A stretch of DNA of 64,000 nucleotides from Gordonibacter sp. Marseille-P4307 (GTDB lineage: Bacteria; Actinomycetota; Coriobacteriia; Coriobacteriales; Eggerthellaceae), in NCBI RefSeq assembly GCF_900604965.1, contig NZ_UWPD01000001.1:434001-498000 (forward strand). Direction: 5' to 3'. A model generated the notes under the pieces. It was not told the origin of the DNA. It saw only the letters and a list, made by a program, of their open reading frames with translations, and made no database searches. The position numbers and the translations under genes are program-made. Below, piece by piece: positions 1-64,000 of the stretch. How positions within the stretch are numbered: the first letter of the stretch is position 1; every line of letters begins with the position of its first letter.

Positions 1-57
1 GCGCGGGACAGGAGGATAAGGAGCCGCAAGGAGACCTCGAACCTCGTGTTGAACACT

Positions 58-1026
58 CTATCTGTCTGCACGTGCCCACCCCTCTATCCTGCCGTCGTTG
101 ATGAGGAAATGGCAGACGCCCTTTCGTTGGGAGTTCGAGATTCTGTATCCATCCTTTGCAAGCATCAAATTGGTTGAGTCTATCTGCATCGCCCGATCCA
201 GTACGGTGCGCAGGCATGAGAGGCCACCAGCGTAGTCATCGTCATGGACGCGCTCGTATGTCTCCACGACCTCGGAGTACACCTCGTCTACCAGCTCCAC
301 GAATGGATCCGCCTCAGTCACGTTGTAGATGTCACGCGTGCCGCGTCTTATCGCCTCAGCGGCATAGAAGTCGCCCCGCTGACGACGGAAGTGCCCCTCG
401 CGCTCAGGATAGTCATCGAAGGATTCAACCGTGAAGGAACCGAAACTCAAGCCCTCCGCCTCGGCGTACACGTCCAGAAGCGCCCTGACATACCCGCGCT
501 CCACGGCGGCTATGTCGTCCGGCGGCGCGATAGCGCCCATTGACTGTGCACCCGAATCCTTCTTCTTTTGAGGCTTGACCTTGTTCGGAAGCACGAGGGA
601 TTCCAGATACGCCTCAGCGAGAAACCTCTCGAGGGTTTCCAGCTTGGCAAGGTCGTTAAACTCTGCAATCCGCTCCGGCGGTAGGTTGGAGGCGGCGATA
701 TCGAGCATGATCCTGTAAATCAGGACGTCTTCCTGCCCCGAGAGGATGTGAGGCGCCACTTCCTTCTCGAAGTAGGGAACGATGGTCGCTCTGACCTTCG
801 CGTTATTGTAGTTTGCTCGAATCTTGCTGTGAACGTTCTCCTGCCGCGAAAGTATCCTGCTTGCCGACGTCGGAGTGCATTCGATGAGCTCGCCATTATC
901 CCCTTCAAGGTTCAGGGGCTTTACCACCGCCCCGTAGAGTAAGTCGAAGAGATCCTTCTGCGAGATGAAGCACTCCCATAGCTTCAGCAGATGATTGGCA
1001 TACAAGGCAATGACGTATTCGCTCAT
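58..1026 (-). CDS. hypothetical protein of mobile region, 322 aa
   Basis: I do not recognise this family. The ATG at 1026 was chosen because a strong Shine-Dalgarno (GGAGGGGG, about 1031-1040) sits just upstream; a frame extension to 1053 lacks one. The protein is soluble, with no signal peptide or membrane segment. It begins MSEYVIALY, has a basic stretch near residue 155 (KPQKKK) and an acidic C-terminal half. The N-terminal part contains a conserved-looking block (DLLYGAVVKPLNL followed by TPTSASRILSRQ) of the kind seen in proteins carried by mobile elements or defence loci, but I cannot assign a role. Its promoter carries two direct repeats (1060-1080). It points away from the phage-type genes to its right. 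Confidence 0.75.
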   Translation of the reverse strand: MSEYVIALYANHLLKLWECFISQKDLFDLLYGAVVKPLNLEGDNGELIECTPTSASRILSRQENVHSKIRANYNNAKVRATIVPYFEKEVAPHILSGQEDVLIYRIMLDIAASNLPPERIAEFNDLAKLETLERFLAEAYLESLVLPNKVKPQKKKDSGAQSMGAIAPPDDIAAVERGYVRALLDVYAEAEGLSFGSFTVESFDDYPEREGHFRRQRGDFYAAEAIRRGTRDIYNVTEADPFVELVDEVYSEVVETYERVHDDDYAGGLSCLRTVLDRAMQIDSTNLMLAKDGYRISNSQRKGVCHFLINDGRIEGWARADR

Positions 1027-1059
1027 CTCACCCCCTCCTCGGAAGCTTTGCAAAACCAG

Positions 1060-1080
1060 CTATAAAGCGCCTATAAAGCG
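1060..1080. promoter_or_regulatory. tandem 10-bp direct repeats upstream of the 322-aa gene
   Basis: CTATAAAGCG occurs at 1060-1069 and again at 1071-1080, an 11-bp period, so both copies lie on nearly the same face of the helix. They lie about 35-55 bases upstream of the ATG of the minus-strand gene. On that strand each repeat contains TTTATAG, which resembles a -10 element. This could be a repressor-binding site or overlapping promoters. The region 1081-1370 shows little else except a weak inverted repeat (ATTGGAA 1174-1180 with TTCCAAT 1191-1197) followed by four T residues, a possible terminator. Confidence 0.35.
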
Positions 1081-1370
1081 GCCTGATTACTTCCAGCCCT
1101 CTCCTCCCTAGACTTTTTTAACGTGAACCGCACCGAATCTCGACGCGGAAACGCTGCGCCACGCGGGTTGCGTGATTGGAAGAACCGTAAGTTCCAATTT
1201 TAGCACTGCATGATGCGGATGTCGATATGAAGTGCGCGGACGTGAACATATTGTTCTTGTTACGCAGAGGTTCACGAAATCGAGCATCGTCTCGTCCCCA
1301 AGGCCACGGGGCGCGTTCGCAGGCGATGCCCGGAACAGTCAAGTGAATAGCGTGCCAGCTGCGAACGGCT

Positions 1371-1410
1371 GGTCACCAAGTCGAAGCGGAGCAATCCGCG
1401 CGAGGTGACC
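1371..1410. promoter_or_regulatory. nested inverted repeat upstream of sigma-like gene
   Basis: GGTCACC (1371-1377) pairs with GGTGACC (1404-1410), and between them GCGGA (1386-1390) pairs with TCCGC (1395-1399). The nested arrangement lies about 75 bases upstream of the sigma-like gene start. A further GGTGACCT copy occurs near 1441. It may be an operator or a structured leader; function is not shown by the sequence. Confidence 0.3.
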
Positions 1411-1483
1411 GCCCATGGGCAAAACCGCTGGCTGTCATTTAGGTGACCTCCGCTTCGGCTCTCAAGCCGAACGGAGAAACCTG

Positions 1484-1984
1484 ATGACAAAGCAAGACAA
1501 ACCACGCCGTATCTATCTCAAGTCGACGCGCACCTGGGTCGAGGTCGACGAGGAATTCTACCGCTCCTACATGCGGGAATGCGATGCCACCCGCAAGCGC
1601 ATGCAATACCACGGGCGCTGCGTCTGCCCCAAGAACAAGTTCTGGCTGTGCGACACGGACTGCCCGGCCTGCGAGTTCCGCCGCACGGGCGACACCCTCT
1701 CGCTCGACAGCGAGCCGACCGACAGCGGCTACTCGCTGCTGGACACGCTGGAGGATCCGGCGGCGAGCATCGAGGACATCATCGCCGACTTCGACGAGCT
1801 GTCTCAGCTGCTCCACCGCCTGGGCGAGCTGATGCCCGAGGCCATCAAGGTCGGCATCCTGCGCGAGCAGGGACTCAACGAGTCCTCCATCGCCGCCGAG
1901 CTGGGCATCCCCCGTACCACGCTGCGCTCGCGCCTCGCCAAGGCACGCGAGCAGCTGAGCGAGGAGTACCCGGACATCCTCTAA
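1484..1984 (+). CDS. sigma-70 region-4-like regulator, phage/ICE type
   Basis: A 166-aa protein with a C-terminal helix-turn-helix of the sigma-70 region 4 type (about residues 105-160; GIPRTTLRSRLAKAREQL). Its middle has a Cys-rich segment (GRCVCPKNKFWLCDTDCPAC, about residues 43-62) with five Cys and no sigma region 2 match that I can see. Such short sigma-like proteins are common near the start of DUF2800/DUF2815 modules in prophages and integrative elements of Firmicutes and Coriobacteriia and probably act in element transcription. The ATG at 1484 follows GGAG at a suitable distance; an earlier start at 1415 has no such site. It reads in the same direction as the following phage genes. 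Confidence 0.8.
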   Translation: MTKQDKPRRIYLKSTRTWVEVDEEFYRSYMRECDATRKRMQYHGRCVCPKNKFWLCDTDCPACEFRRTGDTLSLDSEPTDSGYSLLDTLEDPAASIEDIIADFDELSQLLHRLGELMPEAIKVGILREQGLNESSIAAELGIPRTTLRSRLAKAREQLSEEYPDIL

Positions 1985-2106
1985 CCCCCATGGCCCCGGT
2001 TTCCCGCAGGTCGCCGGGGTCTTTTCGGATTTCCCCACGTCGCTTTCGTCAATCCGCGCGCCCCGCCTCCAGGGAAAGGCAAAGGGCGCGACGCAAGGAG
2101 GTGAAC

Positions 2107-2304
2107 ATGCCCACGACCAACAAGAGCCCCGCCCAGGAGGCAGCGGACGTGCTGGCCTCGATCTGCCGAGTGTCGAAACGTCTGGCAGGGCGGCTCGAAG
2201 CCCTCGCAAAGCAATGCCAATCCGAGGAAGGAGGACAAGAACATGACCAACGAACAGCTCATCACCGCCATCCGCGACATCAAGAGCGCCACGAGCTACA
2301 TTGA
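2107..2304 (+). CDS. small phage-type hypothetical protein, 65 aa
   Basis: The ATG at 2107 has an excellent ribosome binding site (AAGGAGGTGAAC). The first 40 residues (MPTTNKSPAQEAADVLASIC then RVSKRLAGRLEALAKQ) form a plausible helical, basic protein. The frame stays open for 62 bases into the next gene, so the last 20 residues are His/Arg-rich and may be a by-product of the overlap. I do not recognise the family. It is probably co-transcribed with the sigma-like gene before it and the DUF2800 module after it. Confidence 0.55.
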   Translation: MPTTNKSPAQEAADVLASICRVSKRLAGRLEALAKQCQSEEGGQEHDQRTAHHRHPRHQERHELH

Positions 2305-2554
2305 CGCGGTGGTCGACCAGGTGATCGGGGCGCTGGGCGGCGAGTCCGTTCAGACGGCAACGCAAGCGCCCGAGCCGCAGCCGCAGCTCAAGCTCGAGGA
2401 CGTGCGCGCAATCCTGGCAGACATGTCCCGCGCGGGGTACACGGCGCAGATCCGCGCCCTGCTCGGCAAGTACGGCGCGGCCAAGCTCTCCGAGGTGGAC
2501 CCGGCGCACTACGCGGCGCTGCTGCAGGACGCGGAGGCAATCGGCCATGAGTAG
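2243..2554 (+). CDS. phage-type hypothetical protein, 103 aa
   Basis: A 103-aa protein with its own strong ribosome binding site (AAGGAGG, about 2228-2234). The C-terminal half (LEDVRAILADMSRAGYTAQI, then RALLGKYGAAKLSEVDP) matches a small conserved protein regularly found just upstream of DUF2800 genes in phages and integrative elements; database names such as rRNA biogenesis protein or DNA ligase for it are not trustworthy. Function is unknown. Its stop overlaps the next gene start by 8 bases, typical of translational coupling. Confidence 0.75.
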   Translation: MTNEQLITAIRDIKSATSYIDAVVDQVIGALGGESVQTATQAPEPQPQLKLEDVRAILADMSRAGYTAQIRALLGKYGAAKLSEVDPAHYAALLQDAEAIGHE

Positions 2555-3581
2555 CCACGCACTTCTCTCCGCATCCTCGGCCTCCCGCCGGATCAACTGC
2601 CCGCCCTCCGCCCGCCTCGCCGAGAAGTACGAGGACAGGGGCAGCTCCTACGCCGCCGAGGGCACCGACGCGCACGCCCTGTGCGAGTACAAGCTGAAGG
2701 CGGCGCTCGGCATGGAGGCATGCCCCGACCCGGTCGTCCTTGTCGAGCAGCGCGTCGACTTCTCGCGCTGGGTGCGGGAGGGCTTCGGCACCGCCGACTG
2801 CATCGTCATCGCGGACGGCACCCTGCAGGTCATCGACTTCAAGTACGGGCTGGGCGTGCTGGTAGCCGCCGAGGCCAACCCGCAGATGATGTGCTATGCG
2901 CTGGGGACGCTTGACGCCTTCGACGGCATCTACGACATCGAGCGCGTGAGGATGACCATCTACCAGCCGCGCCGCGACAACCTCAGCACCGCCGAGCCCC
3001 CCAAGGCAGAGCTGCTGAAATGGGCGGACGAGGTGCTCAAGCCCGCAGCCGACCTGGCCTATGCCGGCGAGGGCAAACCCGCATGCGGCGAGTGGTGCGC
3101 CTTCTGCAAGGCCAAGAGCGCCTGCCGCGCACGAGCCGAGGCCAACCTCGAGCTTGCGCGCCACGAGTTCAGGCTCCCGCCGCTGCTGACCGACGAGGAG
3201 GTCGAGGACATCCTCGCCAAGGTCGACGGCCTGGTCTCGTGGGTGTCCGACATCAAGGAGTACGCCCTGCAGCAGGCCATCGGCGGCAAACAGTGGCACG
3301 GCTTCAAGCTCGTGGAGGGCCGCTCGAACCGCAGGTACGTCAACGACGAAGCGGTCGCCGAGGCCGTCTTGCAGGCGGGCTTCGAGCCCTACGAGCGGAG
3401 GCTCCTCGGCATCACGGCCATGCAGAAGATGCTCGGCAAGGCACGCTTCGACGAGGCCCTCGCCGGCCTCGTGGAGAAGCCGCAGGGCAAGCCCACCCTC
3501 GTGCCGGAAAGCGACAAGCGACCGGCCATGAACAACGCAAAGGAAGACTTCAACGACAACGAAGGAGAACACCATGTCTAA
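2547..3581 (+). CDS. DUF2800 domain protein, PD-(D/E)XK nuclease-like
   Basis: A 344-aa phage-type protein of the DUF2800 family, related to the PD-(D/E)XK (Cas4/RecB-like) nuclease fold. It begins with HALLSASSASRRINCPPSAR, the usual N-terminal signature. The acidic run VIDFKYGLG (about residue 95) fits the D-x-K core of the nuclease. A Cys cluster (CGEWCAFCKAKSAC, about residues 177-190) could bind an iron-sulfur cluster or zinc as in Cas4-like proteins. It probably processes DNA during element replication or recombination together with the DUF2815 protein, whose start overlaps its stop. Length is normal and the frame is intact. Confidence 0.88.
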   Translation: MSSHALLSASSASRRINCPPSARLAEKYEDRGSSYAAEGTDAHALCEYKLKAALGMEACPDPVVLVEQRVDFSRWVREGFGTADCIVIADGTLQVIDFKYGLGVLVAAEANPQMMCYALGTLDAFDGIYDIERVRMTIYQPRRDNLSTAEPPKAELLKWADEVLKPAADLAYAGEGKPACGEWCAFCKAKSACRARAEANLELARHEFRLPPLLTDEEVEDILAKVDGLVSWVSDIKEYALQQAIGGKQWHGFKLVEGRSNRRYVNDEAVAEAVLQAGFEPYERRLLGITAMQKMLGKARFDEALAGLVEKPQGKPTLVPESDKRPAMNNAKEDFNDNEGEHHV

Positions 3582-4146
3582 GAACACCACCGTCAAGAAC
3601 CCCATGAAGGTCATCACCGGCGAGGACATCCGCTGGAGTTACGCCAACGTCTGGGAGCCGAAGTCCATCAACGGCGGCACCCCCAAGTACTCCGTGAGCC
3701 TCATCATCCCGAAGAGCGACACCCGGACGGTCGCCAAGATCAAGGCCGCCATCGAGGCCGCCTACGCTGAAGGGCAGTCCAAGCTCAAGGGCAACTCCAA
3801 GACCGTGCCGCCCCTGACGTCCATCAAGACGCCGCTGCGCGATGGCGACGTGGAGCGCCCGGACGACCCGGCCTACGCCAACTCCTACTTCATCAACGCA
3901 AACTCCGCCACCGCACCCGGCATCGTCGACGCCGACCTCAACCCGGTGCTCAGCCGCTCCAGGGTCTACTCGGGCGTCTACGGTCGCGCGAGCATCAACC
4001 TCTACGCCTTCAACACCAACGGCAACCGTGGCATCGCCTGCGGCCTGAACAACCTGCAGCTCATCCGCGCAGGCGAACCCTTGGGCGGCAAGGCGAGCGC
4101 CGAGAGCGACTTCGCGACCGATGACGATGACGACTTCTTCAACTAG
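3574..4146 (+). CDS. DUF2815 family protein, probable ssDNA-binding
   Basis: A 190-aa DUF2815 protein. The family almost always follows DUF2800 and precedes a phage family A DNA polymerase, as here, and has been regarded as an OB-fold single-strand DNA-binding protein. Visible features are an N-terminal strand-rich region (KYSVSLIIPKSDT) and a very acidic C-terminus (DDDDDFFN), like the partner-binding tail of SSB proteins. The ribosome binding site is GAAGGAG. The start overlaps the DUF2800 stop by 8 bases. Confidence 0.88.
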   Translation: MSKNTTVKNPMKVITGEDIRWSYANVWEPKSINGGTPKYSVSLIIPKSDTRTVAKIKAAIEAAYAEGQSKLKGNSKTVPPLTSIKTPLRDGDVERPDDPAYANSYFINANSATAPGIVDADLNPVLSRSRVYSGVYGRASINLYAFNTNGNRGIACGLNNLQLIRAGEPLGGKASAESDFATDDDDDFFN

Positions 4147-4161
4147 AAGGGACGGCAAGCC

Positions 4162-4332
4162 ATGGAAACGCTCGTTTACGCAGTGCTCGCCCTCATCCTG
4201 GGACTCGAGCTCATCTGGGTCTCGTTCATGCTCTACACCTCGGTCAGGGATGACCGCAGGGACGAGCGCGAGCGCAAGGAGCGCCTCGCCAGGGAGGCCA
4301 AGCGCGAGAAGGCCTTCGAAGCCATGAAATAG
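4162..4332 (+). CDS. small membrane protein, 56 aa
   Basis: A short protein starting METLVYAVLALILGLELIWV: one N-terminal membrane helix (residues 4-26) followed by a highly charged cytoplasmic tail (DDRRDERERKERLAREAKRE). Spacing of 15 bases after the DUF2815 stop and the AAGGGA upstream support translation. It has no recognised family. Small one-helix proteins with charged tails are frequent in this position of integrative elements. Confidence 0.6.
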   Translation: METLVYAVLALILGLELIWVSFMLYTSVRDDRRDERERKERLAREAKREKAFEAMK

Positions 4333-4397
4333 CCGACCTGGCCGGGGTCAGAAGCTCCTGGCTCCGGCCAAGCCCCTAGACAAGCGAGGTGACCTAC

Positions 4398-4589
4398 ATG
4401 GAGCAGATGGTGGAGATGGCGAACCAGCTCATCGCGATCATCGTGGGCTGCACCGCCTTCGCCCTGATCTACGGCACGATCTTCTACTTCCTCGGGTACC
4501 TGATCTTCTCGATCCTCCGGGGGATCCTCAAAGACCTGCAGCCGGTGTTCAGGCGATGGCACCAGTCCCTGAAGAGCGGGAAGAAGTGA
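4398..4589 (+). CDS. small membrane protein, 63 aa
   Basis: The ATG at 4398 follows GAGGTGA at a good distance; an in-frame GTG at 4389 would overlap that site. The protein has one or two hydrophobic segments (LIAIIVGCTAFALIYGTIFY and LGYLIFSILRGIL, residues 10-42) and a basic C-terminus (WHQSLKSGKK). I do not recognise it. It belongs to the same operon-like run as the neighbouring phage genes. A GGCGG-GGGG-CCGCC hairpin (about 4594-4613) follows it. Confidence 0.6.
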   Translation: MEQMVEMANQLIAIIVGCTAFALIYGTIFYFLGYLIFSILRGILKDLQPVFRRWHQSLKSGKK

Positions 4590-4629
4590 CGTCTGGGCGG
4601 CGGGGGCACCATCCCCGCCGCCCTTTCGC

Positions 4630-5051
4630 ATGGAAGGAGTGCTGGCCTTGGAGACGATCAGCATCGACATAGAGACGTACTCCGGCGCGAGCCTGCAGAG
4701 GTGCGGGGTCTACCGCTACGCCGAGGAGCCGGACTTCGAGGTGCTGCTGTTCGCCTACAGCACGGACGGCTCGCCCGTGAGGGTAATCGACCTCGCATGC
4801 GGCGAGGAGATCCCGCAGGAGGTGCTTGCCGCCCTGGCGGACGATTCCGTGACCAAGTGGGCGTTCAACGCGAACTTCGAGCGCGTCTGCCTGTCCCGTT
4901 ACCTGCGGGACCTGGGGCTGGGAGTCGGCGCGGGAAGCGCCGGGGACGCGCGCTATCTGGACCCACGGGGCTGGCGCTGCTCCATGGTCTGGACCGCCAC
5001 GATGGGGCTGCCCCTGTCCCTGGAGAGCGCGGGAGCAGTGCTGGGCATCGA
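4630..5051 (+). pseudogene. phage-type DNA polymerase, N-terminal fragment cut by IS21
   Basis: About 135 residues of the 3'-5' exonuclease domain of a phage family A DNA polymerase: SIDIETYSG carries the DxE motif, followed by CGVYRYAEEPDFEVLLFAYS. In related elements a polymerase of roughly 650 aa follows DUF2815. Here the frame runs into the IS21 terminal sequence at about 5052 and continues with meaningless codons to 5268, so the polymerase domain is missing. The true start may be the TTG at 4648, which has AAGGAG eight bases upstream; the ATG at 4630 lacks a good site. The rest of the gene is not present to the right of the IS. Confidence 0.8.
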
Positions 5052-5130
5052 TGTTAGTGTCAATGTATTTTTCACCGTTTCCGCCAACGCACATCCACCG
5101 TTTGCGCCAACGTACTTTCACCACTTCTGG

Positions 5131-5919
5131 TTAGCTCGCGCCCTCCTTTCCGTCATCCTCTCCGATCGACACGTCCTTCAGTCTGTACGACCTGCCGGTT
5201 ATCTTGACGAGCGTGCAGTGGTGGCACAGGCGGTCCGCGATCGCGCTCGCCGTCACGTTGCTTCCTAAGACGTCGCCCCACCTTCCCACCGGCACGTTCG
5301 TGGTGACTATGGTCGAACGGTCGAGCACATACCTCCTGTTCACGAGCTGGAACAGCAGGTCGGCCCCCTCCTTCCCGACGTCGAGGTACCCGAGCTCGTC
5401 GATGATGAGCAGGCTGCAGTGCTCGTAGAACCGCAGCCTTCGGGAGAGGGTCTCCTTCGCGTACGCGTGCACGAGGTCCCCGACGAGCTTGGAGCAGTCG
5501 GCGAAGTACACCTGCCTGTGGGCGAGCACGGCCTCGTACCCCAGCGCGATCGACAGGTGGCTCTTCCCGACCCCGGGGCTCCCGACGAAGATCACGTTGT
5601 CCCCGATCTCCAGGAAGGACAGCGTCGCGAGCTGCTCGACCGTCCCCCTCGGCACGCTGGGCTGGAACCCCCAGTCGAAGTCGGCGAGGGTCTTTATGTA
5701 GGGGAAGTTGGCCATGCGCACGCGCCTGTCGTCGTCGGCCCTCCTCTTCCCCTCGACCTGCGCGTCAGTGAGCTCGAGGAGCGCCGTCACGAGGTCCTTC
5801 CTGCCGTCCGCCACCAGGCGCACGTACTCGGGCACCGACGAGGCCATCCCGTCGAGGCCGAGCTCCTCGAGGTTGGCGGCGAGCCTGTTGAGGGGGCTGG
5901 CCTGCACCACCGCGCTCAC
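5131..5919 (-). CDS. istB: IS21 helper ATPase IstB
   Basis: A 262-aa AAA+ ATPase that assists the IS21 transposase in target choice and strand transfer. Walker A is GSPGVGKSH (about residues 112-120), Walker B is LLIIDELGYL, and sensor I is TIVTTN. Length is normal for IstB and the frame is intact. The start is a GTG at 5919, overlapping the end of the upstream transposase reading frame, as usual for istAB. Because istA is broken, it probably has no transposase partner encoded in this copy. Confidence 0.9.
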   Translation of the reverse strand: MSAVVQASPLNRLAANLEELGLDGMASSVPEYVRLVADGRKDLVTALLELTDAQVEGKRRADDDRRVRMANFPYIKTLADFDWGFQPSVPRGTVEQLATLSFLEIGDNVIFVGSPGVGKSHLSIALGYEAVLAHRQVYFADCSKLVGDLVHAYAKETLSRRLRFYEHCSLLIIDELGYLDVGKEGADLLFQLVNRRYVLDRSTIVTTNVPVGRWGDVLGSNVTASAIADRLCHHCTLVKITGRSYRLKDVSIGEDDGKEGAS

Positions 5920-6888
5920 AGCGCGCCCCGATTGAGTCTATGAGCCCGAGGTTCGCCAGGGCGGCCTCCTCGATGTCCTCGTCGCCGAACCACCGCTTCC
6001 CCTCCATCACCTCGGCGTAGTGGGACGGGTCGTAGGCGGGCCCTCCGGCCCTGTGGGTCGCGACGAGCCTGCCGTCGACGTAGCAGTCCATGGTGCCGCC
6101 GGGCATGGAGACCACGCGCGCCGGCCGGCCGATGCAGCCCCTCGGGACGGACATGCTCTCGCCATGGGCCGTCACCAGCGTCGTGGACGGGACCTCCCCG
6201 ATCCTGGTGACGTCGCCCATCGCCTCCTCCAGGACGCGCAGGTTGCCGACGGGCGCCAGCGCGTCCTGCGCCCGCCCCGCACGGTGACGAGGGCGGACAT
6301 GTTGTCGGTGAGCCACTCGCGGGGCACGCCGCCGATCCTGACGATGGTCTCGTACATGCACCTCACCAGGTCGTCGGTCGTAAGGGTGTTCGACCGGATG
6401 AACACGTGGCGCCTGGAGTAGCCCAGGGTCGCGGAGTACGCGTTGAACTCGCAGACCTCCCCGTTGCGGTCCGCCATCCGGATCCCCTCCTTCCAGTCGA
6501 ACTGGAGCTGCAGGCCCGGCGGGGTCTCGAACCTGGGGTGCGGCTCGGGTCCGGAGGCGGGCCCTATGGCGATCCCGTTCCTGCGCATGAAGTACGTGAA
6601 GGCGTTGTAGCCCGCGAGTCCCTCGTCCGGGTAGCGGTGGAGCAGCCACTCGTGGATGCCCTTCTTCGTCACGCCCGGTAGGAGCCCCTTCGCGGCGATC
6701 TCGTCCAGGTGGCCGTCGAACGACCCGGCCCTGAACGCCCTGCCGTCGCTCGGCACGCAGCCCTCCGCTCTCCAATGCGACGCGACGGTGTGCCTGTCCA
6801 TCCCGTACCTCCTCGCGATCTCGCTGAAGTTGGGCTTGATGCCCGATTCCTTGTACATGGTCAACTCTTCGATCAGGTTTCCTGGCAT
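5920..6888 (-). pseudogene. istA: IS21 transposase IstA, internal deletion and frameshift
   Basis: The N-terminal part starts at ATG 6888 (site GGAAGGGG) and reads to about 6275: helix-turn-helix (FSEIARRYGMDRHTVASHWR), then the first catalytic Asp (LQFDWKEG) and second (EWLTDNMSAL). It then jumps frame to a C-terminal part (about 6275-5920) beginning NLRVLEEAMGDV and including VPRGCIGRPARVVSMPGGTM. IstA is normally near 500 aa. The roughly 120-150 residues that should lie between, including the third catalytic residue Glu, are missing, and the two halves are out of frame. The C-terminal frame also runs on into istB without a stop. The transposase is almost certainly inactive. Confidence 0.82.
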
Positions 6889-7048
6889 GGTGGGCCCCTT
6901 CCGTCTCCTGCGGTGCATGCAAGAAGCGCAGGGCCCCGACCCGTTGGTCGAATCGGTGAAAGTACGTTGGTTGGAATGGCGCGAATACGTTGGCGCATCC
7001 GGCGCTTATACGCTGGTGGAAATGGTTGTTTTTACATTAGTCCTAACA

Positions 7049-7447
7049 GGGGCTTTCCTTCTCTTGGTCGTAGATGCGGACCTCGTCGAAGTTGCAGGTG
7101 AGAACCCAGCGCGGGCGCACGGAAAACGGCAGGTTGTTCGCGTACCAGAGCGCCTGCTGGTAGGGTGTTTCTGCCCCCGCCTTCTTGCTGCGCACGGTGG
7201 CCTCGTCGAGCGAGATCCCGCGCCCCTTCTGCTCGATCAGGATGCCCATGTCCTCGTAGAACACGTCGATCTTGCGGCCGCGCACCTTGCGCTCGAACTG
7301 CAGGACGTGGGTGGCGTTGGGGATGCCCAGAACCTCCTCGAGCAGCTGGATCCAGAACGAGCGCGACTGCTCCTCCTCGTTGCCCGGCTCCGCCCGCCAA
7401 CGCTCCACGAACGCCCGCGACGCCGCCTTCTGCTGAACCTGGTTCAT
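7049..7447 (-). pseudogene. MmeI-like restriction-methyltransferase, N-terminal fragment
   Basis: About 130 residues starting MNQVQQKAASRAFVERW (ATG 7447, site GCGGAG). The segment KIDVFYEDMGILIEQKG holds the D...ExK nuclease motif seen at the N-terminus of MmeI/type IIL restriction enzymes, and GAETPYQQALWYANNLP also fits. Complete members exceed 900 aa and add a DNA methyltransferase. The frame is cut at 7048 by the IS21 end, so methyltransferase and target-recognition domains are lost. The nuclease domain might still be made as a short fragment, but is unlikely to function. An in-frame extension upstream to 7615 lacks a good start site. Confidence 0.72.
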
Positions 7448-7465
7448 CGTCTCCGCCTCTTCGTT

Positions 7466-7510
7466 GGCTGTGACGGTTGCGGGGGTTACCCGCCTGGAAC
7501 CGTCACAGCC
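7466..7510. repeat. 13-bp inverted repeat upstream of MmeI-like fragment
   Basis: GGCTGTGACGGTT (7466-7478) is exactly inverted at 7498-7510 with a 19-base spacer; another partial copy (GCAACCGTCA) follows at about 7514-7523. It lies just upstream of the truncated gene, in 7448-7659, where I see no gene. It may be an operator or element-end repeat. Confidence 0.5.
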
Positions 7511-7659
7511 GTCGCAACCGTCATTCGCCCATGGTCTTTCGGCCTCGTCCTGGGAAATGATAGACCAGCGAACAGCGCTTAACTGTTCGCGATAAGCAGT
7601 TTCTTTTGGCATCACTGCCCAAGTTATTCTGCTCAGTATTTATGAGAAAAGGCTCACCT

Positions 7660-7699
7660 AAAACAAAGCAGGTCAGAAGATTTAACCTTCTAACCTGCT
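7660..7699 (-). terminator. rho-independent terminator of tRNA-fMet
   Basis: Read on the minus strand, AGCAGGT-TA-GAAG pairs with CTTC-TG-ACCTGCT (7667-7699), followed by TTTGTTTTA. It begins 9 bases beyond the tRNA CCA end. Confidence 0.8.
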
Positions 7700-7707
7700 G
7701 AAACTCT

Positions 7708-7785
<78 letters not shown>

Positions 7786-7927
7786 CTATGTGTGGCTGAT
7801 TCGTGCAAACCAGCGAAGAGACACTTTATCACCAACGGCGCGATCATTCAAACAAAAGCGGCTTTACCCTCAAAGCTTCACAATTACCGATGCGCGCATC
7901 GCCCGAAACATCTTCCCGAAAGAAGCC

Positions 7928-9259
7928 CTACTGACCTTCCTCACCCAAATCGTCAACGGAAACAGTCTCAAGCTCCACGCGAATCCTGTCGATGCGCAGC
8001 TTGTCCATAGCCATCACGGTGAAGCGCGCCCGCTTGCCGTGCCCCTCCACCGACACTTCGTCGCCCTCGGCAGGGATGCGGTCGAACAGCACCAACAGCA
8101 ACCCGCCCGCAGTCTCGCACTCGGACGCCTCTTCGGGCTCGAACCCCAACAGCTCCACGGTCTCGTCGATCGGCCTCAATCCGTCGATCACCACCGCGCC
8201 GTCCTCCAGCGTCTCGACGCGCCCGTCGTCCCCATGCCGATACTCGTCCTGCATCCTGCCGACGATCTGCTCCATGATGTCCGACATGGTAACGATGCCC
8301 GACGTGCCACCGTGCTCGTCAACCACCACCACGATCTTCCCGCTGCTCTGCTGAAGCATCTGCAGCAGCTTCGCCACGGGAATGCCCTCGGGAACCGCCT
8401 CGATGGGGCGAATCCGCATCTCTTCGAGCGGCATTCCCTTCGGTGCCGTGAACAGATCCTTCACGTGAATGAACCCAACGATGCGATCCTTATCCCCCCG
8501 GCACACCGGATAGCGCGTGTACTTGTAATTGCGCGCAAGCTGCATGTTCTCGGCCAACGAGTCCTCCAGGTCAAGGCATACCAAGTCGGTGCGCGGGGTC
8601 ATGATGGCCTCGGCGTCCTTCTCTCCGATATCGAACACGTTGTCCACGATGGCGTTGCGCTCCGGATCGATCAGGCCGCTTTCCGTCGACTCGTCGATCA
8701 GCAGCTTGATCTCTTCATCGGTATACACCTCGTGCTCGTCGGCCGCCTCGTGGCCCGCCAGGCGCATCACGAAATCGGTGAGGGAATTGAAGCACACCAT
8801 GATCGGGTACGTGACGGCGTAGAACACCTTGAGCACGGGAGCCGTCATCAGAGCGAACTTCTCGGTCGAATAGATGGCGAACGACTTGGGGATGAGCTCG
8901 CCCACCACCACGTGCAGCGACGTCATGATGATGTAGCCGATCGCGACCGCCGTTGGGGCCAGGGCAACCTGGGGCAGACCCAAAGCCTCGAACGCCGGGG
9001 TCATCAGATGCGCGAACGCGGGCTCGCCCAGCCAGCCCAGCGCCAAGGAAGCCAACGTGATGCCAAGCTGACATGCGGAAAGATACGCGTTCACATTCTC
9101 GGTGACCACTTTCGTGGCCTGTGCCCCGGGCTTTTTCTCCTGTACCGCGATATCGATCTGCGAGGGGCGGACGCGCACCATCGCGAACTCCGCAACAACG
9201 AAAAAGGCGTTCATCGCCAGAAACAACGCAACCAGAAACAAACTAAGCGGTAGCGGCAT
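7928..9259 (-). CDS. CNNM/CBS-domain membrane protein (hemolysin C/CorC family)
   Basis: A 443-aa membrane protein: an N-terminal CNNM (DUF21) transmembrane domain (residues 1-190, starting LSLFLVALFLAMNAFFVVAE), a pair of CBS domains (about 205-330; MTPRTDLVCLDL, VVVDEHGGTSGIVTMSDIME) and a CorC_HlyC domain at the C-terminus (about 345-430). The family is linked to magnesium and other divalent cation export; the old name hemolysin is historical. An AAGGAG lies 13 bases before the ATG. It is divergent from mscL across a 250-base gap. Length and motifs are normal. Confidence 0.92.
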   Translation of the reverse strand: MPLPLSLFLVALFLAMNAFFVVAEFAMVRVRPSQIDIAVQEKKPGAQATKVVTENVNAYLSACQLGITLASLALGWLGEPAFAHLMTPAFEALGLPQVALAPTAVAIGYIIMTSLHVVVGELIPKSFAIYSTEKFALMTAPVLKVFYAVTYPIMVCFNSLTDFVMRLAGHEAADEHEVYTDEEIKLLIDESTESGLIDPERNAIVDNVFDIGEKDAEAIMTPRTDLVCLDLEDSLAENMQLARNYKYTRYPVCRGDKDRIVGFIHVKDLFTAPKGMPLEEMRIRPIEAVPEGIPVAKLLQMLQQSSGKIVVVVDEHGGTSGIVTMSDIMEQIVGRMQDEYRHGDDGRVETLEDGAVVIDGLRPIDETVELLGFEPEEASECETAGGLLLVLFDRIPAEGDEVSVEGHGKRARFTVMAMDKLRIDRIRVELETVSVDDLGEEGQ

Positions 9260-9411
9260 AGGGTGCTTAACTCTCCTTGGAAGGGGTATCGATTCGGTTT
9301 CTCCATTATAAACAACCGCAGGTGGTCTGCGGTAATCACGAAAGCAACCGCTATCGGAAACAGACGGATCCCAATATGGACAACAAGATTATTTTCCGCA
9401 ATTAAATAGCG

Positions 9412-9471
9412 TATAGTGGATACAGGCGGCTTGCCACAAGATTCGCATGCGAGTTTTGAGGCAGGCCGCCT
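9412..9471 (+). promoter_or_regulatory. probable mscL promoter -10 and leader hairpin
   Basis: TATAGT at 9412-9417 is a good -10 with no clear -35. Just downstream, AGGCGGCTTGCC (9424-9435) pairs with GGCAGGCCGCCT (9460-9471), 12 pairs with one G-T wobble, and its loop holds the palindrome CGCATGCG. The hairpin would form at or near the 5' end of the mscL transcript, 40 bases before the start codon. Confidence 0.4.
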
Positions 9472-9513
9472 AACAACCTGGGAACACTCCCTCAAGACGA
9501 GAAAGGAACCTGC

Positions 9514-9939
9514 ATGAAAGATCTTCTTGCCGAGTTCAAAGAATTCATCATGCGCGGCAACGTTATGGAGCTCGCAGTCGGCATCATCATCGGCGGAGCC
9601 TTCACCGCGATCGTCGCATCGCTGACGAGCGACATCATCAACCCGCTCATCGTGCTGATCTCCGGCGGCGGCACCGAGGTGTCCGGCCTGACCATCCCCG
9701 TTCCCGGAACCGCAAAGGGCATCGACTTCGGCGCCTTCATCACCGCGATCATCAACTTCCTGATCATCGCTTTGGTCGTGTTCTTCCTGGTGAAGGTCGT
9801 CAACAAGGCTATGTCCATCGGTAAGAAGCCCGTTCAGGAAAAAGCAGCTCCCACCTGCCCCTTCTGCCTCGAAGAAGTCAAGGAGGGCGCCACGCGCTGC
9901 CCGCACTGCGCCGGCGAGTTCGAGCGTCCCGCTGCCTAG
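9514..9939 (+). CDS. mscL: large-conductance mechanosensitive channel with C-terminal zinc ribbon
   Basis: A 141-aa channel that opens under membrane tension to release solutes during hypo-osmotic shock. The N-terminal helix and TM1 (FIMRGNVMELAVGIIIGGAF) and TM2 (about residues 75-100, AFITAIINFLIIALVVFFLV) are canonical. In place of the usual cytoplasmic helical bundle, the C-terminus has two Cys knuckles, CPFC (about 113-116) and CPHC (about 128-131), forming a predicted zinc ribbon. The start follows AAAGGA. Single-gene unit with a terminator at 9997-10020. Confidence 0.95.
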   Translation: MKDLLAEFKEFIMRGNVMELAVGIIIGGAFTAIVASLTSDIINPLIVLISGGGTEVSGLTIPVPGTAKGIDFGAFITAIINFLIIALVVFFLVKVVNKAMSIGKKPVQEKAAPTCPFCLEEVKEGATRCPHCAGEFERPAA

Positions 9940-9996
9940 CGGTCGGCACTGCAACGCCTTTATGGACGGCGCCGCCAACCGGTCGCCATCATGCAG

Positions 9997-10020
9997 AAGG
10001 CCCCGCCGACGCGGGGCCTT
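9997..10020. terminator. hairpin between mscL and the ACT gene
   Basis: AAGGCCCCGC pairs with GCGGGGCCTT, with a four-base loop. It lies between convergent genes and may act in both directions: T-rich on the plus side only weakly (TTCCT), AAGG/CCTT ends on both. Confidence 0.65.
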
Positions 10021-10047
10021 CCTCGTATCGCGCGGCAGTCCTGCGCG

Positions 10048-10317
10048 CTAGATCTTGTACATGTACTGGAACACGTCCTCGCGCTGAAGCGTGATCTGCA
10101 CGCCCAGCTCGTCAGCCGTCTTCCCAAGGCGATCATGCACCGTGTTGAAATCGGCCACGGCCTCGTCCAGCGTAACCAGCATCGTCATCGAGAACATCTC
10201 GCCCAAGATGGTCTGGCTGATGTCGTTGATGTTCGCCCCGCAGTCGCCCAGCGTCGTTGAAACGGCGGCGACGATACCCGTGCGGTCCTTGCCCAAAACC
10301 GAAATTACGCACTTCAT
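10048..10317 (-). CDS. ACT domain protein (UPF0237 type)
   Basis: An 89-aa stand-alone ACT-domain protein, probably an amino-acid-responsive regulatory subunit. MKCVISVLGKDRTGIVAAVS and CGANINDISQTILGEMFSM match the family in full. The ATG at 10317 follows AAGGGAG; a start at 10332 is possible but has no site. In many bacteria this gene precedes a DUF711 gene; here it does not. It is the last gene of a minus-strand run starting near 16180. Confidence 0.88.
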   Translation of the reverse strand: MKCVISVLGKDRTGIVAAVSTTLGDCGANINDISQTILGEMFSMTMLVTLDEAVADFNTVHDRLGKTADELGVQITLQREDVFQYMYKI

Positions 10318-10422
10318 ACAGCTCCCTTTCAACGAATGCCAACGAAGACAAGTCTAGCGTGCAACCGCCGCCCCATACCGCGACAACGGCCAACAGGTAA
10401 AAACTAACGGGGTTTCGACGGG

Positions 10423-10992
10423 TTAATCGCGCCGCGCGAAGATAAGGTGCATCGCCTCGTTGCGCGTGGCCTGGTTCGTTTTGAACGCTCCGCGCACCGC
10501 GCTGGTGGTCGTGGACGAACCGGGCTTCTTCACCCCGCGCATGCTCATGCACATATGCTCGGCCTCGATCACCACGATGACGCCCCTCGGCCCCAGCTCT
10601 TCCACCAGCGTATCGGCAATTTGCGAGGTCAGACGCTCCTGCACCTGGGGACGACGCGCAAACACCTCTACCAGGCGAGCCAGCTTCGACAACCCGCAGA
10701 TCTTTCCTTCCGTCGAAGGAATGTAGGCAACGTGGGCCTTCCCGAAAAACGGGGCCAGATGATGCTCGCACATCGAGTAGAAGGGGATGTCCTTCACCAG
10801 AACCATCTCTTCGTGCCCCTCGTCGAACAGCGTCTCGAAATGCTCGCGGGGATCCTGCGTCAGACCCGCGAACACCTCCTGGTACATACGCGCAACGCGT
10901 TCGGGAGTTTTCCGCAAACCCTCGCGATCCGGGTCTTCGCCCACGCCTTCCAGAATCATCCGCACGCCGGTTTCGATCTTCTGCAAATCCAT
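10423..10992 (-). CDS. folE: GTP cyclohydrolase I
   Basis: A 189-aa enzyme converting GTP to 7,8-dihydroneopterin triphosphate, the first step of tetrahydrofolate synthesis. Zinc ligands are visible in MCEHHLAPF (Cys and His) and in EHMCMSMRG. The substrate-binding block [13 protein letters not shown] is intact. I start at ATG 10992 (AAGGA seven bases upstream) rather than the in-frame TTG at 10998. Its start lies 10 bases from the stop of the exonuclease gene, so they are likely co-transcribed. No other folate gene is in the window. Confidence 0.95.
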
Positions 10993-11001
10993 GCTCAATC
11001 C

Positions 11002-11793
11002 TTATTCAAACGAGATCTCGAGGGAGACGGGGCAGTGATCCGACCCGAACACCTCGCTGTGAATGGCAGCCGATTCCACTCGATCGGCCACCGAATTGCT
11101 CACCAGGAAATAGTCGATACGCCACCCTGCATTATTGGCGCGCGCGTTGAACCGGTAGCTCCACCACGAATACATGCCCTCGCGATCAGGGTACATCATC
11201 CTGAACGTATCGGTGAACCCGGAGTTTAGAAGCTCGGTGAACTTGCCGCGCTCCTCATCGGAGAATCCGGCGTTTCCGCGGTTGGACGACGGGTTCTTCA
11301 GGTCGATCTCGTTGTGGGCCACGTTGAAGTCGCCGCACATCACCACGGGTTTCGGCGAGGACGCCTCCGCCCCGTCGGGCATGATTCCCGACTCCAAGCC
11401 CTTGCAGAAATCGCGGAACGCGTCATCCCAGGCCATACGGTGGTCGATGCGGGCAAGGCCGTTCTGGGCGTTGGGCGTGTACACGTCGACGAACCAGAAC
11501 TCGGGAAACTCGCACGCCACGATGCGCCCCTCGGTGTCCAGCTGGGCAATGCCCAGCTCGTGCACAACCTGCAAGGGCTCGCGCTTCGAGAACACCGCCG
11601 TTCCCGAATACCCCTTCTTTTCCGCATAGCTCCAGTAATCGCAGTGGCAGGGCAGGTCGAGCTCGATCTGCCCTTCTTGGAGCTTGGTCTCTTGCAGGGC
11701 GAAGATATCGGCATCGAACTGGGCGAATATCTCGTCGAACCCCTTCTTGGCAACGGCACGCAGGCCGTTCACGTTCCACGACACGAAGCGCAT
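11002..11793 (-). CDS. xth: exodeoxyribonuclease III family AP endonuclease
   Basis: A 263-aa member of the exonuclease-endonuclease-phosphatase fold that cuts at abasic sites and trims 3' ends in base excision repair. Motifs are complete: MRFVSWNVNGLR at the start (metal-binding Asn), LQETKLQ (Glu), CGDFNVAH (Asp, Asn) and GSDHCPV (Asp, His) near the C-terminus. The start at ATG 11793 follows GGAAGGG. Length is normal. It sits upstream of folE in the same orientation. Confidence 0.94.
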   Translation of the reverse strand: MRFVSWNVNGLRAVAKKGFDEIFAQFDADIFALQETKLQEGQIELDLPCHCDYWSYAEKKGYSGTAVFSKREPLQVVHELGIAQLDTEGRIVACEFPEFWFVDVYTPNAQNGLARIDHRMAWDDAFRDFCKGLESGIMPDGAEASSPKPVVMCGDFNVAHNEIDLKNPSSNRGNAGFSDEERGKFTELLNSGFTDTFRMMYPDREGMYSWWSYRFNARANNAGWRIDYFLVSNSVADRVESAAIHSEVFGSDHCPVSLEISFE

Positions 11794-11880
11794 GGGCTTC
11801 CCTTCCATCTGATAGCCTTCGGCTGCACCCGATGATCGCGGCCCATCGAACCCAGACCCCGAAACGCAGCGGCTGATCGC

Positions 11881-12351
11881 TTATTTATGGTACGGCTCGC
11901 CGCGCGAAATGCGCTGAGCCCGATACAGTTGCTCGAGAAGCACCACGCGCGCCAGGTTATGCGGCAACGTGATGGGTCCGAACGACAGCGTCTCGTTCGC
12001 ACGCGCGCGCACTTCGGCGCTCACCCCGCACGATCCACCGATCACAAAGGATATATCGCTTGCACCCGAAAGGGCGAGCGCATCGAGCCTTTCCGAAAAA
12101 GATTCGCTTGACCGCTGCTTTCCGTCGATGGCCAGAAGCACCACGTGCGTGCGCTGTCCCAGGGCCGCGCAGATGGCCGCGCCCTCCCGCGAAACCGCCT
12201 CGGCTTCGCCGCCCGCCTTGCGCGGGTCGATATCAGACAGCTCGACCACCGACGTTTTGGCGTAAGGCTGCAGGCGTTTAAGGTACTCGTCGCACGCAGC
12301 AGCCCAGAAGCGCTCTTTCAGCCTTCCCACGGCGATTACGGTAAAGCGCAT
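11881..12351 (-). CDS. rlmH: 23S rRNA pseudouridine(1915)-N3-methyltransferase RlmH
   Basis: A 156-aa SPOUT-class methyltransferase that modifies pseudouridine 1915 in helix 69 of 23S rRNA. MRFTVIAVGRLKE at the start, the trefoil-knot segment FVIGGSCGVS, the block LPHNLARVVLLEQLYRAQRI and the terminal GEPYHK are all family signatures. The start at ATG 12351 follows AAAGG. The gene begins 2 bases after the stop of the LCP gene, suggesting one transcript. Confidence 0.95.
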   Translation of the reverse strand: MRFTVIAVGRLKERFWAAACDEYLKRLQPYAKTSVVELSDIDPRKAGGEAEAVSREGAAICAALGQRTHVVLLAIDGKQRSSESFSERLDALALSGASDISFVIGGSCGVSAEVRARANETLSFGPITLPHNLARVVLLEQLYRAQRISRGEPYHK

Positions 12352-12353
12352 GG

Positions 12354-13940
12354 CTAGGAAGCCTTTCCCGACGATTCCGCATCGGAAAGCGCCGCCCAAT
12401 CGGACCCCAGAACCACCAGGAAGTCGGAGGAGAGAATGTAGTTGCCGTCGTTCATCATGGCGGTTCCCGCGCCAAGCGCTCCGGCTATCTGCTCGGCCTC
12501 GTACTTGTTGGTTGCGCTGTTGTACACAATGACGGTTTTGCCGTAATCGAAGCTTTCGGCGTTGCCGGTGGAAACGTTTGTGAATCCGGCCTCTTTAAGC
12601 TTCGTTGCGGCCTTGTCACCCAACCCCGCGACACCGCACCCGTTCCTCACCGAAACCGAGGCGCTTTTCTGCGCGGCGGTAAGCTCTTCACCCGTGGTGG
12701 CGATCACCGTACCGGACGTCTCGTCCACGATCGCCTCGCTCGAAGGCGGCTCGCCGTTGTTCATACGCGCGATCATGGCCTTCCACTCGGCCTCGTTCGT
12801 GTAGGTATACCATCCCCCATCGACATATTTGGAAGTCACCGGCTCCATAGCCGTATAGATGTCGGTCTGGGGGTCAAGCCCCCGCATCGTCTGAGCCAGC
12901 CCGATGATGTCCGTCACGTTCAGATCGGTGGTCACGTGCTTGCTGAGCGCCGATACGGTAGAGGCGATGGTGGCCGGATCGGACGACAGCATCTTCTTCG
13001 CAATGGCGGACAGCACCAGGCGCTGGTTGGCGGCGCGCATCGAGTCGGGATCGGCGTAGTCGCCGTACGTGTTGCGCGAGCGACACAGGATAAGGGCCTG
13101 ATCGCCGCTGAGCGTCTGAAGGCCCGCGTCCAGGTGGCCGCCCGCGTCGGAATCGTTGATCTCGACGGGAACCTCCACCTCGATGCCGCCCAGCGCATCG
13201 ACGATTTCCTTGAATCCGTCGAAGTTTATCTCGGCATAGTGGTTGATATCGACGCCCGCCATCTTCGACACGGTCTTGACGCTAAGCGCGGGGCCCCCGA
13301 ACGCATGGGCGGCGTTCAGCTTCTGCTGTCCGTGTTCACCCAGATCAACAAGGGTGTCGCGATGGATGGACACCATGGCCACCTTCTTGTTCACCGGATC
13401 GATCCGAGCCAGCATGATGCTATCGGTGCGGAACGTCCCGCCGAAATACTCGTCGTTGTCGCGCTCGGCGCTTTCGTCGGTGCCCATCAGCAGCACGTAG
13501 AAGGGTTTTTTCGCCATGTCGGTTTTCACCAGAACGTTATCAAGCGATCCCCCCAGATACCCGTGCAGGTTGCCGTTAAGGTACCAGTTCGCGGCAAGGG
13601 CCAGCCCCGCTCCCGCCGCCAAAACCACCGCAAGTGCGATGCCGGCGATGCGCAGCTTTCCGCCCCGACGCTTCTTCCCGGGAGCCGTCGCATCGCCCCG
13701 GCGCTCGTAGTTCTCGCGACCGTAACTGCTTTTGGTGCGAGCTGCGCGGTTGTCGTCGGGAATCGGCACGCGCGACTTTCGGGCCAAGCGAGCCGCCGAC
13801 CGAGAGCCGCGAGGGCGTTGCGGCTCGATGTCGGAAAACCCGTCGCCCACGCCTTCCTCGTAACGAGGATCGTATCCGTTCTCTCCGTATTCGGGCTCGA
13901 TTCCGCCGTTTCTTCGAGCCCAGTCGTCCCAAGCCGCCAT
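12354..13940 (-). CDS. LytR-CpsA-Psr (LCP) family protein with LytR_C domain
   Basis: A 528-aa membrane-anchored enzyme of the LCP family, which transfers polyprenyl-linked glycopolymers to peptidoglycan. Order of parts: a charged cytoplasmic N-terminus (residues 1-92), one membrane helix (about 95-117, IAGIALAVVLAAGAGLALAA), the LCP catalytic domain (about 150-330; MGTDESAERDNDEYFGGTFR, DSIMLARIDP, HRDTLVDLG) and a C-terminal LytR_C domain (about 420-510). The key Arg/Asp residues that bind the pyrophosphate are visible. The start follows AGGAGATG. It is next to the MurT-GatD fusion, so this block is a cell-wall cluster. Confidence 0.92.
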   Translation of the reverse strand: MAAWDDWARRNGGIEPEYGENGYDPRYEEGVGDGFSDIEPQRPRGSRSAARLARKSRVPIPDDNRAARTKSSYGRENYERRGDATAPGKKRRGGKLRIAGIALAVVLAAGAGLALAANWYLNGNLHGYLGGSLDNVLVKTDMAKKPFYVLLMGTDESAERDNDEYFGGTFRTDSIMLARIDPVNKKVAMVSIHRDTLVDLGEHGQQKLNAAHAFGGPALSVKTVSKMAGVDINHYAEINFDGFKEIVDALGGIEVEVPVEINDSDAGGHLDAGLQTLSGDQALILCRSRNTYGDYADPDSMRAANQRLVLSAIAKKMLSSDPATIASTVSALSKHVTTDLNVTDIIGLAQTMRGLDPQTDIYTAMEPVTSKYVDGGWYTYTNEAEWKAMIARMNNGEPPSSEAIVDETSGTVIATTGEELTAAQKSASVSVRNGCGVAGLGDKAATKLKEAGFTNVSTGNAESFDYGKTVIVYNSATNKYEAEQIAGALGAGTAMMNDGNYILSSDFLVVLGSDWAALSDAESSGKAS

Positions 13941-14008
13941 GCGCCATCTCCTATCGTGCGTTTATCGTTCGCTTCAATGGCCCTCTACGTTCTCGAGACG
14001 CCGAAACG

Positions 14009-16180
14009 CTAAAGCGCGCCCAGGCGCCTCCGCATGAATTCGTTCGCCGCAAGCTCGGCCGCATCGTCGATCCGATCCAGCCGCACTTCCTCCGTGTTGT
14101 CGAGGCGGGCCCGGCGTTCGTATGCTCGGCGCAGAAGCTCGTCGGCCACCTCGGGGTTCTTAGACAGAAGCGGACCGTGCAGATACGTGCCCAGCATGTT
14201 GCGATACACTGCGCCGTCAGCGTGATCGGCATCGTTGTTTCCCCTGCCCACCTGAGCGCGCACCGTCCCGAACGGATCGAGGCCCGAAGCGAGGTACGTG
14301 CGGCCCGCATGGTTCTCGTACCCCACCACAGGCGTGCTGGACCAGGCGGTATCCAGAACCACGTCGCCGATCAGACGGTTGCGGGACCCCCCTTCGGCCC
14401 GCCTCGTCTGGGCATCGAACAACCCCAAACCCGGCACGGATTCGTCCCCCATCAGCCACAGCGATCCTGCGATCTGGTACCCCCCGCAAATGGCAAGCGC
14501 AACGCCGCCGTCTTCGACGTATGCGGACAGGTCGTCGCGCATAGCAAGAAGCCCATCTGAGGCCAGGCGCTGCTCGCGGTCGGGGCCACCCCCCAGAAAC
14601 ACGATGTCCACCTGCGAGAAGTCCAAATCGTCCGCGCATTCCACGCGCACGACGCTTACGGGAAGCCCCCGGCGCCGCAGGCGCCAAGCAAGAACGGTCA
14701 CATTGCCGCCGTCTCCGTACAGGTTCAGCAGATCGGGAAACATGTGCGCGATAACCAGCGGACGGACCCCTTCGCGAACGTCGGGGGCCGGGCTTTGCTC
14801 CAGCCGGGGTTGAGGCGGGTGCTGCTGCGCGATCTGGTCGAGCGAACAGTCCGACCGAGCAATTCGATCGAGGTCGGCCTTCACCGCGGGAAGCGCCGTA
14901 TAGTTCGCTATAAGGTAAACGCGCGCGTCAGGGCACTCCGACGCCGCAAGGGAAAGAACCTCGCTTGCGCTTTCCACCAGGCGCGATTGAACGCCCGCGT
15001 ACTTCAGCCGCACCTGCATGTCGTGCTTGCGGGCGCCGCCGGCACATGCAACCAAGCCCTCGATCTGGGAAAGCTCTTGGAAATCGATATCCCACAGCCA
15101 CGAAACGTCTTTTCCGTCGGCCTCTTTGTCGTTGATGAAGAACGCAACGACTTTCCTTCCCTCTCCCTGGGTGATCAGCTTGAGGTTCTGATTGAATCCC
15201 GTTGGATTCTTGGCCAAATTCAGCAAGATCGGCATACCGGCGATGTCGTATGACTGCAAGCGGCCGTTCTTCGGATCGAACGCCTCGATGGCTTCGCCGA
15301 GAACTCCCGCCGAGACGCCCAGAGCCTGGGCGGCAACGTATACCGCAAGCAGGTTGTACACCATGTACACGCCGCTGAACGGAGCCGCAATGCGATCGAG
15401 CGCGCACGTTCCCTGAACGTCGAACGACAACCCTGCCTCGTCAAGCGCCACACGCTGGGCCGCATAGTCCAGATGCGCACGCGAGAAGCCGCATTTCGGG
15501 CAGCGATAGCTTCCCAGCTGGCCGTACTGGCGGTAGTCGTACTCCACAAGCGACGAGCACCGCTGGCAGATATGCGCATCGGCCACGGTGTTCTGGTCGA
15601 GCCCCATATCCTGGCCGATTCCGAACGCCACCGTCTTGTTGGGACAGCGATCGGCAATGGCCTGGCACAGCGGGTCGTCGGCGTTGTAGATAAGAACGGT
15701 GTCGGGAGATTTCTCCAGCGCTGCAACGATACTGTTCTGGATATGGTCGATCTCGCCCACGCGATCCAGCTGATCGCGGAACAGATTCAGCAGCAGCACG
15801 TAGTTCGACTGCAGAAACGGCAGAATCTTGGACAGCCACAGCTCGTCGGTTTCGAACACGCCCCAATTGGCGGATTTCACGTGAAGCAGCGCGGTGGCAA
15901 CCCCCGAGTCAAGATTCGCCCCCGTTCGGTTGCACACCACCTCCATACCGGCGCGCTCGGCGGCATCGGCAAGCAAATTCGTGCAGGTGGTTTTCCCATT
16001 CGTCCCCACAACCAGAATCGATCCCGCCGTCAGGCGCGGGCGAAGGTGCGCAAGAAGCGCAGAATCGGCGTAAAGGGCGATCTTTCCGGGAAAGTTCGCT
16101 GCGGGACGTCGAAACACGTTCTTCAATCCCCAGGTAGATAAAGCACTAAGGGCGCGGGCGCCGACAAATCGCAAGCCCAT
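14009..16180 (-). CDS. MurT-GatD fusion: lipid II isoglutaminyl synthase
   Basis: One 723-aa polypeptide with both subunits of the enzyme that amidates D-Glu to D-isoglutamine in lipid II. Residues about 1-455 are MurT: a Mur ligase core with P-loop VGTNGKTTCTN, a four-Cys ribbon (CQRCSSLVEYDY...CPKCGF, about 210-235) and a MurT C-terminal domain. After a linker of about 30 residues comes GatD (about 490-723), a class I glutamine amidotransferase with nucleophile Cys in LAICGGYQIAG and His in YLHGPLLSKNP. In Staphylococcus and Streptococcus the subunits are separate. The start at 16180 has GGAGG upstream. There is no break in the frame, so I take it as a true fusion. Confidence 0.93.
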   Translation of the reverse strand: MGLRFVGARALSALSTWGLKNVFRRPAANFPGKIALYADSALLAHLRPRLTAGSILVVGTNGKTTCTNLLADAAERAGMEVVCNRTGANLDSGVATALLHVKSANWGVFETDELWLSKILPFLQSNYVLLLNLFRDQLDRVGEIDHIQNSIVAALEKSPDTVLIYNADDPLCQAIADRCPNKTVAFGIGQDMGLDQNTVADAHICQRCSSLVEYDYRQYGQLGSYRCPKCGFSRAHLDYAAQRVALDEAGLSFDVQGTCALDRIAAPFSGVYMVYNLLAVYVAAQALGVSAGVLGEAIEAFDPKNGRLQSYDIAGMPILLNLAKNPTGFNQNLKLITQGEGRKVVAFFINDKEADGKDVSWLWDIDFQELSQIEGLVACAGGARKHDMQVRLKYAGVQSRLVESASEVLSLAASECPDARVYLIANYTALPAVKADLDRIARSDCSLDQIAQQHPPQPRLEQSPAPDVREGVRPLVIAHMFPDLLNLYGDGGNVTVLAWRLRRRGLPVSVVRVECADDLDFSQVDIVFLGGGPDREQRLASDGLLAMRDDLSAYVEDGGVALAICGGYQIAGSLWLMGDESVPGLGLFDAQTRRAEGGSRNRLIGDVVLDTAWSSTPVVGYENHAGRTYLASGLDPFGTVRAQVGRGNNDADHADGAVYRNMLGTYLHGPLLSKNPEVADELLRRAYERRARLDNTEEVRLDRIDDAAELAANEFMRRRLGAL

Positions 16181-16490
16181 CCGTTCCTCCGTTTTGATTG
16201 CTTCGTTTCCGACCGAAATCCAGGCCGGGTGGTGCAGTGCCGTCAATTATACGGGAACGAGGGTCGACATGAGAAAACGAAGCACTATATACAGAAGCGG
16301 GAAGATGCCCCCCGATACCCCCCCGAAGGCAGACACTACATAACGTTGCGATAACGGGAACATCCCGACATGGTAAAGATCCCGCAATTTCATAGCACAC
16401 AATAGAAAAACGTGAGAGAGTGTAGCCATCGCAAAGGAAGCAGGGCGAACCTCTTCCTAAGCGGATTGACAACCTCCTCTTTTGTTGACA
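16181..16490. other. non-coding gap upstream of murT-gatD
   Basis: No convincing gene. A short minus-strand frame (16247-16429) has hydrophobic content but no ribosome site. Two TTGACA hexamers (16466-16471 and 16485-16490) occur near the right end without matching -10 boxes. Confidence 0.4.
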
Positions 16491-16602
16491 CGGCGAGCAG
16501 GTCCTCCTTCCCCTCCTACCCTGCTCGCACCCAGGGCACCCCCTTTGCCCGAACAAGCTACGGCCCGCAGAACCCCCTTTCTCTGCGGGCCGTCTCGTTT
16601 CT
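16491..16602 (+). ncRNA. candidate C-rich-loop small RNA (three hairpins)
   Basis: Three hairpins follow each other. Hairpin 1 pairs GCGAGCAGG (16493-16501) with CCTGCTCGC (16520-16528); its 18-base loop contains TCCTCC and CCCTCC. Hairpin 2 pairs GGGCA with TGCCC (16534-16550) with loop CCCCCTT. Hairpin 3 pairs ACGGCCCGCAGA with TCTGCGGGCCGT (16560-16593) around an ACCCCCTTTC loop and is followed by CTCGTTTC, a weak terminator. C-rich loops that can pair with Shine-Dalgarno sequences are a hallmark of several small RNAs of Gram-positive bacteria. No clear promoter is seen, so this may instead be only a terminator region. Confidence 0.35.
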
Positions 16603-16640
16603 AGCCCCCGCTACGCACCGCACCCGAAAGCGACGATGCC

Positions 16641-16669
16641 TTGCAGGTTGCCAGGCGGTTGGGTATACT
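16641..16669 (+). promoter_or_regulatory. promoter of tRNA-Thr
   Basis: TTGCAG (16641-16646), a 17-base spacer, then TATACT (16664-16669), 28 bases before the tRNA. Confidence 0.75.
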
Positions 16670-16697
16670 GCATTCCTGCACTCGGAAGAGCGCATGC

Positions 16698-16773
16698 GCC
16701 AACGTGGCTCAGCTGGTAGAGCAACGCACTCGTAATGCGTAGGTCAGCGGTTCGAATCCGCTCGTTGGCTCCA
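16698..16773 (+). tRNA. tRNA-Thr (CGT)
   Basis: A complete cloverleaf with acceptor GCCAACG/CGTTGGC, anticodon loop CTCGTAA (anticodon CGT), T-loop TTCGAAT and encoded CCA at 16771-16773. Confidence 0.96.
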
Positions 16774-16781
16774 CAAAGAAC

Positions 16782-16815
16782 GAGGTCAGACGCTTGTCTG
16801 ACCTCTTTTCATTTT
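16782..16815 (+). terminator. terminator of tRNA-Thr
   Basis: GAGGTCAGAC pairs with GTCTGACCTC (16782-16805), followed by TTTTCATTTT. Confidence 0.9.
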
Positions 16816-17078
16816 CCGGTGAAACCATATTTCCGGGTATAAGGGGGTATTGGTTCCTATAAGTTTTTACGGATTTTTACGGCCCTGCAGGCTTTTCCTC
16901 ATTACGTCGCAATTAGCATCGATGTCGCACGTCATACTATGCGCCGATCGTCAAACCCCTATTGACTGGATTCCTCCCAAAGCTTAGAGTCCTACATGGG
17001 TACAAACACTTTCTGCGTCCCTGTATCTGTTAACCAACCTCCGCCACCGACCCTCCAACATACGGAGAGCGCCGATGA
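16816..17078. other. gap after tRNA-Thr with possible integration scar
   Basis: No intact gene. The stretch is AT-richer than its surroundings and contains the tandem repeat TTTTTACGG (16865-16873 and about 16875-16883) close to the tRNA 3' end. A 49-codon frame from ATG 16996 has no ribosome site and may be part of the remnant that follows. Confidence 0.35.
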
Positions 17079-17273
17079 CGGAGGTTTTTCTCTGATAGGA
17101 GAGAAGCATGCCTGCAAAAGACCAAAGACCTCAGAGCCGATATAGCCCAGGAAGGCGTCAACTTCATACTTGATCCGATGTGGCACACCATCTCTCGAAG
17201 CCTAAACGAGCACATCGATGGGATAGAGTCATACTGCGATAAGTTAGGACGTAGCCGAAAGGACCCTTCATGA
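17079..17273 (+). pseudogene. C-terminal remnant of an unknown gene
   Basis: The frame is open from 17079 to TGA 17271-17273 and has protein-like content at its end (LRADIAQEGVNFILDPMWHT, then ISRSLNEHIDGIESYCDKLG), but no start codon with a ribosome site. Its stop overlaps the ATG of the amidohydrolase in the ATGA arrangement typical of coupled genes. A neighbouring frame seems to hold the continuation upstream (ESADDGGFSLIGEKHA), which suggests a frameshift. I do not recognise the family. Confidence 0.35.
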
Positions 17274-18505
17274 GCGCGAACTCAACTGCTCGATTCATAG
17301 CAAGTCCCGAAACCACCCGAACCATACAGAGAACGGCAAGGGAAATAGAGCCCCGGGTTATCGAGACGCGCCGCTACTTCCACATGCATCCCGAGCTTAG
17401 CGGTCAGGAGTTCCGCACCGCCCTCCACATCGAAACCATCCTCGATAAGCTGGGCGTCGAGCACAAGCGGGTCGCCGGCACCGGCATCATCGCCACCATC
17501 CGCGGAGAAGCGCCCGACGCCTACGACGCCCAGGGAAACCCGCGGCGGCGCGTGGCCCTGCGCGCCGATATCGACGCGCTGCCCGTAACGGAAAGAACCG
17601 GGGTCGAGTACGAATCGTACAACGAGGGCGTCATGCACGCCTGCGGACACGACTGCCACATCTCCATGATGCTGGGCTCCATCGACATGATCACGCGACT
17701 GAAAACCCACCTTAGAGGCGAGGTTCGCATCATCTTCCAACCCGCCGAGGAAATATCCGACGGCGCCATGATGATGATCAAGGCCGGAGCCATCGAGGGA
17801 GTCGACGCCATCTACGGCGCCCATATCTGGAGCGAGGTCGAGGCGGGCACGATCTCGTGCGAACCCGGACAGCGCATGGCCCATACCGACTGGTTCCGCA
17901 TCGATATCAAGGGGGTGAGCTCCCATGGGTCGATGCCCCACAAGGGAATCGACGCGGTTGTGGTGGGAGCCGAGCTGGTCACCGGATTGCAGGTGCTGGT
18001 GAGCCGCGACACGTCCCCGTTCGAGCCGGTGGTGGTAACCGTCGGAGAGTTCCACTCCGGAGAGGCGCGCAACATCGTTTCAGGCTCGGCCTACCTCACG
18101 GGAACCATCCGAACCTGGAGCGACGCGATGCGATCGGAGGTGCCCGAGCGCTTGGAGCGCATCGTCACCGAGGTGTGCTCGGCGTTCGGCGCGACCGCCA
18201 CGTTCTCCTACGAGAACGGCAATCCCGGGCTGTCCAACAACCCCGAGCAGACCGCGATCTGCCGCGGCTCGATCGAGCGCGTGCTGGGAGAAGACGCCCT
18301 GGCCACCTATCGGGGAACGCTGTCGGGCGAAGACTTCAGCGAGTACCTGAACCGCGTACCCGGCGTGTTCGTGTTCGTGGGAGCGCGCAACGAGAAGCTG
18401 GGATGCGTGCACCCTCAGCACAGCTGCTTTTACAATGTGGACGAAAGCGTGCTGATCAAAGGGTCGATGGCCGCAGCTCAGTGGGCCGCCGACCAACTGG
18501 CCTGA
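17270..18505 (+). CDS. M20 family amidohydrolase
   Basis: A 411-aa zinc peptidase of the M20D group (aminoacylase/IAA-amino acid hydrolase/carboxypeptidase type), which removes acyl groups from amino acids or cleaves small peptides. Metal ligands are visible in RADIDALPVTE (Asp), HACGHDCHISM (His) and QPAEEIS (Glu-Glu). The lid domain spans about 195-305 (HTDWFRIDIKGVSSHGSMPH). The C-terminal VHPQHSCFYNVDESVL is typical. The ATG follows AAAGGA. Substrate cannot be told from sequence. Confidence 0.92.
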   Translation: MSANSTARFIASPETTRTIQRTAREIEPRVIETRRYFHMHPELSGQEFRTALHIETILDKLGVEHKRVAGTGIIATIRGEAPDAYDAQGNPRRRVALRADIDALPVTERTGVEYESYNEGVMHACGHDCHISMMLGSIDMITRLKTHLRGEVRIIFQPAEEISDGAMMMIKAGAIEGVDAIYGAHIWSEVEAGTISCEPGQRMAHTDWFRIDIKGVSSHGSMPHKGIDAVVVGAELVTGLQVLVSRDTSPFEPVVVTVGEFHSGEARNIVSGSAYLTGTIRTWSDAMRSEVPERLERIVTEVCSAFGATATFSYENGNPGLSNNPEQTAICRGSIERVLGEDALATYRGTLSGEDFSEYLNRVPGVFVFVGARNEKLGCVHPQHSCFYNVDESVLIKGSMAAAQWAADQLA

Positions 18506-18510
18506 TCCCC

Positions 18511-19392
18511 CTAGAACACAGCCTCGTCATCGGGCGAAGGCGGGGCGTCGAACAGGCGCGGCACCTTCCACTCCCCCATCGTGGCGGGTGGTTTCTCCCA
18601 GCGCGGGTCGTTGTACACCTTCATGGAATCGGGCCGGGCGGCGCAGATCAGCGTCAGGTCGAACTGGCGCGCCAACTCGATGGTCAGATCGGTGGGAACC
18701 GCCTTGGATACCAGGATGGGAATGCCCGCGCGGATGGCCTTGGTCACCATGTCCACGGGAATGCGCCCGCTGGTGTAGATGATCGCCTGCGATAGGTCGT
18801 CGCGGTTGCGCAATGCGCAGCCGATCACCTTGTCGAACGCGTTGTGTCTGCCCAGATCCTCGCAGGTGTACAGCACGTTTTCCCCAATAGCAAGGTAGCA
18901 GCTGTGGGCCCCGAACGTCCGCCGGTGCATGGGCGTGTCGCCCGAGAACGCATCGGCCAGCCGAAAGATCCAAGCGGGATCCCATGGCACCGGCGTCACG
19001 GGTCTCATGCCCTGACCGACGGTTTCCAACGCCTCGAACACCTTGTTGCCCGTACAGCACGACGGGACGATGGGAGCCGATACCGGGCGGAAGGCGCGCT
19101 TTTCCCTTAGCAGCACGCGAATGATGGTCGCGTGCTCGCAAAGGTACATGAACTCGACGTCGTCTACCGAATGAATGACCCCTTCTGTGAACAGCCTCCC
19201 CAACACCAGCTCCTGCAAATCGAACGGAGAGCAGACGATGCGCATGCTCAGCCTGCCGTCCAGATACACGTCAAGGGTGTGCTCGCCCTGAACATCTTCC
19301 CCTTCGAAGCTGCGGCGGCCGTCTCTCAGGTACACCTCGGCCGGATACCGGAAAACGGCTTCCTGCTGTTCGGATCGGTCAAGAGATTCCAT
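18511..19392 (-). CDS. fdhD: formate dehydrogenase accessory sulfurtransferase FdhD
   Basis: A protein of 293 aa that passes sulfur from a cysteine desulfurase to the molybdenum or tungsten bis-MGD cofactor of formate dehydrogenase. The sulfur-carrying Cys pair is in PSCCTGN. The RTFGAHSCYLA and EDLGRHNAFDKVIG blocks are diagnostic. A GTG at 19425 would add 11 residues; I prefer ATG 19392, but its site is weak. No formate dehydrogenase gene is in the window. It is convergent with the M20 gene, with 5 bases between stops. Confidence 0.93.
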   Translation of the reverse strand: MESLDRSEQQEAVFRYPAEVYLRDGRRSFEGEDVQGEHTLDVYLDGRLSMRIVCSPFDLQELVLGRLFTEGVIHSVDDVEFMYLCEHATIIRVLLREKRAFRPVSAPIVPSCCTGNKVFEALETVGQGMRPVTPVPWDPAWIFRLADAFSGDTPMHRRTFGAHSCYLAIGENVLYTCEDLGRHNAFDKVIGCALRNRDDLSQAIIYTSGRIPVDMVTKAIRAGIPILVSKAVPTDLTIELARQFDLTLICAARPDSMKVYNDPRWEKPPATMGEWKVPRLFDAPPSPDDEAVF

Positions 19393-19623
19393 GCTGCCCC
19401 CGTACGTACTTCGATTTCTCGCCACCTGAAAACCCTAGGACATCCCAGGTATGAATTAGATGGTATTTGGGCAAATTCCCGCACATGAACACGGGGCTGT
19501 GGCAATATCGAGAATTGGATAGCCGTGCCGCCTGGAAATGGACGCCGACGCGCCTGGAAGGGCCGGCAAGCGAACGCAGCATAAACGCAACACCGCCGAA
19601 CCTTTGGCGAGCTAGGAGATCGC

Positions 19624-20835
19624 ATGGGCCTTTTTTCCCGCTTCGAGAACAAGATGGAAGACACGCTGGAAGGTGCCGCCAACAAAATGTTCGACGCGCC
19701 TATCTCGCCTGTTCAGATAGCTAAGAAATGCGAAAAGCAGATGAGGCGCGAAACCATGGTGGGCGCAGGCAAGCAGTTCGCCCCCACGCTGTACACCATC
19801 CTGGTCAACCCCGGCGACGACGAGCGCCTCTTCGGTTACTACCCCACCCTCGCAGGCGAGACCGAAACCTACCTGAATGCCAAAGCCGCCGAGGAAGGCC
19901 TGGTCATGGACGGCCAGCCACTGGTGCGCTTCGTGGTGGACGAAACGCTGAAGCACGGCAAGTTCGACGTTATCGCCGAGGCCGTCGCCGCGCCCATCGT
20001 CGCCCAGCTGCGCGAAGAGGAGCTGGTGCGCTACGGCATCGTGGCCGCCCCGGCCAAACCCCAGAGCGCACCCGGCTACGCCCAGCGCGCATCCGATCGC
20101 GCCGTCCGAGGCCAGGCCCGACCCACCGCAGGCGAATACGGCCAGAACGCCTACGCGCCCGAAGCCGTGCACGCCGGCTATGCCCAGCAAAATTCCCAGA
20201 ACCTGAACGATCCCGCGCTGGACGGATACGCCGAACGCGCCGGGGCCCCGGCGCGCAAGCCGCCGCTTCCCTACGTCCCGGAAGACGAGATCGACTACTC
20301 CATCGACTACGGTCAGTACACCTTCGACAGCGAGGACTTCGAAGACTACCGCTCGAAAGCCGAGAGGGACCGTCGCAACCGCGCCCTGTACGGAACCAGC
20401 CAACCCCTCGAGCAGGATCGCGCCGCGCGGCTCGGCGGGGCGCCGGCGGCACCGCCCATTCCCGTCGGCGGCGCCGCTCCCGCATCCGCCCGTCCCGACA
20501 ACGGAAGCTACGCAACCCGCAGCGGCAACTCGCTGCCGCTGGCCGGCAGCAGGCGCGCCCGCGTGATCGATCGCGCCTACCAGCGCACCTACGATTTGGC
20601 CGGCGCCCACATCACGCTGGGTCGCGGAACCGGAAACGATATCGTCGTGCAGGACTCGGCCGCCAGCCGGCGCCATGCCGAGCTTCGCCTGTCCCCCCAG
20701 GGATACTGGACCCTCACCGATATGGGCTCGACCAACGGAACCCTGGTGAACGGGGCCGCCATCACCGTGCAGACGCTCCAAAACGGCGACACCTTCACCA
20801 TCGGCAAGACCAACTTCCAGTTCGTCGTCGGCTAG
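19624..20835 (+). CDS. FhaA-type protein (DUF3662 plus FHA domain)
   Basis: A 403-aa cytoplasmic scaffold, first gene of the Ser/Thr kinase and cell-elongation operon. Residues 1-125 are DUF3662 (MGLFSRFENKMEDTLEGAAN), the middle (about 140-310) is a low-complexity Ala/Pro/Tyr/Arg linker, and the C-terminal 80 residues are an FHA domain (ITLGRGTGNDIVVQDSAASR, then DMGSTNGTLVNG) that binds phosphothreonine. In mycobacteria FhaA binds MviN and PbpA and is read by PknB. The gap of 60 bases to the next FHA gene and common strand indicate one operon. Confidence 0.92.
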   Translation: MGLFSRFENKMEDTLEGAANKMFDAPISPVQIAKKCEKQMRRETMVGAGKQFAPTLYTILVNPGDDERLFGYYPTLAGETETYLNAKAAEEGLVMDGQPLVRFVVDETLKHGKFDVIAEAVAAPIVAQLREEELVRYGIVAAPAKPQSAPGYAQRASDRAVRGQARPTAGEYGQNAYAPEAVHAGYAQQNSQNLNDPALDGYAERAGAPARKPPLPYVPEDEIDYSIDYGQYTFDSEDFEDYRSKAERDRRNRALYGTSQPLEQDRAARLGGAPAAPPIPVGGAAPASARPDNGSYATRSGNSLPLAGSRRARVIDRAYQRTYDLAGAHITLGRGTGNDIVVQDSAASRRHAELRLSPQGYWTLTDMGSTNGTLVNGAAITVQTLQNGDTFTIGKTNFQFVVG

Positions 20836-20895
20836 CATCGCTCGTTATCCCCGTTCACGGGTCCGTACGTTACCACTGTTGTTTAGGAGCGCTTT

Positions 20896-21309
20896 ATGAT
20901 CGACGTCGTTCTGCTTGCCGGACGACTTCTGTTCGTCGCTTTGCTGTTCGTGTTCCTGTTCGCCGTCATGCGAACGGGGATCGGACTGGTGCGAGGGCAG
21001 CGCAAGAAAGAGCGGACCTGGAACCTGTCTGTCGAGAAGGGTCCCAAAGAACTGCGCGGGGTTTCCATCGTCGTGCGCGGGCCGGTTATCGTCGGCCGCA
21101 GCCCCAACGCCGATATCGTCATCGGAGCGGGCTACGTCTCTGCGCGCCACGCACGATTCACCCTCATGGGGCAGAACCTGTTCGTCGAGGATCTGGGCTC
21201 CACCAACGGCACCGCCGTCAACGGCCAGCTGTTGAGCGGGCCCTCCGCACTGCGTAACAACGACATCGTCAACGTCGGCGACGTGGCCATTCGCGTGAGG
21301 CACAGCTAA
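20896..21309 (+). CDS. FhaB-type membrane FHA protein
   Basis: A 137-aa protein with one N-terminal membrane helix (about residues 4-27, VVLLAGRLLFVALLFVFLFA) and a C-terminal FHA domain (VIVGRSPNADIVIGAGYVSA, DLGSTNGTAVNG). In actinobacteria FhaB (FipA) is a phosphothreonine reader at the septum and is a substrate of the operon's kinase. The site AGGAG lies upstream. Its stop (TAA) overlaps the start of the phosphatase gene by one base. Confidence 0.92.
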   Translation: MIDVVLLAGRLLFVALLFVFLFAVMRTGIGLVRGQRKKERTWNLSVEKGPKELRGVSIVVRGPVIVGRSPNADIVIGAGYVSARHARFTLMGQNLFVEDLGSTNGTAVNGQLLSGPSALRNNDIVNVGDVAIRVRHS

Positions 21310-22424
21310 TGGGCCGCCGCAGTTCCTACCGCTCGACCGAACGTTCGCGCAAAGGCGCCATCACGCCTTTCGGGAGCCGCACCGATGTCGGATGCGTGCG
21401 CGATCACAACGAAGACTCGCTAATCGTAGCGCCTCCGCTCTACGTCGTGGCGGACGGCATGGGAGGGCACGCCGCCGGCGAGGTCGCTTCCGAGATCGCC
21501 GTCGGCACCATCGCCAAACACGCTCCCGAACATCCCGACGCCCTGGCGCTGGCGGAAGCGGTCAGGCAGGCCAACCGCGCCATCATCAAGGCCGCATCGG
21601 AGAGTGTCGGACGCGAGGGCATGGGCACCACCTGCACCGCCGCAATTCTGGATAAAGACAAGCTGGTCATCGCCCATGTGGGGGATTCGCGCGCCTACCT
21701 TCTGGGCGACGGGCGCCTGCACCAGATCACGCGCGATCACAGCCTCATGGCCAACATGATCGAAGCGGGCCAGCTGACGCCCGAAGAGGCGCGGTCGCAC
21801 CCCAACCGCTCTGTCATCACCCGAGCGCTGGGCAACGATCCTGCCACCGAACCCGATCTGTTCGAGATCGACGTTCAAGCCGGCGATCGACTGCTTCTGT
21901 GCTCAGACGGCCTGACGGGCATGCTGCGCGACTCGCAGATCGAGTCCATCATGACGCGCGTGAAAGACCCTCAGCGGTGCGCCTCCCAACTGGTCAACGA
22001 AGCAATCGCCGCAGGCGGCGTCGACAACATCACCGTCATCATCATCGATATCGTGGGACAGCGCGAAAAGCAGATCCGCCGCATCGCGCGCCGCGCGAAG
22101 ATCACCGTCGCGTTCGCCTTCATGCTGCTAATCGCCGTGATGGCCGCCGGCGCCTACGGCTCGTGGTGGTACTTGAACCACTCGGCCTACCTCGCCGCCG
22201 AAGACGGCTACGTGGCCATCTACCGCGGGGTTCCCGGCGAAGTGCTGGGATTCAGCCACTCGGAACTGATCGAGAAGACCGACGTGAAGGTGGGCGACCT
22301 TCCCGCGGGAAGCGCCGACCGTATCCAGGACACCCTGCGCGTATCCGATCTGGACGAGGCGTATAGCCTGGTAGACCAATACCGCGAAGAAATCGACTCC
22401 CGGAAGGGGGCGAGCAGGATTTGA
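21309..22424 (+). CDS. PP2C-family Ser/Thr phosphatase (PstP/Stp type)
   Basis: A 371-aa metal-dependent phosphatase that reverses the action of the operon's kinase. PP2C motifs are complete: DVGCVRDHNEDS, VADGMGGHAAGE, IAHVGDSRAYLL, LLLCSDGLTGML and GGVDNITVIIID. A membrane helix follows at about residues 262-285 (VAFAFMLLIAVMAAGAYGSW), with an extracytoplasmic tail of about 85 residues, as in mycobacterial PstP but shorter. The gene overlaps both neighbours (1 and 4 bases), indicating coupled translation. Confidence 0.94.
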   Translation: MGRRSSYRSTERSRKGAITPFGSRTDVGCVRDHNEDSLIVAPPLYVVADGMGGHAAGEVASEIAVGTIAKHAPEHPDALALAEAVRQANRAIIKAASESVGREGMGTTCTAAILDKDKLVIAHVGDSRAYLLGDGRLHQITRDHSLMANMIEAGQLTPEEARSHPNRSVITRALGNDPATEPDLFEIDVQAGDRLLLCSDGLTGMLRDSQIESIMTRVKDPQRCASQLVNEAIAAGGVDNITVIIIDIVGQREKQIRRIARRAKITVAFAFMLLIAVMAAGAYGSWWYLNHSAYLAAEDGYVAIYRGVPGEVLGFSHSELIEKTDVKVGDLPAGSADRIQDTLRVSDLDEAYSLVDQYREEIDSRKGASRI

Positions 22425-25183
22425 CGCGCCGCAACCTCGAACTTGCGCTCCTCGTCATAGGGGCGCCCGTCGTCATACTTCTATTCGCCATGCTGGCCTT
22501 GAACCAGGGCGAGTCTATTTCCGTGAACTCGCTGGGGGTGCCGCTGGGAATCTTCGGCGCCTTCCTGGTGTCGCACCTGGCCGTGCGGCGGTTCGCCCCC
22601 GAAGCCGACCCCGCCATCCTGCCCATCGTATTCGTGTTGGCGGGCATCGGCATCTGCTTCGTCACCCGACTTGCGCCCGATCTGGCGGTCAACCAGGTTG
22701 CCTGGCTGTTCGTAGGCGTCGGGGCCATGGTGGGCGTGCTGGCGCTGTCCCGCAATATCGAAAAGGTCGCGAACTACAAGTACACCTTCATGGTGCTGGG
22801 CATCGCGCTGCTGCTGTCCCCGATGGCCCCGGGGCTGGGACAAGAGATCCTGGGCAGTCGCATCTGGCTGCACATCGGGTCGTTTTCCTTCCAACCCGGC
22901 GAGGTCGCCAAGATCGCCATCGTGCTGTTCCTGGCCGGATACCTCTCCACCAACCGCGAGATGCTGTCGGTTTTCACCATGAAGGTGGGGCCGCTGCACG
23001 TACCCGACCTGCGCACCCTTCTTCCCATGCTGGTGATGTGGGTTGTCGCGCTGCTGGTGGTCGTGTTCGAGAAGGATCTGGGAAGCGCCCTGGTGTTCTT
23101 CTTCGTGTTCTTGGCCATGCTGTATGCGACCACGGGCAAGAAAACCTACCTGATCGTGGGCGTCGGACTGATCATCGTGGGCTTCCTTGGAGCCTGGGGC
23201 ACGTTCTCGCATGTGCAGACCCGCGTCGCGAACTGGCTTGACCCCTTCGCCGACGCGCAGGGCGCCGGATACCAGATGGTCCAGGCTCTGTACTCCATCG
23301 TCGACGGCGATATCTTCGGACGCGGCATCGGTAACGGGATGGCCGACCAGATCCCCGTGGTCGAAAGCGACTTCATCTTCGCCTCCATCGCCGAAGAGGC
23401 CGGCCTTCTGGGCGCGTCGGGCGTGCTGCTGCTGTACGTAAGCCTCGCCATCCGCGGCTACGTTACCGCCAGCCGCGCGAAAAGCGACTTCAGCTCGCTT
23501 GTGTGCGTCGGTCTGACCACGATCATCGTGCTGCAGGCATTCATCATCGTGGGCGGCGTGACCGGACTCATCCCGCTTACCGGCCTCACCCTGCCCTTCA
23601 TCAGCCAGGGGGGCTCGTCGCTTCTGGCAAGCTTCATCTCCGTGGGCTTCCTTCTACGCTGCGGCGACGAGGCCACGGGCGTCGGCGAGGAAATGGCCAA
23701 TGCCACCATCACCATCAACAACAACAGCGTGCTGGGCCGCGTGTCGCTGGGCAGGCGCCTTACCCACTCCATCATCGCGTTCGGCCTGATGTTCTCGCTG
23801 CTGGTAGGCAACTTGACCCAGCTTATGGTGGTTAACGCCGCCGAATACCAATCCATGCCCGGCAACAACCACACGTTGGCGAAAAAGGCGCGCATCCAGC
23901 GCGGCACCATCACCACAGCCGACAACGTGGTCTTGGCCGAAAGCACGAGGAACGCCGACGGTTCGTACAGCCGCGTCTACCCCGCCGGATCGCTGGCAAG
24001 CCAGGTGGTGGGATACCAGTCCGATCAGTACGGCACCAGCGGCATCGAATCCACCCAAAACGAAGCCCTCGCCGGAACCACCAACCATGCAACCTGGCTG
24101 GACGTCCTAAACCAGGAGGCCGGCATCACCACGGCGGGCAACAGCGTCGAACTCACCTTAGATTCCACCGTCCAAACCGCCGCGCAAAAGGCGCTTGAGG
24201 GCTACACGGGGGCCTGCGTGGTGATAAACCCCGAAACCGGAGCCGTGATCGCCATGGCCTCAAGCCCCACCTATAATGCGGCTGATTTCGAGTCCGTCAT
24301 CAAGGCAAGCGCCCAAAGCACCGACGACTCGTCTTCAAGCCTGATCAACCGCGCCACCCAGTCGCTCTACGCACCGGGTTCGACGTTCAAGATCGTCTCG
24401 CTGGCCACCGCGTTTGAAAACAGCGTCGCCACGCCCGACACCACCTTCACCTCTCCCGGCGAGATCACCATCGGGGGCGGCAAGGTCACCAACTTCGACT
24501 CCAACGACTACGGAACCCTCACGCTGAAGCGCGCGACCGAGCTGTCGTCGAACACGGCGTTCGGCCAGCTGGGAATAAAGATCGGCGCGAACGCCCTTGT
24601 TTCGGGAGCCGAGAGGTTCGGGTTCAACGCCAACCTGAAGTTCGATCTTCCCACCGCCACCTCCCTCATGGCCGACCCCAAGACCCTCAGCGACTGGGAG
24701 CTGGCCTGGGCCGCAGTCGGACAGCCCGTCGGCGACGACGCCGTGGTGGGCCCGCAGGCAACCGTGCTGCAGATGGCTCTGACGGGAAGCGCCATCGCCA
24801 ACGACGGCGCCGTCATGAACCCCTATCTGGTCAAGTCTATCTACAACGCGAACGGCGAGCGCAGCTTCACCGCATCGCCCAGCGTGCTTTCCCAGGCAGT
24901 TAGCGCCGAGGTGGCATCCAAGGTGCGCGACGTGCTGAAGGGCGTGGTGAGCAACGGAACCGGTACCGCAGCGCAGATCCCCGGCGTTCAGGTTGCGGGG
25001 AAAACCGGCACCGCCGAAACGGGAAAGAAGCTTGACGACAGCTGGTTTGTGGGCATGGCGCCCGCAGACGATCCCAAAGTGGTTGTCGCCCTCGTGCTCG
25101 AGCAGGATGGCACCGAAGGCGATGGCGCGGCAAAAGCGCAAAATGTGTTGAAAACGGCACTTAAGCAAGAGGGACTTCTCTAA
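22421..25183 (+). CDS. RodA-PbpA fusion: SEDS glycosyltransferase plus class B penicillin-binding protein
   Basis: One 920-aa polypeptide. Residues about 1-430 form a FtsW/RodA/SpoVE (SEDS) domain with about ten membrane helices; the catalytic Asp lies in FEKDLGSALVFF and the family block PLTGLTLPFISQGGSSL is intact. After a further membrane helix (about 448-470) residues 471-920 are a class B PBP: SxxK is STFK (in APGSTFKIV), SxN is SSN (ELSSNTAFGQ), KTG is KTGTAE. The two activities polymerise and cross-link glycan and normally lie in adjacent genes rodA and pbpA. The TTG start at 22421 overlaps the phosphatase stop. No frame break is seen. Confidence 0.93.
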   Translation: MTRRNLELALLVIGAPVVILLFAMLALNQGESISVNSLGVPLGIFGAFLVSHLAVRRFAPEADPAILPIVFVLAGIGICFVTRLAPDLAVNQVAWLFVGVGAMVGVLALSRNIEKVANYKYTFMVLGIALLLSPMAPGLGQEILGSRIWLHIGSFSFQPGEVAKIAIVLFLAGYLSTNREMLSVFTMKVGPLHVPDLRTLLPMLVMWVVALLVVVFEKDLGSALVFFFVFLAMLYATTGKKTYLIVGVGLIIVGFLGAWGTFSHVQTRVANWLDPFADAQGAGYQMVQALYSIVDGDIFGRGIGNGMADQIPVVESDFIFASIAEEAGLLGASGVLLLYVSLAIRGYVTASRAKSDFSSLVCVGLTTIIVLQAFIIVGGVTGLIPLTGLTLPFISQGGSSLLASFISVGFLLRCGDEATGVGEEMANATITINNNSVLGRVSLGRRLTHSIIAFGLMFSLLVGNLTQLMVVNAAEYQSMPGNNHTLAKKARIQRGTITTADNVVLAESTRNADGSYSRVYPAGSLASQVVGYQSDQYGTSGIESTQNEALAGTTNHATWLDVLNQEAGITTAGNSVELTLDSTVQTAAQKALEGYTGACVVINPETGAVIAMASSPTYNAADFESVIKASAQSTDDSSSSLINRATQSLYAPGSTFKIVSLATAFENSVATPDTTFTSPGEITIGGGKVTNFDSNDYGTLTLKRATELSSNTAFGQLGIKIGANALVSGAERFGFNANLKFDLPTATSLMADPKTLSDWELAWAAVGQPVGDDAVVGPQATVLQMALTGSAIANDGAVMNPYLVKSIYNANGERSFTASPSVLSQAVSAEVASKVRDVLKGVVSNGTGTAAQIPGVQVAGKTGTAETGKKLDDSWFVGMAPADDPKVVVALVLEQDGTEGDGAAKAQNVLKTALKQEGLL

Positions 25184-25256
25184 GATGCGCTATTCTAGTA
25201 ACTCATATTGCCGAAACTACTTAAATGCAGCATAAACAGGCAAAAAGGAGCACCAC

Positions 25257-27290
25257 GTGACTGGATCGATGACCGGTCGGTTGTTGAACAACCGCTACAT
25301 GATTACCGAACGAGTCGGCGTCGGCGGAATGGCCGAGGTCTACCGCGCCCAAGACAACGTGCTGGGCCGCACCGTTGCGGTTAAGGTCATGCTGTCTCAG
25401 TACGCCGAAGACGAGGTATTCACCGCGCGGTTCCGCCAGGAGGCGGCGGCGGCGGCCAACCTGCAAAGCCCCTACATCGTGAACGTGTACGATTGGGGCC
25501 AGGACAACGGCACCTACTACATCGTCATGGAGTTCGTTCGCGGCAGCGACCTGAAGAACGCCATCAACCAGCGCGGGGCCATCAACCAGCGCAAGGTTGC
25601 CGAAATCGGCTCGCAGGTTTGCCAAGCCCTTTCGGTAGCGCACGGCCTGGACATCATCCATCGCGACATCAAGCCGCAAAACATCATGGTGCAGCCCGAC
25701 GGAAACGTCAAAGTGATGGACTTCGGCATTGCGCGGGCGAAGAACTCCACCATGGCGAAAACCTCGGCCGTTCTGGGAACCGCGCACTACATCTCTCCCG
25801 AACAGGCTCAGGGCAAAGACCTCACGCCCGCAAGCGACATCTACTCGCTGGGCGTGGTGCTGTACGAATCCGTTACCGGCAAGCTGCCCTTCGACGGCCC
25901 CGATGCCGTAAGCGTGGCCATGAAGCAGGTGCAGGAGGCTCCCGTGCCTCCCAGCCAGGTGAACCCCGCCATCGATTCCGACTTCGAGGCCATCATCTTG
26001 AAGGCCATGAGCAAAAACCCGCTCGAGCGCTTCAACACGGTGCTGGAAATGCGGCGCGCCCTGAACGATTACCTGGCGGGCCGCACGGTGAACGTCGGCT
26101 CGTTCAACACCGCTCAGACGGCCGCCATGACCTCCAACCTGCCGGTGATGAACGCCGGCAACGGAGCCTACGCGGGCGCCGGTTCCACGTCGGTCATGCC
26201 CGCCTTGGCCGAGGAGGCCCACAACACCGGAACGGCGGGCGGTAGCGCGTATCTGAACTCGAACAGCAAAAAGCAGGGGCGCGGCAAAACCGTCGGCATC
26301 GTAGTGGCCGTCCTCGCAGCCATCGTGCTTATCGCCGCCGCCGTGCATTTCCTGGGAAACTCGGCAGATGGGGTTGAAGTGCCCACCGTCACCGGCTCCA
26401 CGCTCGAAGAGGCCACCGAATCCATCCAGAAATCCGGGTTCACGGTAGGATCGGTTCAGTACAGCTACGACTCTTCGGTCGAAGCGGGCAAGGTGGTTTC
26501 GCAGGATCCCAAGGGAGGATCGAAGGCGAAGGCCAAATCGAAGATCAACCTGGTGGTTTCCGAAGGAACGGAATCCGTCGAGGTTCCCGACCTTACCAAC
26601 ATGACCCCCGAAGCGGCCCAGAAGGCGCTGTCTGCGGTGGGTCTGAAGTACGTAGCCGGAGCCGCCGAGCACTCCGACCAGGTGGCGTTGGGTAAAGTGG
26701 CGCGCCAGAACCCCGAACCCGGAACCAGCGTCGCAGCCGGTTCATCGGTTACCTACTACCTGTCCGCCGGCGAGGAAACCGTCAAGATCCCCAACGTCGT
26801 GGGCATGAGCGAAAGCAAGGCCAAGGTCACGCTTGAAAACGCCGGATTCAACGTCGAGGTGGAAAAGACGTCGAACGCCAACGTCAAAGAGGGCGACGTC
26901 ATCAGCCAGACCCCGACGGCCAACAGCGGAGCCAAGGCCGGAACCACCGTGCTGATCACCGTCAGCGCCGGAGCCAACAGCTACACCGTGAAGGTAACGG
27001 CGGGCGAGGGCGGCAGCGCCTGGGCCGAACCCGATACCGTAAGCGAAGGAGGTAGCGTCACCATTCGCTACCAGGCTAAACCGGGATACAAGGTTTCTCA
27101 GGCTACAGGCGCATCGGGAACGGATTTCAAGGCCACCAGCGCCACCGAGGGCAGCTTCACCGTGAACAACGTGACCCAGAACCTTAGCATCTCCGTCACG
27201 TTCGTGCCCGACTCAAGCGGAAGCGCCAACGGCGGCGGAAGCGGGCAGGCCAACAACGGTGGCAACACAGGTGGCGGAACAGCTCACTAG
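25257..27290 (+). CDS. PASTA-domain Ser/Thr kinase (PknB/Stk type) with extra C-terminal domain
   Basis: A 677-aa receptor kinase controlling cell-wall growth. The kinase domain (about 10-275) has GVGGMAEVYRA, VAVKVM, IIHRDIKPQN and MDFGIARA. One membrane helix lies at about 343-366. Three PASTA domains follow (about 370-438, 439-505, 506-573), which bind muropeptides or lipid II. After them comes an unusual domain (about 574-658, SYTVKVTAGEGGSAWAEPDT) resembling a bacterial repeat (InlB B-repeat-like) domain and a Gly/Asn-rich tail. The GTG start at 25257 has AAAGGAG upstream. Only one kinase is present, with no PknA. Confidence 0.94.
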   Translation: MTGSMTGRLLNNRYMITERVGVGGMAEVYRAQDNVLGRTVAVKVMLSQYAEDEVFTARFRQEAAAAANLQSPYIVNVYDWGQDNGTYYIVMEFVRGSDLKNAINQRGAINQRKVAEIGSQVCQALSVAHGLDIIHRDIKPQNIMVQPDGNVKVMDFGIARAKNSTMAKTSAVLGTAHYISPEQAQGKDLTPASDIYSLGVVLYESVTGKLPFDGPDAVSVAMKQVQEAPVPPSQVNPAIDSDFEAIILKAMSKNPLERFNTVLEMRRALNDYLAGRTVNVGSFNTAQTAAMTSNLPVMNAGNGAYAGAGSTSVMPALAEEAHNTGTAGGSAYLNSNSKKQGRGKTVGIVVAVLAAIVLIAAAVHFLGNSADGVEVPTVTGSTLEEATESIQKSGFTVGSVQYSYDSSVEAGKVVSQDPKGGSKAKAKSKINLVVSEGTESVEVPDLTNMTPEAAQKALSAVGLKYVAGAAEHSDQVALGKVARQNPEPGTSVAAGSSVTYYLSAGEETVKIPNVVGMSESKAKVTLENAGFNVEVEKTSNANVKEGDVISQTPTANSGAKAGTTVLITVSAGANSYTVKVTAGEGGSAWAEPDTVSEGGSVTIRYQAKPGYKVSQATGASGTDFKATSATEGSFTVNNVTQNLSISVTFVPDSSGSANGGGSGQANNGGNTGGGTAH

Positions 27291-27320
27291 GCGCTTGTCG
27301 TCTGCTACAATGTTCAGCAC

Positions 27321-27396
27321 GCCCTCGTAGCTCAGGGGACAGAGCACCGCTCTCCTAAAGCGGGTGTCGGCCGTTCGAATCGGCCCGGGGGCGCCA
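27321..27396 (+). tRNA. tRNA-Arg (CCT)
   Basis: A complete cloverleaf with acceptor GCCCTCG/CGGGGGC, anticodon loop CTCCTAA (anticodon CCT), T-loop TTCGAAT and encoded CCA (27394-27396). TACAAT at 27306-27311 is a possible -10, only 10 bases from the tRNA. Confidence 0.95.
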
Positions 27397-27564
27397 TCGA
27401 AACCATCGGGCCACACGTCGAACAGATTTGCGGTCCGTTTCGTTTCCCGACAAAGCCAAGGTCTGGCATCATTCTCGGCGAAGGGGAAACCGCAGGATCG
27501 GATTGCGGTCCAGGCTCGGGAATACGGCCCGCCCACCCCGAGAAAAAGCGAGAAAGGACGCCGG

Positions 27565-28620
27565 GTGTCCCAGCCGGTTCTCACAGCCAACCAGAACAAG
27601 ATGCTCGTTGATGGTTACGAGGTCTTTTCGCAGGCGTTCCCAGCTGAAACGACCGAGCTGAGCCGATTCTCCTACAAGCATTTCGGCAACCCCGACCTCC
27701 TCGAAACGCCCGCCACCTTCGCCTACGAAAACGGGCGGGCGGTGGCAATGCAGTGGTACCAGGGCGTGCCCATCTCGTATGCGGGAGACGTCATCATGGC
27801 GGCCATGACCGCCGATACCGCCGCTGTGAACGAAGGCCAGGGCTTCCCCTTCCTCAGATGCTTCCTCGAAGGAAACAAGAAGATGAAAGAGCTGGGAATC
27901 CCCTTCCGCATGGGCAATCCCGACGCCGAATCCTTCCCCGTCGTCACCAAACTCGGCGATACCGTCATAGAAAGCTTCAACCAGGTGTATATCACTCGGG
28001 ACGAGCTTGGCGAACGAGCCCCCTTCTCGGGCCTGGGCGGCGCCATCGGGCTGCGACGCCCAGGCCCACTCGAGCGCATCAACCGCCTTTCGAAACGGGC
28101 GAAGGGCCTCGCCTTCTCCGAATACGACGCCTGCCCGTTTTCCGATGCGGATTACCGCCGCATCAACGCGGAGAGCCTTTTCTCGCTGAAGCGCGGCGAC
28201 ACCTATTACCGATGGCGCATCGACGAACAGCCGGGGAAGTCGTTTCGCTACCTCGTAGCCCGAAAGAACGGAGAGCTCGCCGGCTTTTTCGTCATATGGC
28301 CGCGCGAAGACGGCTGGACCGAGCTTATGGACTGGGGCCTGTACCTCGATGAAGCGGAAAACCAGGCCCTGTTCGCAGCGCTTCTATCGCGCTGCATAAC
28401 CTGGGGTTCGAGCTTCTTCGCCTCGTTCCTCAGCGAAAGCCGCGACGAGATGCGCTACTTCAGAAACGTAGGGATACACCCCTATGCCCCTCAAGGATCC
28501 TCCGTTATCGACCACATAACGATCGCCCTTTTATACGAAGCTTTTGACAAGCGCGTCTTGAATGGATCGGACTGGAAGATACGCAAGTCCGACCTGGACT
28601 TCTCCCTCAACAGACTGTAA
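27565..28620 (+). CDS. GNAT-like acyltransferase, first gene of the aminoacylation-type cassette
   Basis: A 351-aa soluble protein. The first half resembles a GNAT domain: a conserved pattern QGFPFLRCFLEGNKKMKELG then PFRMGNPDAESFPVVTKLG matches the helix and strand of GNATs that act on sugar or carrier-bound substrates. The second half is a further alpha/beta domain with acidic and aromatic content, perhaps a second, degenerate acyltransferase fold. The GTG at 27565 has AAAGGA at a good distance. There is no membrane segment. It precedes the adenylation gene by 16 bases, suggesting one operon. Confidence 0.65.
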   Translation: MSQPVLTANQNKMLVDGYEVFSQAFPAETTELSRFSYKHFGNPDLLETPATFAYENGRAVAMQWYQGVPISYAGDVIMAAMTADTAAVNEGQGFPFLRCFLEGNKKMKELGIPFRMGNPDAESFPVVTKLGDTVIESFNQVYITRDELGERAPFSGLGGAIGLRRPGPLERINRLSKRAKGLAFSEYDACPFSDADYRRINAESLFSLKRGDTYYRWRIDEQPGKSFRYLVARKNGELAGFFVIWPREDGWTELMDWGLYLDEAENQALFAALLSRCITWGSSFFASFLSESRDEMRYFRNVGIHPYAPQGSSVIDHITIALLYEAFDKRVLNGSDWKIRKSDLDFSLNRL

Positions 28621-28636
28621 GAAACGAGGCCGGCCG

Positions 28637-30145
28637 ATGGATGTAACTGTAGTCGATCTTTTCAAGGAGTCGCTTCGCTCGAACCCAGATGGAATCCTGT
28701 TCTCAGACGAACGCAGATCGCTCACCTATCTCGATGCGGACGAGTCCACAGCAAGAATCGCACGGGCGGTTGTCTCGCGCGGCCTGTCGAAAAAACCAGT
28801 GGTGATCTTCCTCGAAAAGACGGTCGAATGCCTCGAGGCGTTCATCGGCGTGGTTCGCAGCGGAAACTTCTATTCGCCCACCGACGTCACCATGCCTGCA
28901 AGCAGAATCGAATCTATCTTCGCCACGCTCGATCCTGCGCTCGTCATCACGAACGACCAGCTTCGGGACCGCCTGGATGCAACAGGGTACGACGGCGACG
29001 TCCTCAACCTGTCCGAACTCGAATCCGAATCCCTGGCTGGCCCGAGCGAACTCGATCGGGCCGAAGGCTCCATCATCAGCACCGATCTTTTGTATGTGCT
29101 GTTCACCTCGGGCTCGACCGGTATTCCGAAAGGAGTCGCCATATCCCACGGCTCGGTGGTGGACTACGTTAACTGGACCACCTCGACTTTCGGCTTCGAC
29201 GCCGACACCGTCCTGGGAAACCAGGCACCGTTCTACTTCGACAACTCAGTATTCGACATCTATTCCGCCATCCGCTGCGCAGGCGCGGCGCATATCATCC
29301 CGCCGTCGCTGTTCTCATACCCCGCACCCCTGTTCGAGCATATGAAGGATCGGGGGGTGAACGCGATCTACTGGGTTCCGTCGGCTCTCGTGCACATTGC
29401 GAACCTTAAGGGACTGGAGGGAACCGACCTCCCCGACTTGGAAACGATCCTGTTCGCAGGCGAAGTCATGCCGAACAAGCAGCTCAATCAGTGGCGGCGG
29501 GCCTGCCCCGAAACGCTCTTCGCGAACCTGTACGGCCCGACCGAGATAACGGTCACCTGCACGCTGTTCGTCGTGGACCGAGCCTTCGAAGACGACGACC
29601 CCCTCCCGCTGGGAGCGGTGCGCCGCAATGCGGAGATCCTCCTGCTCGATGAAAACGACTGCCTGATCACCAAGCCGAACAAGATCGGGGAACTGTGCGT
29701 TAAAGGGATCTGCCTCGCCCGCGGGTACTACGGAGCCCCCGAGAAAACCGCAGAGGCCTTCACCCAGAACCCCTGCAACCCCCACGTACCCGACACCATC
29801 TACCGCACCGGGGACCTGGCTTATTACAACGAACTGGGCGAGCTGGTCTTCTCATCCCGAAAAGACTTCCAGATCAAGCTGGGAGGCCGAAGGATAGAGC
29901 TGGGCGAGATCGAAACCGCCGCTTCAGCCGTCCCCGGTGTCGAGCGATGCTGCTGCCTGTTCAACGCCCCGGAAAGCAAGATCGTGCTGTTCTCAAGCGG
30001 TTCATGCGACAAGGCGTCCCTGAGAAACGGCCTGCGCGACAAGCTGCCGCGATACATGATTCCCGCCTCCATCGTGATCATCGACAGCCTTCCCTTGAAT
30101 GCGAACGGTAAAATCGACCGCACGAAACTGAAGGAGATGCTTTGA
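28637..30145 (+). CDS. stand-alone amino-acid adenylation enzyme (DltA/NRPS A-domain type)
   Basis: A 502-aa enzyme of the AMP-binding superfamily, predicted to activate an amino acid as aminoacyl-AMP and load it on the carrier protein two genes downstream. Core motifs are complete: LFTSGSTGIPKGV (A3), FDNSVFDIY with the Asp that binds the substrate amino group (A4), NLYGPTEITVTCT (A5), YRTGDLA (A7), KDFQIKLGGRRIELGEIE (A8) and LPLNANGKIDR with the catalytic Lys (A10). It has no carrier or condensation domain attached. D-alanine activation as in DltA is possible, but no dltB or dltD gene is nearby. Confidence 0.88.
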   Translation: MDVTVVDLFKESLRSNPDGILFSDERRSLTYLDADESTARIARAVVSRGLSKKPVVIFLEKTVECLEAFIGVVRSGNFYSPTDVTMPASRIESIFATLDPALVITNDQLRDRLDATGYDGDVLNLSELESESLAGPSELDRAEGSIISTDLLYVLFTSGSTGIPKGVAISHGSVVDYVNWTTSTFGFDADTVLGNQAPFYFDNSVFDIYSAIRCAGAAHIIPPSLFSYPAPLFEHMKDRGVNAIYWVPSALVHIANLKGLEGTDLPDLETILFAGEVMPNKQLNQWRRACPETLFANLYGPTEITVTCTLFVVDRAFEDDDPLPLGAVRRNAEILLLDENDCLITKPNKIGELCVKGICLARGYYGAPEKTAEAFTQNPCNPHVPDTIYRTGDLAYYNELGELVFSSRKDFQIKLGGRRIELGEIETAASAVPGVERCCCLFNAPESKIVLFSSGSCDKASLRNGLRDKLPRYMIPASIVIIDSLPLNANGKIDRTKLKEML

Positions 30146-31053
30146 TGGCCGGCGTCGCGGGCAAAAACCCTTCCCCGGTAGCCTCGCTTCAAGACTTTTT
30201 CGAGATCATGCGGGCTTTTAAGGAAAGTGCCGCAAGCGGCGTCCACGGAAACTGCTACCTTATGCCGAACAAAGTCGAGTCGCTTGTCAGCGAAGGGGCC
30301 CTGAGCTTCGCTGCCGGCGAAACCACCTTGGCATTCTTCGAGCGCCGCGACGGGTTCATCCAGGTCCACTTCCTGCGGAAAGAGGCGGCCAACAGCGAGG
30401 CGTCGGACAAGGCGGCCCTCGACATGCTCGCCGAGCCCCGAGAAGAGCTCCTGATGGCCGAGATCCCCTTCTCTGCAAAGTCCGCAGGTGAAGATATCCC
30501 CGGCGGTGCACGCGCATCGATCGATTTCCTCGAACGATGCGGTTTCTCGACCGCCCGCATCAGCCGACGGCTCTCGCTGCGACCCACCGTGTGCGACAGC
30601 CAACCCGGTGCGCCCGAAAACGGCCGCGGCCTTGATGCCCCGGCGTCCATCGAGATCGCAAGCGTTTCTGATGCGGCATCTATAAGCCGAATGCTCGAAA
30701 AGGGCTTCGATCCGTTCTGCGATTACATCCCAACCGATCGAGAACTGCGCGACACCCTCTCGTCAGGCAGGGTTTACTGCATACGAGACGCCTCAGAAAG
30801 CCCCGTCGCCTTCCTACATTGGAGCCGGTCGGGGGCTGCCAGCGAACTCAAGCACCTCTACGTCGAGGACGGCGCGCGCGGCCGCGGATACGCCCGCATG
30901 CTGGTCCGCCGCTATCTCGAGAATCTACCTCTCAACGTGAAAACCTGCTTCCTCTGGGTAAACGATGCGAACGAACCTGCATTGGCCTTGTACGATGGTC
31001 TTGGTTACCGGTTCGATGGCCGAAGGGCCGTCGAGTTGACGAAAGGGATATAG
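30145..31053 (+). CDS. GNAT family N-acetyltransferase with extra N-terminal domain
   Basis: A 302-aa protein. The C-terminal part (about 165-302) is a clear GNAT domain with the acyl-CoA or acyl-carrier pyrophosphate loop DGARGRGYARML and the following NDANEPALALYDGLGYRFDG. The N-terminal 150 residues are unlike any family I recognise and may be a second, degenerate GNAT fold, as seen in tandem GNAT transferases such as mycothiol synthase. Its ATG overlaps the adenylation gene stop (TGATG), and its stop touches the carrier protein start, so these genes are translationally coupled. Confidence 0.82.
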   Translation: MAGVAGKNPSPVASLQDFFEIMRAFKESAASGVHGNCYLMPNKVESLVSEGALSFAAGETTLAFFERRDGFIQVHFLRKEAANSEASDKAALDMLAEPREELLMAEIPFSAKSAGEDIPGGARASIDFLERCGFSTARISRRLSLRPTVCDSQPGAPENGRGLDAPASIEIASVSDAASISRMLEKGFDPFCDYIPTDRELRDTLSSGRVYCIRDASESPVAFLHWSRSGAASELKHLYVEDGARGRGYARMLVRRYLENLPLNVKTCFLWVNDANEPALALYDGLGYRFDGRRAVELTKGI

Positions 31054-31290
31054 ATGGAAGTTTCAGCCGAACAGATTAAGCAAATAGTCGAAAACGTCAA
31101 TCCCTCAGCCCTGAACAGCGACGGCCTTATCGAAGAAGGAGCTCTGGATTCCCTCGACATCGTCACGCTCGTAGCCGATTTCGAGGAGGCCTTCGGCATT
31201 TCGATCGACGTTTGCTACATCACGCCCGAAAACTTCAGCAGCATCGATGCGATGGCTGCATTCCTTAGGAAGGCGCAAAGTGAGGGCTAG
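31054..31290 (+). CDS. acyl/aminoacyl carrier protein
   Basis: A 78-aa carrier of the ACP/PCP fold. The phosphopantetheine attachment Ser is in EEGALDSLDIVTLV (Ser about residue 33). The protein is acidic, as expected. It starts the base after the GNAT stop and its end overlaps the deacetylase start. Together with the stand-alone adenylation enzyme this resembles the DltA/DltC and AlmE/AlmF pairs, which move an amino acid on to cell-surface molecules. It is not the fatty-acid ACP, as no fab gene is near. Confidence 0.9.
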   Translation: MEVSAEQIKQIVENVNPSALNSDGLIEEGALDSLDIVTLVADFEEAFGISIDVCYITPENFSSIDAMAAFLRKAQSEG

Positions 31291-32074
31291 CGAACCGAAG
31301 CCGATGGTGTTCTTCGTCCCCCATCAAGACGACGAGTACCTGACGTTCGGTCTGGCCATTCTCAGAGCCTCGCAAACCCACGACGTACATGTGGTGCTGT
31401 GCACCGATGGCAGCCTGGACGACACGCGCAACCAACTGGGAAGCGGAAAACGCTGCTACCTTCCCGAATTGGGAAAAGGACGGCGCATCCATTTCGGCAG
31501 GCATCGCTACGATATCTCGGTACAGGAATTCATCGGGATCAGAGACGAGGAATTCCGCACGGGATGCGAGCTTTTGGGAGTACGTCCGAACAATGTCCAT
31601 ATCGCCCCGAATCGTGCCGTCGACGGCAGTCTCTCGCCTGATTTGGCAAGCGAGATCATCCGCGACTACCTGTCCACGCTACCCGAGGCCGTCGTCTGCA
31701 CCGAGGTTCCCATCGACTGCCCGCTGTACGACCCGAACGCCCCCGGCTACAGCGACGTGTACCATGCGGATCACCATGCGCTCGGAAACGGGGCACGCAT
31801 GCTTTTCGAGAGCGGGCAGATAACCGAGCTTGTCTACTACGCCGATCCGTATTACCTGCAGCTTTTCAAGGACGCTGCTCCGCATATCGATTTCAAGGCA
31901 CTTGTGCCCAACCAAACGGAGCTCGGAGCGCTGCGCAAAGCTGCGAAGGCCTATCGGCGCTGGCGACCTTCCCGCCGGCAGTTCGCAGTTGCCTGGCACA
32001 GCGCATCCCCTCTATTTCCGCAGATAACCGGCGATTGGAACAACTACTTTTACCAAGTAAAACCTACCAAGTAG
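31280..32074 (+). CDS. PIG-L family deacetylase
   Basis: A 264-aa zinc deacetylase of the PIG-L/LmbE family, which removes N-acetyl groups from GlcNAc-containing substrates. The metal-binding motif is VPHQDDEYLTF (His-x-Asp-Asp), with HVVLCTDGS and the second His motif YHADHHALG. The GTG at 31280 follows AGGAAGG and overlaps the carrier gene by 11 bases; ATG 31304 is an alternative but leaves the motif almost at the terminus. It ends the cassette and is followed by a terminator. In this setting it may expose the amine that receives the carrier-bound acyl group. Confidence 0.9.
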   Translation: MRASEPKPMVFFVPHQDDEYLTFGLAILRASQTHDVHVVLCTDGSLDDTRNQLGSGKRCYLPELGKGRRIHFGRHRYDISVQEFIGIRDEEFRTGCELLGVRPNNVHIAPNRAVDGSLSPDLASEIIRDYLSTLPEAVVCTEVPIDCPLYDPNAPGYSDVYHADHHALGNGARMLFESGQITELVYYADPYYLQLFKDAAPHIDFKALVPNQTELGALRKAAKAYRRWRPSRRQFAVAWHSASPLFPQITGDWNNYFYQVKPTK

Positions 32075-32088
32075 CACTTGAAAATCAA

Positions 32089-32112
32089 AACCACCCCTCA
32101 AAGGGGTGGTTT
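32089..32112 (+). terminator. terminator of the aminoacylation-type cassette
   Basis: AACCACCCC pairs with GGGGTGGTT around a short loop and is followed by TTGCTCTT. A second hairpin (GGCCAGCG/CGCTGGCC, 32141-32164) lies just downstream. The remaining gap to 32326 shows no gene. Confidence 0.85.
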
Positions 32113-32326
32113 GCTCTTAGGGTATAACCCAAAGGATGCCGGCCAGCGCCTAAAGACGCTGGCCTTCACCCTGTTCGGGCCCTATTACCATTGACCTGTG
32201 GCCGCCGGCCAAACCAGCGCGCCGGGGCGACGGACCAGCTCTTCTTGCAACCTTTCGACGAGAAGGGATCTTCGCACTCCCTAACGCTCAGCTTATCCAG
32301 GGCGATGTCCGCCGCCCCCTACTCAA

Positions 32327-33307
32327 CTATTTCTCAACCCCCAAAGTCAATCCCGACCCGCTTACCAAGGGATAGTAGGCCCAGCTTATGCCACACGAAA
32401 CAAGAGTCCAGTACTGACCACTTTTCCCTGAAAACTTCTCGAGTCGAACTCCTTGTCCATTTTCCAGACCAATCGGGGTAAGGCACAATCCTTCATACCC
32501 TTTCGGATGAATAGAAACGACACTGTCCGGATATTCAGGGTAGCTAATCTTTTTTAGAACCCAGGATTCTTTTTCAGATCCCGCCGGGCTAATCCGAACC
32601 GCAGCCCCATCTTCCACCGACTTGTAAGACAATCTCTTTCCAGGTTCACAAATCGGTTGGATCACAGCGGAGGACATGTCCTTCGACAACAGGCACCATT
32701 TCTGAGAAGCGATGAGGCCCGGACGATAAATCCTGACGGACTCCAGACCGGAGTCTGAGCCCGGGTTAACACCATCCGCCTTGCCATTGTAGTGAAGAAT
32801 TCCGTCCCAGGGAAAATTATAATAGCCTCTAATCACCGATTCCTTACCGGTCTGGTCGCCTGTTTTTCCACCAGTGATCTGGCCGTTTTCATTGATAAGA
32901 AATTCGCTGAGCATATCGGGAGATGAACTCTGACACATAGCCGTATGGCTCGCTTCATTCAGGTAAATATCCCCTTTTTGCGCCACGAAACTCATAGGCT
33001 TCCATTCAAAAAGCCCGGTTTTGATGAACGCCTGCTTCATGTTTCCCGTATAGGTTGGACCTCCAACCCCAAGCTTTCCAAGCGCCCCTGCATAGGCAGT
33101 ACCCTCGAGAGCCAGCTGCCAGCATTCAATAACCGAACTCGAGCAATCTCGATCGCCTTGCTGGACTTTATAGCACTTTCCATCAACCCACACGTCACAG
33201 GCCCCTTCTCCATCACCCCAACGGCCAGAGCCCTGCGTATAGCCATGCCAGTCATGCTCACACAGATGTTTATGGCACTCAGCAGCCACTTTCGCACAAT
33301 TTGTCAT
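32327..33307 (-). CDS. phage-type endolysin: NlpC/P60-like hydrolase with ricin-type lectin domain
   Basis: A 326-aa peptidoglycan hydrolase. The N-terminal domain (about 1-165) has a Cys-containing motif GDRDCSSSVIECWQLAL and the His motif NEASHTAMC, typical of NlpC/P60-like phage amidohydrolases (HGYTQGSGRWGDG at the start is characteristic). The C-terminal part (about 200-326) resembles a ricin-B beta-trefoil, with GLCLTPIGLENGQGVRLEKF and a QYW box, and probably binds cell-wall sugar. No signal peptide is present, so release needs the holin. The ATG overlaps the holin stop in an ATGA arrangement. Codon usage and GC content are lower than in neighbouring genes. Confidence 0.88.
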   Translation of the reverse strand: MTNCAKVAAECHKHLCEHDWHGYTQGSGRWGDGEGACDVWVDGKCYKVQQGDRDCSSSVIECWQLALEGTAYAGALGKLGVGGPTYTGNMKQAFIKTGLFEWKPMSFVAQKGDIYLNEASHTAMCQSSSPDMLSEFLINENGQITGGKTGDQTGKESVIRGYYNFPWDGILHYNGKADGVNPGSDSGLESVRIYRPGLIASQKWCLLSKDMSSAVIQPICEPGKRLSYKSVEDGAAVRISPAGSEKESWVLKKISYPEYPDSVVSIHPKGYEGLCLTPIGLENGQGVRLEKFSGKSGQYWTLVSCGISWAYYPLVSGSGLTLGVEK

Positions 33308-33600
33308 CGTTCAATCCCTTCATCGCCAAATCCGTCCGTCCTAGGATCACTAATCACTCCAAGACAGACTAAAACTGATAAAACCGCATTAACCGCATCG
33401 ATTACTTCGGGAAAACCCGTAACTTCAACCAACCTAAACCCGAAAAGAGACATTGCTGCCTGGATTAAGAGCAGAGATGCAGAAATTGCAGTGCTCCAAA
33501 ACGCCTTGTTTCTTAACCTAGGCCCCCAATCGATCCCCGCCCAATTGTTACCCTCCCTACCCTTGGGGTGTAATTTGAACACTATCTTCAATTTCCGCAT
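33304..33600 (-). CDS. phage holin (phi LC3 type)
   Basis: A 98-aa membrane protein. It has NWAGIDWGPRLRNKAFW at the N-terminus, the usual start of LC3-type holins, and two hydrophobic segments (about 33-53 and 63-83). It opens the membrane so that the endolysin can reach the wall. It has a perfect Shine-Dalgarno (AGGAGGTGAATA before ATG). It is the first gene of the two-gene lysis operon. Confidence 0.88.
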   Translation of the reverse strand: MRKLKIVFKLHPKGREGNNWAGIDWGPRLRNKAFWSTAISASLLLIQAAMSLFGFRLVEVTGFPEVIDAVNAVLSVLVCLGVISDPRTDGFGDEGIER

Positions 33601-33681
33601 TATTCACCTCCTAAGTAAATTAATTCCACTTTAAGCGCTATACAGTGGATTTATTGGCATTATCCTAGGATATTATCTGAA

Positions 33682-33725
33682 ACAGTAAATAAATTCTTGT
33701 TTAATGTCAAGAATTTATTTACTAA
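33682..33725. promoter_or_regulatory. 16-bp inverted-repeat operator with divergent promoters
   Basis: AGTAAATAAATTCTTG (33684-33699) is repeated exactly in inverse at 33708-33723 with an 8-base centre. On the minus strand TTGACA (33710-33705) is followed after 17 bases by TACTGT; on the plus strand TTGTTT (33697-33702) is followed after 17 bases by TACTAA. Both -35 boxes start in an arm and each -10 ends in one, so a protein bound here would block both the lysis operon and the repressor gene. Confidence 0.7.
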
Positions 33726-33746
33726 AATACGGAAAGGAGGTTATAC

Positions 33747-34415
33747 ATGATAATTTCGAAAAATATCAGAGCGCTAAGATCCGCTTACAATCTAACCCAA
33801 AGGGAGCTGGCAGAAATAGCAAGCGTTACGGAAAACGCTGTATCAAAGTGGGAAAACGGTTATGCGGCTCCTCGGTTAGGCGCCGTTGAAAAAATAACAA
33901 GCCATTTTGGCCTAAGTACGTCTGCCCTTCTAGAAAGCTTTGAGATTCAAAATGGGGGGGGATCGGATCCCTCACGATCATCCAAAGAAACCCTGTCTTC
34001 TTCTAACCTGGCTTACATTCCATTCAGGCAAAGCGGGTTATCCGGATTGAAAGCGATTGATCAGACGGAGACAGAGCCCTGCAATAAAGTGCCTGTGCCT
34101 TCATTTTTGGTCGAGTACTTCCCGGATTGCTTTGTGTTGAAAAACGATTCCGACGATATGGACAGATCAATCCCCCGAGACTGTTTAATCGTTGTAACCC
34201 CCGACACGAAACCAGAAAATGGATCCATTGTCCTCGTCTCAATCGACCAGGGACCCCTTCTTATTCGACGACTGCTCCGAACAAATCAGACAATTGTCCT
34301 GTCTGCCGAGAGTTCCGCTTTAAAGTGTAATGACCTGGTATTTCATACTGATTCCCATAAAAAGATCTCGTTCGTTGGCAGGATAATATGGTTCCAACCT
34401 GAGCGCATTCTCTGA
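33747..34415 (+). CDS. XRE-family repressor with S24-like C-terminal domain
   Basis: A 222-aa CI/LexA-like regulator. The N-terminal helix-turn-helix (about 7-60; YNLTQRELAEIASVTENAVS) is canonical. The C-terminal part (about 115-222) has the S24 fold: the Ser is in LKNDSDDMDRSIPRD, but where a catalytic Lys is expected the sequence is LLIRRLL, so Lys is replaced by Arg. No Ala-Gly cleavage site is evident. It may bind as a dimer without RecA-stimulated self-cleavage. The ATG has AAAGGAGG upstream. It is divergent from the lysis operon and very likely represses it through the inverted repeat. Confidence 0.88.
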   Translation: MIISKNIRALRSAYNLTQRELAEIASVTENAVSKWENGYAAPRLGAVEKITSHFGLSTSALLESFEIQNGGGSDPSRSSKETLSSSNLAYIPFRQSGLSGLKAIDQTETEPCNKVPVPSFLVEYFPDCFVLKNDSDDMDRSIPRDCLIVVTPDTKPENGSIVLVSIDQGPLLIRRLLRTNQTIVLSAESSALKCNDLVFHTDSHKKISFVGRIIWFQPERIL

Positions 34416-34718
34416 GCGCAGCTTCTTCGTCAAACACGATAGGCGACATACCAAGACATCAATGTGAAAACGCTCTAACTTACCTTTATGATTCCCTCCC
34501 TGCGGTCCCAATTCCCGTCGATTAGTCTACCCTCAACATCGAGGATCTTACAACTATGCTTCATGCTAGACTTTCCGAGATCCCCATTTTTCGAATTTAG
34601 CAACATATCGGGTAGCAACGTCGAATGAATACCGCTTCCCTCGCTAGAAGATTCTTTTCTATCCCTTTGGCCATTACACCCGATTTCTCCGGTTATCGCT
34701 AATACATCTATAAATAAT
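34416..34718. other. AT-rich gap after the repressor
   Basis: No confident gene. On the minus strand a frame is open across 34475-34735 with protein-like content (for example KHSCKILDVEGRLIDGNWDR) but no start codon with a ribosome site. It may be a remnant of the element that brought in the lysis module. Confidence 0.3.
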
Positions 34719-34749
34719 CGAAGGCGGCTGCACGATGCGACCGCCTTCG
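34719..34749 (-). terminator. terminator of the nhaC pseudogene
   Basis: CGAAGGCGG (34719-34727) pairs with CCGCCTTCG (34741-34749). On the minus strand it is followed by ATTATTTATAG, 22 bases after the pseudogene stop. Confidence 0.7.
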
Positions 34750-34770
34750 GTGCTTTTCTGCTGCAGCCCT

Positions 34771-36144
34771 CTACCGAGCCGCCGAGCGCTTCCCCAGAAC
34801 GGGAACCGCCACCGCCAAGAGCGCCAGACCGAACACCAGCGACGGCCACGGGCTCATCGTGAACCCTGCCATCAGGTACCCGATGAAGCACACCACCATG
34901 ACCAGCGTCGCGTACGGAAGCTGGGTAGACACATGACGCAGATGGTTGCACTGCGCGCCCGTCGAGGACAGGATGGTCGTGTCGGAAATGGGAGATACAT
35001 GATCGCCGTACACGGCCCCGCCCAGCGTTGCGCCGATCGCAACCAGGAACAGCGGGTTGTCCGCCGGAAACACGCCCAGCACGATGGGAAGGATAAGCGC
35101 CACCGTGCCCCAAGACGTGCCCATCGCAAACGCAATGAACGCCGCCACCAGGAATATGATGGCGGGAAGCAGCGCCAGGCTCGCCCCGATGCTGGTAAGG
35201 AAGCTGGACACGAACTCGCCGGTGCCGATCATGTAACGGCACACACCGCCCAGCGACCAGGCAAGGACCAGGATCATAATCGCACCCACCATCGAGCGCA
35301 CGCCCTCCGAGATCCCCTCGGTGAACCCCGGGAGAGTGGTCAGGCCCCGCGGAAGGAACATCGCTGCAGCAACACACAGGGCCACCACCACGCCGATGCA
35401 CAGCCCCGAAATGGGATCTTCGCCAACAGCGGTGGCGAAATCGACGCCTTCGAAGAACCCGCCGACGAACAACATACCGACGATAGAGAAGATGATCAGC
35501 GCGACGATGGGAATAACCAGGTCGTACACGCGCCCCCTGTCGGAAATGTTCAAACCCTTGTAAGCCTCGGAAGCCGCCTGGGCTGCGCAATCGATGTCCG
35601 CCTCTTCGGTGACCACGGCGGGAACCTCGGGACGACCCGCCAGCTCGTCATCGGACTTGCCGTCAATCCCCATCGAGGACGCCTTCTTTAAAGCGCCTGT
35701 CATGCTCAGCTGGGCCTCGCGCATCGGGCCGAACTCGGTGGCGGTGATGATCATGTAGAACACGAAGATGATGATACCCAGTACCGCGCTGAGAAGCTGG
35801 GCCATCTTCGCATTCTTGACGCGCGTGGCGACGAACTCGGCATACGCTCGCGAGCCGCCCGCGATGGCTATGACCACCACCAAAGCTCCCAACAATGCTA
35901 GGAACAAGATGAGGGCGGCATTGCTCGAAATCTGCGTGGCCATCAGCTGCGGGAGCATGGTGAACGCGGTGATGGCCTGCGACACGCCGGGCCCGTCGGC
36001 TGAAAACGTGTAGATCAGCAGCCCAGAGAGCACACCGATGGTCAGCGATGAGTACACCTCCTTGGTGACCAGCGCGAGGCCCAGCGCCAACAGCGGAGGC
36101 AGAATTGATCACAACCCTGTTGCAATCAGGTCGAACCCTTCCAT
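34771..36144 (-). pseudogene. NhaC-type Na+/H+ antiporter, inactivated
   Basis: Closely similar to the intact antiporter at 41415-43061 over its whole length, but with two defects. The ATG at 36144 (MEGFDLIATG, site GAAGGGAA) is followed by TGA at 36111-36109, where the intact copy has Trp-12. In addition an 80-codon in-frame deletion removes the residues equivalent to 129-208 of the intact protein, including several membrane helices. The junction lies on TCTTCGTG, an 8-base sequence found in the intact gene at both ends of the missing segment, so replication slippage or recombination caused it. The rest reads through to the normal C-terminus (34771). Later restart could only give a defective protein. 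Confidence 0.9.
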
Positions 36145-36312
36145 AACGTTCCCTTCCAACTTCCCTGCATAAGCAAATCCAGTCGCTAGTATAAGGTACC
36201 GGCCCTGCATCGCAGAGCTGGCCGCCCAACCTTTTGCCCAAGCGCGCCCCCACCGCGACCGAAAGAGCCGCCGAAACGGACGGAACGCCCAGCGCGGGTG
36301 CGACCGACACGC

Positions 36313-37548
36313 CTAGTAGCGGTTGTCGAAGATGCGGCGCGTCTTCTTCTCGGAACGGGGCAGATCGCCGACGGGCACGCCTTTGGCGACCGGCGTCATG
36401 CCGATCTTCGCCTTGAATATGGCCTCGAGGTTGCGCTCGACGGCCTCGCGATCCTCGCCCGTCGCCTCAGTCTCGAAGAACACCGTCATGATGTCGTGAC
36501 CCATCATGTGGTCGATCATCACCTGGTATTCCGACGACGTGCCGTCCGTGAAGGCGATGACCTCCTCGATCTGGGCGGGGAACATGTTCACGCCCTTGAC
36601 CTTCACCATATCGTCGGTGCGCCCCGTGATGATGTCGATGCGCGGATGGGGGCTGCCGCACTCGCACGGACCGGGGACGATGCGGCTGAGGTCGTGGGTG
36701 CGGAAGCGCACCAGCGGGGCGCCTTCCTTCTGCAGCGTGGTGAGCACGATCTCGCCGGTCTGGCCGTCGGGAACTGGCTCGCCGGTCTTCGGGTCCACGA
36801 TCTCCAGATACACGTAATCGCTCCAGATGTGCATGGCGCTGTCGGCGCGGCAGTTGATGCCGATGCCGGGGCCGTACACCTCGGTAAGGCCGTAGATGTC
36901 GTACAGTTCGACACCCAACTCGTTGGCGATGCGTGCACGCATCTTGTCACCCCAGCGCTCGGACCCGATGATGCCCTTGCGCAGGCAGATCTTGTCGCGA
37001 ATCCCGCGCTTTTCGATCTCTTCGGCCAGCAACAACGCATACGAGCTGGTCGCGCACAGCACCGTGGACTTCATGTCCATCATCATCTGCAGCTGCTTGT
37101 CGGTATTGCCCGGCCCCAAGGGAACCGCCATCGCGCCCAGCCGCTCGGCACCCGCCTGAAAGCCAATTCCCGCCGTCCACAACCCGTATCCGGGCGTGAT
37201 CTGCACACGATCACGCGGCGTAACGCCCGCATACTCGTAGCAGCGGGCAAACTGGATGGCCCAGTCCTCAACGTCTTTTTTGGTGTAGGGAATAATAACG
37301 GGCGTCCCGGTGGTTCCCGAAGACGAATGGATGCGCACAATCTGGTCTTCGGGCACAGCCGCCAATCCCAGCGGATACGCTTCGCGCAAGTCGCCCTTAT
37401 CGGTGAAGGGGAGCTTGCGGAAATCCTCGATCGTTTTCACATCGCGCAAGTCGATGCCCTCGAATTTCTTCGCATAAAACGCCGAGCGCTCCTTGAGCGT
37501 CTGGAAAGATGCCAGCACGATCTTCAACTGCCAAGGGGTCATATCCAT
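36313..37548 (-). CDS. paaK: phenylacetate-CoA ligase
   Basis: A 411-aa acyl-adenylating enzyme that converts phenylacetate (or another aryl acid) to its CoA thioester. The nucleotide-binding motif is HSSSGTTGTPV, the second core motif is DIYGLTEVYGPG, and TGRTDDMVKVKGVNMFP begins the C-terminal domain. A Cys pair (PCECGSPHPR) is typical of this family. Length is normal. It is 69 bases downstream of iorB on the same strand; together with IorAB this suggests fermentation of aromatic amino acids to aryl acids and ATP recovery. Confidence 0.92.
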   Translation of the reverse strand: MDMTPWQLKIVLASFQTLKERSAFYAKKFEGIDLRDVKTIEDFRKLPFTDKGDLREAYPLGLAAVPEDQIVRIHSSSGTTGTPVIIPYTKKDVEDWAIQFARCYEYAGVTPRDRVQITPGYGLWTAGIGFQAGAERLGAMAVPLGPGNTDKQLQMMMDMKSTVLCATSSYALLLAEEIEKRGIRDKICLRKGIIGSERWGDKMRARIANELGVELYDIYGLTEVYGPGIGINCRADSAMHIWSDYVYLEIVDPKTGEPVPDGQTGEIVLTTLQKEGAPLVRFRTHDLSRIVPGPCECGSPHPRIDIITGRTDDMVKVKGVNMFPAQIEEVIAFTDGTSSEYQVMIDHMMGHDIMTVFFETEATGEDREAVERNLEAIFKAKIGMTPVAKGVPVGDLPRSEKKTRRIFDNRY

Positions 37549-37616
37549 GCCTGTCCTGCTCTCCTTTCGACGGGCGGCCGCTTTGCAAAGCGCGGCGCGG
37601 CGGGCATTATACTAGC

Positions 37617-38228
37617 CTAGCAGCTTTTCCGAAGCGTTTCGGCCACCGCATCGACCGCATTCAGGTTCATCTGCACGAAACGGGGCTTCACGCACACCTC
37701 GATGGCGCGCTTCAAGTCGTCAAGCGACAGAGGAAGGCTCGACCGGCACATGGCTGCCGAAAGCAAAACGGTGTTCAGCGCCTTCCTGCTGCCCACCATC
37801 TGCAGAAGTGATCGATCATCCACTATCATCAGACGTTCGGGAGCCTTCGAGAACGCCTCGGATAAGCGGCTAAGAACCTCCCGCCCGTCATAAGAACGCT
37901 TGCTTAGAGCCGCCGTCACCGGCTGAACCGACGTCTGCGCCGTCACCAGCATGCCGTCGGCCGCCAGATACGGAAGCACGCGCGCAGCCTCGGCCGGCTC
38001 GAACGCGACAATCAGATCGGCCGAGCTTCTGCCCAGAAGCGGTGCGTACACCTCTTCCCCCCGATCGCCCATACGCACATGCGATACCACGCTGCCACCG
38101 CGCTGCGCCATGCCGATAGTCTCGGCCGTGCGAACATGCCAGCCTTTTGCCCAAGCAGCCTGGGCAAGTATCTTGGCGGCCAGCACCGTCCCCTGCCCCC
38201 CGACTCCCGTCAGAAGAATATCCAGCAT
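37617..38228 (-). CDS. iorB: indolepyruvate:ferredoxin oxidoreductase, beta subunit
   Basis: A 203-aa gamma-type domain subunit of the 2-oxoacid:ferredoxin oxidoreductase that oxidatively decarboxylates arylpyruvates made from Trp, Phe and Tyr. The start ILLTGVGGQGTVLAAKILAQ and the block ETIGMAQRGGSVVSHVR are diagnostic. The reaction yields aryl-CoA and reduced ferredoxin. It is 10 bases downstream of iorA. Confidence 0.93.
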   Translation of the reverse strand: MLDILLTGVGGQGTVLAAKILAQAAWAKGWHVRTAETIGMAQRGGSVVSHVRMGDRGEEVYAPLLGRSSADLIVAFEPAEAARVLPYLAADGMLVTAQTSVQPVTAALSKRSYDGREVLSRLSEAFSKAPERLMIVDDRSLLQMVGSRKALNTVLLSAAMCRSSLPLSLDDLKRAIEVCVKPRFVQMNLNAVDAVAETLRKSC

Positions 38229-38237
38229 AGCGGCCTC

Positions 38238-40142
38238 CTATATTTCTGCAGCGATGCAGCCGTACGGGCACACGCTTGCGCACAGCCCGCACCCGTTGCA
38301 CAGATCCGAGTCGATGAACGCCTGACCGCGCTTGGCGCTTCGCGGGCCCTCTGCAACAGCGTCGAACCCGATAGCCGGACAGCCGATCTGGGTGATGCAC
38401 TTCTTGCATCCCGTGCAAGATCGCGCATCGATGATTACCGGTCGATCCGGCTTGACCAGCTGAACGCACGGCGCAACGTACAGAACCGCCGAAGGACCCG
38501 GATACGCAAGGGCCTTCGTGGCGGCCTGGGTCGCGGCCTCCAGATCAAGCGGGTCGGCGCACTCGATGCATGCGAACCCGTTGGCCCGCAGCTCGTCTTC
38601 GATCGACAATGCGGGACGCTTCTTGCCCATCAGCGTTACCCCTGTTCCCGGATGGGGCTGCGACCCCGTCATGGCCGTAGTCGCGTTATCCAGCACCACC
38701 ACCGTGATGTCGTGTCCGTTATACGCCGCGTTCGCCAACCCGGGCAGGCCGCTGGCGAAAAACGTCGAATCGCCGATGTAGGCGACCGCCTTGCGATCGG
38801 GCTCGACCGCCGCAAACCCTTGCGCCATGGTCACGCCTGCGCCCATGCACAGACAGGTGTCCAAGGCGTCCAACGGCTGGGCGTTTCCCAGCGTGTAGCA
38901 GCCGATATCGCCGCACTGCACGGCAGGCACGTTTTTCAAAGCGCGCTTCACCGCGTAAAACGCCCCCCGATGAGGACAGCCCGGGCACAGCACGGGCGGG
39001 CGCAGGGGAAGATCGATGCCCAGCTCGATAGCGCAGTCCGTCGTTCGACCCTCAGAGAATCCCGCCTCCAGAAAACCGGCCAGGCGTTGGGAAAGATCGT
39101 CTACGTCGTTTTCCCCTCGATCGCGCGTCGATCCGGAAAGCTTTCCCAGCACGTCATAGCCGCCATGCTGTCGCCCGCACAAACGCAGCAGCTCGTCTTC
39201 CAGCACATAGTCAAGCTCTTCGAGCACCAATACGCGCTCCAGACCCTCCGTGAAACGGGAAACCGCCGCCGCAGGGAACGGATACGCGGTTCCCACCTGC
39301 ATGAAACGGTAGGCGGGAAGCTTTGCACCCGCATCTCGCACCCGCTCCTCGATGGCTCGCAGCGCTTCGCGCGCGTTCGCGGCGCTGGTTCCCCCGGCAA
39401 GTATTCCCAAACGCGGGTTTCGACCGTGCGCTTCAACGGGATTGAAGCGTCCAAGCCCCTCGGACTTGGAGAACTCGTCTGTCATAAGAGACAGCCTCTG
39501 GTTTATCTGGCCATGGGCCTCGTAAGAGCGTTTGGGAAAGATCACCCAGCGCTTGGCATCGCGCACGAAACCTCCGTCGATCGGCTCGCGCGCAAAGGTC
39601 TGGGCGGGAACCTCGAAAAACGCCGAAGCGTGATCGACCCGTGTAGTGGGCCTTACGATAACGGGTGTGCCGTAGCGTTCAGACAAATCGAACGCATCTT
39701 TAACCATGGCATACGCCTGTTCGGGATTGGCGGGGTCCAGAACGGGAACCTTTGCAAAGGCGGCGAACCGACGCGTATCCTGCTCGGTCTGGGAGGATAT
39801 AGGACCGGGGTCGTCGGCTACCACCAGCACCACGCCGCCCTTCACGCCCACGTAGTTCAGGCACATCAACGGGTCGGCGGCCACGTTCAGGCCCATCTGC
39901 TTGCAGGTGAACAGGCAACGCGCGCCCGCAGCAGATGCGCCGGCCAGAACTTCAAGCGCCACCTTCTCGTTCGAGGACCACTCCACATGAACGCCATGCG
40001 CAAGCCCCTCGGCACGCCGGCGCGCAATGGTTTCGATGATCTCGGACGAAGGGGTGCCCGGATACCCCGCAGCCACCCGCACGCCGGCTTCAAGGGCGGC
40101 GATAGCCATCGCCTCGTTGCCCATCAGCAGTTGCTTCGTCAT
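38238..40142 (-). CDS. iorA: indolepyruvate:ferredoxin oxidoreductase, alpha subunit
   Basis: A 634-aa catalytic subunit. The N-terminal part is the pyrimidine-binding domain (MGNEAMAIAALEAGVRVAAG). The thiamine diphosphate domain follows, with CPGCPHRGAF, GDIGCYTLG and GDSTFFASGLPGLANA. The C-terminus (about 570-634) carries two [4Fe-4S] clusters: CTGCKKCITQIGCP and CNGCGLCASVCPYGC. Length and motifs are normal. It heads an iorA-iorB-paaK run. Function: oxidation of arylpyruvates coupled to ferredoxin in amino-acid fermentation. Confidence 0.94.
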   Translation of the reverse strand: MTKQLLMGNEAMAIAALEAGVRVAAGYPGTPSSEIIETIARRRAEGLAHGVHVEWSSNEKVALEVLAGASAAGARCLFTCKQMGLNVAADPLMCLNYVGVKGGVVLVVADDPGPISSQTEQDTRRFAAFAKVPVLDPANPEQAYAMVKDAFDLSERYGTPVIVRPTTRVDHASAFFEVPAQTFAREPIDGGFVRDAKRWVIFPKRSYEAHGQINQRLSLMTDEFSKSEGLGRFNPVEAHGRNPRLGILAGGTSAANAREALRAIEERVRDAGAKLPAYRFMQVGTAYPFPAAAVSRFTEGLERVLVLEELDYVLEDELLRLCGRQHGGYDVLGKLSGSTRDRGENDVDDLSQRLAGFLEAGFSEGRTTDCAIELGIDLPLRPPVLCPGCPHRGAFYAVKRALKNVPAVQCGDIGCYTLGNAQPLDALDTCLCMGAGVTMAQGFAAVEPDRKAVAYIGDSTFFASGLPGLANAAYNGHDITVVVLDNATTAMTGSQPHPGTGVTLMGKKRPALSIEDELRANGFACIECADPLDLEAATQAATKALAYPGPSAVLYVAPCVQLVKPDRPVIIDARSCTGCKKCITQIGCPAIGFDAVAEGPRSAKRGQAFIDSDLCNGCGLCASVCPYGCIAAEI

Positions 40143-40435
40143 GTTCCCGCCTTACGACCAGCCGATCACCCCCGATCGGTACCGAACTCCCCGCGATATA
40201 CCGATCGTCTCATTATAGGAAAGCGACGCTACCCAGTCCGGAAAAAGCGCCCAAGAAACGAACAGGGGCGACAAACACCCGAAACGAGCCTCGTATGCCT
40301 CGTCGCAAAATGTCACAGATTTGTGGCATTTTTCTTACCGGTTCATGGGGGACTCGCGCCAAGCCTTCACCGTAACCTGTGGTTGTCTACAAGGATGAAG
40401 CATCAGACACCGCACAGATGAAGGAGATGATCTCG
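40143..40435. other. divergent gap upstream of iorA
   Basis: No gene. It contains the iorA upstream region and, on the plus strand, a hairpin with T-run at 40309-40336, listed separately, which points to a lost plus-strand gene. Confidence 0.4.
40309..40336 (+). terminator. orphan terminator-like hairpin
   Basis: AATGTCACA (40309-40317) pairs with TGTGGCATT (40322-40330, one G-T pair), followed by TTTCTT. No plus-strand gene ends before it now, so it may be a relic or leader attenuator. Confidence 0.45.
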
Positions 40436-40543
40436 ATGTTTACATTCAACAAGAACAACCGGGGACGCGCCGAGACAGCCCGTTTCACGCGGAGACCTGC
40501 TGAGGCGGATGTGGGGCTACGGATGTGGTTCCCAACGCGGTGA
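40436..40543 (+). pseudogene. N-terminal scrap of an unknown gene, 35 codons
   Basis: ATG at 40436 has a strong site (AAGGAGATG), and 35 codons follow (MFTFNKNNRGRAETARFTRR) before TGA at 40541. The good start with a short, basic, unfamiliar product suggests the beginning of a gene whose body was deleted, fused to the kinase remnant that overlaps it in another frame. Confidence 0.4.
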
Positions 40544-40791
40544 AGCACGCGCAAAGCCGCATAGCCGTTCGCTACGACGGCATCCGCCTTTCGGTTTGGA
40601 ACGACTGCGGCCGGCTTCCCAGCGACCTCGACCGTCTTTTCGATCGATTCAACACCCAGTCGCACGGCGGTACCGGCATCGGCCTTGCCCTGGCGCTGAA
40701 GATATCCGAGATGCATGGGTGGAAGATTTCCGCCGAACGGACAAACGGCGGCCTTCTGGTGGCGTTCTGCTTCGAGGGCAAGCGGCTATAA
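40522..40791 (+). pseudogene. histidine kinase C-terminal remnant
   Basis: About 90 residues of a HATPase_c domain: N-box DVVPNAVKHAQ, a middle region FDRFNTQSHGG and the G2 box GTGIGLALALKISEMHG, ending FEGKRL. The H-box (phospho-acceptor) and sensor domains are absent, and no start codon has a ribosome site. It is out of frame with the scrap upstream. The missing part of the gene and any partner response regulator are not in the window, so a deletion is likely. Confidence 0.72.
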
Positions 40792-40830
40792 TCGGACAAG
40801 GTATTGTCCAACCAAGAAAGCGAGCCCTTT

Positions 40831-41295
40831 ATGACCTCAGAAAACCCCGCGATCGTCGGAATCATCACGGGATCGGAATCCGATATGCCCGCCATGCAGC
40901 CCTGCATGGATCAGCTCGACGATTTCGGGATTCCCTACGAAGTGAAGGTTGCCAGCGCCCATCGCAAGCCGCAAGAGGTTCACACCTGGGCATCCACTGC
41001 CCACCAGCGGGGAATAAAGGTGATCATCGCCGCTGCGGGGAAGGCGGCCCACCTGGGGGGAGTGGTTGCCGCATTCACTCCCGATCCGGTGATCGCCGTT
41101 CCCATGAAAACAAGCGACCTGGGCGGCCTTGATTCGCTGCTTTCTATGGTTCAGATGCCCTCGGGAGTGCCGGTCGCCTGCGTCGCCATCAACGGCGCGA
41201 AGAACGCCGCCATCCTCGCGGTGCAGATTCTGGGTACGGGGGATGCCGCAAAACAGGCGAAAATCGTCGATTTCAAGAAAAAGATGGCCGAATAG
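40831..41295 (+). CDS. purE: N5-carboxyaminoimidazole ribonucleotide mutase (PurE)
   Basis: A 154-aa enzyme of purine synthesis that moves the carboxylate from N5-CAIR to C4. The start [16 protein letters not shown], the block [11 protein letters not shown] and the [17 protein letters not shown] loop are signatures. Its ribosome site is weak, and an upstream start at 40804 is less likely. Other purine genes in the window (purD, purA) lie about 4 kb away on the opposite strand. It has no obvious own terminator. Confidence 0.93.
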
Positions 41296-41339
41296 CGCCC
41301 GCTCACCGCTATAAGCGCATCGCATCCTCGTTCCGACTG

Positions 41340-41379
41340 GGTTAAGAAGCTCCCCATCAGGAGATTCTTAACCTATACT
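41340..41379 (+). promoter_or_regulatory. inverted repeat and -10 box upstream of nhaC
   Basis: GGTTAAGAA (41340-41348) is exactly inverted at 41365-41373, with an inner CTCC/GGAG pair; TATACT (41374-41379) follows immediately. The repeat would cover the -35 region, so it is a likely operator. A similar TATACTAG occurs upstream of the pseudogene copy (about 36190-36198, minus strand) but without the repeat. Confidence 0.5.
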
Positions 41380-41414
41380 AGGCGCTGCCGTTTATTCGTT
41401 CTGAAAGGGTAGGT

Positions 41415-43061
41415 ATGGAAGGCTTCGACCTTATATCGACCGGTGCCTGGTCGATCGTTCCGCCGCTGCTGGCACTCGGGCTGGCGCTTATCTCCAAAGA
41501 AGTATACTCCTCGCTGACAATCGGCGTTTTCTCCGGTTTGATAATCTACACTTTCACGCTCGATGGAATCGGATTCGATCAGCTGGTAACGGCGTTCACC
41601 CTTCTTCCGAAAATGATGGCGACCCAAATATCGGAAAACGGAGCGCTTATCTTGTTCCTTGCGCTTCTCGGGGCGCTTGTGGTGGTTATCGCCACGGCGG
41701 GAGGATCGCGCGCTTACGCGGAATTCGTCGCAACGCGCGTAAAAGACGCTCGCATGGCGAAGATCCTCACCGCGATTCTGGGAATCCTCATCTTCGTGGA
41801 CGACTACTTCAACTGCCTCACGGTGGGCGCGGTCATGCGCCCGGTTACCGACCGGTTCAAGGTAAGCCACGAAAAGCTTGCCTGGCTTATCGACTCGACG
41901 GCAGCGCCTATCTGCATCATCGCCCCCGTATCGTCATGGGCGGTTGCAATAGGCGGGTACATGGGCGAAGACGGATTCAGCACGTTCGTCGCCTCCATCC
42001 CCTACAACTTCTATGCGTTGCTCACCATTTTCTTCGTGTTCTTCATACTGATCATAAACCGCGATTTCGGACCCATGCGCACCGCCGAGATCGCCGCCGC
42101 TGAGGGCCACGAGGCCCGCATCGAAGTGAGCGGAGCCCTGAAGAAGGCCTCTTCTTTGGGCATGGATGCGACCGATGGCCGCTCGAACGACGGCGAGGCC
42201 GTTATGGAAGTGGTCGTCGGAGAGCGCGCCGACGTCGATTCCGCCGCCCAAGAGACCGCAGATGCCTACAAGGGCCTGGTCATCTCTGAAAAAGGTCGTA
42301 TATTCGACCTGGTGATCCCCATTATCGTGCTTATCGTTTTCTCGATTACGGGAATGCTGTACGCGGGAGGGTTCTTCGAGGGCGTCGATTTCGCCACCGC
42401 GGTAGGCGAAGATCCCATTTCGGGCCTGTGCATCGGCGTGTGCGTGGCGCTGGTTGTTGCCGCGGCGCTGTTCATTCCGCGCGGACTCACCACCATCTCA
42501 AGCTTCACCGAAGGCATCGCCGAAGGCGTGCGCTCCATGGTGGGCGCCATCATGATCTTGGTTCTGGCGTGGAGCCTGGGCGGCGTATGCCGCTATCTCA
42601 TCGGCACGGGCGAATTCGTCTCGGGATTCCTCACCGCCATCGGAGCAAGCCTTGCCCTGCTGCCGGCCATCATCTTCATCGTTGCCGCGTTCATCGCCTT
42701 CGCCATGGGAACCTCGTGGGGCACGGTGGCGCTCATCCTCCCCATCGTACTGGGCGTGTTCCCGGCGGACAATCCGTTGTTCCTGGTGGCAATCGGAGCC
42801 ACGCTTGCCGGAGCGGTATACGGAGACCATGTGTCCCCCATTTCGGACACCACCATCCTTTCGTCTACCGGAGCGCAGTGCAACCACCTGCAGCACGTGG
42901 CGACCCAGCTTCCCTACGCATCGCTGGTCATGGCGGTGTGCTTCGTGGGTTACCTGATTGCGGGCTTCACCCTCAGCCCCTGGCCGTCGCTGGTTCTTGG
43001 CCTTGTAGCCATCGCCGCGGTTTGCCTGCTCATCGGAAAGAAGCCAACCGCTACGCAATAA
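41415..43061 (+). CDS. NhaC-family Na+/H+ antiporter
   Basis: A 548-aa transporter with about 11-13 membrane helices, exchanging sodium (or an organic substrate) for protons. The family signatures are visible: FVDDYFNCLTVGAVMRP with the paired Asp, DSTAAPICIIAPVSSWAV, AMGTSWGTVALILPI, and GDHVSPISDTTILSSTGA at the end. A cytoplasmic loop (about 225-290) is acidic and variable. The ATG has AAAGGGTAGGT upstream. An inactivated, inverted paralogue is about 5.3 kb away, so this copy is probably the working one. Confidence 0.93.
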   Translation: MEGFDLISTGAWSIVPPLLALGLALISKEVYSSLTIGVFSGLIIYTFTLDGIGFDQLVTAFTLLPKMMATQISENGALILFLALLGALVVVIATAGGSRAYAEFVATRVKDARMAKILTAILGILIFVDDYFNCLTVGAVMRPVTDRFKVSHEKLAWLIDSTAAPICIIAPVSSWAVAIGGYMGEDGFSTFVASIPYNFYALLTIFFVFFILIINRDFGPMRTAEIAAAEGHEARIEVSGALKKASSLGMDATDGRSNDGEAVMEVVVGERADVDSAAQETADAYKGLVISEKGRIFDLVIPIIVLIVFSITGMLYAGGFFEGVDFATAVGEDPISGLCIGVCVALVVAAALFIPRGLTTISSFTEGIAEGVRSMVGAIMILVLAWSLGGVCRYLIGTGEFVSGFLTAIGASLALLPAIIFIVAAFIAFAMGTSWGTVALILPIVLGVFPADNPLFLVAIGATLAGAVYGDHVSPISDTTILSSTGAQCNHLQHVATQLPYASLVMAVCFVGYLIAGFTLSPWPSLVLGLVAIAAVCLLIGKKPTATQ

Positions 43062-43098
43062 AGCTGTGGTGTAGCCAAACGCCCGGAAACGAAAACAG

Positions 43099-43133
43099 GC
43101 GGCCTCATCTCGATGAAGATGAGGCCGCTTTCG
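43099..43133 (+). terminator. terminator of nhaC
   Basis: GCGGCCTCATCT pairs with AGATGAGGCCGC (43099-43128), 12 perfect pairs, followed by TTTCG. Confidence 0.88.
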
Positions 43134-43244
43134 TATCGCGAACGGTTCAAGCCGACCGCACCATCCTCTTCGAACGTGCTGGAGTTCGCCCAGCGTCCTC
43201 TTCGACTTTCACCTTCGCAGGGGTCTGGTTAAACTCGTAGTCCT

Positions 43245-43463
43245 TTGCCGCCGTTTTACATCCCCGAAGCATGGAGCAAGAATTTCGCCGCTGCCCTTAA
43301 GAAGAGCGCAAAGGAAGTGGGTTTTCCCACCGCGAAGACAACCGCCGAAGAATACGCATCTGTCGTCAAGGGATGCGTAGACCCCGCAATTGCGGACCTC
43401 TCGAAAGGCTTGGAATGGGATCCTTCTTCGCTAGCTTGGATTCCCGGCAAACCCCATCGATAA
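43245..43463 (+). CDS. small unknown frame, possible gene remnant
   Basis: A 72-codon frame from TTG 43245 (no ribosome site) with protein-like content: AWSKNFAAALKKSAKEVGFP, KTTAEEYASVVKGC, ending LAWIPGKPHR. I do not recognise it. It is isolated between the nhaC terminator and the tRNA-Phe terminator and may be the tail of a decayed gene. The gap 43134-43244 before it shows nothing else. Confidence 0.3.
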   Translation: MPPFYIPEAWSKNFAAALKKSAKEVGFPTAKTTAEEYASVVKGCVDPAIADLSKGLEWDPSSLAWIPGKPHR

Positions 43464-43504
43464 AAAATTTGCAGAAGATACCGTAGGTTACAGGAAGTCA
43501 GAGG

Positions 43505-43546
43505 AAAGAAAAAAGGGAGTTTCATCTGGTGAAAGATGAAACTCCC
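43505..43546 (-). terminator. terminator of tRNA-Phe
   Basis: On the minus strand GGGAGTTTCATCT pairs with AGATGAAACTCCC (13 perfect pairs, 43515-43546) and is followed by TTTTTTCTTT. Confidence 0.92.
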
Positions 43547-43557
43547 TGTTCAGATCA

Positions 43558-43633
43558 TGGTGGTCGGAGGGGGACTTGAACCCTCGGCACGCGGATTTTC
43601 AGTCCGCTGCTCTACCAACTGAGCTACCCGACC
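43558..43633 (-). tRNA. tRNA-Phe (GAA)
   Basis: A 76-base cloverleaf with acceptor GGTCGGG/TCCGACC, anticodon loop CTGAAAA (anticodon GAA), T-loop TTCAAGT and encoded CCA. Confidence 0.96.
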
Positions 43634-43737
43634 AGGCAAAACGTTTTTCAACGCGGATAGTTATTCTACCGATGTTGAATTGCGCCGTCAATGACCAATT
43701 TCCTCTATTCGCAGAACTCACCCGCTCAAAGGAAGCC

Positions 43738-45081
43738 TTACTTCGCGCATCCCGAGCCGAACAGCAGTTCGCGCTCCTCGCCCGGAAGCGCTGCGCGCGC
43801 CTGATCGCGCAGGTTGTTCACGCCGATGAAGAACTGGCGCATCATGACCACCACCAGGTAGCGACCCTTCGATGTCAGCGTGATCTCATCGGCATTGTTG
43901 CGGTCGAACGCGCCTGCGGCGCTCATGTACGCCATCTCCAACGGCAGGCCGTTTTCCACCGTGCAGCCGAAATCGCGCTCCCACTGGCGCTTATCAAGTC
44001 GAAGCCCGAACAGCTGCATGAGGAAGCGATAGCGCATACGGTCATGCCTGTTGAACACGGTCTTGCCCATAAGGGACATACGACCCTGGCCGATGGCCTC
44101 GTTGTACTCCTTCACCGAAAACGTGTTCACATACAGGCTCTCGCCCAGATACGTGATACCGCCTGAACCGATGGCGGGGTACTCTTCGAACTGCACGACG
44201 TATTCGTCGATCATATCGGCACCCGCACGCTTCTCTTGGCCGGGCAGCACTTCGAGGTAGTCGTGGCGGTTGTAGGTCCATGCGCTGCTGTGCGTGAACT
44301 GCGGATCCTTGCCGCCCGTCAGCATATAGTCCAAAATCTCGTAGAACTTTCGCTCGCGATCGTAATCGACCTTGCCCACCGTGCGAGCCAGCGAACGCTC
44401 GACAGCGGGAGAAGCCATCAGCGGATAGAACGTCGTCTGGGTCGCTCCCGACTTCATCACGCTCTCAACATCGTTGATCAGCATATCCTCGGTCTGAGCG
44501 GGGAAATTGAAGATCATATCCACGTTCATCGACGCGAAATAGGGCACCGCTTCGCCAACGCGCTCGAGAACGACCTCGGCCGAACCGTACTTCTCGTAAC
44601 GGTCCATCTGCCTCAGCAAGCCGTTATCGAAACTCTGCACCCCCACCGAAAGGCGCTGGACACGGCCCTGTAGCTTCTCCAAATAGCGGGGAATCAAATG
44701 GTTCGGATTCGTCTCGGACGAAACCTCGGCAATCGAGAACGTCTCGCGCGCCAGATCGATGGTTTCGCACAGCTCGTCGATGAGGATAGTGGGCGTGCCG
44801 CCGCCCACATACAGGCTGGAAAAATCGTAACCCAGCTCTTTCACCATCATCATTTCCTTGCGCAAGCTGGCGAAATACTCGCGCGCACGATCTTGGCGAT
44901 ACGGAAACCTGTTGAACGAGCAGTAGGGGCACAAGCGTTCGCAGAAGGGAACGTGCATGTACAGCATGTACTTCTTGTTCGGGTCGGGCCCAGGCACCAC
45001 CGTGTCGGTAGTACGGTACAGTTTCAGGTAGTTCTTAGACGCCTCGCGGACGGCCTTGCTCAAAAGTCGCTCAGATAGCAT
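43738..45081 (-). CDS. radical SAM coproporphyrinogen III oxidase-like protein
   Basis: A 447-aa radical SAM enzyme of the HemN/HemW/ChuW group. The [4Fe-4S] motif is PFCERLCPYCSF (CxxxCxxC, about residues 47-54), with the SAM-binding VGGGTPT and the NPNHLIP block. The C-terminal half (HemN_C-like) is present. The group includes heme-biosynthetic oxidases, HemW-type heme chaperones and anaerobic heme-degrading methyltransferases, and the sequence alone does not decide. The ATG at 45081 overlaps the purD stop by one base, so they are co-transcribed. Confidence 0.88.
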   Translation of the reverse strand: MLSERLLSKAVREASKNYLKLYRTTDTVVPGPDPNKKYMLYMHVPFCERLCPYCSFNRFPYRQDRAREYFASLRKEMMMVKELGYDFSSLYVGGGTPTILIDELCETIDLARETFSIAEVSSETNPNHLIPRYLEKLQGRVQRLSVGVQSFDNGLLRQMDRYEKYGSAEVVLERVGEAVPYFASMNVDMIFNFPAQTEDMLINDVESVMKSGATQTTFYPLMASPAVERSLARTVGKVDYDRERKFYEILDYMLTGGKDPQFTHSSAWTYNRHDYLEVLPGQEKRAGADMIDEYVVQFEEYPAIGSGGITYLGESLYVNTFSVKEYNEAIGQGRMSLMGKTVFNRHDRMRYRFLMQLFGLRLDKRQWERDFGCTVENGLPLEMAYMSAAGAFDRNNADEITLTSKGRYLVVVMMRQFFIGVNNLRDQARAALPGEERELLFGSGCAK

Positions 45082-46373
45082 TAATTACCCCAGGCGGATC
45101 GCCCGATAGAAGCTCGGTAGCCAATATCGGTGCGAAACTGCTTTCCTTCAAAATCGATCAAGCCGCAAGCCCGGTAGGCTTGGGCACGTGCGCTCTCAAA
45201 TGTATCGCCCAGCGCCGTTACGCACAGGACGCGTCCGCCCGACGTTACCAAACCGCCATCGGGATTCATCGTCGTGCCCGCGTGGAACACCGTAACCCCT
45301 TCAAGCGCTTCGGCATGGCCGATGCCGGAAACCGCCTTGCCCTTCTGATAGGAACCCGGATACCCCGCGCTTGCCAGCACCACGCCGCACGCCCAGGAAT
45401 CAGACCACGAAAGACCGATATCGCCCGGTCGGCCCTCGGCAACCGCCAACATGACCTCCACCAGATCGTTTTCAAGGCGCGGAAGAACCACCTGAGTTTC
45501 CGGATCGCCGAAACGCGCGTTGAACTCCAGCACCTTCGGACCTTCGGGCGTCAGCATGAAGCCACCGTACAGCACGCCGCGATAATCGTTCGAAAACTCG
45601 CGCGCGGTAGCGGCCGCAGCCAGCTGCATAATGCGCTGCATCTCGGCCAGCTCGTCGTCCGTAACAATAGGCACGGGCGAATAGCACCCCATACCACCGG
45701 TGTTGGGGCCCGTATCGCCGTCGAAGGCGCGCTTGTGATCCTGCGCGGTGGACATGCACAGCGCCTCGCCCGCCGACACGAACGCCAGCAGCGAGCACTC
45801 GGGCCCGGTCAGGCATTCCTCCACCACCACGCGCGATCCGGCGGTGCCGAACACGCCGGCGAAACAATCGCGGATGGCCTCTTCGGCCACCTCCAGGGAA
45901 TCGGCCACGATCACACCCTTGCCAGCCGCCAAACCATCGGCCTTCACCACCAGCGGAGCACCCACCTCGCAGGCGTAGGCCAGCGCATCCTCGGCATTGT
46001 CGAAGCTGCCGTAGCCAGCCGTGGGAATGCCGTTTCTCACCATGAACTCTTTGCTGAAGGTCTTCGATCCTTCCAGCCGAGCCCCTTCAGCATCGGGGCC
46101 GAATACCGCAACGCCCGCCGCGCGGACCGCGTCGGCCACACCGGCCACCAACGGAGCTTCGGGGCCGATCACCACCAGATCGATCGCATGCTGACGAACG
46201 AAGGCGACCACCGCGTCGCCCGATTCGGCATCCAGATCGGAAACGTTATGCGCGATCTGAGCGGTTCCACCGTTTCCCGGAGCGACGAACAGCTCGTCTG
46301 CCGAAGAAGACTGCGCGATCGCCCACGCAAGCGCATGCTCGCGCCCGCCGCTACCCAGCACCAAGATGTTCAT
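45081..46373 (-). CDS. purD: phosphoribosylamine-glycine ligase
   Basis: A 430-aa ATP-grasp enzyme making glycinamide ribonucleotide in purine synthesis. [20 protein letters not shown] at the start, [19 protein letters not shown], the ATP-grasp lid [11 protein letters not shown] and [12 protein letters not shown] are all signatures. The site is AAGGGAG. It is 42 bases downstream of purA. Confidence 0.95.
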
Positions 46374-46415
46374 GATCTCCCTTTCGCACCCGCCAGGAAC
46401 TCCCGGCTCGAATTC

Positions 46416-47741
46416 CTAATCTTCGTCCCGATACCAACCGCGCATGATGGTCTGATCGCGATCGGGGCCGACGGCCACGATGCTAATACGGGCACCCACC
46501 AGCTCTTCAAGATGCTTCACATAGGCCTGGGCCGTCGCGGGAAGCTCCTCGAATGTGCGGCACATAGTGATATCGGTGCCCTTCCACCCCGGAAGCTCTT
46601 CGTAGATGGGCTTCGCGTGGAACAGAACGCTTTGCTGCATGGGAAAGTAGTCGTAGCGCTTACCGTTGCACTCGTATGCAACGCACACCTTGATGGTGTC
46701 GAACTCCGACAGAACGTCCAGTTTAGTGAGCGCGATATCGGTCAGGCTGTTCACCTCGACGGCATAGCGGCCGATCACCGCATCGAACCAGCCGCAGCGA
46801 CGCTTGCGCCCGGTAGTCACGCCGAATTCGTGACCGGCTGTGCACAGAAGTTCGCCGGTCTGGGCCTCCACGCCCGTACCACCGTCCTCGGGGAAGCGCT
46901 GCTCGGTGGGGAACGGGCCGCTGCCCACGCGCGTAACGTAGGCTTTCTGGATTCCCAGGATGCGATCGATCACCTTCGGCCCCACCCCGCTGCCGGTGGC
47001 CGCACCGCCGGCGCAGCAGGAAGACGAAGTCACATAGGGATACGTTCCATGATCGATGTCCAGAAGCGTTCCCTGAGCGCCCTCGAACAGAATCGATTTG
47101 CCGGCCCGATACGCGTCGTTGAGCAACTGGGCCGTCTCGGTAACGTACTGGCCCAAAATGCGCGCATAGGGAAGGTATTCCTCGCAGATCTCCTCGACCG
47201 TGTAGGTATGCAGGCCGTAGATCTTTTTGAGAATGGGGTTGACCTGCGAAAGCACCGTTTCGATCTTCAGACGGAAGATCTTCTCGTCAAGCAGGTCCTG
47301 GAAGCGGATGCCGCGACGAGCGGCCTTATCCTGGTAGCAGGGCCCGATGCCGCGCTTGGTGGTGCCGATCTTGTTCTGACCCAAACGCTTCTCGTCCGCG
47401 CCGTCCAAATCTTTGTGATACGGCATGATGACGTGCGCATCGCAGGAAATCTTGAGGTTCTTGCAGGAGATGCCCTCGGTTTCGAGCATGGCCATCTCCT
47501 TGATGAGAACACCCGGATCGACCACGACGCCGTTGCCGATAACCGGAACCGAGTCCTCGTACATAACGCCCGAGGGCATGAGGTGCAAAGCCAGCTTCGT
47601 GTCGCCGTGGATGACGGTGTGACCGGCGTTGTTGCCGCCCTGATAGCGCACAACGTAATCGTAGTCAGCCGCAATGAGGTCGGTGATCTTGCCCTTACCC
47701 TCGTCGCCCCACTGGGCTCCGACGAGAACGGTATTGGTCAT
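46416..47741 (-). CDS. purA: adenylosuccinate synthetase
   Basis: A 441-aa GTP-dependent enzyme converting IMP and aspartate to adenylosuccinate on the AMP branch. GAQWGDEGKGKITDLIA (phosphate-binding), VRYQGGNNAGHT, GTTKRGIGPCYQDKAAR, and the aspartate-binding TTGRKRRCGWFD are visible. Length is normal. The start follows AAAGGA. It heads a purA-purD-radical SAM run. Confidence 0.95.
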   Translation of the reverse strand: MTNTVLVGAQWGDEGKGKITDLIAADYDYVVRYQGGNNAGHTVIHGDTKLALHLMPSGVMYEDSVPVIGNGVVVDPGVLIKEMAMLETEGISCKNLKISCDAHVIMPYHKDLDGADEKRLGQNKIGTTKRGIGPCYQDKAARRGIRFQDLLDEKIFRLKIETVLSQVNPILKKIYGLHTYTVEEICEEYLPYARILGQYVTETAQLLNDAYRAGKSILFEGAQGTLLDIDHGTYPYVTSSSCCAGGAATGSGVGPKVIDRILGIQKAYVTRVGSGPFPTEQRFPEDGGTGVEAQTGELLCTAGHEFGVTTGRKRRCGWFDAVIGRYAVEVNSLTDIALTKLDVLSEFDTIKVCVAYECNGKRYDYFPMQQSVLFHAKPIYEELPGWKGTDITMCRTFEELPATAQAYVKHLEELVGARISIVAVGPDRDQTIMRGWYRDED

Positions 47742-47904
47742 GGGTCTCGCATCCTTTCAGGCCCGCATGGACGCGGGCGTTTCGAAGCGCCGGAAAAGCG
47801 CTGTCGGGCAGCTGCGTAAAAGCCGCCGGCCAACCAAACGAATACGCGCCCCGTCCGCACCGCGCAGGCGAAACAGGCGCGCTTCTCACAGGGATCATTC
47901 TATA

Positions 47905-50127
47905 TTAGAGCCCCACGCGTATCGCAGACGAATCGGCACTCATCAGAGAGTCCACCACTTCTTTGTGGCAGGTGAATACAATAACCTGTCGAGTACGCGC
48001 CAACTCGGCCAAGGCACGGGCCGCACCCTCTCGGCGCTCGTCGTCGAAGTTTACGAGGATGTCGTCGGCCAGAACGGGAAGTGAGCGCCCCACATCGTCG
48101 GCGCAGATAAGCAACGCGATGCGAAACGCCAGGTACATCTGCTGGCGCGTTCCCAAAGACAGCTTGCGGGCGGGTCTCTCGATACCGTACGCATCACATA
48201 CCGCGATGTCGCCCTCGTCGGTGGGCCGAACCGTGCACCATGCGCCCGACGTCATCAGCGACATCAACCGCGAAGCCTCCCGATACAGGCGAGGCTCACT
48301 CGAGATTCCCCATGCTCTTAGCGCGTCTTCCAGCATCTTCCTGGCCACAAGCAGCTTGACCAGCTGAGTTTCGGATTCAGCGCGGCGCGTGCGGATCTGC
48401 TGATGTCGCACCTTTGCTCGATCGGCCGCCGTATCGGACAGCGCCGAGGCGACCTCGCGTTCAGAAGATCCGCGTTCCTGCGAGGCGCTTGCCAGCCGAT
48501 CGGCCGCTTCGTCGTGAGAAACGCGGCAGGCGCGCAGCTCCTCGTCAAGATCGACAACACACCAAGATGCATCGAATCCGTTATCCGTCAAAAACCCTGC
48601 CCGACGGGAAACCAGCGAATCGAGAACCGTCCGATCGGACGCAAGCGCCTGAAGCGCCTCATCGTAGGCATCCCGGGCACGCATCAGATCCCCTTCGCAG
48701 CGCATCGCTTCCGAAACCAGCTCGCGCGCATAGGAAAGCGACCCTTGAGCACACGCAAGCCCCCGATCGTCAAGGCGCTTCCTCACATTCTGGATACAGC
48801 GTTCGTGCTCGCTTTCAGCCGCCTCAAGCCTCGCACGAGCGATGTCGAGCTGGGCAGCCCCCGGTCGGCTTGCAAGCGAGGCGCCCCCGGAAAGGACACG
48901 GGGAACAGCCAGCGCCGCAAGCACCGCCCCGAATACCGCGGCGGCCGCGCAAGCGGCGGGAGCAGGTTCGCAAAGAAGCCCCGACCCGATTCCCAGCAAG
49001 GCGACAACCGCAGCTGCCGCAAGAGCGCACAGCGCCTCCAGCGGATTGATGAGCGCGCCCCCCGACGGCCCCGCCGAACCGTATCGAACGCGGGCGGCCG
49101 TTTCCGCAAAAGCCTGCCGGGCAACATCGGCGCGGTCGGCCGATCGGGCCAGATCGGCTTCGGCGCCGTCCAGCTCGTCAAGAATGATGCGCACATCGCC
49201 CTCGAACGAGAAGGGGCGCTTTTTTCCCCGGTGAGCCGAAAGCGCGCGTTCCAGAGAATCGACGCGAGCCTGTGCGATGGATACGGAATCTCTGGCCTGG
49301 TCGATCTGCCGATCGAACGACTCCACCGACGACTTCAGAGAGCTGATGCGCTCAAGGCGGTCGGATTCCGAATCGACGCGCGCGGCCAGATGGGCGCACT
49401 CCGCATCCAGCTCTTCCAGCCTCCGCGCCAAGGCCCGGGCATCATCGGCGCGCCGAGCCGCCTCGGCCACCTCGGCACGCGCCGCCTTCTCCTCCCTCGC
49501 CAGTAACGCAAGCGAATGATCGTTTTTTGCCGCCGTGGAGAAAAACGACTCGATACGGTCGTTTACCCACGCAAGCGCCTCGGCAGGGCTTGTCTGGGTT
49601 CCCGAGCCAGCCGTGAGAAACCGCGCAGTGACGTTATCGACGTTCGCAAGGGAATGAAGCGAGTCCGCGCTGAGCGCGAACACGGCTTCGTAGGTATCGC
49701 GATCGATATCGCCCAGCACCTCGGAAACGCCGCCGCTCGATGACGACTCGGGATCTCCCGATCCCTTGACGCGTAGAATCTCCACGTCAAACTCGACATT
49801 CAAGCGTTCATCGGATATTTCGGAAACCCGTCGAACCCCGGCGGCCGCCCCCGGGCTTTCAGGGTCGGGCGAGCCTTCCCAGGCGTGGCTGCGCGAAGAG
49901 AACAGCAGCCTGCCCGACCGATTCCCCTGTTCGGGCTTGTAGCCGTTACGTGTCTTCGTTTCTGAGTCCCATCCGAACAGCACGCCTTTGACGAAGGACG
50001 CGGCGGTGGTCTTGCCCGCTTCGTTGCGCCCGTACACTACATTAAGCCCCGGGCCGAACGGACCGAGGGTCTTTCCGTACATCCCGCCGAACGCACCGAT
50101 GCGCGCAACTTTAAGGAAGCGCCTCAT
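47905..50127 (-). CDS. YhaN-like SMC/Rad50-type ATPase
   Basis: A 740-aa AAA-type ATPase with a Walker A at residues 33-40 (VYGRNEAGKTTA) and, at the far end, the ABC signature LSLGTRQQMYLAFRIALL and Walker B LPVLADDILVNFDD. Between them lie coiled-coil stretches (about 205-320 and 440-600) and a hydrophobic pair of segments (about 375-425, LCALAAAAVVALLGIGSGLL), as in Bacillus YhaN. Paired with the SbcD-like nuclease upstream, it probably forms a Mre11-Rad50-like complex for DNA end processing. The ATG overlaps that gene's stop (ATGA). Confidence 0.88.
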   Translation of the reverse strand: MRRFLKVARIGAFGGMYGKTLGPFGPGLNVVYGRNEAGKTTAASFVKGVLFGWDSETKTRNGYKPEQGNRSGRLLFSSRSHAWEGSPDPESPGAAAGVRRVSEISDERLNVEFDVEILRVKGSGDPESSSSGGVSEVLGDIDRDTYEAVFALSADSLHSLANVDNVTARFLTAGSGTQTSPAEALAWVNDRIESFFSTAAKNDHSLALLAREEKAARAEVAEAARRADDARALARRLEELDAECAHLAARVDSESDRLERISSLKSSVESFDRQIDQARDSVSIAQARVDSLERALSAHRGKKRPFSFEGDVRIILDELDGAEADLARSADRADVARQAFAETAARVRYGSAGPSGGALINPLEALCALAAAAVVALLGIGSGLLCEPAPAACAAAAVFGAVLAALAVPRVLSGGASLASRPGAAQLDIARARLEAAESEHERCIQNVRKRLDDRGLACAQGSLSYARELVSEAMRCEGDLMRARDAYDEALQALASDRTVLDSLVSRRAGFLTDNGFDASWCVVDLDEELRACRVSHDEAADRLASASQERGSSEREVASALSDTAADRAKVRHQQIRTRRAESETQLVKLLVARKMLEDALRAWGISSEPRLYREASRLMSLMTSGAWCTVRPTDEGDIAVCDAYGIERPARKLSLGTRQQMYLAFRIALLICADDVGRSLPVLADDILVNFDDERREGAARALAELARTRQVIVFTCHKEVVDSLMSADSSAIRVGL

Positions 50128-51419
50128 CGCTGCAGCCCTCCATCGAGCAGATCGAGAACGAGTCCCATGGATTGGTCGCACAAATCATCGGTAAGCGCGT
50201 TTGCTGCAGACGGATCGAGACGCCATTCGACTAACTGCTCTTCAACTTCGGCGCGCAAGGCCGAAATATCTTTTCCGCGACGCTCGGCAGCGCGGACGAA
50301 CGCGGCGGCAAACAGAGCTTCGTCCCCCATTCGTTCCAGATCGCGAGGTTTTTTCGTGCGGTTGGACAGCTCATCAACGAAGAATTCGTCGTAAGCGCTC
50401 GAAAGCCGCGTTCTCAGATCCTCGAGAACGTCGTTGCGGCACAGCACATCATGCAGGTCGGTGCTTCCCACCAGCTTGACGCGCGCGATCATCCGCGCGC
50501 ACTGCGCACGGCCGTTCGCACGGAACAAAGCCTCGACAATAGAGCGCTCGACGTCGGAAACGGTAGAGGCGTCGGAAACGTCGACGCTTAGGCGCTCCCA
50601 GTCGATGGAAGCGGTCGGCACGAACTCGACGCGGTTGCCCGCACCTTCGGTAAGCGTGACCAGCACGCACCCGCGACTACCCGTCTCGTTCGCATCGCGG
50701 CCCTGGATGCATCCGGGAAAGACGATGGACGGATCGTCCCACGACGGATAGGCGTACCGACTGTGAATGTGACCGCAGGCCCAGTAGTCGATACCGGTAG
50801 CCATAAGATCCAGCGGGTTTTCCGGCGCCTTCAGCGGGTCGAGCGTCAACCCGGTATGGATGACCCCCACCGAAAACGGTGCCTGCTGACGGGACAGGTT
50901 ATCGCGGCCCGTTTGCCGCTCCAGATTCCGCTCGAGACTCGCCCGGTCGATGCCCTCTGAAATTCGCTGATCGCGCGGCCACGTTTGATTGAAATAGCTG
51001 CGCCCTCCCAAAAGGCACAGCGCTTCGCCGTCGCGCTCGTACAGCGCGAAGCTGGGGCGCGCCGCATCGAACATCACCGCGCTTGGGGGAAGGCGCTCGA
51101 AATCGATCTGCCACGAGGTGTACGGATCGTGGTTTCCCGTGCAGAGGTAGGCGGGAACGCCCGCGCGGTCCAGGCGATGCAGACCGTCAAAGAAACGACG
51201 GTAATCCCGATACGATGCACGAGCGGTGTCGAACACGTCGCCGGCAATAACCACGAAGTCGACCTCGCGCTTGATAGCCGTTTCGATGACGGTGTCGTAT
51301 GCGGCCCCGATAGCTTCCAGCAGCCGATCCGACCACGTCTCCGACAGGTTCCTGATCCCCCGGAACGGAGCGCCGAAATGAAGGTCGGCTGTATGCAGAA
51401 ACGTAATCGAGCGCGCCAT
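50124..51419 (-). CDS. SbcD/YhaO-like metallophosphoesterase nuclease
   Basis: A 431-aa Mre11-type nuclease. Metal-binding motifs are HTADLHFG (start), VIAGDVFDTA, TGNHDPYTS and ACGHIHSRY. The C-terminal 190 residues are helical and probably contact the ATPase. I take ATG 51419; an in-frame GTG at 51425 is also possible. It begins 10 bases after the dnaB stop, so transcription may continue from the ribosomal protein operon. Confidence 0.9.
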   Translation of the reverse strand: MARSITFLHTADLHFGAPFRGIRNLSETWSDRLLEAIGAAYDTVIETAIKREVDFVVIAGDVFDTARASYRDYRRFFDGLHRLDRAGVPAYLCTGNHDPYTSWQIDFERLPPSAVMFDAARPSFALYERDGEALCLLGGRSYFNQTWPRDQRISEGIDRASLERNLERQTGRDNLSRQQAPFSVGVIHTGLTLDPLKAPENPLDLMATGIDYWACGHIHSRYAYPSWDDPSIVFPGCIQGRDANETGSRGCVLVTLTEGAGNRVEFVPTASIDWERLSVDVSDASTVSDVERSIVEALFRANGRAQCARMIARVKLVGSTDLHDVLCRNDVLEDLRTRLSSAYDEFFVDELSNRTKKPRDLERMGDEALFAAAFVRAAERRGKDISALRAEVEEQLVEWRLDPSAANALTDDLCDQSMGLVLDLLDGGLQR

Positions 51420-51428
51420 GACCACTGC

Positions 51429-52841
51429 CTAGTACCCGGCGATCGCGGAATCGTCGATGTAGTTCATGAACTTGGTGTACTCCGCATTGAACGCAAGTTT
51501 GATGTCGGCCTGGGCGCCATTGCGGTGCTTCGCCACGATCAGCTCGGCCATGCCCATGTCGGGACGGCCATCCTGCTCGGCCTCCAGCTCGTTCGTACTT
51601 CGGTCGATGAACATGACGATGTCGGCGTCCTGCTCGATAGAACCCGATTCTCGCAGGTCGGACAGCATCGGACGCTTCTGAGCGCGCATCTCGACCGCAC
51701 GGGAAAGCTGGGACAGCGCGATAACCGGCATGTCCATCTCTTTCGCCAAGATCTTCAGCCCGCGCGAGATCTCGGCAACCTCGACCGCGCGGTTCCCATC
51801 GCGACGAGTTTGGGGAGGCTGCATAAGCTGCAGGTAATCGACGATGATAAGCCCGCGCCCCGCTGCCGCGCGCAGCTCCCGGCGGGCCTTCGCCCGCGCT
51901 TCGAGGATGGAAAGCCCCGGCGTATCGTCGATGTAGAGCTCGATATTGGACAGGCGGTTGGACGCATCGGCGATAGCGCTCCAATCGGCTTCGGTCACGT
52001 ATCCGCCGCGCAGCTTGGACAGGCTCACGCGCGCCTCCGAGCACAGAATGCGCTGCACCAGCTGGGACGCGCTCATTTCGAGGGAGAAAAAGGCCACCGC
52101 AGTGCCCGCCAACGAGGCGTTCACCGCCAGATTGAGCGCGAACGAGGTCTTGCCGACACCGGGGCGCGCGGCAAGAATGATGAGATCTCCTCCCCGCAGG
52201 CCGTGGAACAGCTTGTCCGCATCGGTGAAACCCGTCGGAACGCCGGCCATATGGGATCCCTGCTCGGCCAGGGCGGCGATCTCTTCAAACGCCTCGGTCA
52301 GAAGCACGTCCATCTTCTTAAACGTCGAGGACACGCGCTGCTCGGTAACTTTGAACAGGGTCTTCTCGGCTTCCTCAACCACTTCGTCCAAATTGTCGGG
52401 GGCGTTGTACGCCAACGCAGTAATCGAGGCGGACGCGTATATCAGATCGCGCAGGATAGACGTGCGCTTCACAATGTCGGCATGGTTTTGCCAGTTGGTA
52501 AGCGCAAACGTATTCTCGGCGAGATCCAGCAGGTAGGTGCACCCACCGATGGCATCCAGCTGATTGCCGGCTTTCAGGTTGTCGGCCAAAGATATTTGGT
52601 CGATGGGGATGCGGCGGGCGTTCAAATCGCATACCGCCTGATAGATGATGCGATGCGCCGGACGGTAGAAGTTCTCGGGGGTAAGCTTGAGCAGGATTTC
52701 CTCAAGCGCGTCCGCATCCAACATGCAGGCCGCCAAAACCGACTTCTCCGCATCGTCGTTGCGGGGAACCAGCTTCGTGGTTTGCGGATCGTTGAATTGC
52801 TCGGACGATCCGGGGTTCTGTCGGGGATTGAAACCTGCCAT
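51429..52841 (-). CDS. dnaB: replicative DNA helicase DnaB
   Basis: A 470-aa hexameric 5'-3' helicase of the replication fork. The N-terminal domain (about 25-125) begins with DDAEKSVLAACMLDADALEE; the RecA-like motor has Walker A ARPGVGKTSFALN, FFSLEMSASQLVQRIL, LIIVDYLQLM (Walker B) and the arginine-finger region LSRAVEMRAQKRPMLSDLRE. The ATG at 52841 follows AAGGA. It lies in the conserved order after rplI. No intein is present. Confidence 0.95.
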   Translation of the reverse strand: MAGFNPRQNPGSSEQFNDPQTTKLVPRNDDAEKSVLAACMLDADALEEILLKLTPENFYRPAHRIIYQAVCDLNARRIPIDQISLADNLKAGNQLDAIGGCTYLLDLAENTFALTNWQNHADIVKRTSILRDLIYASASITALAYNAPDNLDEVVEEAEKTLFKVTEQRVSSTFKKMDVLLTEAFEEIAALAEQGSHMAGVPTGFTDADKLFHGLRGGDLIILAARPGVGKTSFALNLAVNASLAGTAVAFFSLEMSASQLVQRILCSEARVSLSKLRGGYVTEADWSAIADASNRLSNIELYIDDTPGLSILEARAKARRELRAAAGRGLIIVDYLQLMQPPQTRRDGNRAVEVAEISRGLKILAKEMDMPVIALSQLSRAVEMRAQKRPMLSDLRESGSIEQDADIVMFIDRSTNELEAEQDGRPDMGMAELIVAKHRNGAQADIKLAFNAEYTKFMNYIDDSAIAGY

Positions 52842-52950
52842 GCATATATCCTTACCGTCGGTGAGAGACCATACTAAACCATTCGTCGTCCCAGATGAAA
52901 CGCCTTGTGCAACCAACACGACCTTGACGGGGGTTTCAACGGAGAAAAGG

Positions 52951-52990
52951 GAAAACCCCTCCGCCCGCACATGGGCAAAGAGGGGTTTTC
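52951..52990 (-). terminator. hairpin between rplI and dnaB
   Basis: GAAAACCCCTC (52951-52961) pairs with GAGGGGTTTTC (52980-52990). A second hairpin (GCTTTCAAC/GTTGAAAGC, about 52994-53022) lies upstream in the minus direction. They probably end or reduce transcription from the ribosomal protein genes before dnaB. Confidence 0.65.
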
Positions 52991-53078
52991 AACGCTTTCA
53001 ACAACTTTTGCCGTTGAAAGCTTCGGTGGTGCAGCGCACATCCGCCGCCCGATCCCGCGCAAAGGCGGGGCACAGCGC

Positions 53079-53627
53079 TTATTCAGCGGCCGTATCGGCA
53101 GCGGCCTCTTCAGCCGGAACCTCGACGGGAGCCTCGGCTGCCTCGTCGGCGGCGGGCTCTTCGGCGGGAGCCTCGGGCGCTTCGGCATCGACGACGTTCA
53201 CAACCACGGTGGCGCGGATCTCGCGATACAGCGACACGCTGATCTCGTGGGCGCCGACCATCTTGATGGCCTTGCCGATCTCGATGCGACGGCGGTCGAT
53301 CTCAAGATCCTTCGCAGCTTTAATCGCATCGGCGATCATCTGGGAAGTGATGGAGCCGAACAGCTGGCCCTCGTCACCCACCTTGGCCTCGACCACGATC
53401 GAGCCGCTCTCAAGGACCGCCTTGGTTTCCTCGGCGGTGGAGATGCGAACCGCTTCGCGCTTGGCGATGTTGTTGCGGCGATCCTCCAGCTGCTTCAGGT
53501 TGCCCTTGGTAGCGAGAACCGCATAGCCCTGCGTGAGCAGGAAGTTGTTGGCATAGCCGCGCGCAACGTCGATGACGTCACCCTCGCCGCCCTTGCCAGG
53601 AAGCTCTTTGAGCAGGATAACCTTCAT
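53079..53627 (-). CDS. rplI: 50S ribosomal protein L9 with acidic tail
   Basis: A 182-aa L9. The start MKVILLKELPGKGGEGDVID and GYANNFLLTQGYA are typical of the N-terminal RNA-binding domain, joined by a helix to the C-terminal domain (about 80-148). The last 35 residues are an added Ala/Glu/Pro-rich acidic tail (EAPEAPAEEPAADEAAEAPV), not found in the usual 150-aa protein. The start follows AAGGAGGA. Confidence 0.95.
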   Translation of the reverse strand: MKVILLKELPGKGGEGDVIDVARGYANNFLLTQGYAVLATKGNLKQLEDRRNNIAKREAVRISTAEETKAVLESGSIVVEAKVGDEGQLFGSITSQMIADAIKAAKDLEIDRRRIEIGKAIKMVGAHEISVSLYREIRATVVVNVVDAEAPEAPAEEPAADEAAEAPVEVPAEEAAADTAAE

Positions 53628-53641
53628 GAGTCCTCCTTCGA

Positions 53642-53902
53642 CTAGCGGTTGCGACGATCGCCGCGACCGCTAACGGCCGGGACTGCGTAAGGCATCAGAG
53701 CCATTTCGCGTGCACGCTTCACAGCATTGGCGATATCGCGCTGGTGCTGGGTGCAGGCGCCGGTCACGCGGCGCGGCTTGATTTTACCGCGATCGGTAAC
53801 GAACTTACGCAGAAGCTGCGTGTCTTTGTAGTCGACGTACTCTGCCTTGTCCTTGCAGAACTGGCAGTACTTACGACGAGGCTGCTTCGAATATTCAGCC
53901 AT
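53642..53902 (-). CDS. rpsR: 30S ribosomal protein S18
   Basis: An 86-aa S18, which binds S6 on the 16S rRNA platform. [39 protein letters not shown] and [20 protein letters not shown] are full matches. It keeps the Cys pair CQFC that in zinc-binding forms joins a further Cys (GACTQH). Position between ssb and rplI is standard. Confidence 0.96.
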
Positions 53903-53927
53903 GTGTAGTACCTCTTTTCAAATTCGC

Positions 53928-54371
53928 TTAAAACGGAATGTCCTCATCGTAGGGAGAAGCGGGCGTCATCGGCGCAGGTGCCGGGACGGGCGCATAGCCG
54001 GCCGAGGCGGGCGCCGAAGGGGCGGCGTCCATGGGGGCGCTGCCGCGCGACGACATGAACTCGAGATCGTCCACGATAACCTCGATCTTGCTGCGCTTCT
54101 GCCCGTCGCGCTCCCACTGGCTCCAGCGAAGCTTACCCTCGATGGCGACCTTCGTGCCTTTGCTCAGGTAGTTCGAGAGGCTTTGGGCGCGGCTTCCGAA
54201 CATGGTGCAGTCGATGAAGTTGGGGTAGTCCTCCCACTCGCCGGTCTGCGCGTTCTTGCGGCGGTCGTTGACCGCCACGCCGAAGCCGAGGACCGGCATA
54301 CCGGTCGCGGTCGAGCGCAGGTCGGGATCGCGGGTCAGGTTTCCGCTGATGACTACTCGGTTGATGCTCAT
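53928..54371 (-). CDS. ssb: single-stranded DNA-binding protein
   Basis: A 147-aa SSB. The OB fold (1-105) starts MSINRVVISGNLTRDPDLRS; the linker is Pro/Ala-rich; and the C-terminal tip DEDIPF is the conserved partner-binding hexapeptide. It is between rpsF and rpsR in the classic operon. Start follows GAGGTGGAAG. Confidence 0.96.
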   Translation of the reverse strand: MSINRVVISGNLTRDPDLRSTATGMPVLGFGVAVNDRRKNAQTGEWEDYPNFIDCTMFGSRAQSLSNYLSKGTKVAIEGKLRWSQWERDGQKRSKIEVIVDDLEFMSSRGSAPMDAAPSAPASAGYAPVPAPAPMTPASPYDEDIPF

Positions 54372-54416
54372 CTTCCACCTCTTCTACGATGCGGCGCCAG
54401 GGCGCCGTTTCGATTT

Positions 54417-54710
54417 CTAGTCGCGGTCAGTGCGGGCGACGATCATGTGACGCACGACAGAGTCGTTGATGCGAAGAACACGATCGAGCTCGGCGATGCA
54501 CTGGGGATCGACATGGAAATCGATGAGGGTGTAATCACCCTCGGTCAAACCGTTGATCTCATAAGCGAGTTTGCGTTTGCCCCACTCATCAACGTTGTCG
54601 AGAGTTCCGTTACCCTCGGTGATGGTGGTTTCGATGCGCTTCATGACGCCGGCGCGATGCTCGTCATCGATGGTCGGCGCAACGAAAAACAGCAGTTCAT
54701 AAGCCTTCAT
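54417..54710 (-). CDS. rpsF: 30S ribosomal protein S6
   Basis: A 97-aa S6 starting MKAYELLFFVAPTIDDEHRA, with DEWGKRKLAYEINGLTEGDY in the middle. It heads the rpsF-ssb-rpsR-rplI operon. ATG 54710 has AAAGGAGGTGAGCTG upstream, a near-perfect site; an upstream start at 54785 is within the leader. Confidence 0.96.
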   Translation of the reverse strand: MKAYELLFFVAPTIDDEHRAGVMKRIETTITEGNGTLDNVDEWGKRKLAYEINGLTEGDYTLIDFHVDPQCIAELDRVLRINDSVVRHMIVARTDRD

Positions 54711-54800
54711 CAGCTCACCTCCTTTGGACTGTACGGCCCCGGGCTGGTGAAGGCGACGCCGGGGCAGGAAAAAATACCTGCTCATTCTAGCAAACTAGAA
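54711..54800 (-). promoter_or_regulatory. rpsF leader, possible S6:S18 autoregulatory structure
   Basis: On the minus strand GCAGG/CCTGC forms a small hairpin, followed by CCCCGG pairing with CCGGGG around a 15-base loop and an unpaired CCG right after it, then the rpsF ribosome site. In many bacteria S6:S18 bind a CCG-containing leader before rpsF. The match here is by eye only. TAGAAT (about 54788-54793) could be the -10. Confidence 0.4.
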
Positions 54801-55014
54801 CCAAGGCGGCGATGCGGGCGCTGAACGGCTCCAACGAGCACACGGTATCACCACGAACCAAGAGCGCGGGCACAGAGAAAACCAACGGCCTCCCTCGATC
54901 CCCAGCCCCATTGTGAGCTGCGAATCCATCGGCAACCCACCCAAACGCCACCGAAGGTTCGCCGGAAATGCAGCAGCCTTCTAAAAACCCTGCGATTTTT
55001 TACAACGAACTGCA
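54801..55014. other. gap upstream of the rpsF operon
   Basis: No supported gene or strong structure; presumably holds the rpsF promoter. Confidence 0.4.
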
Positions 55015-55049
55015 CGAGAAAAGCCGCTGGAAACCAACGGCTTTTCTCG
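55015..55049. terminator. terminator of the 173-aa hypothetical gene
   Basis: CGAGAAAAGCCG pairs with CGGCTTTTCTCG around an 11-base loop, with T-rich arms usable on the minus strand, 20 bases after the hypothetical gene. Confidence 0.75.
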
Positions 55050-55068
55050 CACTCGTCCCTTATGCAGT

Positions 55069-55590
55069 CTATTGCTGCGATGCGCCGTCGGGTCCACCAC
55101 CGTCTCCATCCGAACCCTCGGCATCCTCGACGGGCCAGGCGTGGGCGCTTGCGTGAATCATGAAGTTCGGAGCCGTCCCGATATAGGTTGGTTCCGCCTC
55201 GAACGTAGCGACACCCGAATCGTCGATCTCGTACACATAACCAATTGCGTGGCCCGATCCGCCGCCCGGCACTCCCCCTTCCGCAATAACCGCGTCCAGG
55301 GTTCGGTCGTCAACTTCAACGTATCCGTCATAGCAGAAGCCGTACGCATCGGCACCGTGCGCCAAATGAACCGTGCGCTCGGCCGCCGCAAAGCACCTCT
55401 CGATGTCATCGACAGGATGCGACTCAATGAACAGCTTGTCTTTAATGGCAAGCGCGGTAAACGGGGCAAGCTCCTCGCCGGCTGCAACCTTGTCGCGCGC
55501 TTCGTTCAAGATGTACACCAACACGCGTTCGAGCTGTTCGGGAATATCGGGGGTTTCTTTCGTATAGCTTTCAACCGTGCGGTCTGCCAT
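55069..55590 (-). CDS. hypothetical protein, 173 aa
   Basis: Soluble acidic protein with no recognised family. ATG 55590 has GAGGAG upstream; frame extension to 55656 lacks a site. Features: a helical N-terminus (PDIPEQLERVLVYILNEARD), a middle with His and Cys (HGADAYGFCYDGYVEVDDRT), a Gly-rich loop (GGVPGGGSGHAIGYVYEID) and a Gly/Asp-rich low-complexity tail. It stands alone with its own terminator, divergent from the TRIC-type channel gene. Confidence 0.72.
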   Translation of the reverse strand: MADRTVESYTKETPDIPEQLERVLVYILNEARDKVAAGEELAPFTALAIKDKLFIESHPVDDIERCFAAAERTVHLAHGADAYGFCYDGYVEVDDRTLDAVIAEGGVPGGGSGHAIGYVYEIDDSGVATFEAEPTYIGTAPNFMIHASAHAWPVEDAEGSDGDGGGPDGASQQ

Positions 55591-55771
55591 GGCTGCTCTC
55601 CTCATGCGTGTCTCGTCTGTCGCTTCAGTCTGACCGATCGGACAGCACGATAACAACTTGAATGGGAAAGTCCAAAAAGTGTCCTTATCGGCGTTCTGGC
55701 GGTATCCTTACGGTCGGCACGATATCGCGCCGGCACAATACTCGTTTCTTTTGCGCTGAAAGGCGACAACC

Positions 55772-56455
55772 GTGGATTTGACGTTGCTTTCAAGCATGGC
55801 GGCGCCCTCGATGGGATTTGTTGCGCTCAGCCTCGATTTCTCGGCGGTGGTCATCGGGTCGCTCGGGGGAAGCCTCTTCGCGGTCGATCGAAAACTGGAC
55901 CTCATCGGGGCGATGGCGCTGGCCCTTCTATGCGGTCTGGGAGGCGGGCTGCTGCGCGATATGATCATGCAGGTGGGAGACGTCTACATCCTGCGCACCA
56001 GCTACGCCATCCCGGCCTCGGCCATCACCGCCGCCATCGTGTTCTTCCTCAGCGCTCCATTTCAACGGCATCCGCACCTCATCGAATGGATCGATATCTT
56101 CTCGGTGGCGCTCTACGTTGCCGCAGGGGCGGGCAAGGCTATCGCCTACGGCCTCGCTCCTTGGACGGTGATCCTTTTGGGGATGCTCACCGGCGTGGGA
56201 GGAGGCATGCTGCGTGACGTGTTTCTGGGGGATGTCCCGCGCATCTTCCAGAAAAGCAACTTCTACGCCGTGTGCGCCATCCTCGGCAGTATCGCCTACC
56301 TCGCGGCCTCCTCGTTGGGGCTGACAGGTTTCCTGCCCGCCCTGATATGCACCATCGTTACCATAGGAAGCCGACGGTTATCCCTTCGGTACGATATAAA
56401 ATCCCCTTCGCAATCCGACGTACATAACGCATTGCGAGAGCGGCGGGGCAAATAA
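55772..56455 (+). CDS. TRIC-type cation channel family protein (UPF0126)
   Basis: A 227-aa membrane protein with seven predicted helices in two repeats of three plus one. Each repeat has the Gly-rich signature: GLGGGLLRDM and GVGGGMLRDVFLGDVPRIF. Bacterial relatives are trimeric potassium- or sodium-conducting channels; some members have been linked to amino-acid uptake. Start GTG 55772 with GAAAGG about 13 bases upstream. Single gene with its own terminator. Confidence 0.9.
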   Translation: MDLTLLSSMAAPSMGFVALSLDFSAVVIGSLGGSLFAVDRKLDLIGAMALALLCGLGGGLLRDMIMQVGDVYILRTSYAIPASAITAAIVFFLSAPFQRHPHLIEWIDIFSVALYVAAGAGKAIAYGLAPWTVILLGMLTGVGGGMLRDVFLGDVPRIFQKSNFYAVCAILGSIAYLAASSLGLTGFLPALICTIVTIGSRRLSLRYDIKSPSQSDVHNALRERRGK

Positions 56456-56466
56456 CCCGAACATGA

Positions 56467-56506
56467 ACGAAGCGCGGACCGCAACCGGTCCGCGCTTCGT
56501 TTTCAT
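56467..56506 (+). terminator. terminator of the TRIC gene
   Basis: ACGAAGCGCGGACC pairs with GGTCCGCGCTTCGT (56467-56500), 14 perfect pairs, followed by TTTCAT. Confidence 0.9.
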
Positions 56507-56565
56507 ACGGTTTTCATCCGATAGTTCGGAAGTCGCCGAACCACGCTCGAACGATCGACCCGAAA

Positions 56566-59230
56566 CTACTTCTCCCTCTTGCGCAATCCAGCAGCCGCCA
56601 ACCCCGCTGCCAGAAAAGCCGTTGCAAATGCCACGGCGAAGGGCACCGAGGTATCTCCCGTCGAGGGCATCACGAACACGCTCTTCACAGGCTTGTCCGG
56701 AGTGGGGGGAGTGGGGGGAGCCACCTGATTCTCGACGCCAACCGTCAGGCTGTTGTCGTCGGTCGCCTCATCGACGTCCACGGTCTTCAAAACCGCTCCG
56801 TCCGCTCCGATCTCCTGAACGGCATAATCGACGCGCTTACCGGTTGCGAAATCGAACACGGCAAGATCGGCCACGGTGGCCTTCCAGCCGTCGGCCTTCT
56901 TCAGCTTCGCTTCCCCTACCACAGACCCGTCATCAGCCTTAATCACACGCACGGTCACTTCATCTGCGGTTATCAAGTTTTCAGGAGCCGGAAGAGTGCC
57001 CATCTTCCATAGCTTTTCGATGGTCAGGTCTTTCAGGGGGTTAACCACCCTCATTGCCTGGTCGGCAGCCGCACCCTCGAAGTCGCTTGCCGTGAAGCGC
57101 TTTTCGTACACAAGCGAGCCATCGGCCTTCTTCAGAGGGTTCTTCTGGTCGTCGATCTCGACCAGCTTGTACTCGATGGGCTTCGAACGAACATCTTCGG
57201 CGGGCAATCCGATAATCTTGGACTTCCAGCCGTTTTCCTTGTTCAGCTCGATGATGTCGGAAAGCTTCGTACGCTTGCCGTCTTTGCTCAGCACGATAGC
57301 GTCAACGGGAACGTCTTTCCCTTCAAGGATGCGATACAGCTGGAAACGCGCAACGGCCGTATCGGGAACCCCGGCTTTGGGCTCTTTGCCCGTAGACTCG
57401 TTGTTCCACGCCTTCTCGAGCGCGGCATCGAACGCCGGATCCGTTCCGAACACCAGATGTCCGTTCGAGCCGACGCCTGCACCTCGGAACGACGAATTGT
57501 TGTGAATAACCATCGTGGCCACGCTTTTGGCCAAGCCAACCGACTTGTCGGAAACGACCGCGTGCAGCCCCTCGTTCGACAGCTTATCGGTGGGAGCGCC
57601 CTTAAGCACAACCGGATCACCCGGGTTCGCCTCGTCGAAGCGGCTAGGATCCGCGTTGCTGCCGTCGCGGTAGTACAGAACCGAGCCACCGCCCAGAATC
57701 CTATCGGCCAAATCCATAGGCTGAGACCCGTCGCTGCCCAGATTATCGTGGGCGATGTCGTCGCCGAACTGCTCTGCCTCGTTTTTCACGATGGCACCGC
57801 CGTTCGTTACATGAAGCACCAGGCTGCCGGTCGGGCACGTCCACACGCCGGCACCGATGGTGCCTTTGTTATCGGTCACCAGCGTGTTCTTGAAATGAGC
57901 TGTGTAGGATTTCGTGGCAACGTACACGCCGCCGCCCTGTTGGTCCGCTTTGTTGCCGGAAATATCGCCCCCGTTGAAATACACGTCGTTCGAGACGATG
58001 TTCACGCCGCCGCCCGTTCTGTCGGCGGTGTTGCCGGTTATGGAGCCTCCGTTCATAGTGAACGATGCAGGTTGGAGCAACGAGTATTCCTCAAGGGATA
58101 GGCCGCTGGACCCTCCCTCGCCATCAATTTCGGCCCACGTATTGCTGGCGCCCCAGGTGTAGAGGTTCATGGCGTTCACGCCGCCTCCGTTGGGAGCATG
58201 GTTGTCCTTGATCTCGCCGCCGTTCATGGTTACCGCGGCGTTTCCGAATATAAGAACTCCTCCGCCGCCGAAGCCGGACTCGTTACGCTCGATCGCTCCC
58301 CCGTTGATCTCGAAGGTCGAACGAACCTTCTGAGCTGCTTCGGGGGTCATATTCTTCAGATCGGAACCGTAAATCCAGTTCCACACGACAACGCCGCCGC
58401 CGAAGCCGCCGTTGTCGGAAATGGATCCGCCGTTCATCACAGCATGGGCTCCGTTATGCACCAGAAGTCCGCCGGCCTCTCCGTACGAAGAACCCGACAC
58501 GGCACTTCCGAAGCCCTTGCTGATCTCGCCGCCGTTCATGGTGAACAGGGCACCATCGCTTACCGCAACGTTACCGGCGCCGTACTGAGCGTAGCTGGGA
58601 TCCTGGAGTCGCATGTTGTCGGAAACTGCTCCGCCGTTCATGGTGAACGAAGCGTCCGGACCCTTCACGGTTACCGCTCCAACCGCGGCGCCCCGCAGAT
58701 CCCTGGCTCCGTGAATGCTGCCGTCTTCCATAATGAAAGAGCCCTCAACCAGAACGGTCGGCTCACCTGAAGGTACCCACTGTCCACGAGAGAAGACCTT
58801 CACGATGCCGGCGCCCGCTTTCGACAGCGTCAGCTTCGCTCCCTTTTCAACCTTCACCATGACGTTGGTGAATTTATCTTCCCTCGTCAGAGATGACGAC
58901 TCTTCTCCCCAAGGCGTCTTTGACTGAAAGCTGCAGAGCTCGATATCGGCTCCGGCGGGAATCACGATGGTTTTCGTTATCAGCACATCTCCGACACCCA
59001 GATAGATTCGGGTAGGGGTCGTACCCGCATCGTCAATCGCCTTCTTCAAGTCTTCCTGACTTGCTATATAGCTGGTAACTCCGTCAGCAAGGAAAACCTC
59101 TCTGCGGTCTTCAGCATGCGCAAGCGGCATCGACCAAGCCAACGCGATGGCAAACACCGTGGCTGCCAGAGCGCTGCAAATTGCCCCCCCCTCGCTTCTT
59201 TTCTCTCGTCCGTTTAAGCTGCGTTTCCAT
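56566..59230 (-). CDS. cell-wall-anchored beta-helix surface protein, signal peptide out of frame
   Basis: A large surface protein. ATG 59230 (site AGGAGG) opens METQLKRTREKKR and reaches a run of eight G (59191-59184). As sequenced, this frame ends after about 40 codons. With seven G it continues as GGAICSALAATVFAIALAWS then MPLAHA, an ideal signal peptide, into the long frame ending at 56566. The mature part has seven copies of an FTMNGGxIxxN beta-helix repeat (about residues 150-400), two Cna-B-like domains (about 595-800) and a sorting signal MPSTGD plus membrane helix and basic tail. Either the gene is phase-variable and OFF here, or the run length is a sequencing error. Confidence 0.85.
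59184..59191 (-). repeat. homopolymeric G8 tract in signal-peptide codons
   Basis: Eight consecutive G on the coding strand, 37 bases after the ATG. Length change by one base decides whether the surface protein is in frame. Confidence 0.85.
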
Positions 59231-59371
59231 CTTGGCCTATCCTCCTGTTTACTACCGATGTTGGTATAACGCTTACCTTTCTAAGGATAGACGATTTTAA
59301 TTGAACTAGATAGACCGCAAGGTACGGGGGCGCGAGCATTTTTCCGTACCTCAAGCAGCTAGCCCCCTTAC

Positions 59372-59404
59372 AACAAAAGGGCCCCGGGATGATTCCCGGA
59401 GCCC
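59372..59404 (-). terminator. terminator of the large surface protein gene
   Basis: On the minus strand GGGCTCCGGGA pairs with TCCCGGGGCCC (59379-59404, one G-T pair), followed by TTTTGTTG. Confidence 0.88.
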
Positions 59405-59430
59405 GCAACGTCTGCTATAGGAGAAGAATC

Positions 59431-62400
59431 CTACAGGTTCTTACGCCTTCTTGCTCGCAGGGCGAAAGCCGCAACCAGCAGAGAGCCGAAAGCTCCCGCT
59501 ACCAGCACGGCTGCAACGGCGGAGTCGCCGGTCTGAGGGGCGACCTTCACCTTCTTGGCAGGGGCAACCACCTTGCCGGTATCCACGTTCGGCTTATCCA
59601 CCTCGGGCTGACCGGGCTGGGGGACATCCTTCTCGAGCACCGTAAGCTTCGCGGTGGTCGTAGAAGTCGCACCGGCTTTGTCGGTCACCTTGAAGATGAT
59701 CTCGTAAACGCCGGGCTTGCCGGTAGTGAAGCCCTCGGGGTAGGTCACCTCGGGAACGAGGTCGCCATCCTCGGGGTCGTAAGCACGCGTCACCATGTCT
59801 TTGATGGCATCGAACGGGTCGCCAACGTGGATAGTCACGTCGCGAGCCTCGACCGAAGGCGCCTCGTTCATGGGGATCAGTTCCTTCTGAACCTCGACGG
59901 TGAACTGGATCGCATCGGCATCGGTAGCGATGGCATCTTTGCCGGGCTGCCATTGCTTGGCGTTCCAAACAAAGCTGAACGCTTCTCGATGGGTATTTCC
60001 AGAAGCGACGCCAAGGAAGCCGCCCTTTACGCTGCCCGAAACGGTCAGGCGCTTGGGAGTGTCATCCTGGGCCACATCCATCTTCACACCCGGCACCAGC
60101 AGCTTCATCCAGCCGTTTTCATCGCCGGCACGCTCGACAGCCGCCTTCAAGTCGGCATAGGTGCGAATGTCCTCGGGCTTGTCGAATACCAGCCCGATCT
60201 TGAGGGTCTTACCCTCGATCGAAGAGCTGGAAATCACGAACGGACCGAAGTTCTGGGCAGCAAGACCGGATTCGGTGGCGTCGGTGAACGACATGCCCTC
60301 GGGCAGCGTGAACTGAACATGGAACTCGCTGCTCTTAACCTCTACGTCGATGTTCTTGGGGTCGGGATTACCGAAGGCCCTCTCGACAAGCTTCATCTGC
60401 TCGAGCACGGGATCGACCTTGATGGCCCCCGTGAACGTCAGAACGTCGGCGGCCTTAACCGGGAACACGGCGTCGTGCTCGGTCTCGGTTCCGATAAGGA
60501 TATCGCCCTCCAGATCGCCCTCAGCCGGAGCGGGCACCTTCAGCGTCGCCTGAATGACCGAGTCGTTGGCCGCATCGACGTCTTTGCCCTCGGGGTTCTG
60601 AACCCCATTCCACTTGAACATGAACAGCTTCACGGTTTGGTTGTGCTTGGCTTTGGCGTTGAACGAGCCTTCGACCGAGCCCTTCACCACAAGCGTGGAG
60701 GGAACGGTTACCGCAGAGGAAACCAGCACGTCCTGCACTTCCAGATACATCCAGTCCTTAGTTCCGTCGCCTACCGAATCGACCGCCTTTTCAAGATCGG
60801 AGTAGTTGGCTATAGCGTCGGTAAGATTGAACGTGACCTCGATGTCGTTGCCGGTTTTCTTAACGTCCTTGACGGTGAACGCGCTGCCGAAGTTGACGCC
60901 CTTTACCACGGGGGTATCCGAGACGGTCAGGCCTTCGGGCAAAGTCAGCTTCGCCGTGAAGTTGAAGCTGTCCACCGTGATTTCGATTTCATCGTGCTTG
61001 GTGTTGGGATACAGCGCCTCGATGGCAGCCATCTGCTGCTTCACGGGGCCGGCGTCGATGGCGCCGACGATCTTCAGCTTCTCTCCCACCACCGTGGGAA
61101 ACGCCGCATCATGCGTGGTGTCAAGCGCGCGGTCGATGTTGCCGGCCACCAGTATGTCGGCGGGAATCGGCATCTCGACGGGCTTCTTAACCACCAAGGT
61201 GTGACTTATGGTATCGGGCATCTCGGGATTGGCCGCCGAGGCGAGCTGCTTGGCGGTCCAGGTGAAATTGAAGAGCTTGCTGGTGCCGCCCTCGTCGGTG
61301 GCAAGGGAAGAGAAACTGCCCTGAACGCTTCCGGTAGCGGTGAGTACGTCACCATCGGCAGCCTTGCCGCCGTCGATCTTCAGGCCGTCAACGTTCACCG
61401 AAAGGGTGGTCGCATTGGCGCCGAATGCTCGTGAGTTGGCGGAAATCGTATCGTTTCCGCCGGTAGATTCCACGGCATCTTTCAGCTGCTTGTAGTTGCT
61501 TATGCCGTCAACGAGGGTGAAAACGACCTTGACCTCGTTGCCGCTCACGGTGGACTGGGCAACCTTGAAGCAGCTCCCCAAACCCCTCACGGTAACGGCG
61601 GGGTTCTGGGGGATAACGATGCCGTCAGGAAGGGTCATCGTTGCCGTGAAAGTCGATTTCGGGTTGGCAAGAGCGATGCTTTCCGGCTTGCCCGCAGCGT
61701 CGGGGAACATGGCCTCCACGCCAGCCATAGCGGCCTTTACCTGCGAAACGTCAACTTCACCGGTGAGGCTGAAGGTTTCGGTGTCGGCAGCTACCTCTTG
61801 GGTCTTGTTGCTTGCCTGGGGGTCGGCTCCCCACATATCGCCATCGAGCGTGAACGCGTTCTCGATCTTCTCGATACTGGGATCGTCGATCCATTGAATG
61901 TAGTAGGTCGTATCCGACTTTATCTCGGGGTTTTCCCCAGGATACGTTATCCCGTACATCTTCTTCTGCACGAATCGGAAGGTGTCCTTCTTGCTGGTTG
62001 CAGAGCCGTACCACAGTACGGAATCCTCCAACTTGTAGCCGGGATTCACCGCACTGCCCTCGGGCTTGAGAAGCTCGGTATCCGTATCGCCAAGAAGCTC
62101 GAGAAGCTTCTGCTGATACGTGGCCTGGTTTATTACGGTAGCAATTTCACCGCCGTTTTCATCTTTCTCGATCTTGAAAACTTCGGGCTTCGTCTTGAAC
62201 ACGGAAGAGTCGGTGAAGGAACCGCCGTTCGCAGAGAACTTGACGGTGTACTTCTCGTCTTCCCACTGAGCATACAGGTCGACCTTCTGGTCGCCCTCCG
62301 GAACACTGATCGCGGATTGAGCCACATATGCCACTCCGGATCCGTCGGGTTTCGTGTTCCACGACTTGAACTTCTTGCCCGGTTGCAAGAAATCGTTCCT

Positions 62401-64000
62401 GGCTGCGACCACGCTCTCGAACGAAAGCGCTTCCGTTACTCTATCGGGCCTGTTGTCAGATACCGCATACGTCACATCAGACGAAGTGTTGCTGTGGTAC
62501 ACAACCCCGTAGCTTGAGGCGTTGGCCTTCCATTTGGCGTAAACAACCATATCGGACTTGACGACATCGGCTTGAGGAGCGAACGGCTTCTCGACGCCGC
62601 CGTCTTTATAGAACCAACCCAGGAAGTCGTAGCCGATTGCCACCGGCGTGTTCGGCACCGAAGCCGTTCCAGCCGCGGGAACCGCAGCGGGCAGAGAGTA
62701 ACCCCTCATCGCCGTTGATTCGAGATCGGCCGTGGTTCCGTCTGCATAGGTGGCCGCAACCTTGCTGGCGGCGTCATCCGCATTCAGCTTGAAGGTAACC
62801 TTCGCTGCGGGAACCCATACGTGCTTTTTGCCGTCGGATGAAGCGGTTGCCACTTTGTACGAATACGTAGCGCCGTTTTTGTTAATGGGCTGAAGTTCAT
62901 TGACGGACGAATCGGCAAGCGTGAACAGCATAAGCTTCTCGCCGCCGTTTGCAGAACCGTTGGTGGGTATCGCACGGCCCGTATAGAAGCTCTCGGAATA
63001 CTTCACGAGATAGGATCCGCCAAGAACCACATAACCATCGGCCTTCGTAGACTGGGACAGGCCGTTATCCGCGTCCTTGGAAGCGGGGGACTCAACGCGG
63101 CTGTTCCCATTGAAAGTTATGGTGCCCTTGTCCTGGCTTCCGAAAAGCGATCCGCGATTCTTCCCATAGCCGATCATGGTCGAATCGTTGAAGACAACGT
63201 CTCCGGTGTTCACGTTAAGACCACCTGTAGGCGAACCCTGCAAGTCCAAAACAGAGTCGTTGAACGTAAACGGGTTCTTGCCGCCGCTGGTGTTAACCGA
63301 AATTCCAGCGGTACGGCCGCCAAGCGTCGTGATACGAGAGGAGCTGACCGTTCCGCCCGCGCAGAAGAAGGCGGGGCCACCGCCGAAGAACGAACGATAC
63401 GGGTCGACCGTGAACTCGGAGTTGTCCATCGTCAAAACGTTCACATAGTAACCGGAGTAGCCGGAAACCTTCAGCGAAGCGTTTTTGAGGGTGAGATCCG
63501 TCTGATCGAACCACGTTTTGCTTGAAGTGACGCTGACCGTCGCGTTCTCGAAAACGGTGGAGTCACTATAAAAACTTGTGTTGTAACCGCCGGTGGAAGT
63601 AATCTTCACGCTGTCCTTTGCGGCAGAGCCCTTAACCGCGCCGGCGAGGTGGATTCCGCGACTATCCTTAGCTGCGCCGTTGTTCGTAAACTCGTACACA
63701 CCGTCGGTGATAGTCGAACCGGCCTGAGCGGTAAGCGCAGTAGCGAAACCAGACATGCTGAGCTTGCCTCCGGGCGCGCACTTAAGCGTCGTGCCGCCGG
63801 GGAATACCAAGCCGTTCTTGCCGGTTCCGGTCATGGCAACGTCGCCCTCGATGATAAGCGTGACGCCTGCGGGAATGGTGATGGGGTCGGTAAGCCCGAA
63901 ATTACCCTTCACGTGAATGGTTCCGCCGTCCTTTACGGCAGCTATTCCCGCCTGCAAAGTTTCAAGAGCCTCGCTCTCGCTGTTGCCAGCGGCCGCATCA
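59431..64000 (-). CDS. large cell-wall-anchored multidomain surface protein (N-terminus beyond window)
   Basis: More than 1520 aa visible; the frame is open at the window edge, so signal peptide and start are missing. Numbering from codon 63957: residues 1-370 are a parallel beta-helix (GTIHVKGNFGLTDPITIPAG); about 385-700 hold Listeria-Bacteroides type repeats (YDFLGWFYKDGG..VVYAKW, FKSWNTKPDGSG..LYAQW); about 709-927, 928-1140 and 1141-1354 are three tandem repeats of about 215 residues; about 1360-1437 is an Ig-like domain (RAYDPEDGDLVPEV); the end is APQTGD, a membrane helix and RARRRKNL, a sortase signal. Probably an adhesin. It ends 200 bases upstream of the other surface protein gene. 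Confidence 0.9.
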   Translation of the reverse strand, partial: DAAAGNSESEALETLQAGIAAVKDGGTIHVKGNFGLTDPITIPAGVTLIIEGDVAMTGTGKNGLVFPGGTTLKCAPGGKLSMSGFATALTAQAGSTITDGVYEFTNNGAAKDSRGIHLAGAVKGSAAKDSVKITSTGGYNTSFYSDSTVFENATVSVTSSKTWFDQTDLTLKNASLKVSGYSGYYVNVLTMDNSEFTVDPYRSFFGGGPAFFCAGGTVSSSRITTLGGRTAGISVNTSGGKNPFTFNDSVLDLQGSPTGGLNVNTGDVVFNDSTMIGYGKNRGSLFGSQDKGTITFNGNSRVESPASKDADNGLSQSTKADGYVVLGGSYLVKYSESFYTGRAIPTNGSANGGEKLMLFTLADSSVNELQPINKNGATYSYKVATASSDGKKHVWVPAAKVTFKLNADDAASKVAATYADGTTADLESTAMRGYSLPAAVPAAGTASVPNTPVAIGYDFLGWFYKDGGVEKPFAPQADVVKSDMVVYAKWKANASSYGVVYHSNTSSDVTYAVSDNRPDRVTEALSFESVVAARNDFLQPGKKFKSWNTKPDGSGVAYVAQSAISVPEGDQKVDLYAQWEDEKYTVKFSANGGSFTDSSVFKTKPEVFKIEKDENGGEIATVINQATYQQKLLELLGDTDTELLKPEGSAVNPGYKLEDSVLWYGSATSKKDTFRFVQKKMYGITYPGENPEIKSDTTYYIQWIDDPSIEKIENAFTLDGDMWGADPQASNKTQEVAADTETFSLTGEVDVSQVKAAMAGVEAMFPDAAGKPESIALANPKSTFTATMTLPDGIVIPQNPAVTVRGLGSCFKVAQSTVSGNEVKVVFTLVDGISNYKQLKDAVESTGGNDTISANSRAFGANATTLSVNVDGLKIDGGKAADGDVLTATGSVQGSFSSLATDEGGTSKLFNFTWTAKQLASAANPEMPDTISHTLVVKKPVEMPIPADILVAGNIDRALDTTHDAAFPTVVGEKLKIVGAIDAGPVKQQMAAIEALYPNTKHDEIEITVDSFNFTAKLTLPEGLTVSDTPVVKGVNFGSAFTVKDVKKTGNDIEVTFNLTDAIANYSDLEKAVDSVGDGTKDWMYLEVQDVLVSSAVTVPSTLVVKGSVEGSFNAKAKHNQTVKLFMFKWNGVQNPEGKDVDAANDSVIQATLKVPAPAEGDLEGDILIGTETEHDAVFPVKAADVLTFTGAIKVDPVLEQMKLVERAFGNPDPKNIDVEVKSSEFHVQFTLPEGMSFTDATESGLAAQNFGPFVISSSSIEGKTLKIGLVFDKPEDIRTYADLKAAVERAGDENGWMKLLVPGVKMDVAQDDTPKRLTVSGSVKGGFLGVASGNTHREAFSFVWNAKQWQPGKDAIATDADAIQFTVEVQKELIPMNEAPSVEARDVTIHVGDPFDAIKDMVTRAYDPEDGDLVPEVTYPEGFTTGKPGVYEIIFKVTDKAGATSTTTAKLTVLEKDVPQPGQPEVDKPNVDTGKVVAPAKKVKVAPQTGDSAVAAVLVAGAFGSLLVAAFALRARRRKNL

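Follow-up and report, generated by a model that had tools for sequence, protein, structure and literature searches.

Slipped-strand phase variation appears to be the best explanation for a gene in which a run of eight G residues interrupts the signal peptide of a sortase-anchored surface protein, a view that we hold with reasonable confidence and that is based on one genome of the species. Since comparable tracts occur at the starts or promoters of many surface-protein genes in related species, the locus probably belongs to a group of poly-G elements that switch genes on and off at random. Unless a contig or locus is named, positions are those of the analyzed 64-kb stretch of DNA (the window).

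The G8 tract and the protein encoded behind it

The gene is located on the minus strand. A Shine-Dalgarno sequence, AGGAGG (59241-59246), is followed after a 10-nt spacer by an ATG at 59230, and a homopolymer of exactly eight G (59184-59191), the candidate slippage tract, is situated 39 nt inside the gene in the region coding for the signal peptide. In the assembled sequence, translation from this ATG yields METQLKRTREKKRGGGNLQRSGSHGVCHRVGLVDAACAC and then terminates at a TGA, the product being a short ORF of 39 aa (59111-59230). The 863-codon open frame for the surface protein (56566-59157) is out of frame with the ATG, and by inspection another length class of the tract would connect the two via a typical signal peptide. 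An earlier note on this DNA had described the ribosome site, the ATG and the eight G, a stop after about 40 codons and the restoration of a signal peptide by a different tract length. The sequence agrees with all of these points, including the frame arithmetic, and an intact ortholog of the same genus (genome G003) has a similar start.

Taken by itself, the 863-codon ORF lacks a credible start. No ATG, GTG or TTG occurs in its frame from the preceding stop to a GTG at 59157. This GTG falls within the hydrophobic stretch of the signal peptide, of which it would keep only half, and no ribosome site precedes it. Expression from G8 with no slippage of DNA, that is, by transcriptional slippage, ribosomal frameshifting or a non-standard downstream start, is very improbable. 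In the upstream direction, the downstream frame continues across the tract without a stop (904 codons from stop to stop), and the G-run itself looks like a ribosome site. However, the frame offers no ATG, GTG or TTG having a ribosome site, a start at GTG 59157 would drop the charged n-region present in the G003 ortholog, and a comparable tract in B. breve acts by DNA slippage (PMC9187656).

A consensus scan revealed no sigma-70-like promoter for this gene. The next gene upstream codes for another sortase-anchored surface protein (1650 aa, intact; 59431-64000, minus strand), whose start at G000:C2:498383 is just past the window edge. An intrinsic-terminator-like hairpin with 11 pairs and a T-rich tail (59379-59404, minus strand) lies between these two genes; it was the one hairpin of this kind found, compared with 0.4 in shuffles. 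The downstream neighbor is a convergent glycine transporter (PF03458).

At its C-terminus, the 863-codon ORF has a cell-wall sorting signal, MPSTGDTSVPFAVAFATAFLAAGLAAAGLRKREK (56569-56670, minus strand), with the motif MPSTG and a score above the cut-off for PF00746 (Gram_pos_anchor; 21.6 bits, cut-off 20). A CnaB domain was detected at residues 712-787 (56797-57024, minus strand; Pfam PF05738, 42.8 bits, cut-off 22.3), and it matched the S. aureus CNA B repeat 1d2o in Foldseek (E 6.5e-7). An AlphaFold2 model, which was built from a four-sequence alignment and had a mean pLDDT of 65, suggested a right-handed beta-helix-like region with 'MNGG..I..N.A..GGGV' repeats at residues about 20-440 (57838-59100, minus strand), in which short strands follow in regular succession and pLDDT is mostly 75-97. 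CnaB-like domains follow this region in the model, residues about 460 to 615 being poorly predicted. The top solved-structure matches in Foldseek were S. aureus CNA B repeats and pilins, and the beta-helix part was matched weakly. The assignment of the ORF as a sortase-anchored surface protein is well supported. The product had been called a likely surface adhesin; its surface anchoring holds on the basis of the CnaB and Gram_pos_anchor domains, whereas adhesin function is a suggestion drawn only from the CnaB and beta-helix domains.

The following sequence of events may be proposed. Slipped-strand mispairing in replication would add or remove G in the tract. In some length classes, the ATG and the charged n-region would be joined to the hydrophobic core and the 863-codon ORF (ON), and in others, including the assembled G8, translation would stop after about 40 codons (OFF). 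Sec would export the full product, cleavage would follow the AHA, and sortase would attach the resulting beta-helix/CnaB protein, which is probably an adhesin, to the cell surface. This gene would then belong to a group of poly-G switches, spread over this genome and its relatives, that work through the reading frame or through promoter spacing. Slippage, reversibility, expression and adhesion at this particular locus are what we infer from these data.

Orthologs, selection and chance

The intact ortholog in G003 (1014 aa, 78% identical) is syntenic: an LPXTG-type gene lies upstream of it, and its downstream neighbor is again the glycine transporter. Its start, MQLSRTRKTTMGGVLAVVAVILALVWSASSAHAADRKEV, resembles the joined start of this gene and shares with it the charged part QL.RTR, the Gly-Gly, the hydrophobic core and the AHA cleavage region. 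By inspection, the signal peptide is whole in the ortholog and interrupted by the tract at G8 in this gene. The ortholog has only G6 at the tract position, and two tandem relatives in G001 (43-45% identity) have no tract. Conservation of the tract at this gene was rejected on these grounds; tracts do recur in relatives, at other surface genes.

Comparison with the G003 ortholog over 863 aligned codons gave a dS of 0.89, a dN of 0.145 and a dN/dS of about 0.16. The pN/pS of the ORF was 0.25 and was even along the gene, compared with 0.14 for the neighboring glycine transporter, and no second disruption was found across the 863 codons. These values indicate that the ORF is under purifying selection, and therefore any loss would have to be very recent or reversible. 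An old pseudogene is excluded by this selection on 863 intact codons. A recent fixed loss, in which a one-base change of the tract closed the gene in the lineage of this strain and left a young pseudogene whose tract has no switching role, is unlikely. It is compatible with the dN/dS because this estimate averages over both lineages, and it would fit the G6 in G003, the other relatives with no tract at this position, the shortness of G8 and the use of a single genome (a scan of genome contigs for strains of the same species matched only distant Clostridia). However, the ORF is otherwise intact and selected throughout, tracts at many other surface genes of the genus, both in and out of frame, point to a switching class, and any such change at a G8 would remain revertible at an elevated rate.

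Another explanation, which we consider somewhat less likely still, is that the homopolymer was sequenced or assembled wrongly and that the frame is open in the real genome. Homopolymers are where indel errors are commonest, and both this gene and an HsdS gene of the same genome (see below) contain coding G8 runs that are out of frame. On the other hand, the other conserved genes of the syntenic 18-kb block were each matched in one frame, a G8 at 33954-33961 sits in an intact gene, and the two out-of-frame tracts would require errors in opposite directions. Nor would an error account for the tracts placed at surface genes in further genomes that were assembled independently.

The mere presence of a G8 was rejected as evidence since shuffled sequences yield more of them than were observed: the window (60% GC) contains two G8 runs, whereas 4.07 were expected from dinucleotide-preserving shuffles of the 64 kb. 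GGG GGG codes for none of 63 Gly-Gly pairs in ten sampled ORFs, about two being expected from codon use, and this result contributes little. The evidence is the location of the tracts. At this gene, a G8 placed 39 nt into the ORF lets changes in length alter the frame, the frame is closed at G8, and the downstream gene is intact and kept by selection. With an intact congener ortholog and tracts at surface genes throughout the genus, these features favor slipped-strand phase variation, which the earlier note had considered likely. They have to be set against a tract at the short end of the range (sibling loci carry G9-G14) that is not conserved at this position. Our confidence in phase variation is tempered because the tract is short, is absent from this gene in relatives and is known from a single genome assembly.

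Eight tracts of at least G8 were found in this genome. The other one in the window (33954-33961, plus strand) keeps the frame of an intact XRE/S24 (LexA/CI-like) regulator (33747-34415), where it falls in the linker; by inspection, this gene adjoins lysin- and holin-like genes at 32327-33600. The tract is probably unrelated to switching. The same is probably true of tracts located before folD (L037), in a terminator-like repeat (L038) and in the ribosome-site region of a ppsR-like gene (L039), and of an intergenic G9 (L040).

Poly-G tracts elsewhere and mismatch repair

All tracts of at least G8 in four genomes of the genus were listed and their surroundings were read. In G003, the gene for a 1237-aa collagen-binding-like LPXTG protein has a G11 within its signal peptide, and that for a 1181-aa LPXTG protein has a G10 directly ahead of the hydrophobic core; both tracts are in frame. 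A G14 was found upstream of a 960-aa LPXTG protein. The homolog of the 1237-aa protein in G001 (L073, 50% identity) has a G10 after its signal peptide and its frame is broken. Thus, two homologous genes both have tracts, and one of them is open and the other closed. In G002, several genes for secreted or anchored proteins have G9-G12 tracts within them or upstream. Tracts of G9-G14 at secreted or LPXTG-type genes, whether in the signal peptide, in the coding region or upstream, are those of L066, L067 and L070 in G003, L073 in G001, and L081-L086 and L088 in G002.

Nine of the 20 tracts of at least G9 were near starts of secreted or anchored ORFs, in a zone from -300 to +600 of the start that was chosen after seeing the data and that makes up 8.8% of the window (p 2e-5). 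When anchored genes only were considered, 6 of the 20 were in the zone, compared with 2.4% of the window (p 6e-6). The window, which served as background in both comparisons, itself has two LPXTG genes, and this makes the background high. In G022, which belongs to another genus and whose tract set was examined after the hypothesis had been formed, all three tracts of at least G10 (G10-G11) were about 50-120 bp upstream of LPXTG-like genes. These loci are L135, L136 and L137, the last of which encodes an N-terminus, VKRKLCCLISAVLA, similar to the one found at L067 in G003, MKRKLCCLMSAVLA. Alignment of the regions around intergenic tracts for a common promoter motif showed only the tract itself.

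One intergenic tract of this genome is predicted to be a promoter-spacer switch. This G10 (G000:C2:1457329-1457338, minus strand; L041 3830-3839) lies exactly in the 16-bp spacer between TTGATC and TATAAT, about 105 bp upstream of a gene whose 699-aa product has a signal peptide and an MPVTG anchor. Its promoter score was reached by 0.25% of random positions, and it was the only intergenic tract with exact placement between a -35 and a -10 element. Homopolymer switches in promoter spacers are known for porA of Neisseria and the fim genes of Bordetella. These are similar to L041 in that a G/C run is located between -35 and -10, but they occur in Proteobacteria and the L041 switch is a prediction. 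The G002 homolog of the 699-aa protein has a G9 inside its coding sequence instead (L082). On its other side, the L041 tract is flanked by a divergent lipoprotein gene.

A further G8 (G000:C2:1661554-1661561, minus strand; L036 2055-2062) is a candidate specificity switch. It lies in a type I HsdS gene directly behind HsdM, where it separates two halves that are homologous to each other (BLASTP E 7e-19), the first of which matches Methylase_S. Frame arithmetic indicates that another length class of the tract would join the halves. Phase-variable HsdS subunits of type I restriction systems, of the NgoAV kind, are known. As in these, the L036 tract is placed between two target-recognition halves; unlike them, it is a candidate known in a single length. 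A survey covering other restriction-system types is also available (PMC7394358).

A search of 21 genomes, made up of this one and 20 relatives, detected no MutS1 (TIGR01070), whereas 11 of 14 control genomes gave it. NucS likewise exceeded its cut-off in none of the 21, with 7 controls positive. Since neither protein was detected, both known mismatch repair systems seem to be absent, and homopolymers would then be left unprotected.

Relation to known systems

The closest known case is that of the B. breve UCC2003 pilin genes bbr_0113 and bbr_1889, in which the Sec signal and the LPXTG part are in two ORFs with a G-tract between them, and pili are formed when the parts are placed in frame (PMC9187656). 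Tract lengths in this organism were mixed in culture (G11 37% and G12 59% at one locus) and shifted in mice, G11 being strongly mixed and G10 much less so (PMC9187656). Both cases are in Actinomycetota, the Sec signal is in a short upstream ORF, the downstream LPXTG ORF has no ribosome site of its own, and tract length decides the frame. However, the B. breve tracts are G10-G11, with measured mixtures, and belong to pilus operons with a dedicated sortase, whereas here a G8 inside the signal peptide precedes a beta-helix/CnaB protein known from the sequence of one genome. In addition, no sortase is adjacent to this gene as would be expected in a pilus cluster of the B. breve type; its neighbors are the glycine transporter and the LPXTG gene behind the terminator.

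With regard to length, switching in C. jejuni has been shown for homopolymers of at least 8, and mutability may be low near this cut-off (PMC6321876). G/C tracts were also described at surface-protein genes of Gardnerella (8 bp or more; PMC11287997) and at surface genes of Cutibacterium/Propionibacterium acnes, where length variation follows clades and change is therefore slow (PMC4746626). Both resemble the present locus in having long G/C tracts upstream of or inside surface-protein, LPXTG or adhesin genes, but they are from other classes and the proteins are unrelated. Open-licence papers on phase variation in Coriobacteriia, Coriobacteriaceae, Eggerthella, Eggerthellaceae or Cryptobacterium yielded only prophage-linked variation in E. 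lenta. The statement that no such switch had been described in Coriobacteriia is in agreement with this literature, although the mechanism was already proven in another actinobacterial class (PMC9187656). Thus, the kind of switch is already known from B. breve; what looks new is that it occurs here and, as a set, in this family.

Whether the family runs a broad poly-G contingency system, comprising signal-peptide frame, promoter-spacer and type I HsdS switches with no detected MutS or NucS, is in our view an evenly balanced question. In such a system, the HsdS specificity switch could alter methylation genome-wide, and no known mismatch repair would take part in setting how mutable the tracts are. 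With MutS and NucS missing, such a group would offer a natural setting in which to test the mutability of homopolymers under this condition. If the proposed switching occurs, a little-studied actinobacterial group would vary its surface at random, similar to mucosal pathogens and bifidobacteria. Single reference genomes would misstate which surface proteins are made, annotation pipelines would label live switch genes as pseudogenes, and tract length, as opposed to gene content, could underlie differences between strains in colonization or immune recognition.

Several further tracts were observed in relatives. In G031 (L138 4001-4703 and L139 3655-4352), G9-G11 is repeated about every 345 bp in front of tandem short cassettes, which sit behind a 331-aa gene and look like an array of frame-variable modules. 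Near gene ends in G006 (L141 3978-4056) and G004 (L140 3928-4001), G-runs reach G33 and G21, respectively, and these may be either real hypervariable tracts or assembly artefacts. In G002 (L086 4001-4120), G10 runs border a scaffold gap of Ns on either side, immediately upstream of a gene for an anchored protein, and assemblies seem to break at G-tracts.
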